In this document: positions 1 to 34,056 of the stretch, piece by piece | Position numbering within the stretch: the stretch's first letter is position 1 | How the letters are laid out: each line of letters begins with the position of its first letter | NCBI GenBank assembly: GCA_902573235.1 | Contig: CACGIZ010000010.1 | Span: 1-34,056, forward strand | DNA from: an uncultured Pelagibacteraceae bacterium | GTDB lineage: Bacteria > Pseudomonadota > Alphaproteobacteria > Pelagibacterales > Pelagibacteraceae | Direction: 5' to 3' | Length of the DNA stretch: 34,056 nucleotides | Program-made: the position numbers and the translations under genes | Notes under the pieces: generated by a model | The model's input: the letters and a program-made list of their open reading frames with translations, nothing else | Databases searched by the model: none | What the model was told of the DNA's origin: nothing

Positions 1-153
1 TTTTCAACTGCAATTGGTACAGCTTTATTTGGCTTATTGATTGATAAAGGTTTTTCGATTGAGGAAATAGGTCTTATCTCATTTCTTTATATTGCTGTAT
101 CTTTAATATTACTATTTTTTGTGAGAAATAAGCTAAATCCAGAATATATTTAA
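1..153 (+). CDS. C-terminal end of a probable MFS-type transporter (partial)
   Basis: Frame 1 is open from the first base to a TAA at 151-153, giving the last 50 residues of a protein that begins before the window. The segment holds a glycine/alanine-rich stretch (TAIGTALFGLLIDKG), a short polar loop, and a final hydrophobic helix (IGLISFLYIAVSLILLFFV) followed by a basic tail. That layout fits the last transmembrane helices of a major facilitator superfamily permease. The family call is inferred from this short piece alone; substrate and full topology cannot be seen. Confidence 0.55.
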   Translation, partial: FSTAIGTALFGLLIDKGFSIEEIGLISFLYIAVSLILLFFVRNKLNPEYI

Positions 154-162
154 AAAATCTCC

Positions 163-189
163 TTGATTTTTTTTAACTCACTGTATAGA
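163..189 (+). promoter_or_regulatory. Possible promoter of rpoZ
   Basis: TTGATT (163-168) and TATAGA (184-189) lie 15 bp apart just before the rpoZ ATG at 198. The spacing is shorter than the usual 16-18 bp, so this is a weak candidate. It would give a leader of only a few bases, and no Shine-Dalgarno sequence is seen before the ATG. Confidence 0.3.
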
Positions 190-197
190 TACTCCGC

Positions 198-734
198 ATG
201 GCTAGAGTAACTGTTGAAGATTGCATTGATAAAGTTGATAGTCCCTACGAACTAGTTTTAGTAGCTAAAGAAAGAGCAACACAACTAAATTCAGGTACCG
301 AACCAACTTTAGAAAGAGATAACGATAAAAACACTGTAATTGCTTTAAGAGAAATTGCAGAAGAAAATATTAAAGTTCAAGATTTAACCGAAAGTGCAGT
401 TTACAAATTAAGAAAACATGTTGAGCAAGTTGATGATGGTGATGATGCTGACGAAGATATAGGTGATGATTTTGAAAATTTATATAAAGGTGAAATTTCA
501 AAAAGTGGAACACCAATCTTACCTTCTAAAAGAGCAAGAAAATCTCCAGAAAAAATTCAAGTGTCGAAAGAAGATTTAGCAGAATTATCACAAACTGCTA
601 AACCAGATGTTGACAGTCAATCAGTAGAGGAGACAGAGTCAGACACAGGTGATGTTTCATTAGATGAAATTTCAGAAAACGAAAACCAAGAAGCGGACGT
701 TAGTGTTGAAGATTCTGAGTCTTCAAACTCATAA
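198..734 (+). CDS. rpoZ: RNA polymerase omega subunit with long acidic C-terminal extension
   Basis: Omega binds the beta-prime subunit and helps assemble and stabilise RNA polymerase. The N-terminus ([20 protein letters not shown]) and the segment [15 protein letters not shown] match the omega core, which occupies about residues 1-70. The protein is 178 residues, against about 91 in E. coli. From about residue 78 the sequence becomes strongly acidic and serine-rich ([15 protein letters not shown], then repeated E/D/S runs to the end) and looks disordered. The start is fixed by the conserved MARVT. dusA follows 22 bp downstream on the same strand. The identity is secure; the role of the tail is unknown. 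Confidence 0.9.
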
Positions 735-756
735 AAAAATAATATAAAGTTACAGA

Positions 757-1740
757 ATGAATAGGAAAGTATCCGTTGCTCCAATGATGGATTGTACCGA
801 TCGTCATGAGCGGTATTTTTTAAGATTAATTTCTAAAAATGTACTTTTATATACTGAAATGATTGTTGATGAGGCAATCAACAGAGGAAATAAAAAGAAA
901 TTATTAGAATTTAATATAAACGAAAAACCTGTAGCTCTTCAATTAGGGGGCTCTTCTCCAAAACTTTTATCACTAGCATCTAAAATAGGTGAAGATTTTG
1001 GATATGATGAAATAAATTTAAATCTAGGTTGTCCAAGTAAAAAAGTTGAAAAAAATAAGTTTGGTGCATGTTTAATGAAAGAACCAAACCTTGTTGCTGA
1101 TTGTTTAAGCAAGATGCGATCAACCACAAAGTTACCAATTACGATTAAAACAAGGATTGGGTATGATAATGTTGAAGATTATGAGAATTTTTATAATTTC
1201 ATTTCAATTTTAAAATCTACTGGAGTTAAAACTTTTATTATTCATGCTAGAAAAGCTATGCTTGGTAAATATACACCAAAACAAAATTTGAATATTCCAC
1301 CCTTAAAATATGATTATGTATATAGATTAAAAAAAGATTTCCCTGATGAGGAAATAATAATTAATGGAGGTATTACTTCAATTAATGAAATTAAAACACA
1401 TCTAAATAAAACAGATGGTGTTATGATTGGAAGAGCTGCCTATCATACTCCTTATTTTTTAGCGGAAATAGAAAATAAAATTTTTGCAAATAATGATGTG
1501 TTGAGTAGAAAAGAAGTAATAGAAAATTTAATTCCTTACATAAAGGAGGAAATTAAAAAAGGAACACGTCTAAATCAAATAATGAGGCACACATTAGGAT
1601 TATTTCATGAACAAACTGGTGCTAGTTATTGGAAAAGATATCTAAGTGAAAATATGTGCGTTCGTGATGCTGATGTACAAAAAATTAATCACATCATGGA
1701 CAAAATTAAATATAATAATGTTGAGACAAGAGTAGGTTAG
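757..1740 (+). CDS. dusA: tRNA-dihydrouridine synthase A
   Basis: This flavoenzyme reduces uridines in the tRNA D-loop to dihydrouridine using FMN and NAD(P)H. The N-terminal VSVAPMMDCTDRHERYF and LLYTEMI segments are typical of the DusA branch. The Dus signature NLNLGCPS sits at residues 87-94 with the expected cysteine (Cys92), followed by FGACLMK. A phosphate-binding region INGGI...GVMIGRAAY appears near residues 204-230. The length of 327 aa is normal. The gene lies 22 bp after rpoZ. The following permease frame is open from just after its stop, so the three genes may be co-transcribed. Confidence 0.93.
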   Translation: MNRKVSVAPMMDCTDRHERYFLRLISKNVLLYTEMIVDEAINRGNKKKLLEFNINEKPVALQLGGSSPKLLSLASKIGEDFGYDEINLNLGCPSKKVEKNKFGACLMKEPNLVADCLSKMRSTTKLPITIKTRIGYDNVEDYENFYNFISILKSTGVKTFIIHARKAMLGKYTPKQNLNIPPLKYDYVYRLKKDFPDEEIIINGGITSINEIKTHLNKTDGVMIGRAAYHTPYFLAEIENKIFANNDVLSRKEVIENLIPYIKEEIKKGTRLNQIMRHTLGLFHEQTGASYWKRYLSENMCVRDADVQKINHIMDKIKYNNVETRVG

Positions 1741-1789
1741 TCTGCTTAATTTTATTATAGCCAACGAATATATCTATGTAATCTTATTA

Positions 1790-2575
1790 ATGGTAATCAC
1801 TGCAATACCAGTGGGTTTTGTTGCTGGTTTATTTGGAATAGGTGGAGGGTTAATTACTGTTCCTTTTTTATATTATATATTCAATTATTTAGAAATAAAT
1901 CCTCAGTATGTAATGCACTTAGCTGTTGGAACTTCATTTGCTATTATTATTCCTACATCAATAGTTTCAGTTTTAACTCATCATAAATTTAATGCAGTTG
2001 ATTTTGATGTAGTTAAAAGCTATGGAATTTTTGTCATATTAGGAGTTATTTTTGGTACATTTTTTGCTGCAACTCTTAAAACCAAATCACTTATATTATT
2101 TTTTTCTATAATAGTAACTTTTTTAGGGATTTATTTACTTTTACTTAAAGAGAAAGAAAAAAATATAACTGTTAATATAAAGTTATATTTAAAAATTATT
2201 TTTGGATTTATAGTAGGATTTATTTCAGCTCCAATGGGAATAGGTGGTGCCATTATGAACGTGCCAATTTTAAAATTTTTTGGTTATTCAATTAATAAAG
2301 CCATTGGAAGTGGTGCTGCGATTGGTTTTCTTATTGCATTATTTGGTGCATTAGGTTTTTTGATAAGTGGTAGTTATTTAAAGACAAACTTACCTTTAAG
2401 TATTGGTTTTTTAAACATACCAGCCTTTTTAATTTTTATACCAATCACAACATTTATGGCAAGAATAGGAGCTAGAACTGTGCATCGTATAGATAAGAAT
2501 AAAATCGGTAAAATTTTTGGATTATTCCTTTTAATTATTGCTGCAAAATTTTTACTTGAATATTTTAAGATGTGA
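1790..2575 (+). CDS. TauE/SafE (DUF81) family membrane permease
   Basis: This is a polytopic inner-membrane protein of the TauE/SafE family, whose members are linked to export or uptake of sulfite, sulfoacetate or other small anions. The family's internal duplication is visible: GLFGIGGGLITVP near the N-terminus and APMGIGGAIMNVP near residue 145, each followed by hydrophobic helices; I estimate 7-8 segments. The first ATG is at 1790, but the frame is open upstream to 1736 and reads a plausible extra N-terminus (LLNFIIANEYIYVILL). A non-AUG start such as the CTG at 1742, one base after the dusA stop, is therefore possible. The substrate cannot be told. Confidence 0.82.
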   Translation: MVITAIPVGFVAGLFGIGGGLITVPFLYYIFNYLEINPQYVMHLAVGTSFAIIIPTSIVSVLTHHKFNAVDFDVVKSYGIFVILGVIFGTFFAATLKTKSLILFFSIIVTFLGIYLLLLKEKEKNITVNIKLYLKIIFGFIVGFISAPMGIGGAIMNVPILKFFGYSINKAIGSGAAIGFLIALFGALGFLISGSYLKTNLPLSIGFLNIPAFLIFIPITTFMARIGARTVHRIDKNKIGKIFGLFLLIIAAKFLLEYFKM

Positions 2576-2576
2576 G

Positions 2577-2610
2577 TAGGGGTGGTTTCAGTCTCCCTCT
2601 ACCACCCTTA
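2577..2610. terminator. GC-rich hairpin between convergent genes
   Basis: TAGGGGTGGT (2577-2586) pairs with ACCACCCTTA (2601-2610) to make a 10-bp stem with one G-T wobble and a 14-base pyrimidine-rich loop. It begins two bases after the permease stop and lies between convergent genes, so a two-way transcription-end or mRNA-stabilising role is likely. It has no U-tract on either side, so it is not a textbook intrinsic terminator. It stands out in otherwise very AT-rich DNA. Confidence 0.5.
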
Positions 2611-2683
2611 ATATCATATTATTTGATTCGATCAAAAATGGTAATCAATTAATAATTGAAAAAAAATTAAGTTGTCTATTTGA

Positions 2684-3001
2684 TTAAGGTAATGGCTCAG
2701 GTTCAAAAACATCAGATATTTCAATCTTATTAACTTTGTAAGATAAAATTATAACTGGATCTTTATCAATATAAGGAATATCAGGTAAAATCTTATTTTT
2801 ATTGAAACTTTGATTATTAAAAATTTTTAAATTTTTTTTTGTTCTAAACTCATCAATAATTCGATTGGAGCTATAGGATAAAGAAGCTTGGTAAATACTA
2901 CCTGTTTTTGCTCCAGTAAATATAGGACCCAATAAAGCTGTACCTGGCGCTGAACAATTCGTCAGCAGCACTAAAGCAATGATAATAAATTTTTTTTTCA
3001 T
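2684..3001 (-). CDS. Small putative lipoprotein of unknown function
   Basis: This is a 105-residue protein starting MKKKFIIIALVLLTNCSAPG: a basic n-region, a hydrophobic core and a cysteine at position 16 that would be the lipidated residue. The residue before the cysteine is Asn rather than the usual Gly/Ala/Ser, so the lipobox (LTNC) is atypical. The mature part (GPIFTGAKTGSIYQASLSY then polar sequence) has no motif I recognise. The frame is open upstream to 3127, but I chose the ATG at 3001 because the signal peptide begins there; an ATG at 3010 is the alternative. It is divergent from the charged helical protein at 3174. Function unknown. Confidence 0.65.
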   Translation of the reverse strand: MKKKFIIIALVLLTNCSAPGTALLGPIFTGAKTGSIYQASLSYSSNRIIDEFRTKKNLKIFNNQSFNKNKILPDIPYIDKDPVIILSYKVNKIEISDVFEPEPLP

Positions 3002-3173
3002 CAACAACATGCTGATACATGATTCTTTGAAAATTTTTTCAAATATTTTATGCACGTGAAAATTGTAATTCAAAAATTTTATTAATTTTTTATCAATTAT
3101 TGTCATTGCAAAACTCAATATAAACACAACTAATATTTTTAAATTTAGGTAAAAATGGTTAAGTTAAAGATCT

Positions 3174-4277
3174 ATGAGCCCAAAAAAAATTAAAAAAAAA
3201 AGAAACATCGGGTTGAGAAATGTTCAGACTATAATTCCTAAAAAAATCGATTTAACTAAAATTAATCCATTTAATTTAGTTGAGAATACAAAAAATAAGC
3301 TCGAAAATTATTACGCAAATCTCAAAAAACAAAAAGAAAAAGAAAATAATAGATTAGAAAAACAGAGAAAACTGGACCAAAAAAGAGAAGAACAGAGACA
3401 AAAAAAACAAGCTCAAAAAGAAAGATTAGATAAAATTAAAGAGGAAAAACGTCAAATATTAGCACAGCAAAGATTGATTATAGAAAATGAGAGACAAGTA
3501 AGAAAAAATGAGGAGAAAAGAAAAAAAATAGAGGCCAAAAGAATTAAAATTGAACAACAAAAATTAAAAGATGAAGAGTCAAGAAGAATTAGAGAGGACG
3601 CAAGAAGACTGAAGGAAGAAGAATTAAGATTAAAAATGCTCGAAAGACAAAGAATTCGTGAGGAAAAAATTAAAATTAAAGAAGAGGCATTGAAAGCAAA
3701 AGAAATTGTGGCTCAAAGGATTAGAGATGAAAAGGAAAAAGAAAGACAGGAACACAATAGATTGAAAGAAATAGAGAGACAAAAAAGATTAGATGAAGAA
3801 CAAAAAATTAGGGAAGCAGCTAGAAAGTTAAAATATGAAGAAGAAAAATTGAGGGAAACTGAAAATAGATTGAGACAGCTTGAAATCGAAAGACAACAAG
3901 AATTAGAGAGACAATTACTTAAAGAACAAGCCGAACAACGAGTAAAAGAGGAAGAGCTTAAATTAAAAGAGGAAAAACTTAAAGCTGCCGAAAACGAGAG
4001 GATTTTACAAGAGAAAGAGCAAAGAGAAAGAGCAGAAGAATTGAGAAAAGAGGAGGAAAAACAGAAAAAAATTGAGGAAGAAAAACTAATTGCATTAAAA
4101 CACAAAGAGGAAGAAGAGGATAGAATCAAAGAGGAAAATAGAAGAATTAAAGAATGGGAAGATAAATTTGATCAAGAACAAAAGTTAAAAGAAGAAGCCC
4201 TAATTAAAAAGTTTTATAGTGATCAATCTACTGAGGAAAATAAAGTTAGCGATAATGATGATAAAAAAGATATTTAA
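3174..4277 (+). CDS. Highly charged alpha-helical (coiled-coil or single-helix) protein of unknown function
   Basis: This is a 367-residue protein. A basic N-terminal region of about 55 residues (MSPKKIKKKRNIGLRNVQ, then IPKKIDLTKINPFNLV) is followed by roughly 290 residues made almost wholly of E, K, R, Q, L and I, and then an acidic tail (ENKVSDNDDKKDI). No proline interrupts the long segment, so a continuous helix is expected, either a coiled coil or a salt-bridged single alpha-helix. I see no signal peptide, membrane segment or catalytic motif. The coding strand is nearly all purine. Its stop abuts the stop of the convergent phosphomutase gene with no gap. A structural or scaffold role is possible, but nothing in the sequence proves one. 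Confidence 0.7.
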   Translation: MSPKKIKKKRNIGLRNVQTIIPKKIDLTKINPFNLVENTKNKLENYYANLKKQKEKENNRLEKQRKLDQKREEQRQKKQAQKERLDKIKEEKRQILAQQRLIIENERQVRKNEEKRKKIEAKRIKIEQQKLKDEESRRIREDARRLKEEELRLKMLERQRIREEKIKIKEEALKAKEIVAQRIRDEKEKERQEHNRLKEIERQKRLDEEQKIREAARKLKYEEEKLRETENRLRQLEIERQQELERQLLKEQAEQRVKEEELKLKEEKLKAAENERILQEKEQRERAEELRKEEEKQKKIEEEKLIALKHKEEEEDRIKEENRRIKEWEDKFDQEQKLKEEALIKKFYSDQSTEENKVSDNDDKKDI

Positions 4278-5732
4278 TTATATTTTTTGATCATAGTCTC
4301 CAATTTTTCCAGTTTTTTGAAGCAATTGATCGATAAATTTAAATATTTCTATTTTTCTCTCCTCTGATGAGGGACTTTCTGTTACTATAACAAGCGAAGG
4401 TTTGTTTGAAGAAGCTCTAATTAAACCCCAAGAGCCATCCTCAAAAGAAAATCTTATTCCATTAACTGTAAGTATTTCTTTAATTTCTTGATTATCTATT
4501 TTATCTTTTTTATCTTTAATTGTTTTTATTTTATCAATAATTTCATCAACAACTTTATATTTTTCTTCATCTTTACAGTAAGGAGCCATAGTAGGTGATT
4601 GGAATGTTTTTGGAAGCTCGTTAATAATTTCACTAATTTCTTTATTTTCTTTATCTAAAAGATGACAAACTTGGATAGCTGAATTTATTCCATCATCATA
4701 TCCATAGCCTAATGGTTTATTGAAAAAAAAGTGTCCACTTTTTTCAAAACCCGCTAACGCTTTTTCATTATAAACTTTTCTTTTGATATGAGAGTGACCA
4801 GTTTTCCAATATATAGTTTTACATTTATTTTGATTTAAGATCTTATCATTGGTGTAAAGTCCAGTCGATTTTACATCAACAATAAATTTTGAATTATTAA
4901 AAGATACCGATAAATTTCTAGCTATCAATAAACCTATTTTATCAGAAAAAATTTCATTTCCTTTGTCGTCTATTACTCCTACGCGATCACCATCTCCATC
5001 GAAACCAAAACCTATATTGGCATTATTTTTTTTAACTGCTTCAGCTATTTCATGTAACATTTTTAAATCTTCAGGATTTGGATTATATTTAGGAAATGTC
5101 CAGTCTAAATTACAATCTAATTCTATAACATCACATCCAATTTTTCTTAAAATATCTGGTGCAAATATTCCAGCTGTTCCGTTTCCACATGCTACAACTG
5201 CTTTAATTTTTTTATTTATTTTATTTTTTTTTATTAAATCTTCTTTATAGATATTCTGATAATTATCTATTTTTTTTTCATTTCCTTGATTTATTATAAA
5301 TTTTTGGTTCAATGTAATTTCTTTTAATTCTTTCATCTCTTCGGGTGCGTGTGTTAAACCTTTTTTGATGCCCATTTTTACACCAGTCCAGCCATTCTCG
5401 TTGTGGCTAGCAGTTACCATTGCTACAGCATCACTACCAAGATCAAATTGAGCAAAGTAAACCATAGGTGATAACGATAATCCTATATCTTCTACAAAAC
5501 ATCCTGTTGAGATCAGTCCTTTTTTAAGTGCTGCTTTAATTTCTTCACTGTAAGACCTATAATCATGACCTACTATTACTCTTGGATTATTTTTTTTAGT
5601 GTGGTTTATAATTTGGGTGCCAAATCCTTTACCCAGATTTGTGATTCCCTCTGCATTGATATCTTTATTATAAATCCATCGTGCGTCATACTCCCTAAAA
5701 CCATATGGATCTATTTTTAATGATTGATTCAT
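4278..5732 (-). CDS. Phosphomannomutase/phosphoglucomutase
   Basis: This alpha-D-phosphohexomutase interconverts hexose 1- and 6-phosphates and supplies precursors for surface sugars. All four family motifs are present. They are the catalytic phosphoserine loop TASHNENGWTGVKMG (Ser109), the metal loop DGDGDR (245-250), the sugar-specificity loop FEKSGH (329-334), and a C-terminal phosphate-binding loop RASSNKPSLVIVTES. The N-terminal GFREYDARW also matches. Its 484 residues are close to the bifunctional PMM/PGM type (AlgC-like). Which sugar is preferred cannot be decided. It is divergent from nrdA with 157 bp between the starts. Confidence 0.9.
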   Translation of the reverse strand: MNQSLKIDPYGFREYDARWIYNKDINAEGITNLGKGFGTQIINHTKKNNPRVIVGHDYRSYSEEIKAALKKGLISTGCFVEDIGLSLSPMVYFAQFDLGSDAVAMVTASHNENGWTGVKMGIKKGLTHAPEEMKELKEITLNQKFIINQGNEKKIDNYQNIYKEDLIKKNKINKKIKAVVACGNGTAGIFAPDILRKIGCDVIELDCNLDWTFPKYNPNPEDLKMLHEIAEAVKKNNANIGFGFDGDGDRVGVIDDKGNEIFSDKIGLLIARNLSVSFNNSKFIVDVKSTGLYTNDKILNQNKCKTIYWKTGHSHIKRKVYNEKALAGFEKSGHFFFNKPLGYGYDDGINSAIQVCHLLDKENKEISEIINELPKTFQSPTMAPYCKDEEKYKVVDEIIDKIKTIKDKKDKIDNQEIKEILTVNGIRFSFEDGSWGLIRASSNKPSLVIVTESPSSEERKIEIFKFIDQLLQKTGKIGDYDQKI

Positions 5733-5785
5733 GCTGTTAATTACTTACCTTTTTTTAAATTTTATAGTTGAATTATTTTAGCTAT

Positions 5786-5800
5786 GTTCTATAAATGTTC
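5786..5800 (+). promoter_or_regulatory. Possible LexA (SOS) operator, alphaproteobacterial type
   Basis: GTTC (5786-5789), seven bases, GTTC (5797-5800) is an exact match to the GTTC-N7-GTTC direct repeat known as the LexA box of many alphaproteobacteria. It lies between the divergent phosphomutase and nrdA genes, 90 bp before the nrdA ATG and upstream of its likely -35. With this base composition I roughly estimate about 0.5 chance matches over both strands of the window, so position is the main support. No lexA gene is in the window. Confidence 0.4.
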
Positions 5801-5842
5801 TATTGATTTACTGATTATATAGTATATCAATATTGAACGCAT

Positions 5843-5857
5843 ACAACATGTAGTTGT
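5843..5857. promoter_or_regulatory. Inverted repeat upstream of nrdA
   Basis: ACAAC, five bases (ATGTA), GTTGT form a perfect inverted repeat with 5-bp arms that overlaps the candidate -35 of nrdA. A second palindrome, TCAATATTGA, lies at 5827-5836. Either could be a repressor site. Neither fits the 16-bp NrdR box well enough to name it. Confidence 0.3.
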
Positions 5858-5881
5858 TTTCGTAAAATAACAAAATATAAT
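5854..5881 (+). promoter_or_regulatory. Likely promoter of nrdAB, near-leaderless
   Basis: TTGTTT (5854-5859), a 16-bp spacer and a perfect TATAAT (5876-5881) lie just before the nrdA ATG at 5890. Transcription would start about 7 bp after the -10, practically at the start codon, giving a leaderless or nearly leaderless mRNA. No Shine-Dalgarno sequence precedes the ATG, which agrees with that. Confidence 0.5.
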
Positions 5882-5889
5882 ACATTATT

Positions 5890-7830
5890 ATGAACAAAAT
5901 ACTATCTCAGGCACTCAAGAAAGCTGTCTCCGAATATAGCCCTGAAGTCAAAGAGGTATCAAAAAATAATAGACCAGATCTTTTCTCATTAAATAATGAA
6001 ACAGAACTTTTTCAAAACGACAAAGGTATTATTATTAAAATTGATCGTTCAAGAGATTCAAACTTAACTGATTTTGGTAAAGCAACTTTAAAAGATAGAT
6101 ATTTAGGTCAGAATGAATCTTTTCAAGATTTATTTGCAAGAGTAGCAAGTACATACGCTGATGACAATTTACACGCACAAAGAATTTATAACTATATTAG
6201 TAATCTATGGTTTATGCCAGCAACACCCGTTCTATCGAATGGTGGAACTAAGAGAGGTTTGCCAATATCATGTTTCTTAAATGAAGCTTCAGATAGTCTT
6301 GGAGGGATTTTGGATTTATGGAGTGAAAATGTTTGGTTAGCAGCTAAGGGTGGTGGTATTGGTAGTTATTGGGGTAATCTTAGATCAATTGGTGAAAAAA
6401 TTGGTAGAGTTGGAAAAACTTCTGGGATAATTCCATTTATAAAAGTTATGGACTCTCTAACAATGGCAATTAGCCAAGGTTCGCTTAGAAGAGGTTCGGC
6501 AGCATGTTATCTTCCAATAGATCATCCCGAAATAGAGGAGTTTATTGAAATGAGAAGACCAACAGGTGGAGATCCAAACAGAAAAGCTTTAAATCTTCAT
6601 CATGGTGTTCTAGTTTCAGACGCTTTTATGAGAGCAGTTGAAACTGATGATCAATGGGCATTAAAAAGTCCAGTTGATGGAACAGTTCAACAAACTATAT
6701 CTGCTAGAAATTTATGGATTAGATTGTTAACCGCAAGAATTGAAACAGGTGAACCTTATATCATTTATATTGACACGGTGAACAGACAAATTCCTCAACA
6801 TCACAAATTAGCAAATCTTACTGTTAAAACCTCTAACTTGTGCAGTGAAATAACTTTACCTACGGGGATTGATAAAGACGGTAGAGATAGAACAGCAGTC
6901 TGTTGTTTGTCTTCTTTGAATATTGAAAAATATGAAGAGTGGAAAGATGATCCTAATATGATTAGTGATGTTATGAGATTCTTAGATAATGTTTTATCGG
7001 ACTTTATATATAAAGCTCCTGATCAATTTAAAGATGCTAAATATTCAGCTGAAAGAGAAAGAAGCGTCGGCTTAGGAGTAATGGGTTTTCACTCTTTCTT
7101 ACAAAAAAATAGAATTCCTCTTGAGTCAGTAATGGCAAAAGCTTGGAACAAAAAAATATTCAAAAATATTCATGAAAAAGTTAATCAGGCCTCAAAAGAT
7201 TTGGCAGAGGAAAGAGGTGCTTGTCCAGATGCAGAAGAATATGGTTTTAAAGAAAGATTTTCTAACAAAACAGCTATAGCGCCTACAGCATCTATTTCTA
7301 TAATTTGCGGCGGTGCTTCTCCTGGTGTTGAACCTATAGCTGCAAATAGTTACACACATAAAACATTGTCTGGATCATTTAATGTTAGAAATAGATATTT
7401 AGAAGAAATTTTGGAAAGTCATGGTAAAAATGATGATGAGACTTGGTCTACAATTACAACTAATCAAGGTTCAGTATCACATTTAGATTTTTTAACTAAC
7501 TTAGAAAAAGATGTTTTCAAAACTGCCTTTGAATTAAATCAGCATTGGATAATTGATTTGAGTGGGGATAGAACTCCTTATATTTCTCAAGCTCAATCAG
7601 TTAATTTATTTTTACCAGCTGATGTTCATAAAAAAGAGTTACATAAAATTCATTTTGATGCTTGGAAAAAAGGATTGAAAAGCCTTTATTACTGTAGATC
7701 AAAATCAATCCAAAGAGCTGAAAATATTAATGATGCAAAATCAACAGATATTACAGCTAATGTGTATAAATCAAAAAATCAACAATCAAACGAACAACAA
7801 GAATACGAGGAATGTTTATCATGTCAGTAG
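5890..7830 (+). CDS. nrdA: Class I ribonucleoside-diphosphate reductase, alpha (R1) subunit
   Basis: NrdA is the catalytic subunit that makes deoxyribonucleotides from NDPs, using a radical generated in the beta subunit. Redox-active cysteines are seen in LPISCFLNE (Cys128) and CCLSSLN (338-339). The finger loop SNLCSE carries the thiyl Cys318 and Glu320. Other features are PTASISIICGGASPGVEP, the radical-relay tyrosines in SLYYCRSK (Tyr600-Tyr601), and the C-terminal shuttle pair CLSCQ (Cys642, Cys645). At 646 residues it is about 115 shorter than E. coli NrdA. The catalytic domain begins by about residue 60, and I see no N-terminal ATP-cone, so dATP inhibition through a cone is not expected. 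nrdB overlaps its 3' end. Confidence 0.94.
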   Translation: MNKILSQALKKAVSEYSPEVKEVSKNNRPDLFSLNNETELFQNDKGIIIKIDRSRDSNLTDFGKATLKDRYLGQNESFQDLFARVASTYADDNLHAQRIYNYISNLWFMPATPVLSNGGTKRGLPISCFLNEASDSLGGILDLWSENVWLAAKGGGIGSYWGNLRSIGEKIGRVGKTSGIIPFIKVMDSLTMAISQGSLRRGSAACYLPIDHPEIEEFIEMRRPTGGDPNRKALNLHHGVLVSDAFMRAVETDDQWALKSPVDGTVQQTISARNLWIRLLTARIETGEPYIIYIDTVNRQIPQHHKLANLTVKTSNLCSEITLPTGIDKDGRDRTAVCCLSSLNIEKYEEWKDDPNMISDVMRFLDNVLSDFIYKAPDQFKDAKYSAERERSVGLGVMGFHSFLQKNRIPLESVMAKAWNKKIFKNIHEKVNQASKDLAEERGACPDAEEYGFKERFSNKTAIAPTASISIICGGASPGVEPIAANSYTHKTLSGSFNVRNRYLEEILESHGKNDDETWSTITTNQGSVSHLDFLTNLEKDVFKTAFELNQHWIIDLSGDRTPYISQAQSVNLFLPADVHKKELHKIHFDAWKKGLKSLYYCRSKSIQRAENINDAKSTDITANVYKSKNQQSNEQQEYEECLSCQ

Positions 7831-8837
7831 CAGAAAAAATCAAAATAGAGAAAAAAGAAATAATACAACCAAAAAAAATGGGCTTATTAACTGAAAATCC
7901 AGTTTATAAACCATTTAGATATCCTTGGTGTTATGATGCATGGTTAACCCAACAAAGAATTCATTGGTTGCCTGAGGAAGTTCCTTTAGGTGATGATGTT
8001 AGAGATTGGCAAAAAAACTTATCTCAACCAGAAAAAAACTTGTTAACTCAAATATTTAGATTTTTTACTCAAGCAGATGTTGAAGTTAACAACTGCTATT
8101 TAAGACACTACACGACTGTTTTTAAACCTACAGAAGTTCTGATGATGATGACAGCTTTCGCTGCAATGGAAACAGTTCATGTAGCTGCTTACTCTCATTT
8201 ATTAGATACAATCGGAATGCCAGAGTCAGAATATTCTGCATTCATGAAATACAAAGAAATGAAGGATAAGTATGATTACATGCAAGGTTTCAATGTAAAT
8301 TCAAAAGAGGATATTGCAAAAACGGTTGCTGTATTTAGTGCGTTCACAGAAGGTTTGCAGTTGTTTGCGAGTTTTGCAATTCTTTTGAATTTTCCAAGAC
8401 ATAACAAAATGAAAGGTATGGGTCAGATTGTTACTTGGTCAGTTAGGGATGAAACTCTTCATTGTAATTCCATGATAAGGATTTTTAAAGAGTTCATAAA
8501 AGAAAATCCAGAAATTTGGACTCCAAAATTAAAAAAAGAACTTTATGAAGCATGTAGAATAATTGTTGAGCATGAGGATGCGTTTATCGATTTAGCATTT
8601 GAAATGGGTCCAATGGAAGGATTAACAGCTCAAGAGGTTAAAGATTACATTAGGTTTATTGCAAATAGAAGATTGGATCAGCTCGGGCTAGAGCCAATTT
8701 ATAAAGTTGATAAAAATCCTTTGACTTGGTTGGACACAATGTTGAATGCAGTAGAACATATGAATTTCTTTGAAGGCCGTGCAACAGAATATTCTAAAGC
8801 GTCTACTCAAGGAACTTGGGCAGAAGCGTTTAGTTAA
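7821..8837 (+). CDS. nrdB: Class I ribonucleoside-diphosphate reductase, beta (R2) subunit
   Basis: NrdB houses the di-iron centre and the tyrosyl radical that start NrdA catalysis. The ligand set is complete: Asp86 (TQADVEVNN), Glu117 and His120 (AMETVH), Glu177 (TEGLQLF), and Glu211 and His214 (RDETLH). Tyr124 sits four residues after His120, where the radical tyrosine belongs. The frame is open from 7812, but I chose the ATG at 7821 because GAGGA ends 9 bases before it; this gives 338 aa and a 10-bp overlap with nrdA. The overlap suggests coupled translation. There is no ATP-cone at its N-terminus either. Its stop is 4 bp from that of the convergent prpC. Confidence 0.94.
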   Translation: MSVAEKIKIEKKEIIQPKKMGLLTENPVYKPFRYPWCYDAWLTQQRIHWLPEEVPLGDDVRDWQKNLSQPEKNLLTQIFRFFTQADVEVNNCYLRHYTTVFKPTEVLMMMTAFAAMETVHVAAYSHLLDTIGMPESEYSAFMKYKEMKDKYDYMQGFNVNSKEDIAKTVAVFSAFTEGLQLFASFAILLNFPRHNKMKGMGQIVTWSVRDETLHCNSMIRIFKEFIKENPEIWTPKLKKELYEACRIIVEHEDAFIDLAFEMGPMEGLTAQEVKDYIRFIANRRLDQLGLEPIYKVDKNPLTWLDTMLNAVEHMNFFEGRATEYSKASTQGTWAEAFS

Positions 8838-8841
8838 TTTG

Positions 8842-9966
8842 TTATCTTTGGTTTAACTGTACAACTTTTCTATGTTGATTACCTTTGTAACTAGCTAAAG
8901 GTCTAATCAATTTATTTGCTGCATGTTGCTCCATAATGTGAGCTGACCAGCCAGTAATTCTAGATATTACAAATATTGGTGTAAAAAAATCTGTATCAAA
9001 ACCCATTAGGTGATAGGTAGGTCCAGTTGGGTAGTCTACATTTGGATGTATATTTTTTCTGTCTATCATTACTTTCTCAACAATATCATAAATTTTTTCA
9101 AATTTTTTATCTTTTTTAATTTTAGCAACTTTTGCAAAATATTTTCTCATTGTAGGAACTCTGGAGTCACCAGATTTATAAACTCTATGACCAAAACCCA
9201 TAACAACTTCCCTATTATCTAATGCATTGTTAATCCATTTAAGAGCATTAGCAGGTGTCTTAATTTTATTCATCATATGCATTACTTCCTCGTTGGCACC
9301 ACCATGGAGTGGACCTTTTAAACTTGCGATTGCCCCTGTAATAGCTCCATGAATGTCAGACAAACTACTAGTAATAGTCCTTGCAGTAAATGTTGATACA
9401 TTAAAACTATGTTCTGCATATAAAATCAAAGAAACATCAAAAGCTTTTACAATTTCTTTTTGGGGAACTTTTCCAAAACACATATAGAAAAAATTCTCAG
9501 CTATATTTAAGTTTTTTTTAGGTTTGATAATATTTTTACCTTTTCTCAATCTATAAAAAGCAGCTAAAGCAGTTGGTGTTTTGGCTAAAATTCTGATTGC
9601 TTTTCTCATGTTAGCCTCAGGTGAAGAGTCTGTTGTCTCTTTATCTTCAAGGCCCATTATACTTACTGCAGTTCTAGCGACATCCATTGGATGAGATTTT
9701 TTTGGCATTTTTTTTAGAATTGAGTATAGATCTTTGGATAATTCTCTATTATTTTTTTCCTCTTTTTCAAATTTTCTAAGTTCAATAGTATTAGGAAGAT
9801 CTTTATTTAAAATTAAGTAAGCAACTTCTTCAAACCTACAATATTCACATAAATCCTGTGCAGCATACCCTCTATAAGTAAGAGAATTAATTTCAGGCAT
9901 TACTTTTGAAACTTCTGTTTCGTCAACAACTATACCTAATAAACCTTTTTTAATATCATCACTCAT
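8842..9966 (-). CDS. prpC: 2-methylcitrate synthase (citrate synthase family)
   Basis: This enzyme condenses propionyl-CoA with oxaloacetate to 2-methylcitrate, the first step of the methylcitrate cycle. The citrate synthase fold is clear: EHSFNVSTF (His186), GPLHGGANEEVM (His221), MGFGHRVYK (His260) and TDFFTPIF (Asp326) supply the binding and catalytic residues. At 374 residues it has the short form typical of methylcitrate synthases. The call rests mainly on its place as the last gene of a prpD-prpB-prpC operon, because sequence alone does not separate it cleanly from citrate synthase. Its ATG overlaps the prpB stop by one base (TAATG). Confidence 0.88.
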   Translation of the reverse strand: MSDDIKKGLLGIVVDETEVSKVMPEINSLTYRGYAAQDLCEYCRFEEVAYLILNKDLPNTIELRKFEKEEKNNRELSKDLYSILKKMPKKSHPMDVARTAVSIMGLEDKETTDSSPEANMRKAIRILAKTPTALAAFYRLRKGKNIIKPKKNLNIAENFFYMCFGKVPQKEIVKAFDVSLILYAEHSFNVSTFTARTITSSLSDIHGAITGAIASLKGPLHGGANEEVMHMMNKIKTPANALKWINNALDNREVVMGFGHRVYKSGDSRVPTMRKYFAKVAKIKKDKKFEKIYDIVEKVMIDRKNIHPNVDYPTGPTYHLMGFDTDFFTPIFVISRITGWSAHIMEQHAANKLIRPLASYKGNQHRKVVQLNQR

Positions 9967-10862
9967 TATTCGTGGCCTTCAGTGCTAAAATTATAAATTT
10001 TTTCATCCAAACTATTATATTTTTCGTAATCAACAAGCTCGTATAAACGTTTTCTAGTCTGCATTTTATCAATAATATTATTTTGATGTCCATTTGCATA
10101 AATGTCTCTCAATCCATCTTCAACATTTTTCATTGCTAACCTTTGAGTTGTAACTGGATATATAACTATATTGTAACCAAATTGCTCTAATTCTTTATAA
10201 TTAAATAGCTTAGTCTTACCAAACTCAGTCATGTTTGCTAATAAATAACACTTTAGTTCTTCTCTAACTTTTTCAAAATCTTTTTCATCATGTAAAGCTT
10301 CAGGGAAAATAATTTCAGCTCCTGCATCAATGTAGGCTTTGCATCTATCTATCATTTTATCAATCCCCTCTACACTTTTTGCGTCAGATCGTGCAATAAT
10401 TTTAAAATTATCATCTTTTTTAGCATTTACACATTCCTTAATCTTATTCACCATTTTATCTGTAGAAATTAATTCTTTATTATCTAAATGCCCACATCTT
10501 TTTCTTTCTATTTGGTCTTCTAAATGTACTGCTGAAATTCCAAATTCCTCAAAAGTTTCAATCGTTTCTTTGCAGGATTTGAAACCAGTATCTATATCAA
10601 CAATTGTGGGAAGATTTGTTACTCTAGAAATTAAATATGAACGTGTGCTTACATCTTGCAAAGTAGTTAAACCGATATCAGGAAATCCTAAATCATTTGC
10701 CATTACACCTCCCGAAACATAAACTGCATCATAGCCTATTTCCTCAATTAATTTTGCTGTTAATGGGTTATATGCACCAGGCACTCTAAGAATTTTGTTA
10801 GATTTTAATTTTTTAACTAACTCTTCTCTTTTTTGCTTAGGCTCTTTCTCTACAAAATGCAT
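9966..10862 (-). CDS. prpB: Methylisocitrate lyase
   Basis: PrpB splits 2-methylisocitrate into pyruvate and succinate, the last step of the methylcitrate cycle. It belongs to the isocitrate lyase/PEP mutase superfamily. The active-site loop KRCGHL (residues 121-126, Cys123) and the metal-binding VDIDTGF (Asp89, Asp91) are visible. VSGGVMANDLGFPDIG near residue 50 is typical of the family. The length of 298 aa is normal. It overlaps both neighbours by one base through TAATG junctions: the prpD C-terminal frame stops on its ATG, and its own stop overlaps the prpC ATG. This argues for translational coupling. Confidence 0.92.
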   Translation of the reverse strand: MHFVEKEPKQKREELVKKLKSNKILRVPGAYNPLTAKLIEEIGYDAVYVSGGVMANDLGFPDIGLTTLQDVSTRSYLISRVTNLPTIVDIDTGFKSCKETIETFEEFGISAVHLEDQIERKRCGHLDNKELISTDKMVNKIKECVNAKKDDNFKIIARSDAKSVEGIDKMIDRCKAYIDAGAEIIFPEALHDEKDFEKVREELKCYLLANMTEFGKTKLFNYKELEQFGYNIVIYPVTTQRLAMKNVEDGLRDIYANGHQNNIIDKMQTRKRLYELVDYEKYNSLDEKIYNFSTEGHE

Positions 10863-11101
10863 TAAAAAATTCCCTTTTTTAAATTTCTTTTAAGTCCGTT
10901 TTTTTTTACTTCTATATTTAGTTTATGCAGTTGACCTGATTTAAGTTTTCTTAAATTTTGTACAATCTTTAAAAATCTATCACTTTCTTTTTTACTTAAA
11001 ATATTTTCAGTCAAAGTAAGAAATTTGTCTATATAATTTTTTCTCTCAAAAGGACGAGATCCATAAGGATGAGCATCAGCAACATCCTGTTCTTCACTTA
11101 T
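10862..11101 (-). CDS. prpD: PrpD C-terminal fragment (frame 3 of 3), too short for a separate gene
   Basis: The third frame encodes 79 residues from [20 protein letters not shown] through [17 protein letters not shown] to NLKKGIF, matching the end of PrpD. Its stop TAA overlaps the prpB ATG. It contains no start codon of its own near the break and makes sense only as part of prpD. Confidence 0.65.
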
Positions 11102-11421
11102 TTTTTACCATTATTAAGGGTAATTATTACTTTTGCACCAAATGCTTTTTTTCTTGGGTTAGGATTATGATATTTTTTTGTCCATTTTCTATCTTCGTGG
11201 GTCTTAATTGATCTCCAAATTTTTAATGTGCTTTTTCTTTTTGCTCTCATTTTTGTATAAGATTTTACATGGTGCCAAGTACCATCTTCTAGTGCAACAG
11301 CAAATATGTACATTATTGAATGATCTAAAGTTTCTCTACTTGCATTAGGATCCATTTTTTGTGGATCATTTGCACCAGTACCAATTACATAATGTGTATG
11401 ATGACTTGTATAAATATCTAT
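11098..11421 (-). CDS. prpD: PrpD middle fragment (frame 2 of 3)
   Basis: From 11421 the second frame reads [20 protein letters not shown] and continues with [19 protein letters not shown], highly typical PrpD sequence, to [15 protein letters not shown] and a stop at 11098. The only in-frame ATG is at 11355, which would give 85 residues. It has no ribosome-binding site that I can see, so it probably has no start of its own. Confidence 0.65.
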
Positions 11422-12364
11422 TTTTTTTAATTTGATTTAAATTTTTTACCTTTTTTTTAAGTTTTTTTGCTAAATCAATTAAGGCTTGAGATTGATATTC
11501 AGCAGAATACTCTTTTGTGTAAGTTTCAAGTATTGCTTTTTTTGATTCATTTTTTTTTGGAAGAGGAACTTTGTATAAAGCTTTTTTGCCGTCCAGAATT
11601 CTTGCTATTACACTATCTTCTCCCTCGTAAATTGGACTTGGAGCACCTTCACCTCGCATAACTCTATCAACGGCTTCTATTGCAAGTTTTCCGGCATGAG
11701 CAGGTGCATACGCTTTCCAACTTGATATTTCACCTTTTCTTGATTGTCTAGTTGAAATAGTAGTATGAAGAGCTTGTTGAATAGCTTGATAGATAGTTTC
11801 TGTATTCAGTCTTAACATTGAACCTATGCCTGCAGCCACACTTGGACCTAAATGAGCAATGTGATCAACTTTATGTTTATGTAAACAAATTCCTTTAACT
11901 AAATTAACTTGAACTTCATAAGCAGTTATAATTCCCCTTAATAAATCTAAACCACTTTTTTTATTTTGTTGAGCAACACTAATAAGTGGAGGAATATTAT
12001 CTCCTGGATGACTGTAATCTGCAGCTAAAAAAGTATCGTGAAAATCTAACTCTCTCACAGCTGTTCCATTTGACCATGCAGCCCACTCACAATCAAATTT
12101 TAATTTACTATTAATTCCAAATAATGTTGCACCATTTTTTCTTGAATGTTTTAAAGCCATTTCTCTAGATGAAATTACCGGTTTTCTATTTAGTGATGCA
12201 ATAGCAACAGAAGCATTATCAATAATTCTATTAATAACCATTTCTATTGCCTCTGTATTCAACTTAGCATTGTCACTTGCAATTTCAGCTATTTTCCATG
12301 CAAGTTGATTTTTTTTAGCTAAATGTATTTTAGATGGATAAACTTTTACTTTATGTAATATCAA
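11366..12364 (-). CDS. prpD: PrpD N-terminal fragment (frame 1 of 3)
   Basis: As written, translation from the TTG at 12364 gives 332 residues. About the first 310 are PrpD-like (for example [38 protein letters not shown] and [13 protein letters not shown]). After the A8 tract at 11421-11428 the frame runs into unrelated residues ([18 protein letters not shown]) and stops at 11366. This fragment contains most of the helical dehydratase domain but not the C-terminal domain, so it would be unlikely to work alone. Confidence 0.7.
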
Positions 12365-12418
12365 AAAAACTCCTTTTTAACGAAGTTGTTTTTAATAGTT
12401 AAAAAAAAATAATCAATC

Positions 12419-13102
12419 TTAAAGATATTTTGTTACTATTTTTTCAATACCTATAAAGTCTTTTACTAAGTGATTGTGGTAAATTTCTGTTGTATTTTTT
12501 TCTGTATATCCATCCTCAAGTAAAATAACTGGTATACCAGCTTCTTTAGCTGCATTAGCATCTGTTTCACTATCACCAATCATTAGTGATTTATTTATAT
12601 CTCCATCTAATATTTCGATGACTGTTGTGAGATGTCTTGGGTCAGGTTTACAATAGTCAAAAGTATTGTGACCAGCCACATATTCAAAAAAATGATAGAT
12701 GCCTATTTTTTTTAAAAGATCAATTGCTAAATGTTCTTGTTTGTTTGTACAAACAGCCATTGAAATTTCATTTTCTTTTGACCATACTAAGAATTCTTTA
12801 ACACCATTTATAAGCGTGCTTTCATTAACAATATTTTTTCCATAATAATCGATAAAATCTTTTACCATTTGTTTTTTAATTTTTTCATCTTGGACTTTTC
12901 CAAATTCTTTTTTCGCTTGACCCCAAATTGATCTACCAAGCATAGCTCCAGCACCTTGACCAACAAGACTTCTTATTTCCTCAGTAGATTTTGTAGGATA
13001 TCCAAATTTTTTCATTACATGATTATGAGCCTTCATTAAATCAGGAGCTGTATCAACTAATGTGCCATCCAAATCAAATAAAATTGTAAATTTTTGTTTC
13101 AT
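12419..13102 (-). CDS. gph: HAD-family phosphatase, probable phosphoglycolate phosphatase
   Basis: The protein is a haloacid dehalogenase-fold phosphatase that probably removes phosphate from 2-phosphoglycolate. Motif I is FDLDGTLVDTAPDL (Asp10, Asp12), motif II is VCTNKQ, motif III is the lysine in CKPDPRHL, and motif IV is GDSETDANAA. The cap region LVGQGAGAMLGRS fits the Gph branch. I chose the ATG at 13102 (227 aa) over the in-frame TTG at 13108. It reads in the same direction as prpDBC with 54 bp between. The phosphatase family is certain, the substrate less so. Confidence 0.85.
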   Translation of the reverse strand: MKQKFTILFDLDGTLVDTAPDLMKAHNHVMKKFGYPTKSTEEIRSLVGQGAGAMLGRSIWGQAKKEFGKVQDEKIKKQMVKDFIDYYGKNIVNESTLINGVKEFLVWSKENEISMAVCTNKQEHLAIDLLKKIGIYHFFEYVAGHNTFDYCKPDPRHLTTVIEILDGDINKSLMIGDSETDANAAKEAGIPVILLEDGYTEKNTTEIYHNHLVKDFIGIEKIVTKYL

Positions 13103-13173
13103 AATCAAAAGTATTTTTAAGAAATATTTTGTGAATTAAGAAACATATATACTTAATATAAAGAATTTCATAG

Positions 13174-13797
13174 ATGAAACAGTCAAATTTACAAAAGATA
13201 CAAAATAATCTTAGAAATAAATTTTTAAGATTAGGTGTAAAAATGGTTGGGCCTGAGACTATACATTTTTCTAAAGACACAAAAATTGGAAAAAATGTTA
13301 CAATAGAACCTTATGTAGTTTTTGGAACAAAAGTTAAAATAGGTAATAACGTTACTATCAAATCATTTTCACATCTAGAAAATTGTAAAGTTGAAAATAA
13401 GGTTGAAATAGGTCCTTATGCTCGAATTAGACCTGGTGCTCTATTAAAAGAAGGATCAAAAGTTGGTAACTTTGTAGAAATTAAAAAAAGTACTCTTGGA
13501 AAGAAATCAAAAGTAAATCATTTAACTTATATTGGTGATACTACAATTGGAAAATCGGTGAATGTTGGTGCTGGTACCATTACTTGTAATTATGATGGAA
13601 TTAAAAAAAATAAAACCAAAATTAAAGACAATGTGTTTATTGGATCAAATTCATCTTTAGTAGCTCCATTAACCATAGAAGAAGGTAGTTTAATTGGAGC
13701 AGGCTCTGTAATTACAAAAAACGTTAAAAAAAAATCCTTGGCACTTACTAGAAGTATTCAAACTGAAATTAAAAATTATAAAAGAAGGTCAAAATAA
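13174..13797 (+). CDS. Stand-alone GlmU-type acetyltransferase domain
   Basis: This protein has a left-handed beta-helix of hexapeptide repeats. It matches only the C-terminal half of GlmU (approximately E. coli residues 230-445), which acetylates glucosamine-1-phosphate. Diagnostic stretches are IGPYARIRPGALL, GNFVEIKKSTLG, NHLTYIGD with the catalytic His116, VGAGTITCNYDG and GSNSSLVAPLTI. The whole N-terminal uridylyltransferase domain is missing. The 71 bp between this start and gph hold no remnant of it. The ATG at 13174 is the natural start of the domain. glmS begins one base after its stop, so the two should be co-expressed and cooperate in amino-sugar synthesis. Confidence 0.85.
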   Translation: MKQSNLQKIQNNLRNKFLRLGVKMVGPETIHFSKDTKIGKNVTIEPYVVFGTKVKIGNNVTIKSFSHLENCKVENKVEIGPYARIRPGALLKEGSKVGNFVEIKKSTLGKKSKVNHLTYIGDTTIGKSVNVGAGTITCNYDGIKKNKTKIKDNVFIGSNSSLVAPLTIEEGSLIGAGSVITKNVKKKSLALTRSIQTEIKNYKRRSK

Positions 13798-13798
13798 T

Positions 13799-15619
13799 AT
13801 GTGTGGAATAATTGGAATAAATAGTAATAAATCTGTTTCAGCAACTATTATAAATTCTTTAAAAAAATTAGAGTATAGGGGATATGACTCTGCTGGTATC
13901 GCTACTCTTTCAAGTGGACTCATTAACGAAGTAAAATCTGAGGGCAGAGTAGATAATCTTGAAAAAAATTCTTTAGTTCAGAATATGGAAGGGACTATTG
14001 GTATTGGTCATGTAAGATGGGCAACACATGGTTTACCGAATAGTGTCAATGCACATCCACATTCATCTCAAAATGTTTCTGTAGTCCACAATGGAATAAT
14101 TGAAAACTCAACCTTATTAAAAAAATTTTTAATTGGTAAAGGACACAAATTTAAATCGCAAACAGATACTGAGGTAATAGTTCATTTAATAACGGAAAAT
14201 TTGAAAACTGAAAATATTATAAATTCAATAAAAAAAACATTAAAATCATTGCATGGAAGTTTTGCACTTGGAATTATATTTAAAGATCAGCCAGACTTAA
14301 TAGTTGGTGCTAGAAGAGGTTCTCCTTTAGCAGTTGGATATGGTCCAAATGAAAATTATCTTGGATCCGATTCTTATGCCCTAAAATCAATGACTAATAA
14401 AATAACTTATTTAGATGATGGTGAATTTTGTGTAATTAAGAAAGATCATGTTGAGTTCTTTAATGAGGATGCAGTGAAGGTAAATAAAAAAGTTTTAGAG
14501 CTGTCTTCTGAGGAGGAAAAATATGATAAAGGTGATTATAAACATTTCATGGCAAAGGAAATAGAGGAACAACCTCTTACTCTTAAAAATGGGATTAATG
14601 AATACGTAGACAGATCAAATAATGATATAAATATTTATAATTTCCCCTGGAAAGCAAATGAAATTTCTTCAATAACACTTATTGGTTGTGGGACTGCTTA
14701 TCATTCATGTATGATGGCAAAATATTGGTTTGAAGAATTAACGACTTTAAATGTTAACATAGATATAGCATCTGAGTTTAGATACAGAAAAAATAGATTC
14801 AAAAAAGACACTTTATATATTTTTGTATCACAGTCTGGAGAAACAGCAGATACTTATGCAGCTTTAGACTTGTGTAATCAAAATAAAATGAAAACTTGCG
14901 CTGTAGTAAATGTTATTGAAAGTTCTATTGCAAGAGACTCAGAATTTGTTTTACCGATTCATTGTGGAACCGAAATTGGTGTAGCTTCAACAAAAGCTTT
15001 TTTAGGTCAAATATTGATTCTATATATTTTAGCCTTAAAAATGGGCGTATGGAGAAAAGATTTGGATAAAAAATCTTTTGAAAATAAATTAAAAGATCTT
15101 CAAAATTTACCTGAATTAGTTAAGAAAACATTAGCCACAGATAATAAGATACAAACAATATCTGGTACTTTCAATGAAGTTAAAGGATCTATGTTTTTGG
15201 GAAGAGGATTTTCATATCCAATTGCTTTAGAAGGGGCGTTAAAATTAAAAGAACTATCATATGTTCATGCTGAGGGTTATCCTGCAGGTGAAATGAAACA
15301 TGGACCTTTAGCATTAATAGAGGAGGGAATGCCAGTTGTAGTTTTAGCTCCAAGAGACAACTACTATAAAAAAACAATTTCGAACATGCAGGAGGTTATT
15401 GCGAGGGGAGCAAAAGTTTTACTTATTACTAACAAAAGTAAAGATGAGGTAGTTTCGGAAAATATTTGGGAAAAAATTGAAGTTGAAAGCACTAACGAGG
15501 ACCTTTTACCATTTCTGTTAACTATTCCTTTACAAAAATTAGCTTATTATTCGGCATTAAAAAAAGGTTTTGATATAGATAAGCCAAGAAATTTAGCTAA
15601 ATCTGTTACCGTTGAATAA
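13799..15619 (+). CDS. glmS: Glucosamine-fructose-6-phosphate aminotransferase (isomerising)
   Basis: GlmS makes glucosamine-6-phosphate from fructose-6-phosphate and glutamine, the entry to UDP-GlcNAc. The protein starts MCGIIGI, so the N-terminal nucleophile Cys is in place. The glutaminase domain shows LEYRGYDSAG, GHVRWATHG and VHNGIIEN. Two SIS domains follow, with IGCGTAYHS and SQSGETADTYAAL in the first and FLGRGFSYPIALEGALKLKE in the second. The C-terminus DKPRNLAKSVTVE is the classical isomerase tail. The length of 606 aa is normal. It is translated one base after the GlmU-like gene. Confidence 0.95.
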   Translation: MCGIIGINSNKSVSATIINSLKKLEYRGYDSAGIATLSSGLINEVKSEGRVDNLEKNSLVQNMEGTIGIGHVRWATHGLPNSVNAHPHSSQNVSVVHNGIIENSTLLKKFLIGKGHKFKSQTDTEVIVHLITENLKTENIINSIKKTLKSLHGSFALGIIFKDQPDLIVGARRGSPLAVGYGPNENYLGSDSYALKSMTNKITYLDDGEFCVIKKDHVEFFNEDAVKVNKKVLELSSEEEKYDKGDYKHFMAKEIEEQPLTLKNGINEYVDRSNNDINIYNFPWKANEISSITLIGCGTAYHSCMMAKYWFEELTTLNVNIDIASEFRYRKNRFKKDTLYIFVSQSGETADTYAALDLCNQNKMKTCAVVNVIESSIARDSEFVLPIHCGTEIGVASTKAFLGQILILYILALKMGVWRKDLDKKSFENKLKDLQNLPELVKKTLATDNKIQTISGTFNEVKGSMFLGRGFSYPIALEGALKLKELSYVHAEGYPAGEMKHGPLALIEEGMPVVVLAPRDNYYKKTISNMQEVIARGAKVLLITNKSKDEVVSENIWEKIEVESTNEDLLPFLLTIPLQKLAYYSALKKGFDIDKPRNLAKSVTVE

Positions 15620-15654
15620 TCGAAAAACTCTGATACAACAATCTTAGGTTGAAC

Positions 15655-17034
15655 ATGAAAAATTGGAAAGTTAATAGTTGGAGAAAATATCCAGTCAAAC
15701 ATATTCCGGAATATCCGGACAAAAAAGAATTGGAACAAGTTTTAAATAAAATTAAAACTTTCCCTCCTCTTGTTTTTGCTGGTGAAACTAGACATTTAAA
15801 GCAACAACTTGCAGAAGTTGCTGATGGTAAGGCTTTTTTATTACAAGGAGGAGACTGTGCTGAAAGTTTTGCAGAATTTCATCCTGATAATATAAGAGAT
15901 ACTTTTAAAGTTATACTTCAGATGTCTTTAGTTTTAACTTATTCAGCATCATTACCTGTAGTTAAACTAGGTAGAATAGCTGGACAATTTTCTAAACCAA
16001 GAAGTGCACCAACAGAAATTCAAGGTGATAAAGAATTACCAAGTTACTTGGGTGATAATATAAATGCAATTGACTTTACTGAAAAAGCAAGAAAGCCAGA
16101 TCCTAAAAGATTATTTAAGGCTTATTCCCAATCTGCTTCAACATTAAACATCTTAAGAGCTTTTTCAAAAGGAGGTTTCGCAGATTTAAATAAAGTTCAT
16201 TTATGGAATTTAGATTATATAAAAAAAAGCCCTCAAGCAAAAAAATTTAAAGAGCTAGAAGATAAAATTGCTGACGCATTAGCATTCATGGAAGCTTGTG
16301 GTATAACTTCAGATTTCAATAATAGATTATACACTGTAAACTTTTGGACTTCTCATGAAGCTTTACTTCTACCTTTTGAAGAAAGTATGACTAGAGTTGA
16401 TTCCACCACAGGTGAGTATCATGATACATCTGCACACTTTGTTTGGATTGGAGATAGAACAAGACAATTAGATGGTGGTCATGTTGAGTTTTGCAAAGGA
16501 ATTGAAAATCCAATAGGAATAAAATGTGGCCCAACTTCAAAACCCGATGAAATAGCAAAAATTTGTGAAGCAATAAATCCAAAAAATGAAAAAGGTAAAA
16601 TAACGTTAATTTCTAGATTTGGTCATAAAAATGTAGAAAAATTTTTGCCTAAGTTGATTAGAGGAATAAAAAAGGAAGGTTTAAATGTTGTTTGGTCATG
16701 TGATCCAATGCATGGTAATACTATAAAATCAACGACTGGTTTCAAAACAAGACCCTTTAATGATGTGGTAAATGAAGTAAAAAATGTTTTTGCAGTTCAT
16801 CAAGCTGAAGGATCTTATGCTGGTGGTTTACATGTTGAAATGACAGGTCAAGATGTGACTGAATGCACAGGAGGTGCGAGAAAAATATCTGATGCTGATT
16901 TATCAAGCAGATATCATACACATTGTGATCCACGGTTGAACTCAGACCAAGCTCTAGAATTAGCATTTTTGATTTCGGATGAGATAAAAAAGAATAGCAG
17001 CTATTCTAAAAATGCTATTCAAGCGGCATCTTAA
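15655..17034 (+). CDS. 3-deoxy-7-phosphoheptulonate synthase, class II (plant type)
   Basis: This enzyme condenses phosphoenolpyruvate and erythrose-4-phosphate to DAHP, the first step of the shikimate pathway. It is a class II enzyme: it opens with WKVNSWRKYPVKHIPEYPD and has LLQGGDCAESFAEFHPDNI with the metal cysteine Cys68. Later come KLGRIAGQFSKPRS, FVWIGDRTRQLDG, VWSCDPMHGNT and GGLHVEMTGQDVTECTGG, followed by the C-terminal YHTHCDPRLN. I chose the ATG at 15655 (459 aa) over the in-frame TTG at 15649, since AGG lies about 6 bases before it. It follows glmS after 35 bp and may share its transcript. Confidence 0.93.
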   Translation: MKNWKVNSWRKYPVKHIPEYPDKKELEQVLNKIKTFPPLVFAGETRHLKQQLAEVADGKAFLLQGGDCAESFAEFHPDNIRDTFKVILQMSLVLTYSASLPVVKLGRIAGQFSKPRSAPTEIQGDKELPSYLGDNINAIDFTEKARKPDPKRLFKAYSQSASTLNILRAFSKGGFADLNKVHLWNLDYIKKSPQAKKFKELEDKIADALAFMEACGITSDFNNRLYTVNFWTSHEALLLPFEESMTRVDSTTGEYHDTSAHFVWIGDRTRQLDGGHVEFCKGIENPIGIKCGPTSKPDEIAKICEAINPKNEKGKITLISRFGHKNVEKFLPKLIRGIKKEGLNVVWSCDPMHGNTIKSTTGFKTRPFNDVVNEVKNVFAVHQAEGSYAGGLHVEMTGQDVTECTGGARKISDADLSSRYHTHCDPRLNSDQALELAFLISDEIKKNSSYSKNAIQAAS

Positions 17035-17073
17035 GCCATTGTTTTCTATTTTTTTGTGATTAAATATTAAAAT

Positions 17074-17811
17074 ATGAATACTTCAGAAAAAGTAAAATAT
17101 ATAACAAATTGGATCAAATCATATGTTGATCAAATGCCCAGTAAAGCACAGTCCTTAGTAGTTGGAATTTCTGGAGGAATTGATTCATCTGTTTCAAGTA
17201 CATTAAGTGCAATGACTGGTTTGAGAACAATCGTTTTATCGATGCCAATTAAACAAAAAGAAAATCAACATGATCTAAGTTTAAAACATCAGGCTTGGTT
17301 AGCTAAAAATTTTAAAAATGTAGAAGCTCATACAATCAGTTTAGATAATTTATTTGAGTCTTTCTCCTCAACACTTGGTAAATTTAATAATGAACATGGA
17401 TTTGCAAACTCTAGAGCAAGATTAAGAATGGCAACTTTATATCAAGTTGCTGCAGCCAACAAAGGTATAGTTGTTGGTACTGGTAATAAAGTAGAGGATT
17501 TCGGAGTAGGTTTTTATACCAAATATGGAGACGGAGGTGTAGATATTTCACCTATAGCTGATTGTAATAAAACAGAAGTTTGGGAGCTTGGAAAAGAATT
17601 AGGTATTTTAAAAGAGATTATCGATGCTCCACCTACTGACGGTCTTTGGGATGATGGTAGAACTGATGAAGGACAATTAGGTTTTAAATATGAGGATTTA
17701 GAAGACGCAATGGTAAATCCCGATTCACCACATAAAATTGAATACGAAAAAATCAGAAAACAAAATTTGCATAAAATGGAGCCAATTCCAGTATGCAAAA
17801 TTCCTAGTTAA
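17074..17811 (+). CDS. nadE: NH3-dependent NAD+ synthetase
   Basis: NadE converts nicotinic acid adenine dinucleotide to NAD+ using ATP and an amino donor. The PP-loop ATP-binding motif SGGIDSS lies at residues 33-39. VVGTGNKVEDFGVGFYTKYGDGGVDISP is preserved in the middle, and DAPPTDGLW follows. At 245 residues it is the short form without the N-terminal nitrilase (glutaminase) domain, so it should use free ammonia. It stands between the DAHP synthase and cysS genes on the same strand with 39-51 bp gaps. Confidence 0.92.
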   Translation: MNTSEKVKYITNWIKSYVDQMPSKAQSLVVGISGGIDSSVSSTLSAMTGLRTIVLSMPIKQKENQHDLSLKHQAWLAKNFKNVEAHTISLDNLFESFSSTLGKFNNEHGFANSRARLRMATLYQVAAANKGIVVGTGNKVEDFGVGFYTKYGDGGVDISPIADCNKTEVWELGKELGILKEIIDAPPTDGLWDDGRTDEGQLGFKYEDLEDAMVNPDSPHKIEYEKIRKQNLHKMEPIPVCKIPS

Positions 17812-17862
17812 TCAATTAGATTAACAAATCATCAAATAAGGTATATTTCTTAGTCAATTAAT

Positions 17863-19206
17863 ATGGATATTTTTTTAACAAATAATTTAACAAATAAAAA
17901 AGAACTATTCGTCCCAAGGGATAAAAAAAATATTGGAATGTATGTTTGTGGGCCAACTGTTTATGATGACCCTCATATTGGAAACGCTAGACCATTAGTT
18001 ATTTTTGATATTCTTTTTAAGATACTTAAAAACACTTTTTCTAATGTTACTTATGTAAGAAATATTACAGATATAGATGATAAGATAATCAAATCTTCTC
18101 AAGATCAAAAGATATCTACTAAAGAATTAACTGAAAAAATAACATCAAGTTTTTTAGAAGATTGTAAGTTTTTGAATTGTGAAAATCCCTCTCATCAACC
18201 AAAAGCGACTGAACATATTAATTTAATGATTGAAATGATAAATCAGCTTATTAAAAAAGGTTTTGCTTATGAGAAAAATAATCATGTTTATTTTGAGGTA
18301 AAAAAATTTTCCGAGTATGGAAAATTGTCCAATAAAAATTTAGAAGACTTAATATCAGGATCAAGAATAGAGGTTAGTGAAAATAAAAAAAGCTCTGAAG
18401 ATTTTGTTTTATGGAAACCATCTAATATCGATGAGCCTTCATGGGAATCTCCCTGGGGCAAAGGTAGGCCAGGTTGGCACTTAGAATGTTCTGCAATGTC
18501 AAAAAAATTTTTAGGAAATGAATTTGATATTCATGGTGGAGGTATTGATTTAATTTTTCCTCATCATGAGAATGAAATAGCACAATCTAGGTGTGCAAAC
18601 GATACAAAAACTTTTGCTAAATATTGGGTTCATAATGCATTTATTACAATGTCCAATGAAAAAATGGCTAAATCACAAGGAAATATTTTAAAAATAAAGA
18701 ACTTTAGAAACAATACAAGCGGTCAAGTGATCAGATTGGCACTGATGAGCGCTCATTACAAACAACCATTGGATTGGAATGATAAATTAATTAGCGATTG
18801 TCAGAATACTTTAAATAAATGGTATCGTATTTATTCATCAGATATTAAAACTGTTCAAGTGACAAAAGAAGTTCTAAAACCATTATATGAAGATTTAAAC
18901 ACACCTGGTTATATAGCAATTTTACATCAACTTTATGAACAAGCTAGCAAAGGTGAGAATAAAGAATTATTTATATCAGCATGTAAATTCATAGGTTTAT
19001 TAAATGAAAATAATGAGCAATGGGAAAAATATAAAAAAGATAAAGCTTCAATAAGTGAAGCAGAGATAACTAGCAAAATAGATTTAAGAAATAAGGCAAG
19101 GGCCAATAAAGATTATAAAGAAGCTGATAGAATTAGAGATGATCTCTTTGATAAAGGTGTTTTAATAGAGGATAAAGATGGTAAAACACTGTGGAAATTT
19201 AAATGA
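17863..19206 (+). CDS. cysS: Cysteinyl-tRNA synthetase
   Basis: This class I synthetase charges tRNA-Cys. The HIGH-type motif is PHIGN (residues 37-41) and the KMSKS-type motif is KMAKS (267-271). Zinc ligands are visible at Cys29 (YVCGPTVYD), Cys209 (WHLECSAMS), His234 and Glu238 (FPHHENE). The length of 447 aa is close to the usual 460. Its TGA overlaps the ATG of the next gene by four bases (ATGA), so cysS and the citramalate synthase gene are translationally coupled. Confidence 0.95.
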   Translation: MDIFLTNNLTNKKELFVPRDKKNIGMYVCGPTVYDDPHIGNARPLVIFDILFKILKNTFSNVTYVRNITDIDDKIIKSSQDQKISTKELTEKITSSFLEDCKFLNCENPSHQPKATEHINLMIEMINQLIKKGFAYEKNNHVYFEVKKFSEYGKLSNKNLEDLISGSRIEVSENKKSSEDFVLWKPSNIDEPSWESPWGKGRPGWHLECSAMSKKFLGNEFDIHGGGIDLIFPHHENEIAQSRCANDTKTFAKYWVHNAFITMSNEKMAKSQGNILKIKNFRNNTSGQVIRLALMSAHYKQPLDWNDKLISDCQNTLNKWYRIYSSDIKTVQVTKEVLKPLYEDLNTPGYIAILHQLYEQASKGENKELFISACKFIGLLNENNEQWEKYKKDKASISEAEITSKIDLRNKARANKDYKEADRIRDDLFDKGVLIEDKDGKTLWKFK

Positions 19207-20264
19207 GTAAAGAGCGGTTATATATTTTTGATACTACATTAAGAGATGGTGCTCAAACACAAGGTGTAGATTTTTCAATTGATGATAAAGAGAAAATTGC
19301 ATCTGCATTAGATAATCTTGGTGTTGATTATATCGAAGGTGGTTGGCCAGGGGCTAATCCAACTGATACTGAGTTTTTTCAAAAAAAACATAATTTTAAA
19401 AATTCTAAACTTACATGTTTTGGAATGACTAAAAGATCAGGTCGAAGTGCAGAAAATGATACAGGACTTTCAGCACTAATGAATTCGAATACACCTGCAG
19501 TTTGTTTAGTTGGAAAGACATGGGATTTTCATGTTGATGTTGCATTAGGAATTACTAATGAAGAAAATTTAGAAAACATTGGCGAAAGTACCAAACACTT
19601 TGTTAAAGCAAAAAAAGAATTTCTGTTTGATGCAGAACATTTCTTTGATGGTTATAAAGCAAATTCAAAATATGCACTTTCTTGTATTAAAGCTGCTTAC
19701 GATCAAGGTGCGAGATGGATTGTATTGTGTGACACTAACGGAGGAACTCTTCCACATGAGGTTTCAAATATAGTTTCCGAGGTATCAAAAGTTGTTCCAG
19801 GAAAAAATTTAGGTATTCATGCACATAATGATACTGGTAATGCGGTTGCAAATTCTTTAGCTGCAGTATTATCTGGCGCTCGTCAAATTCAAGGTACGAT
19901 TAATGGATTGGGAGAAAGATGTGGTAATGCAAATTTAATGTCACTAATACCAACATTTTTTTTGAAAAAAGATTTTTCATCAAAATTCGAAATTGGAATC
20001 AAATCTAACAATATAAAAAATTTGACAGAATGTTCTAGGTTATTAGATGAAATTTTAAATAGAAAACCCAATCAACATTTACCTTATGTAGGAGCTGCTG
20101 CTTTTTCTCATAAAGGAGGATTGCATGTATCGGCAGTTCAAAAAGATCCAAAAACTTATGAACATATAAATCCCGAAGATGTTGGAAATACTAGAAATAT
20201 TGTTGTTTCTGATCAGTCAGGTAAATCAAATATAATCTCAAGATTAAAAAAGTATTCAAATTAA
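19203..20264 (+). CDS. cimA: Citramalate synthase catalytic part (frame before the break)
   Basis: As written this frame gives 353 residues that contain the whole catalytic barrel and the HKGGLHVSAVQ segment of the linker region. It ends SRLKKYSN at the premature TAA. Loss of the C-terminal domain usually affects feedback control and dimer packing in this family, so partial activity cannot be excluded. Confidence 0.75.
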   Translation: MSKERLYIFDTTLRDGAQTQGVDFSIDDKEKIASALDNLGVDYIEGGWPGANPTDTEFFQKKHNFKNSKLTCFGMTKRSGRSAENDTGLSALMNSNTPAVCLVGKTWDFHVDVALGITNEENLENIGESTKHFVKAKKEFLFDAEHFFDGYKANSKYALSCIKAAYDQGARWIVLCDTNGGTLPHEVSNIVSEVSKVVPGKNLGIHAHNDTGNAVANSLAAVLSGARQIQGTINGLGERCGNANLMSLIPTFFLKKDFSSKFEIGIKSNNIKNLTECSRLLDEILNRKPNQHLPYVGAAAFSHKGGLHVSAVQKDPKTYEHINPEDVGNTRNIVVSDQSGKSNIISRLKKYSN

Positions 20265-20805
20265 TATTGAGGAAAACAATCCAAAGGTAAAAAAATTATT
20301 AGATGAGGTTAAAGATAGGGAATTTATTGGCTATAGTTATGATGGTGCAGATGCTTCATTTGAATTATTGGCTAGAAGAATTATTGGAGAAATACCCAGA
20401 TATATCTCAATTAATGAATATGACGTTTCAGTTAAAAAGAATAAATCAGGCAACATAGTTTCTTCCGCAAAAGCCCATCTAGAAGTTGATGGTGAAAAAA
20501 TTGTTTGTGAGGGGGAGGGAAATGGTCCAGTAAATGCTTTAGACAATGCTATCAGACAAAACGTTGATCGATTAGCGAAGTACTCTAAATACTTGAAGGA
20601 TTTAAAATTAGTTGACTATAAGGTTAGAATTTTAAATACAGGAACTGAGGCAGTTACGAGAGTATCTATAGAGAGCACAGATTCTAAAGGAAAAAATTGG
20701 TTTACTATTGGTGTATCTACAAACATTATCGATGCTTCATTTAAAGCATTAATCGATAGTTTGGACTATAAACTATTTAAAGATAATGCGCCCGCAAGTA
20801 AGTAA
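20251..20805 (+). CDS. cimA: Citramalate synthase C-terminal part (frame after the break)
   Basis: This frame reads IQINIEENNPKVKKLL, then EFIGYSYDGADASFE, and continues to the stop at 20805. It includes the LeuA-type allosteric domain (around NEYDVSV and AHLEVDGEKIVCEGEGNGPV). No ATG lies at its head; the first possible start codon is a TTG at 20368, inside the domain. It is therefore not an independent gene. Confidence 0.65.
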   Translation, partial: SIQINIEENNPKVKKLLDEVKDREFIGYSYDGADASFELLARRIIGEIPRYISINEYDVSVKKNKSGNIVSSAKAHLEVDGEKIVCEGEGNGPVNALDNAIRQNVDRLAKYSKYLKDLKLVDYKVRILNTGTEAVTRVSIESTDSKGKNWFTIGVSTNIIDASFKALIDSLDYKLFKDNAPASK

Positions 20806-21519
20806 ATGAGTAAAAATAATATCTCATTTATACTTAATAAACCTCAACTATCAGAAAATATTGGAGCGTGTGCTAGAGCAATTAAAAACTTTGACTTTAA
20901 GAAATTGGTTTTAATTAATCCTAAACCTATTTTCCCAAATGATAAAATTTTAGCTACATCTGTTGGAGCTAAAGATATTATTAAACAAAGTAAAAATTAT
21001 GAAACTTTAGAAAAAGCTATCAGTAAAATTGACATAGTTATTGCTACTTCATCAAGGTTTAGAAATAAAAATATCAAACATATTAATTTAGAAGATTTAA
21101 AAAAAGTAAATTTTAAAAAGAAAATTGGTTTTTTATTTGGATCAGAGTCATCAGGTTTATCTAATGATGAGATTAGTTACGCTAATTATACTCTGCAAAT
21201 ACCTACCAATCCTGACTTTAAGTCTCTTAATTTATCTCATAGTTTAATAATTATTGCTCAATATGTAGCTAATATTATAAAATTAAAAAGCACTCCATTT
21301 AAAAAATCAAATAAAGTTAAATCAGCAAGTAAAAAAGAAATACAATCAATGCTTGGTCTTTGTATCAAAAATTTAGATGAAATTAATTTCTTTAAACCAA
21401 AAGAAAAGAGACCAAAAATGTTAGAGAACTTGAGAAATATTTTTTATAAAATGGACTTATCTGATAAAGAAACACGTATATTATCAGGTGTATTTGCAAG
21501 TTTAGCTAAAAAACGCTGA
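20806..21519 (+). CDS. trmJ: tRNA (cytidine/uridine-2'-O-)-methyltransferase, SpoU family (TrmJ-like)
   Basis: This is a SPOUT methyltransferase that probably 2'-O-methylates position 32 of the tRNA anticodon loop. The TrmJ pattern is clear: ISFILNKPQLSENIGACARA at the N-terminus, the KNFDFKKLVLINP strand, then GFLFGSESSGLSNDEI and LQIPTNPDFKSLNLSHS, which form the knotted SAM site. A C-terminal helical region follows, to 237 aa. Its ATG directly follows the citramalate synthase stop with no gap, so it is in the cysS-cimA-trmJ operon. Confidence 0.88.
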   Translation: MSKNNISFILNKPQLSENIGACARAIKNFDFKKLVLINPKPIFPNDKILATSVGAKDIIKQSKNYETLEKAISKIDIVIATSSRFRNKNIKHINLEDLKKVNFKKKIGFLFGSESSGLSNDEISYANYTLQIPTNPDFKSLNLSHSLIIIAQYVANIIKLKSTPFKKSNKVKSASKKEIQSMLGLCIKNLDEINFFKPKEKRPKMLENLRNIFYKMDLSDKETRILSGVFASLAKKR

Positions 21520-21547
21520 TTGACAAAATAATGTGTAAGTCTATAAA
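21520..21547 (+). promoter_or_regulatory. Near-consensus promoter of rpsD
   Basis: TTGACA (21520-21525) is a perfect -35. It is followed after 16 bp by TATAAA (21542-21547). The -35 starts on the base after the trmJ stop codon. Transcription should begin near 21554, leaving only about six leader bases before the rpsD ATG at 21560. It is the best promoter match in the window. Confidence 0.7.
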
Positions 21548-21559
21548 CCCCTCTATTAA

Positions 21560-22177
21560 ATGACTAAAAGATTAAACTCAAAACATAAAGTAGATAGAAG
21601 ACTGAAAGTTAACCTTTGGGGAAGGCCTAAAAGTCCTTTCAACACTAGAGCGTATGGTCCAGGTCAACATGGTCAAACAAAAACTTCTAAACCTTCAGAT
21701 TACGGAATTCAATTACAAGCAAAACAAAAATTAAAAGCTTATTATGGAAACATAAATGAGAGACAGTTTAGAAACATCTATAAAAAAGCGAGCATGCTTA
21801 AAGGAGATACTAGTGAAAATTTGATTGGTTTACTAGAAAGAAGACTAGATGCAGTAATTTATAGAGCAAAATTTGCTACAACAATTTTTTCAGCTAGACA
21901 ATTGATTAATCACGGTCATGTAAAAGTAAATGGAAAAAAAGTTAATATCGCCAGTTATTCTGTGAGAGAAGAGGACACAATAGAGATAAGAGATAAATCA
22001 AAACAGTTAGCCATTATTGATATCGCATTAGCAAACAAAGAGAGAGAAACTCCAGAATATATCCAAATGGATGAAAAAAATAAAAAATTTAAATTTATAA
22101 GAGTTCCTAAATTTGAAGAGGTTCCTTATCCAATTGTAATGGAACCGAATTTGGTAATTGAATATTATTCTAGATAA
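21560..22177 (+). CDS. rpsD: 30S ribosomal protein S4
   Basis: S4 binds 16S rRNA early in assembly of the small subunit. [29 protein letters not shown] and [15 protein letters not shown] are typical of alphaproteobacterial S4. The S4 RNA-binding domain follows ([37 protein letters not shown]). The C-terminal end [22 protein letters not shown] matches. The length of 205 aa is normal. It has its own strong promoter and is converged on by grxD with only 3 bp between the stops. It is not in a ribosomal operon here. Confidence 0.96.
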
Positions 22178-22180
22178 TAA

Positions 22181-22513
22181 TTATTTTTTGTAATTAATAC
22201 CTTTGTCATCAAAAACTTTTTTAAGCTCACCACTCTCATACATTTCTTTAACGATATCACATCCACCAACAAATTCTTTTTTCACATACAGTTGAGGTAT
22301 TGTTGGCCAGTCACTGAAAACTTTTATTCCCTCTCTAAGAGATTGATTTTCTAAAACATTTATTCCTTTAAAGTTTACTTCTAAAATTTTAAGCATGTTT
22401 GAAACTGCCATTGAAAAACCACACTGTGGTGCATCTGGAGTTCCTTTCATAAACAAACATACTTCATTATTATCTATATGATTCTGAATTAAATTTTTTG
22501 TTTGATCATCCAT
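22181..22513 (-). CDS. grxD: Monothiol glutaredoxin (Grx4/GrxD type)
   Basis: CGFS-type glutaredoxins bind and transfer [2Fe-2S] clusters, often with BolA as partner. The motif FMKGTPDAPQCGFS places the single cysteine at residue 31. IPQLYVKKEFVGGCDIVKEM is the conserved GSH-binding region. The length of 110 aa is normal. Its ATG overlaps the bolA stop by one base (TAATG), so the two partners are translated together. It is the last gene of the nine-gene minus-strand operon. Confidence 0.94.
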   Translation of the reverse strand: MDDQTKNLIQNHIDNNEVCLFMKGTPDAPQCGFSMAVSNMLKILEVNFKGINVLENQSLREGIKVFSDWPTIPQLYVKKEFVGGCDIVKEMYESGELKKVFDDKGINYKK

Positions 22514-22743
22514 TATTGTTCCTTTGTTTTGATTGCTAAGGCGTGAAGTTCATTTCCCATTTTTCCTTTTAAAGAATTATAAACCATTTTGTGCTGTTCA
22601 ATTTTACTTTTCCCTGAAAATTTTGAAGATGTAACTGTTGCTGAATAGTGATTCCCATCACCAGCTAAATCTTGAATTTCAATTACAGCATCAGGCATTG
22701 CTTCTTTAATATATTTCTCAATTTCTTTTAAATTCATTGCCAT
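22513..22743 (-). CDS. BolA family protein
   Basis: BolA proteins pair with CGFS glutaredoxins to form [2Fe-2S] heterocomplexes and also have regulatory roles. The KH-like core is seen in AMPDAVIEIQDLAGDGNHYSA, FSGKSKIEQHKMVYNSL and ELHALAIKTKE. The frame is open to 22770. I chose the ATG at 22743 ([12 protein letters not shown], 76 aa) because it forms a TAATG overlap with the purL stop, like the other junctions here. The next gene, grxD, is its expected partner. Confidence 0.9.
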   Translation of the reverse strand: MAMNLKEIEKYIKEAMPDAVIEIQDLAGDGNHYSATVTSSKFSGKSKIEQHKMVYNSLKGKMGNELHALAIKTKEQ

Positions 22744-24935
22744 TATGCACTCATATAATTTTTTAACCAATTTCTATTATAAGACTTTAATTCGTCAATT
22801 GTAAGTTTTGTCTTCTCATTAATAATCATTTCTTTATCAATAATGACACCTAAATTCTCATGATATACTGAGTTTTTTTCTAAAATTTTACTCACATTTT
22901 TTAAATCTTCAGGTTTAATTTCAATTAGGTATCTTCCCTGATCTTCAGCAAACAAATATTCTATTTCATTCATTAGATTTTTTGATTTATTTAATTTAAT
23001 ACCTCTATTTCCTTTAATACACATTTTGCTTAGAGCGGTAATGAGCCCACCTAAAGATATATCGTGTGCGCTTCTTATATAATTTTTTTCAATTAAATTT
23101 AGTAAAGACTCACCATTATTTTTTTCATTAAAAAGATTTATTTCAGGTGGTGGACCATTTTTTTCATCTAAAATAGTTCTTGCAAATAAACTTTGATCTA
23201 TGTGACCCTCAGTTTTTCCAATTAAAATTACTAAATTATTTATTTCTTTAAAATCCATTGTTACCATTTTTTTGTAATTTTTAATTAATCCAACCCCACC
23301 AATTGAAGGTGTTGGTTTGATTCCTATTTCTTTTGTTTGATTGTAAAATGATACATTTCCTGAGACTACGGGGAAATTTAGATACTTACTTGCTTCACCT
23401 ATTCCTTGCACACATTCAACAAACTCACCCATATTTTCTTCTTTCTCAGGACTACCAAAATTTAAACAGTTAGTAATTGCTATCGGGGTTGCTCCAACAG
23501 AAATCAAATTTCTCCAACTCTCTGCAACGACTTGCTTGCCACCTGTAAGTGGATGGGCCCAACAATAAACTGCAGACGAGTCGACAGTAGCAGCTACAGC
23601 TTTTTCGGTTCCATGAACTCTAACGACACCAGAATCTCCACCTGGCTTTTGAATAGTGTCACCCATTACAGTGTGATCGTATTGTTGCCAAATCCATTCT
23701 TTGCTACAAATATTTTGATTAGATAAAATTTTTTTTAATACATCTTTAATTTTAAGTTTATTTAATGTTTCTTTTTTGATTTTATTTTTTTTGGGTAATT
23801 TAGATTTTTTCCATTTTCGATCATATAGAGGAGAATTTTCAACTAGAGTGTTAACAGGTATATTGGCTACCTGCTCATTATCAAAAAATAATTCTATATT
23901 TTTTGTGTTAGTTGTTTTGCCGATTACAGCAAAATCTAAATTCCATTTATCAAATATTTTTTTTGCCAGATCTTCTTTTCCATTTTCTAAGACAATCAAC
24001 ATTCTTTCTTGACTTTCAGAAAGCATAATTTCATAAGGTGTCATTTTTGTTTCTCTACAAGGAACTTTATTTAGATTAATTTCTATTCCTAAATTTCCTT
24101 TAGACGCCATTTCAATACTAGAAGAGGTAAGACCTGCAGCCCCCATATCTTGAATTGCAATAATAGAGTCTCCTGCCATTAATTCTAAACATGCCTCAAG
24201 AAGTAATTTTTCTGTGAAAGGGTCACCTACTTGAACAGTAGGTTTCTTTTCCTCAATTTTTTCGTCAAAACTTGCAGAGGCCATACTTGCTCCATGAATG
24301 CCATCTCTACCAGTTTTTGATCCTACATAAATTACAGGTTTATTTAGACCTGCTGCTTTAGAATAAAAAATCTTATTTTTCTTTACTAAGCCTAGTGTCA
24401 TTGCATTAACTAAAATGTTTCCATTATAAGAACTATCGAAAGATGTTTGTCCTGCGATTGTTGGTACACCCATACAATTTCCATATCCACCAATTCCATG
24501 AACAACACCTCTCAATAGATTTTTTGTTTTTTTGTGTTGTGGTGATCCGAAATGTATCGAGTTTAAATTTGCTATTGGTCTTGCTCCCATAGTAAATACA
24601 TCTCTCATAATTCCTCCAACACCAGTAGCGGCACCTTGATAGGGTTCAATAAATGAAGGATGGTTATGACTTTCGATTTTAAAAACTATTGCATCACCGT
24701 CCTCAATATCTACTACACCAGCATTTTCACCAGGTCCTTGAATTACTTTTTTTCCCTTTGTAGGTAATTTTTTTAAATGTAGTCTTGAGGATTTATATGA
24801 ACAATGTTCGTTCCACATCGCTGAAAAAATTCCCAGTTCTGTAATGTTAGGAGTTCTTCTTAATAGTTTACAAATTTTCTTATATTCGTCGATTTTAAGA
24901 CCATGTTCTATGGCAACTTTTTCGTTTACTAACAT
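22743..24935 (-). CDS. purL: Phosphoribosylformylglycinamidine synthase II
   Basis: PurL is the ATP-using synthetase subunit that, with PurQ and PurS, converts FGAR to FGAM, step 4 of purine synthesis. Seen are [58 protein letters not shown] in separate conserved blocks, [23 protein letters not shown], and [20 protein letters not shown]. At 730 aa it is the small PurL type that needs separate PurS and PurQ, both of which lie just upstream. Its ATG overlaps the purQ stop by one base. Confidence 0.95.
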
Positions 24936-25618
24936 TATTTAATATTATTAATTAAGTTTTTAAAAAATAATGAGCCATCCTCACCAGATAAACTTTGATC
25001 AATCATTCTTTCTGGATGTGGCATCATTCCTAGAACATTCTTTTCTTTATTAAAAATACCTGCAATATTTTTAATTGATCCATTTGGATTAAATTCATCT
25101 TCGATTTGACCGTTTTTATTACAATAATAAATTGCGATTTGGTTGTTATCTTTAATTTCTTTCAATTGATCTGATGTGCAAAAGTAATTACCTTCATTAT
25201 GAGCAATGTGAAGTTCTAAAATTTCTTTATCAAGATTTTTGAAATAAATGCTTTCTTTATTATCCAATTTTACAAAAACATTTTTACATATAAATTCTAA
25301 ATATTTATTTCTAAGCAATACTCCTGGCACCAATCCTGCTTCGACCAATATTTGAAAACCATTACAAATACCCATAACTAAACCACCAGATTTTGCAAAG
25401 TCTATTACAGATTGCATTATTCTCGATTTAGATGCCATACTTCCACATCTTAGATAATCACCATATGAAAAACCTCCAGGCAAAACAATTAAATCACTTT
25501 TTGGTAACTCAATGTCATTGTGCCAAACCATTTTATTTTTAAATCCAAATTTTCTTAAAGCTACATCCATGTCTCTGTCACAATTTGAACCAGGAAAGGT
25601 TATTACAGATGATTTCAT
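24935..25618 (-). CDS. purQ: Phosphoribosylformylglycinamidine synthase I (glutaminase subunit)
   Basis: PurQ hydrolyses glutamine and passes ammonia to PurL. It is a class I glutamine amidotransferase. The nucleophile is Cys85 in GICNGFQIL, with His201 and Glu203 in MMPHPERM completing the triad. The N-terminal [11 protein letters not shown] and [15 protein letters not shown] are family hallmarks. The length of 227 aa is normal. It sits between purS (3 bp gap) and purL (1 bp overlap). Confidence 0.95.
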
Positions 25619-25621
25619 TAA

Positions 25622-25864
25622 TTATTGTGTCTCAATAATCTTATAATTTTCAATGACAAGATTTGCTAAAAGTTTTGAACACATATTTTCTACTATTTCT
25701 TTTGCTTTTTTAGGATCATTTTCTTTGACATCTATTTCAAAATATTTTCCTTGTCTTACCTCATTTACGTTATCAAATCCCATCCCATCTAAAGCTTGAT
25801 GTATGACTTTTCCTTGAGGATCTAAAACATCTTTTTTTAATGTTATAATCGCTGAAATTTTCAT
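25622..25864 (-). CDS. purS: Phosphoribosylformylglycinamidine synthase, PurS subunit
   Basis: PurS is the small bridging subunit that links PurQ and PurL in the FGAM synthase complex. Its 80 residues show the family pattern: AIITLKKDVLDPQGKVIHQA, then MGFDNVNEVRQGKYFEIDV, and a final ENMCSKLLANLVIENYKI. The ATG overlaps the purC stop by four bases. Confidence 0.94.
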   Translation of the reverse strand: MKISAIITLKKDVLDPQGKVIHQALDGMGFDNVNEVRQGKYFEIDVKENDPKKAKEIVENMCSKLLANLVIENYKIIETQ

Positions 25865-26646
25865 TTATTTTTTTTTTTAACTGAAGATAATTTTGTAACA
25901 TTTACTGCAGAAACATTTGATTGTTCATGAAGAATACCTAACCTTTTTGCTACCTCAGTGTAAGCAGGAATTAAATCTCCAAGATCATTTCTAAATCTGT
26001 CTTTATCAAGTTTTTTGTCTGTTAAAGAATCCCATAATCTGCAAGTATCTGGACTAATTTCATCTGCTAATACAATTTGATTTTTTCCACTTTCATGAGT
26101 AAAACCAAACTCAACTTTGAAATCAATTAGTTTTATTCCAACTCCTCTAAACATACCTAATAAAAAATCATTTAATCTTTTTAAATTTTCATCAATCAAA
26201 TCTAATTGAATAATATTTAACCAATTAAATGTTAAGATATGCTCTCTACTAACATTTGGATCTCCAAGTTTATCATCTTTAAGGCAATATTCTATTAAGG
26301 GTCTTTCAAGCACAGTACCGTCCTCGATTCCAAGTCTTTTAGTTAGTGAGCCAGTAGCAACATTTCTCACAATAAATTCTATTGGAATAACATCGACTAG
26401 TTTTACCAATTGTTCTCTCATATTAAGTCTTTTTACTAAATGATTTTTAATACCAATTTCAGTCAAATTTGAGAGAATATGTTCAGAAATTCGATTATTT
26501 AAAACACCTTTGCCTTCAATCGTACTTTTTTTTTGATTATTAAATGCTGTAGCATCATCTTTAAAATACTGTATCACTAAATTCTTATCTGAAGTTGAAT
26601 AAATAATTTTAGCTTTTCCTTCGTAAAGTTTTTTACCTTTTTTCAT
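25861..26646 (-). CDS. purC: Phosphoribosylaminoimidazole-succinocarboxamide synthase
   Basis: PurC (SAICAR synthetase) adds aspartate to CAIR using ATP. Typical segments are KKLYEGKAKIIYSTSD at the N-terminus, FKDDATAFNNQKK, RLNMREQLVKLVDVIPIEFI with VRNVATGS, and GIKLIDFKVEFGF followed by LADEISPDTCRLWD. The length of 261 aa includes a short basic C-terminal tail. The ATG overlaps the purB stop by one base. Confidence 0.95.
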   Translation of the reverse strand: MKKGKKLYEGKAKIIYSTSDKNLVIQYFKDDATAFNNQKKSTIEGKGVLNNRISEHILSNLTEIGIKNHLVKRLNMREQLVKLVDVIPIEFIVRNVATGSLTKRLGIEDGTVLERPLIEYCLKDDKLGDPNVSREHILTFNWLNIIQLDLIDENLKRLNDFLLGMFRGVGIKLIDFKVEFGFTHESGKNQIVLADEISPDTCRLWDSLTDKKLDKDRFRNDLGDLIPAYTEVAKRLGILHEQSNVSAVNVTKLSSVKKKNK

Positions 26647-27938
26647 TATTTAAAAACTCTCCTAAAAATTAAATTTACATTCTTAAAATGCTTAGAATAA
26701 CTAAATATAGTTTTTAGTTTTTTTTGTGAAATATTACTCATAATATAGCTATCAGACTGTATTACATCAAATAAGTTCAAGTTATCAGCAAAACATTTTT
26801 TTGCGTAATTTTGCACTTTTTTGTAAGATTTTTCTCTACTTAAACCAGTTTTTGTAAGCTCAAGCATTAGTTCTTGTGAGAAAATTAATCCTTTAGTTAA
26901 ATTTAAATTTTCTATCATTTTTTTTGGATAGACAATCATATTATCCAAAATATTAGCAAGTCTAACTAATGCAAAATCTAGAGTAATATTTGCATCTGGT
27001 CCTATATTTCTCTCTACACTTGAATGAGAAATATCTCTTTCATGCCATAGTGCAATATTTTCGAGAGCAGGAACAACTGTGCTTCTAACCATTCTTGCAA
27101 GACCAGTAAGGTTTTCGCTTAAAATTGGATTTTTTTTATGTGGCATAGCAGAGGAACCTTTTTGATTTTTTGAAAAATATTCCTGTAATTCATAAACCTC
27201 TGTCCTTTGTAGATGCCTAATTTCAGTTGCAACTCTTTCAATGGATCCAGCAATAATTCCAAGAACAGAAAAATAATATGCATGACGATCTCTTGGAATA
27301 ATTTGAGTAGATATTGGTTCTACTTTCATACCAAGTTTTTTAGCAACATGTTTTTCAACATTTGGATTAATATTTGCAAAAGTTCCAACTGCACCCGATA
27401 TTGCGCAAGTAGAAACTTCATCAATTGCATCCAAAAGTCTTCTTCTATTTCTTTTAAACTCCTCATAAAAAGAAGCTAACTTTAAGCCAAACGTAATTGG
27501 TTCTGCATGAATACCATGGCTTCTACCCATACAAGGTGTAAATTTATATTTTTTAGCTTGTTTCTTTAAAACTTTTAAAATTTGATCTAAATCTTTTATA
27601 AGAATTTTTCCGGATTGAACTAATTGAATATTGAAACTTGTATCTAATATATCAGAAGATGTCATACCTTGATGTAGGTATCTTGCTTTAATACCTGCTT
27701 TTTCTGAAATGGATGTTAGAAATGCAATTACGTCGTGTTTCACTTGATTTTCTATTTGATGAATTCTTTTGACATTTATTTTTGCTTTTTTTCTAACTGT
27801 TGAGGAAACACCTTTAGGTATTTGACCAAGTTTTTCCATTGCTTGTGCAGCAGCAACTTCAACATCTAACCATATCTTATATTTATTTTCTTCAGACCAA
27901 ATATGAGTAAGTTCTTTTCGAGAATATCTTTTAATCAT
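26646..27938 (-). CDS. purB: Adenylosuccinate lyase
   Basis: PurB releases fumarate both from SAICAR (to AICAR) and from adenylosuccinate (to AMP). The fumarase/aspartase superfamily signature GSSAMPHKKNP lies at residues 261-271, carrying the catalytic serine loop. The general-acid region GRSHGIHAEPITFG is at about 138-151 (His141), and HQGMTSSDILDT is also present. The length of 430 aa is standard. It follows map by 3 bp and precedes purC with a one-base overlap. Confidence 0.95.
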   Translation of the reverse strand: MIKRYSRKELTHIWSEENKYKIWLDVEVAAAQAMEKLGQIPKGVSSTVRKKAKINVKRIHQIENQVKHDVIAFLTSISEKAGIKARYLHQGMTSSDILDTSFNIQLVQSGKILIKDLDQILKVLKKQAKKYKFTPCMGRSHGIHAEPITFGLKLASFYEEFKRNRRRLLDAIDEVSTCAISGAVGTFANINPNVEKHVAKKLGMKVEPISTQIIPRDRHAYYFSVLGIIAGSIERVATEIRHLQRTEVYELQEYFSKNQKGSSAMPHKKNPILSENLTGLARMVRSTVVPALENIALWHERDISHSSVERNIGPDANITLDFALVRLANILDNMIVYPKKMIENLNLTKGLIFSQELMLELTKTGLSREKSYKKVQNYAKKCFADNLNLFDVIQSDSYIMSNISQKKLKTIFSYSKHFKNVNLIFRRVFK

Positions 27939-27941
27939 TAA

Positions 27942-28715
27942 TTATATATATGGAGGCTTTGTATAACCTTTAGCAGATTCTGTAAAAATTTCATAACCAT
28001 TTTCTGTAATTCCTAGCGTATGTTCGAATTGTGCAGATAAAGATTTATCTTTTGTAACAGCAGTCCAACCATCATTAAGCATTTTTACATCAAATTTTCC
28101 CGCATTAATCATGGGTTCAATTGTAAAAGTCATTCCAGGTTTTAATTCCATTCCAGTATTTTTACTTCCATAATGCAAAATATTTGGTGCTTCATGAAAA
28201 GTTGTGCTAATCCCATGACCACAAAAATCTCTCACTACAGAAAATCCTTTATCTTCAATAAAAGATTGAATTTCATGACCTATATCTCCAAGCCTTACAC
28301 CTGGTTTTAAAATTTTAATTGCTCTCATCATAGACTCATGTGTGGCTTCAATTAAATTGTTTAATTTTACAGAGGTTTTACCAACACAAAACATTCGACT
28401 TGTATCACCATAATGTTCATTTATTATTGCAGTCACATCTACATTTACTGCATCACCTTCTTGTAAAATTCTCTCTTTATTAGGAATTCCATGACAAACA
28501 ACATGATTAAGCGAAGTGCACAGAGATTTTTTAAATCCTCTATAATAAAGTGGAGCCGAATAACCACCATTATCTCTTATAAACTCATACCCGAGTTTAT
28601 CAATATAATCAGTTGAAATACCCTCTTTAATATTATCTGTAAGCATATCTAATGTCTTTGCAGCAAGATTTCCTGCAATTCTCATCTTTTCAAATTTTTC
28701 TGAATAATCAGTCAT
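27942..28715 (-). CDS. map: Methionine aminopeptidase type I
   Basis: Map removes the initiator methionine from new proteins. All five metal ligands are present: Asp93 (VNVDVTA), Asp104 (HYGDTSR), His167 (FCGHGIS), Glu200 (TIEPMI) and Glu231 (QFEHTLG). His75 (VVCHGIP) and His174 line the active site. The length of 257 aa and the absence of an N-terminal extension fit the bacterial type Ia enzyme. Its ATG lies inside the end of sfsA (8-bp overlap), and purB begins 3 bp after its stop, so it is in the same operon. Confidence 0.95.
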   Translation of the reverse strand: MTDYSEKFEKMRIAGNLAAKTLDMLTDNIKEGISTDYIDKLGYEFIRDNGGYSAPLYYRGFKKSLCTSLNHVVCHGIPNKERILQEGDAVNVDVTAIINEHYGDTSRMFCVGKTSVKLNNLIEATHESMMRAIKILKPGVRLGDIGHEIQSFIEDKGFSVVRDFCGHGISTTFHEAPNILHYGSKNTGMELKPGMTFTIEPMINAGKFDVKMLNDGWTAVTKDKSLSAQFEHTLGITENGYEIFTESAKGYTKPPYI

Positions 28716-29406
28716 CTAAAATATTTATTTTTTTTTCAATATATATTTCTTTAGCACTTATTTTACATCTATAAGCTAAAAATTTTACACCTGCTTTTTT
28801 GGCAGTTATATAATTTTTATAATATTCATTATCTATATCTTTTGCTATTTTAAAGTATTTCATATTTTGTATTTGAACTAAAAATATTAAGTATGATTTA
28901 TAACCTTTTTTTATGGCATCAATAAGGGCAAGTAAATGCTTCGATCCTCTTGAAGTTACAGCATCAGGAAATTCTGCTGTATTATGATCTCTAAAAAGAG
29001 TTACATTTTTAACTTCTATAAAACTTTTTTCACCTTTTTTTTCTGTAAAGAAATCAAATCTTGTTTCTTTATTGAAAAAAACCTCTGGCTTAATTTTCTC
29101 ACTATATTTCAGTTCTTTTATGAGATTATTCTGTAATCCGTGATTGACAATTTTGTTAGCCAAATGTGTATTAACACCTACTAAATTTTTGTTTGCTTTA
29201 ATTATTTCTAAACCATACTTTAATTTTCTTTTGGGATTATCATTTTTAAGTAAATAAACATCATTTCCCTCATTAAGAAGACCTTTCATAGATCCAGTAT
29301 TAGGACAATGGGCTGTTACTATCTCCTTATTTATTTTTACATCTACAAAAAAACGTTTATATCTTTTGATTAATTTGCCTTTTATTAAAGACTTGGTAAA
29401 TTCCAT
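28708..29406 (-). CDS. sfsA: SfsA family protein
   Basis: SfsA was named for sugar fermentation stimulation. The family has an N-terminal OB-like part and a C-terminal part resembling a PD-(D/E)xK nuclease fold; its exact role is unsettled. Visible hallmarks are KGKLIKRYKRFFVDVK, VTAHCPNTGSMKGLL, ETRFDFF with FIEVKNVTL (the E-x-K element), and FPDAVTSRGSKHLLALI. I chose the ATG at 29406 (MEFTKSL, 232 aa) because the frame to 29442 would overlap the divergent gene. It is the first gene of the minus-strand operon leading into purine synthesis. Confidence 0.9.
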   Translation of the reverse strand: MEFTKSLIKGKLIKRYKRFFVDVKINKEIVTAHCPNTGSMKGLLNEGNDVYLLKNDNPKRKLKYGLEIIKANKNLVGVNTHLANKIVNHGLQNNLIKELKYSEKIKPEVFFNKETRFDFFTEKKGEKSFIEVKNVTLFRDHNTAEFPDAVTSRGSKHLLALIDAIKKGYKSYLIFLVQIQNMKYFKIAKDIDNEYYKNYITAKKAGVKFLAYRCKISAKEIYIEKKINILDD

Positions 29407-29426
29407 ATTCAAATTATACATATAAT

Positions 29427-30176
29427 ATGAATAAAAATACAAAATTTAATGCAGCTATCTTAATTATTGGAAATGAAATTCTTTCAGGAAGAACTCAAGA
29501 CACAAATACAAGCACATTAGCAATTTGGTTGAATTCGATTGGCGTGAAAGTAAATGAAGTAAGAGTTATTCCAGATGTAGAAAAAACTATAGTTGATACT
29601 TTAAATATTCTAAGAAAATCTAATAACTATGTTTTTACAACAGGTGGTATTGGTCCTACTCATGATGATATTACGGCAAAATCTGTTGCAAAGGCATTTG
29701 GTTTAAAATACGAAGTTCATAAAGAAGCTTTTAAGATTTTAGAAAAGTATTACAAACCTGGAGAATTTAATGAAGGTAGACAAAAAATGGTTTGGATGCC
29801 TGAAAACGCAGAATTGATTTTAAATCCTACAAGTGGAGCGCCTGGATTTAGTGTTGAAAATGTATTTTGTCTCCCAGGGGTTCCATCAATTTTAAAATCA
29901 ATGTTGGGGGGCTTAAAAAACAAAATAGTAGGTGGCAAACCTATTTTAAGTTACACAATAAGTTTAAAGACTGTAGAAAGCGAAATTGCTAATTCTTTAA
30001 CTAAAGTTCAAGATCAAAATAAAGATGTTGAAATTGGCAGCTATCCTTTTTTTCATGCTGGAAAATTAGGAGTTTCAATCGTTTTACGCTCAGAAAATAA
30101 ATCGCAGATTGATGCATGTAACCTACAAATTTTAGAATTTGTTAATAAAAAGAAAATAGAAGTAGTGGATCGTTAA
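29427..30176 (+). CDS. CinA N-terminal-like / molybdopterin-binding (MoCF) domain protein
   Basis: The protein has the MoaB/MogA-type fold found at the N-terminus of CinA. AAILIIGNEILSGRTQDTNT begins it, and the family signature FTTGGIGPTHDDITAKSVA is at about 71-89. SGAPGFSVENVFCLPGVPSI follows. At 249 aa it lacks the C-terminal nicotinamide-nucleotide amidohydrolase (PncC) domain of full-length CinA. A nucleotide-pyrophosphatase role is possible but unproven. It is divergent from sfsA by only 20 bp. The next gene starts on the base after its stop. Confidence 0.85.
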   Translation: MNKNTKFNAAILIIGNEILSGRTQDTNTSTLAIWLNSIGVKVNEVRVIPDVEKTIVDTLNILRKSNNYVFTTGGIGPTHDDITAKSVAKAFGLKYEVHKEAFKILEKYYKPGEFNEGRQKMVWMPENAELILNPTSGAPGFSVENVFCLPGVPSILKSMLGGLKNKIVGGKPILSYTISLKTVESEIANSLTKVQDQNKDVEIGSYPFFHAGKLGVSIVLRSENKSQIDACNLQILEFVNKKKIEVVDR

Positions 30177-30578
30177 ATGCTTTATTTTGCATATGGAAGC
30201 AATCTTCATCATTTTCAGATGAAAAGAAGGTGTAAAGAAAGTGTATTTATTAAGAAAATAAATTTAAGAAATTTTAGATTAACTTTCAGAAGCAAATATA
30301 GAGCTGCCGACATTGAACCTAAAAAAAATTCGTTAGTTCCTGGAGGATTATTTGAAATATCAAGAAGTGATGAAAAAAAACTTGATATCTATGAAGATTT
30401 TCCAAATTTATATAAAAAATATTATTTTAATTACTATGGAAAAAAAGTTATGACTTACACTATGGTTAAAAAAACTGCTTTCACTTTTCCAACTGAAAGA
30501 TACTTAAATATAGTAAAAAAAGGATACCAAGATTGTAATTTAGACAAAAAATTTCTTAATAAAGCTTTGTTAGGATAA
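30177..30578 (+). CDS. Gamma-glutamylcyclotransferase-like (AIG2/GGCT fold) protein
   Basis: This is a small protein of 133 residues. The family signature YGSNL lies at residues 6-10 in the starting strand [11 protein letters not shown] candidate catalytic glutamate, Glu73, sits in [11 protein letters not shown], and VPGGLFEIS precedes it. GGCT enzymes form 5-oxoproline from gamma-glutamyl compounds. Whether this protein acts on gamma-glutamyl amino acids, glutathione or another amine cannot be seen. It starts directly after the stop of the CinA-like gene, with no intergenic base. Confidence 0.8.
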
Positions 30579-30586
30579 ACAATATT

Positions 30587-31276
30587 ATGAAAGTTAGTAT
30601 TATAATTCCTTGTTATAATGAACAATCAACAATTAAAGAAATTATTAATAAGATTAATTCTCAATCAAACATAGAGAAAGAAATAATTGTTATTGATGAT
30701 TTCTCTAATGATAAAACTCGAGAAATTTTAGAAAAAGATCTTAAAAATAATATTCATAAAATAATTTTAAATGAAAGAAATTATGGAAAAGGTTACTCAA
30801 TTAAAAAAGGGATTGAGAGTGCTTCAGGAGATTGTATCATAATTCAAGACGCAGATCTTGAATATGATCCATCAAATTATAAGAAGCTATTAGATCCGAT
30901 TATTAATGATGTAGCAGATGTTGTTTATGGGTCGAGATTTATTGGAACAAGTGAAAGAAGAGTTTTGTATTTTTGGCATACTATTGGAAATAAATTATTG
31001 ACATTATTATCAAATATATTCTCCAATTTAAACCTTACTGATATGGAAGTTGGTTATAAGGTTTTTAAATCAAATGTTTTAAAAGAAATTAATTTGGTGG
31101 AAAATAGATTTGGTTTTGAACCTGAAGTTACAGCTAAAATTGCAAAAAAGAATATAAGGATATACGAAGTAGGAATCAGCTATTTTGGTCGTAAATATAG
31201 CGAAGGAAAAAAAATTACATGGAAAGATGGATTTAGTGCTATCAGATGTATAGTTAAATATAATCTTTTTAAATAA
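30587..31276 (+). CDS. Family 2 glycosyltransferase (dolichyl-phosphate mannose synthase-like)
   Basis: This GT-A fold enzyme transfers a sugar from a nucleotide sugar, probably to a lipid carrier or polysaccharide. The N-terminus [17 protein letters not shown], then [11 protein letters not shown] (Asp37-Asp38) and [11 protein letters not shown] with the metal-binding DAD at 88-90, are typical. [16 protein letters not shown] and [16 protein letters not shown] match the DPM1/undecaprenyl-phosphate type. There are no C-terminal membrane helices in its 229 aa. It begins a run of genes typical of surface-polysaccharide loci, 8 bp after the GGCT-like gene. Confidence 0.85.
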
Positions 31277-31281
31277 TCTTT

Positions 31282-31965
31282 ATGACTAATAGTGACGGAC
31301 AAAAGATTTATCTAACAAAACATTATTCAATTTTTGAAAAAATTCTTTTAAAAAAAAGGAAGGAAATTCTTGTTGTGCTTAAAAATTTTTTGAACAATAA
31401 GGAAATTAAAGATGTTTTGGATGTTGGCTCAACAGAAGATGATAATAACGAATCTAGTAATTTTTTAGTTAAAAATTTAGGGAAAGATAAAAATTATAAA
31501 TCCATTTCAGATCAATCAATCAAGTCAAATTTTTTTTCAAAAACTTTAAAAAAATCAATTACTGAAAATTTTACTTCAGATGAAATCAAAAAATTTAAAT
31601 CTGATCTTGTAATTTCTAATGCAACAATTGAGCATGTAGGCAATTATGAAAATCAAATTAAGATGTGTAGTAATATTTTAAATTTGAGTAAGAAATATTT
31701 CATAATTATGACACCTAATAGATTTCACCCATTAGAATTTCATACTAAAATTCCAATTATTCATTGGTTACCAAAAAAGATACACAGGAAAATATTAAAA
31801 TCTTTAGGGTTAAAATTTTTTGCTGAGGAAAAAAATTTGAATCTATTATCACGATACGATTTTAAATTAATAATGAAAGAGTTAAATCAAAGTAATTACG
31901 AAATTAGATATATTAACTTTTTATTTTTCAAATCCAATCTAATTTTAATAGGTGAAAAAAATTGA
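31282..31965 (+). CDS. Putative SAM-dependent methyltransferase
   Basis: The protein resembles class I methyltransferases of the type 11/12 group. KDVLDVGSTED (about 44-53) fits the glycine-rich SAM motif I, and SDLVISNATIEHVGNYENQ (about 107-125) fits motif IV/V of this group. IIMTPNRFHPLEFHT follows, resembling the post-motif strand of sugar-linked methyltransferases. It has 227 residues. The residues after motif I diverge from the usual spacing, so activity is inferred only. It lies between the glycosyltransferase and the membrane protein, which suggests methylation of a glycan or lipid. Confidence 0.7.
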   Translation: MTNSDGQKIYLTKHYSIFEKILLKKRKEILVVLKNFLNNKEIKDVLDVGSTEDDNNESSNFLVKNLGKDKNYKSISDQSIKSNFFSKTLKKSITENFTSDEIKKFKSDLVISNATIEHVGNYENQIKMCSNILNLSKKYFIIMTPNRFHPLEFHTKIPIIHWLPKKIHRKILKSLGLKFFAEEKNLNLLSRYDFKLIMKELNQSNYEIRYINFLFFKSNLILIGEKN

Positions 31966-33578
31966 AAATAATTTTTTTTCATAGTTTTCTGTTTACATCT
32001 ATAATTTACTTACATGGATTTATTTTTTTAAATAAATTTTTAAGATTTAAACAGATAAATAATTTTTTTGAAGTATCAATAATCGGTTTAATAATAACTG
32101 TTATTATTGCTCAATTTTTAAATTTTTTTATTCCTCTTAATAATGATCTAATTATTTTTAATATTATTATTTTATTAATCTATTCAATTTTTTTTAATAA
32201 AATTTTGATTAATAGTATTAAACCCAATTTAAAAATTTTAATAGTATTAGGAATAGTCTCATTAGTTAACATATATGGCAGTGGTTTTTCTGATGATATA
32301 AATCATTATCATTATAGCTATATAGCTAATACAGATGTAAGTAATTTTATTTGGGGAAATAGTTTTCTCCATCCGCTATATGGTACTGAACCAACCTGGC
32401 TTGTTGGACACTCATATTTTAATTTTGATAAATCTAGATTACAAGATATTCATATTTTAAATGGATTAATTTTTTTTCTAGTTTTGGGATGTTTTTTTTC
32501 TGAATTACACACAAATAATAATAAATTTTATCATCCAATTATATTTTCTATAATTTTATTTTTATTATTTAAATACACAAGACTAAAGGAATTTGGTATT
32601 GATAGACCTTCAACGTTAATTTTTTGTTTTTTAGTTTATTTTTATTGTAAATATTTTTTAGATTTAAATAAAAAAAATATAACTCAAAATTTTATAATTA
32701 TCTCAGTATTAACAATTTTTATATTTTCAATTAAGATAATTTATTTGCCCATTTTATTCTTTCCACTGATTATTTTTTTTAGGAACAAAAAAATTCTTCT
32801 AAAAAAAAAATTAAGTTATTTAATAATTTTATTTCCAATTTCTGTTTTTATAATGAAAAATATATTAGGAAGTGGTTGTTTAATTTATCCAGTTTCTAGT
32901 ACTTGTATGGAATTTATTTCATGGTCAAACTTTAATGGTGCAAAAGAACTATCTATATCAGCTGAAATTTTCAACAAATCTTGGTATTCTTACACAGGAG
33001 ACTTATCTAAAGAAAGTTATATTCAAAATTTTAATTGGTTTTTGACTTGGTTTGAGAGGGGAAAAGTTGAAATTTTTGAATTGTTTTTGACTGCTATTAT
33101 GGCAGTATTTATTACGTTTGTTTTATTTGATCTAAAATCAAAAAAAAGAAATTTGTTAAATGTGTATTTTAAGGATTTAAAAATTATATTATCTGCAATT
33201 ATCATTTTTTCCACAATTGTGTATTTTCTTAAAAATCCAGTTATAAGAATGAATCATATTACAGTTATTTCTTTAATGATTTTAATAATTTCTCTTACTT
33301 TTAAATTTGATATTAACAAAAATAAAACTAAATTTATCAGCTTTATCTTATTTGTTGGCTTAATATTTAATTTATCAAAAAATTTGCAAAGAATTTACGA
33401 TAACAATTTTATTAATAAACCATATGGAATGATTTCAGAAAAGGTTGGAATACAAAAGAAAAAAAATATTGATAACTTTACATATTATGTTGGCTGGTAT
33501 GGAGATGCGCCAATATCTAGTAAAGAAATAAATAATAGGAAATATAAAAAAATATTGATATTTGATGTTCTATATTAA
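31962..33578 (+). CDS. Polytopic membrane protein of unknown function
   Basis: This is a 538-residue protein with about 10-12 hydrophobic segments and a long non-hydrophobic loop near residues 104-160 (SGFSDDINHYHYSY, LHPLYGTEPTWLVGHSYFNF) containing acidic and histidine residues. That layout recalls GT-C type glycosyltransferases or oligosaccharide polymerases, where an acidic residue in the first loop matters. I cannot name a family. The start is a TTG at 31962 overlapping the previous stop by four bases (TTGA). The sequence is very rich in Phe, Ile, Asn and Lys. It reads directly into an SGNH-like gene. A role in surface-glycan assembly is an inference from position. Confidence 0.65.
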   Translation: MKIIFFHSFLFTSIIYLHGFIFLNKFLRFKQINNFFEVSIIGLIITVIIAQFLNFFIPLNNDLIIFNIIILLIYSIFFNKILINSIKPNLKILIVLGIVSLVNIYGSGFSDDINHYHYSYIANTDVSNFIWGNSFLHPLYGTEPTWLVGHSYFNFDKSRLQDIHILNGLIFFLVLGCFFSELHTNNNKFYHPIIFSIILFLLFKYTRLKEFGIDRPSTLIFCFLVYFYCKYFLDLNKKNITQNFIIISVLTIFIFSIKIIYLPILFFPLIIFFRNKKILLKKKLSYLIILFPISVFIMKNILGSGCLIYPVSSTCMEFISWSNFNGAKELSISAEIFNKSWYSYTGDLSKESYIQNFNWFLTWFERGKVEIFELFLTAIMAVFITFVLFDLKSKKRNLLNVYFKDLKIILSAIIIFSTIVYFLKNPVIRMNHITVISLMILIISLTFKFDINKNKTKFISFILFVGLIFNLSKNLQRIYDNNFINKPYGMISEKVGIQKKKNIDNFTYYVGWYGDAPISSKEINNRKYKKILIFDVLY

Positions 33579-34056
33579 ATGAAAATAAAATTATTAACAA
33601 CTTATCTGATATTTTATTTTATATTTGACGTCTTAGTTTCAAATTTTTATTTTGATATTAGTGAAAAAAATTACGGTAAGTTACATAATTTTTATCACCA
33701 TACTTTTAAAGAGAATTTAGATACAAATATTAATTATGGACCTTTATCTTATAGATTTTGTAGTAACATTTATGGATTTCGAGTTCACTGTGAAAATAAA
33801 GATAAGATTAAAAAAAAATTTAAATATGCAATAATCGGAGATAGTTATGCAGAAGGACAAGGTAATTATGAAGAGACTTTTGCAGGTATCTTTGAACGCA
33901 GATTTCCTAATTCTGTAAATTTAGGTGTCTCATCTTATTCAACAATAATATATTTTTCTAAGATATTTGAATTAATTGAAAATCAGGGTTTTGATTTTGA
34001 GGAAATAATATTATTTTTTGATCCTTCAGACGTATTACAAGATCAATCTTATATTT
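33579..34056 (+). CDS. Putative SGNH-hydrolase-like protein (partial, cut by window end)
   Basis: The frame opens with an ATG on the base after the preceding stop and runs off the window, showing 159 residues. An N-terminal hydrophobic segment (LLTTYLIFYFIFDVLV) suggests a membrane anchor or signal. A strand then leads to AIIGDSYAEGQGNYEETFAG (about 86-105), the GDS block with the nucleophile serine of SGNH/GDSL hydrolases. VNLGVSSYSTIIYF follows, matching block II with its glycine. The other catalytic residues lie beyond the end. Such proteins in polysaccharide loci often add or remove acetyl groups; that role is inferred. Confidence 0.65.
   Translation, partial: MKIKLLTTYLIFYFIFDVLVSNFYFDISEKNYGKLHNFYHHTFKENLDTNINYGPLSYRFCSNIYGFRVHCENKDKIKKKFKYAIIGDSYAEGQGNYEETFAGIFERRFPNSVNLGVSSYSTIIYFSKIFELIENQGFDFEEIILFFDPSDVLQDQSYI

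Follow-up and report, generated by a model that had tools for sequence, protein, structure and literature searches.

The alphaproteobacterial LexA box, as described for Caulobacter crescentus, is the direct repeat GTTC-N7-GTTC, and the available excerpts of the two papers in question do not name nrdAB as a LexA target (PMC12700426, PMC4211646). The class I ribonucleotide reductase encoded by nrdAB is known to be raised by DNA damage in other bacteria, namely Escherichia coli, Vibrio cholerae and Acinetobacter baylyi, according to excerpts of the studies concerned (PMC3009722, PMC11002266, PMC5963079, PMC3978071, PMC4807011). The same excerpts report that UV induction of nrdA in E. coli is LexA-independent (PMC3009722), that in V. 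cholerae nrdAB is placed outside the SOS regulon and LexA gave no gel shift with a LexA-box-like sequence close to the nrdA promoter (PMC5963079), and that nrdA induction in A. baylyi requires neither recA nor umuDAb (PMC3978071). In one of the studies, which used ciprofloxacin, nrdA did not increase significantly (PMC11002266). These cases indicate that nrdAB can answer damage without LexA and that a look-alike site at nrdA can mislead. The main text of a Streptomyces venezuelae LexA paper does not mention nrd, and we recognised no report of LexA control of nrdAB in alphaproteobacteria within the open-licence literature, a result that does not by itself establish absence from print. A further type of control is that by NrdR, for which the excerpted source describes, in E. 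coli, Streptomyces coelicolor and Listeria monocytogenes, two boxes upstream of the ribonucleotide reductase operon, mostly with 15-16 bp between them and three helical turns from centre to centre (PMC12051234).

The locus described here, from a SAR11 bacterium, resembles each of these systems in part. With the LexA box of C. crescentus, as excerpted, it shares the half-sites and their spacing, and the SAR11 site also stands ahead of lexA; it differs in its predicted target, nrdAB, in having none at uvrA and in a spacer that doubles as a -10 element. With the nrdAB operons of E. coli, V. cholerae and A. baylyi it shares the enzyme, one raised by damage, whereas induction there is LexA-independent, outside the SOS regulon or independent of recA and umuDAb, and control in SAR11 would be direct. 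With the NrdR-controlled promoters of the excerpted source (PMC12051234) it shares two boxes, a centre distance of three turns, a position upstream of the operon and an nrdR gene in the genome; it differs in boxes that look diverged from the consensus and in a predicted LexA operator on the promoter beside them. We do not regard the locus as a system of a new kind. Its unusual points are the predicted target, the way the operator overlaps the -10, the presence of NrdR-like sites nearby and a regulon of small size.

The repeat and the promoter of nrdAB

The window, that is, the whole stretch of 34,056 bases that was analysed, is contig C10 of a 1.05-Mb draft genome of SAR11 (Pelagibacteraceae), which is 75% complete and comprises 35 contigs. 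The features around the repeat are as follows.

4278-5732, minus strand: phosphoglucomutase/phosphomannomutase-type (phosphohexomutase-type) gene, divergent (NF046027, 274.9 bits, under the cut-off of 600)
5768-5773, plus strand: TTGAAT, predicted -35 element for nrdA (TTG 100% conserved; 16 or 17 bases before the spacer TAT in 96/96)
5786-5800, plus strand: predicted LexA operator GTTC-TATAAAT-GTTC (exact match; 107/108 readable loci; mean column identity 0.994)
5790-5795, plus strand: predicted -10 element TATAAA inside the operator spacer (spacer forms TATAAAT, TATATAT or TATTAAT in all 107)
5812-5826, plus strand: predicted NrdR box 1, TTATATAGTATAT (31 bases before box 2; identity 0.88 over 5815-5832)
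5843-5857, plus strand: predicted NrdR box 2, ACAACATGTAGTTGT (15-base near-palindrome; identity 0.95 over 5844-5862)
5890-7830, plus strand: nrdA, encoding the alpha subunit of class I ribonucleotide reductase (NF006577, 1007.9 bits, cut-off 620; PF02867, PF00317)
7812-8837, plus strand: nrdB, encoding the beta subunit of ribonucleotide reductase; overlaps nrdA (NF007186, 568.7 bits, cut-off 237; PF00268)

An earlier sequence-only reading of this DNA had pointed to an exact repeat in a 157-bp divergent region ahead of nrdAB, and both observations hold: the intergenic region between the phosphohexomutase-type gene and nrdA spans 5733-5889 (157 bp), and GTTCTATAAATGTTC at 5786-5800 on the plus strand is the sole exact GTTC-N7-GTTC in the window on both strands. 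The divergent gene shares this region, and no evidence was found that the operator controls it. Adjoining nrdB on its other side, methylcitrate-cycle genes (2-methylcitrate/citrate synthase and methylisocitrate lyase) occupy 8842-10862 on the minus strand. A match to NrdA was obtained in 30 of 37 genomes of the genus, exactly one in each, by a search that also catches distant ribonucleotide reductase relatives in another family; nrdAB looks like the sole class I/II ribonucleotide reductase found in the genus. The same reading had estimated about half a match by chance, a figure borne out by dinucleotide shuffling, which gave a mean of 0.44 copies per window and at least one copy in 35 of 100 shuffles, so that the motif by itself is within chance.

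Conservation was assessed in the 80 loci with the closest nrdA (94-98% identical) and 30 further loci, the window's own included. The start of nrdA could be placed in 109 of these 110 loci, and one (L085) has just five bases upstream, leaving 108 readable regions, of which 96 are distinct; the loci are the best-scoring ones and not a random sample, the same genome is possibly present twice and, owing to common ancestry, the counts do not represent independent events. The exact repeat was found in 107 of the 108, at 93-111 bases ahead of the start, the single exception (L050) reading ATTC. Its spacer is TATAAAT in 99 loci, TATATAT in six and TATTAAT in two. Over the 96 distinct sequences, the 15 columns of the repeat have a mean identity of 0.994 to the commonest base (0.988 for the spacer only), and both GTTC half-sites, which lie outside the -10, are 99-100% conserved. 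Identity in the flanks is 0.73 (5755-5785, including the -35), 0.89 (5801-5806), 0.68 (5807-5814), 0.72 (5833-5843) and 0.73 (5863-5889); in the nrdA coding sequence it is, for comparison, 0.732 at third codon positions and 0.623 at 123 fourfold-degenerate sites. Judged from these alignments, the repeat upstream of nrdA is under strong constraint, and it is the conservation in 107 of 108 loci that settles its meaning.

The arrangement of the promoter is equally regular. In the distinct sequences, a TTG precedes the TAT of the spacer by 16 bases in 62 cases and by 17 in 34 (96/96), and within the range of 8-30 bases the other TTG spacings are just 19, 20 and 28-30, each in 1-8 sequences. The conserved signature is TTG, 16 or 17 bases, and TATAAA, TATATA or TATTAA, with its -10 falling within the repeat. 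The sequence-only reading had placed the repeat upstream of the only well-placed -35/-10, which proved mistaken, since the conserved -10 sits inside the repeat; a strict sigma-70 scan of the plus strand between 5650 and 5950 found no promoter, and it is blind to this one because it accepts only T at the sixth position of a -10. A promoter 3' of the repeat, formed by the TTG at 5803 and the TATAGTATAT stretch as -10, was also considered; its spacing is 9-14 bases (hand count), and it was rejected because the TTG at 5768 and the TATAAA at 5790 are separated by 16 or 17 bases in 96/96. The predicted half-sites flank the -10, so LexA would occupy the core promoter of nrdA, and a spacer that is itself the -10 element would explain its own conservation. 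We infer a transcript start near 5802.

The two NrdR-like sites lie just downstream, NrdR boxes being 16 bp in length, and their TAGT-to-TAGT offset is 31 bases in all 96 distinct sequences. By eye, these boxes look diverged from the NrdR consensus. The nrdR gene is present in the window's own genome (TIGR00244, 157.7 bits, cut-off 124.65) and in 50 of 61 genomes of the genus. The most likely arrangement would be one of two repressors at nrdAB, LexA for damage and NrdR for the nucleotide level.

LexA and its predicted sites in the genome

The possibility of SOS control of nrdAB, raised from the sequence alone, gains support from the conservation described above and from the presence of lexA in the genome. 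The lexA product matches LexA_DNA_bind (52.9 bits) and Peptidase_S24 (104.5 bits), as well as solved LexA chains by phmmer (best E 1.1e-26); in two alignments with the solved chains, Ala-Gly and Ser align in both and Lys in the second, which we take to be the residues with roles in LexA cleavage. In the genus, LexA_DNA_bind was matched in 46 of 61 genomes, many of them incomplete.

The repeat proposed at nrdA was also sought at lexA, recA and uvrA, with different outcomes. At lexA, all 27 loci read, out of 30, carry GTTC-N7-GTTC on the opposite strand; in the GTTC orientation the operator is GTTC-TATAAAA-GTTC or GTTC-TACAAAA-GTTC in 25 of these 27, and that of nrdA is GTTC-TATAAAT-GTTC. The lexA promoter (for example L012 in contig C20 of the own genome, and L203 in G012) carries four phased LexA-like half-sites, GAAC-GAAC-GTAC-GTTC, in 11-base steps that reach the start codon. 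The register is strictly of 11 bases in 19 of 30 loci, the second spacer is one base shorter in ten, and L145 gave no match.

The operator is also common to umuDC. In the three genomes examined (L003, L191, L212) the exact site stands right before umuD, ending 0-4 bases ahead of the start codon, so that the umuDC mRNA probably has little or no leader; the umuD promoters of these genomes read TTG-N17-TATAAA or TATTAA (counted by eye). The own-genome site (L003) falls within the longest open frame of the initial call; we place it upstream of umuD since the ATG from which MKLT is translated comes immediately after it, as it does in G012 and, at a distance of four bases, in G004.

At recA, the exact form is absent (0/30 loci) and the variant GAAC-N7-GTAC is present in 30/30. 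The variant (for example in L170) reads GAACAAAATGTGTAC in 28 loci and GAACAAAAGTAGTAC in two, between a likely -35 (TTGCTA) and the -10, and in the SAR11 clade GTAC seems to be an ordinary alternative form of the half-site. The gene uvrA is a LexA target in other alphaproteobacteria. Here the search at uvrA was negative: neither GTTC-N7-GTTC, GAAC-N7-GTAC nor other GTAC combinations were found in any of the 26 loci read, four of the 30 having been left out of the count as they are cut at the gene start. On this count uvrA was rejected as a further LexA target, and the result also shows that the repeat is no general promoter feature.

Genome-wide scans for exact patterns only were made with GTTC-N7-GTTC in the window's own genome (G000), in the complete relative G012 and in G004, and with GTAC-N7-GTTC in G000 and G012; copies were assigned as intergenic from our own reading-frame calls. 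Exact copies and those of a reversed control pattern numbered 12 and 13 in the own genome, 13 and 17 in G012 and 11 and 29 in G004, which indicates that the motif as such has no genome-wide enrichment and that its intergenic placement is what stands out. In G012, ten of the 13 copies lie in reading frames of 136-641 codons, and the three intergenic ones are at umuD, nrdA and lexA; in G004, where no nrdA was found, lexA and umuD are the sole intergenic sites among 11 copies. The GTAC-N7-GTTC form has seven copies in G012, intergenic once at recA and twice at lexA, with four within genes, and 11 in the own genome, of which the three intergenic ones are one at recA and two at lexA. Six of the 12 exact copies of the own genome are intergenic when umuD is counted as upstream: lexA, umuD, nrdA and three GTTCTAGTCTMGTTC copies. 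Taken together, the predicted SAR11 LexA regulon provisionally comprises lexA, recA, umuDC and nrdAB.

The three GTTCTAGTCTMGTTC copies are located at L007:1501-1515, L010:1025-1039 and L011:1501-1515 (contigs C8 and C12), in a common AACTAGAAC-type stretch, and their letters are GTTCTAGTCTAGTTC twice and GTTCTAGTCTCGTTC once. Two of them precede tRNA genes, tRNA-Leu(taa) by 84 bases and tRNA-Ser(tga) by 76; an autotransporter-domain gene and an NB-ARC-domain gene lie on the other side. They were not taken as LexA targets, being absent among the 13 copies of G012 and, in two cases, preceding tRNA genes beside island-like genes; possibly they are an island-associated repeat.

Outside SAR11, a sister genus in the family (L215) keeps the site as GTTCATATTATGTTC together with the second NrdR-like box, and no TTG was found there at 16-18 bases from the site. 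In a class-wide sample of 142 genomes, the loci of the 30 best NrdA matches included 28 besides the window and L215. The exact site occurs within the 350 bases examined at five of these 28 distant alphaproteobacterial loci (L216, L222, L227, L229, L237), that of L222 lying beyond the extrapolated start, yet 10 bases ahead of an ATG, and it is absent at the other 23. Shuffling gave a mean of 0.29 for the 28 loci and reached five in 0 of 2000 shuffles; among alternative spacings of 0-20, the best gives three. The site is common to four of four g85 loci (L216, L265, L266, L267), with a TTG at 16-17 bases in two of them, and to two of two g19 loci (L229, L262), and occurs in the one g146 locus (L275); it is missing in eight of eight g145 loci, the sister genus of a clade having it, and in the one g144 locus. 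This distribution points to a link between a LexA-type site and nrdA that is either old or recurrent and is missing from most of the lineages sampled.

Probable control of nrdAB by LexA and its alternatives

We hypothesize, with a probability of roughly 0.83, that the repeat is a LexA operator straddling the -10 of the nrdAB promoter and that DNA damage derepresses nrdAB through it. In undamaged cells, LexA bound to both GTTC half-sites, which are spaced by one helical turn, would compete for the core promoter with RNA polymerase and limit nrdAB to moderate expression; complete shut-off is not expected, because no other class I/II ribonucleotide reductase was found. Upon damage, RecA filaments on single-stranded DNA would lead to self-cleavage of LexA, and nrdAB would be derepressed along with lexA, recA and umuDC, providing more dNTP for repair and translesion synthesis, while NrdR on the second pair of sites just downstream would add feedback by the nucleotide level. 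In SAR11, DNA damage would thus very probably turn up nucleotide supply directly. Several observations count against control by LexA: recA lacks the exact repeat, the own genome has three extra intergenic copies, the motif shows no enrichment over the reversed control, most of the distant alphaproteobacterial loci (23 of 28) and all eight g145 loci are without the site, L215 has no TTG at 16-18 bases, and nrdA of E. coli and V. cholerae sets a precedent for damage induction or a look-alike site without LexA.

Other explanations of the repeat have to be weighed. That a short motif fell at nrdA by chance would agree with the 0.44 or so matches expected per window and with the 12 exact copies against 13 of the reversed control in the own genome, but it is refuted by conservation in 107 of 108 loci whose synonymous sites are well diverged, and we give it next to no weight. 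The GTTC flanks might instead serve another regulator or an unusual core promoter, the likeness to lexA and umuD being convergent. The element surrounds the -10, where contacts of RNA polymerase alone would conserve part of it, and the LexA-box-like sequence at nrdA of V. cholerae was, according to the excerpted study, unbound by LexA (PMC5963079). We nevertheless regard this explanation as quite unlikely: both half-sites lie outside the -10 and are 99-100% conserved, the same half-sites and spacing stand upstream of lexA and umuD with a variant at recA, the uvrA promoters are without the site (0/26) and the intergenic copies of G012 are solely at umuD, nrdA and lexA.

Control by NrdR only, with the LexA-like repeat inactive and nrdAB rising in infection or damage as dNTP pools fall, is a further alternative, in our view an unlikely one. 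It agrees with the presence of nrdR in 50 of 61 genomes of the genus and with the two boxes, which in 96/96 sequences keep the spacing described as common (PMC12051234). There are also precedents, as excerpted, for damage induction of nrdAB that is independent of LexA (E. coli, PMC3009722), lies outside the SOS regulon (V. cholerae, PMC5963079) or needs neither recA nor umuDAb (A. baylyi, PMC3978071). An inactive repeat, however, would not be expected to exceed all other stretches of the region in conservation, and the controls by NrdR and by LexA are mutually compatible.

Expression data in print are in line with the predicted LexA control. In 'Candidatus Pelagibacter' HTCC1062 infected with phage HTVC027P, nrdA was up 3.12-8.87-fold and nrdB 2.53-5.83-fold, and recA, lexA, umuD and umuC rose in the same infection; in its excerpted text, the study identifies no nrd genes in the phage, reads the nrd rise as a service to phage replication and discusses SOS apart (PMC12753301). 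HTCC1062 is expected, from its genus, to carry the nrdA site. The same excerpts report that 460 host genes changed and that three excinuclease subunits rose too (PMC12753301), and this transcriptome is unspecific for LexA because so many genes change and excinuclease genes rise without a site at uvrA. In iron-limited cells, lexA, recA and mucA cluster together, as far as the excerpts of the study go, and nrd is unmentioned in its main text (PMC2864753).

A broader proposal is tentative and, on balance, somewhat doubtful: the SOS response of SAR11 may have been reduced to about four operons (lexA, recA, umuDC and nrdAB), with uvrA dropped and the only detected class I/II ribonucleotide reductase placed under LexA, unlike in E. 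coli and Vibrio. Phages without nrd genes of their own, HTVC027P among them, could in that case obtain dNTPs by setting off this response, something that nrdAB-carrying phages, such as HTVC022P, would not need. Given that the operator is found again at nrdA in several distant alphaproteobacteria, direct LexA control of dNTP supply may also be an old feature of the class or one that evolved in it more than once.

SAR11 bacteria are among the ocean's most abundant, sunlight-exposed bacterial groups and have few regulators. If LexA does control nrdAB, DNA damage would be tied directly to dNTP supply in these organisms, which would be notable against E. coli and V. cholerae, reported in the excerpted studies to induce the same enzyme without LexA. 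It would also offer a mechanism for the induction of host nrdAB in phage infection, and the SAR11 SOS regulon would be a compact one, testable in full.
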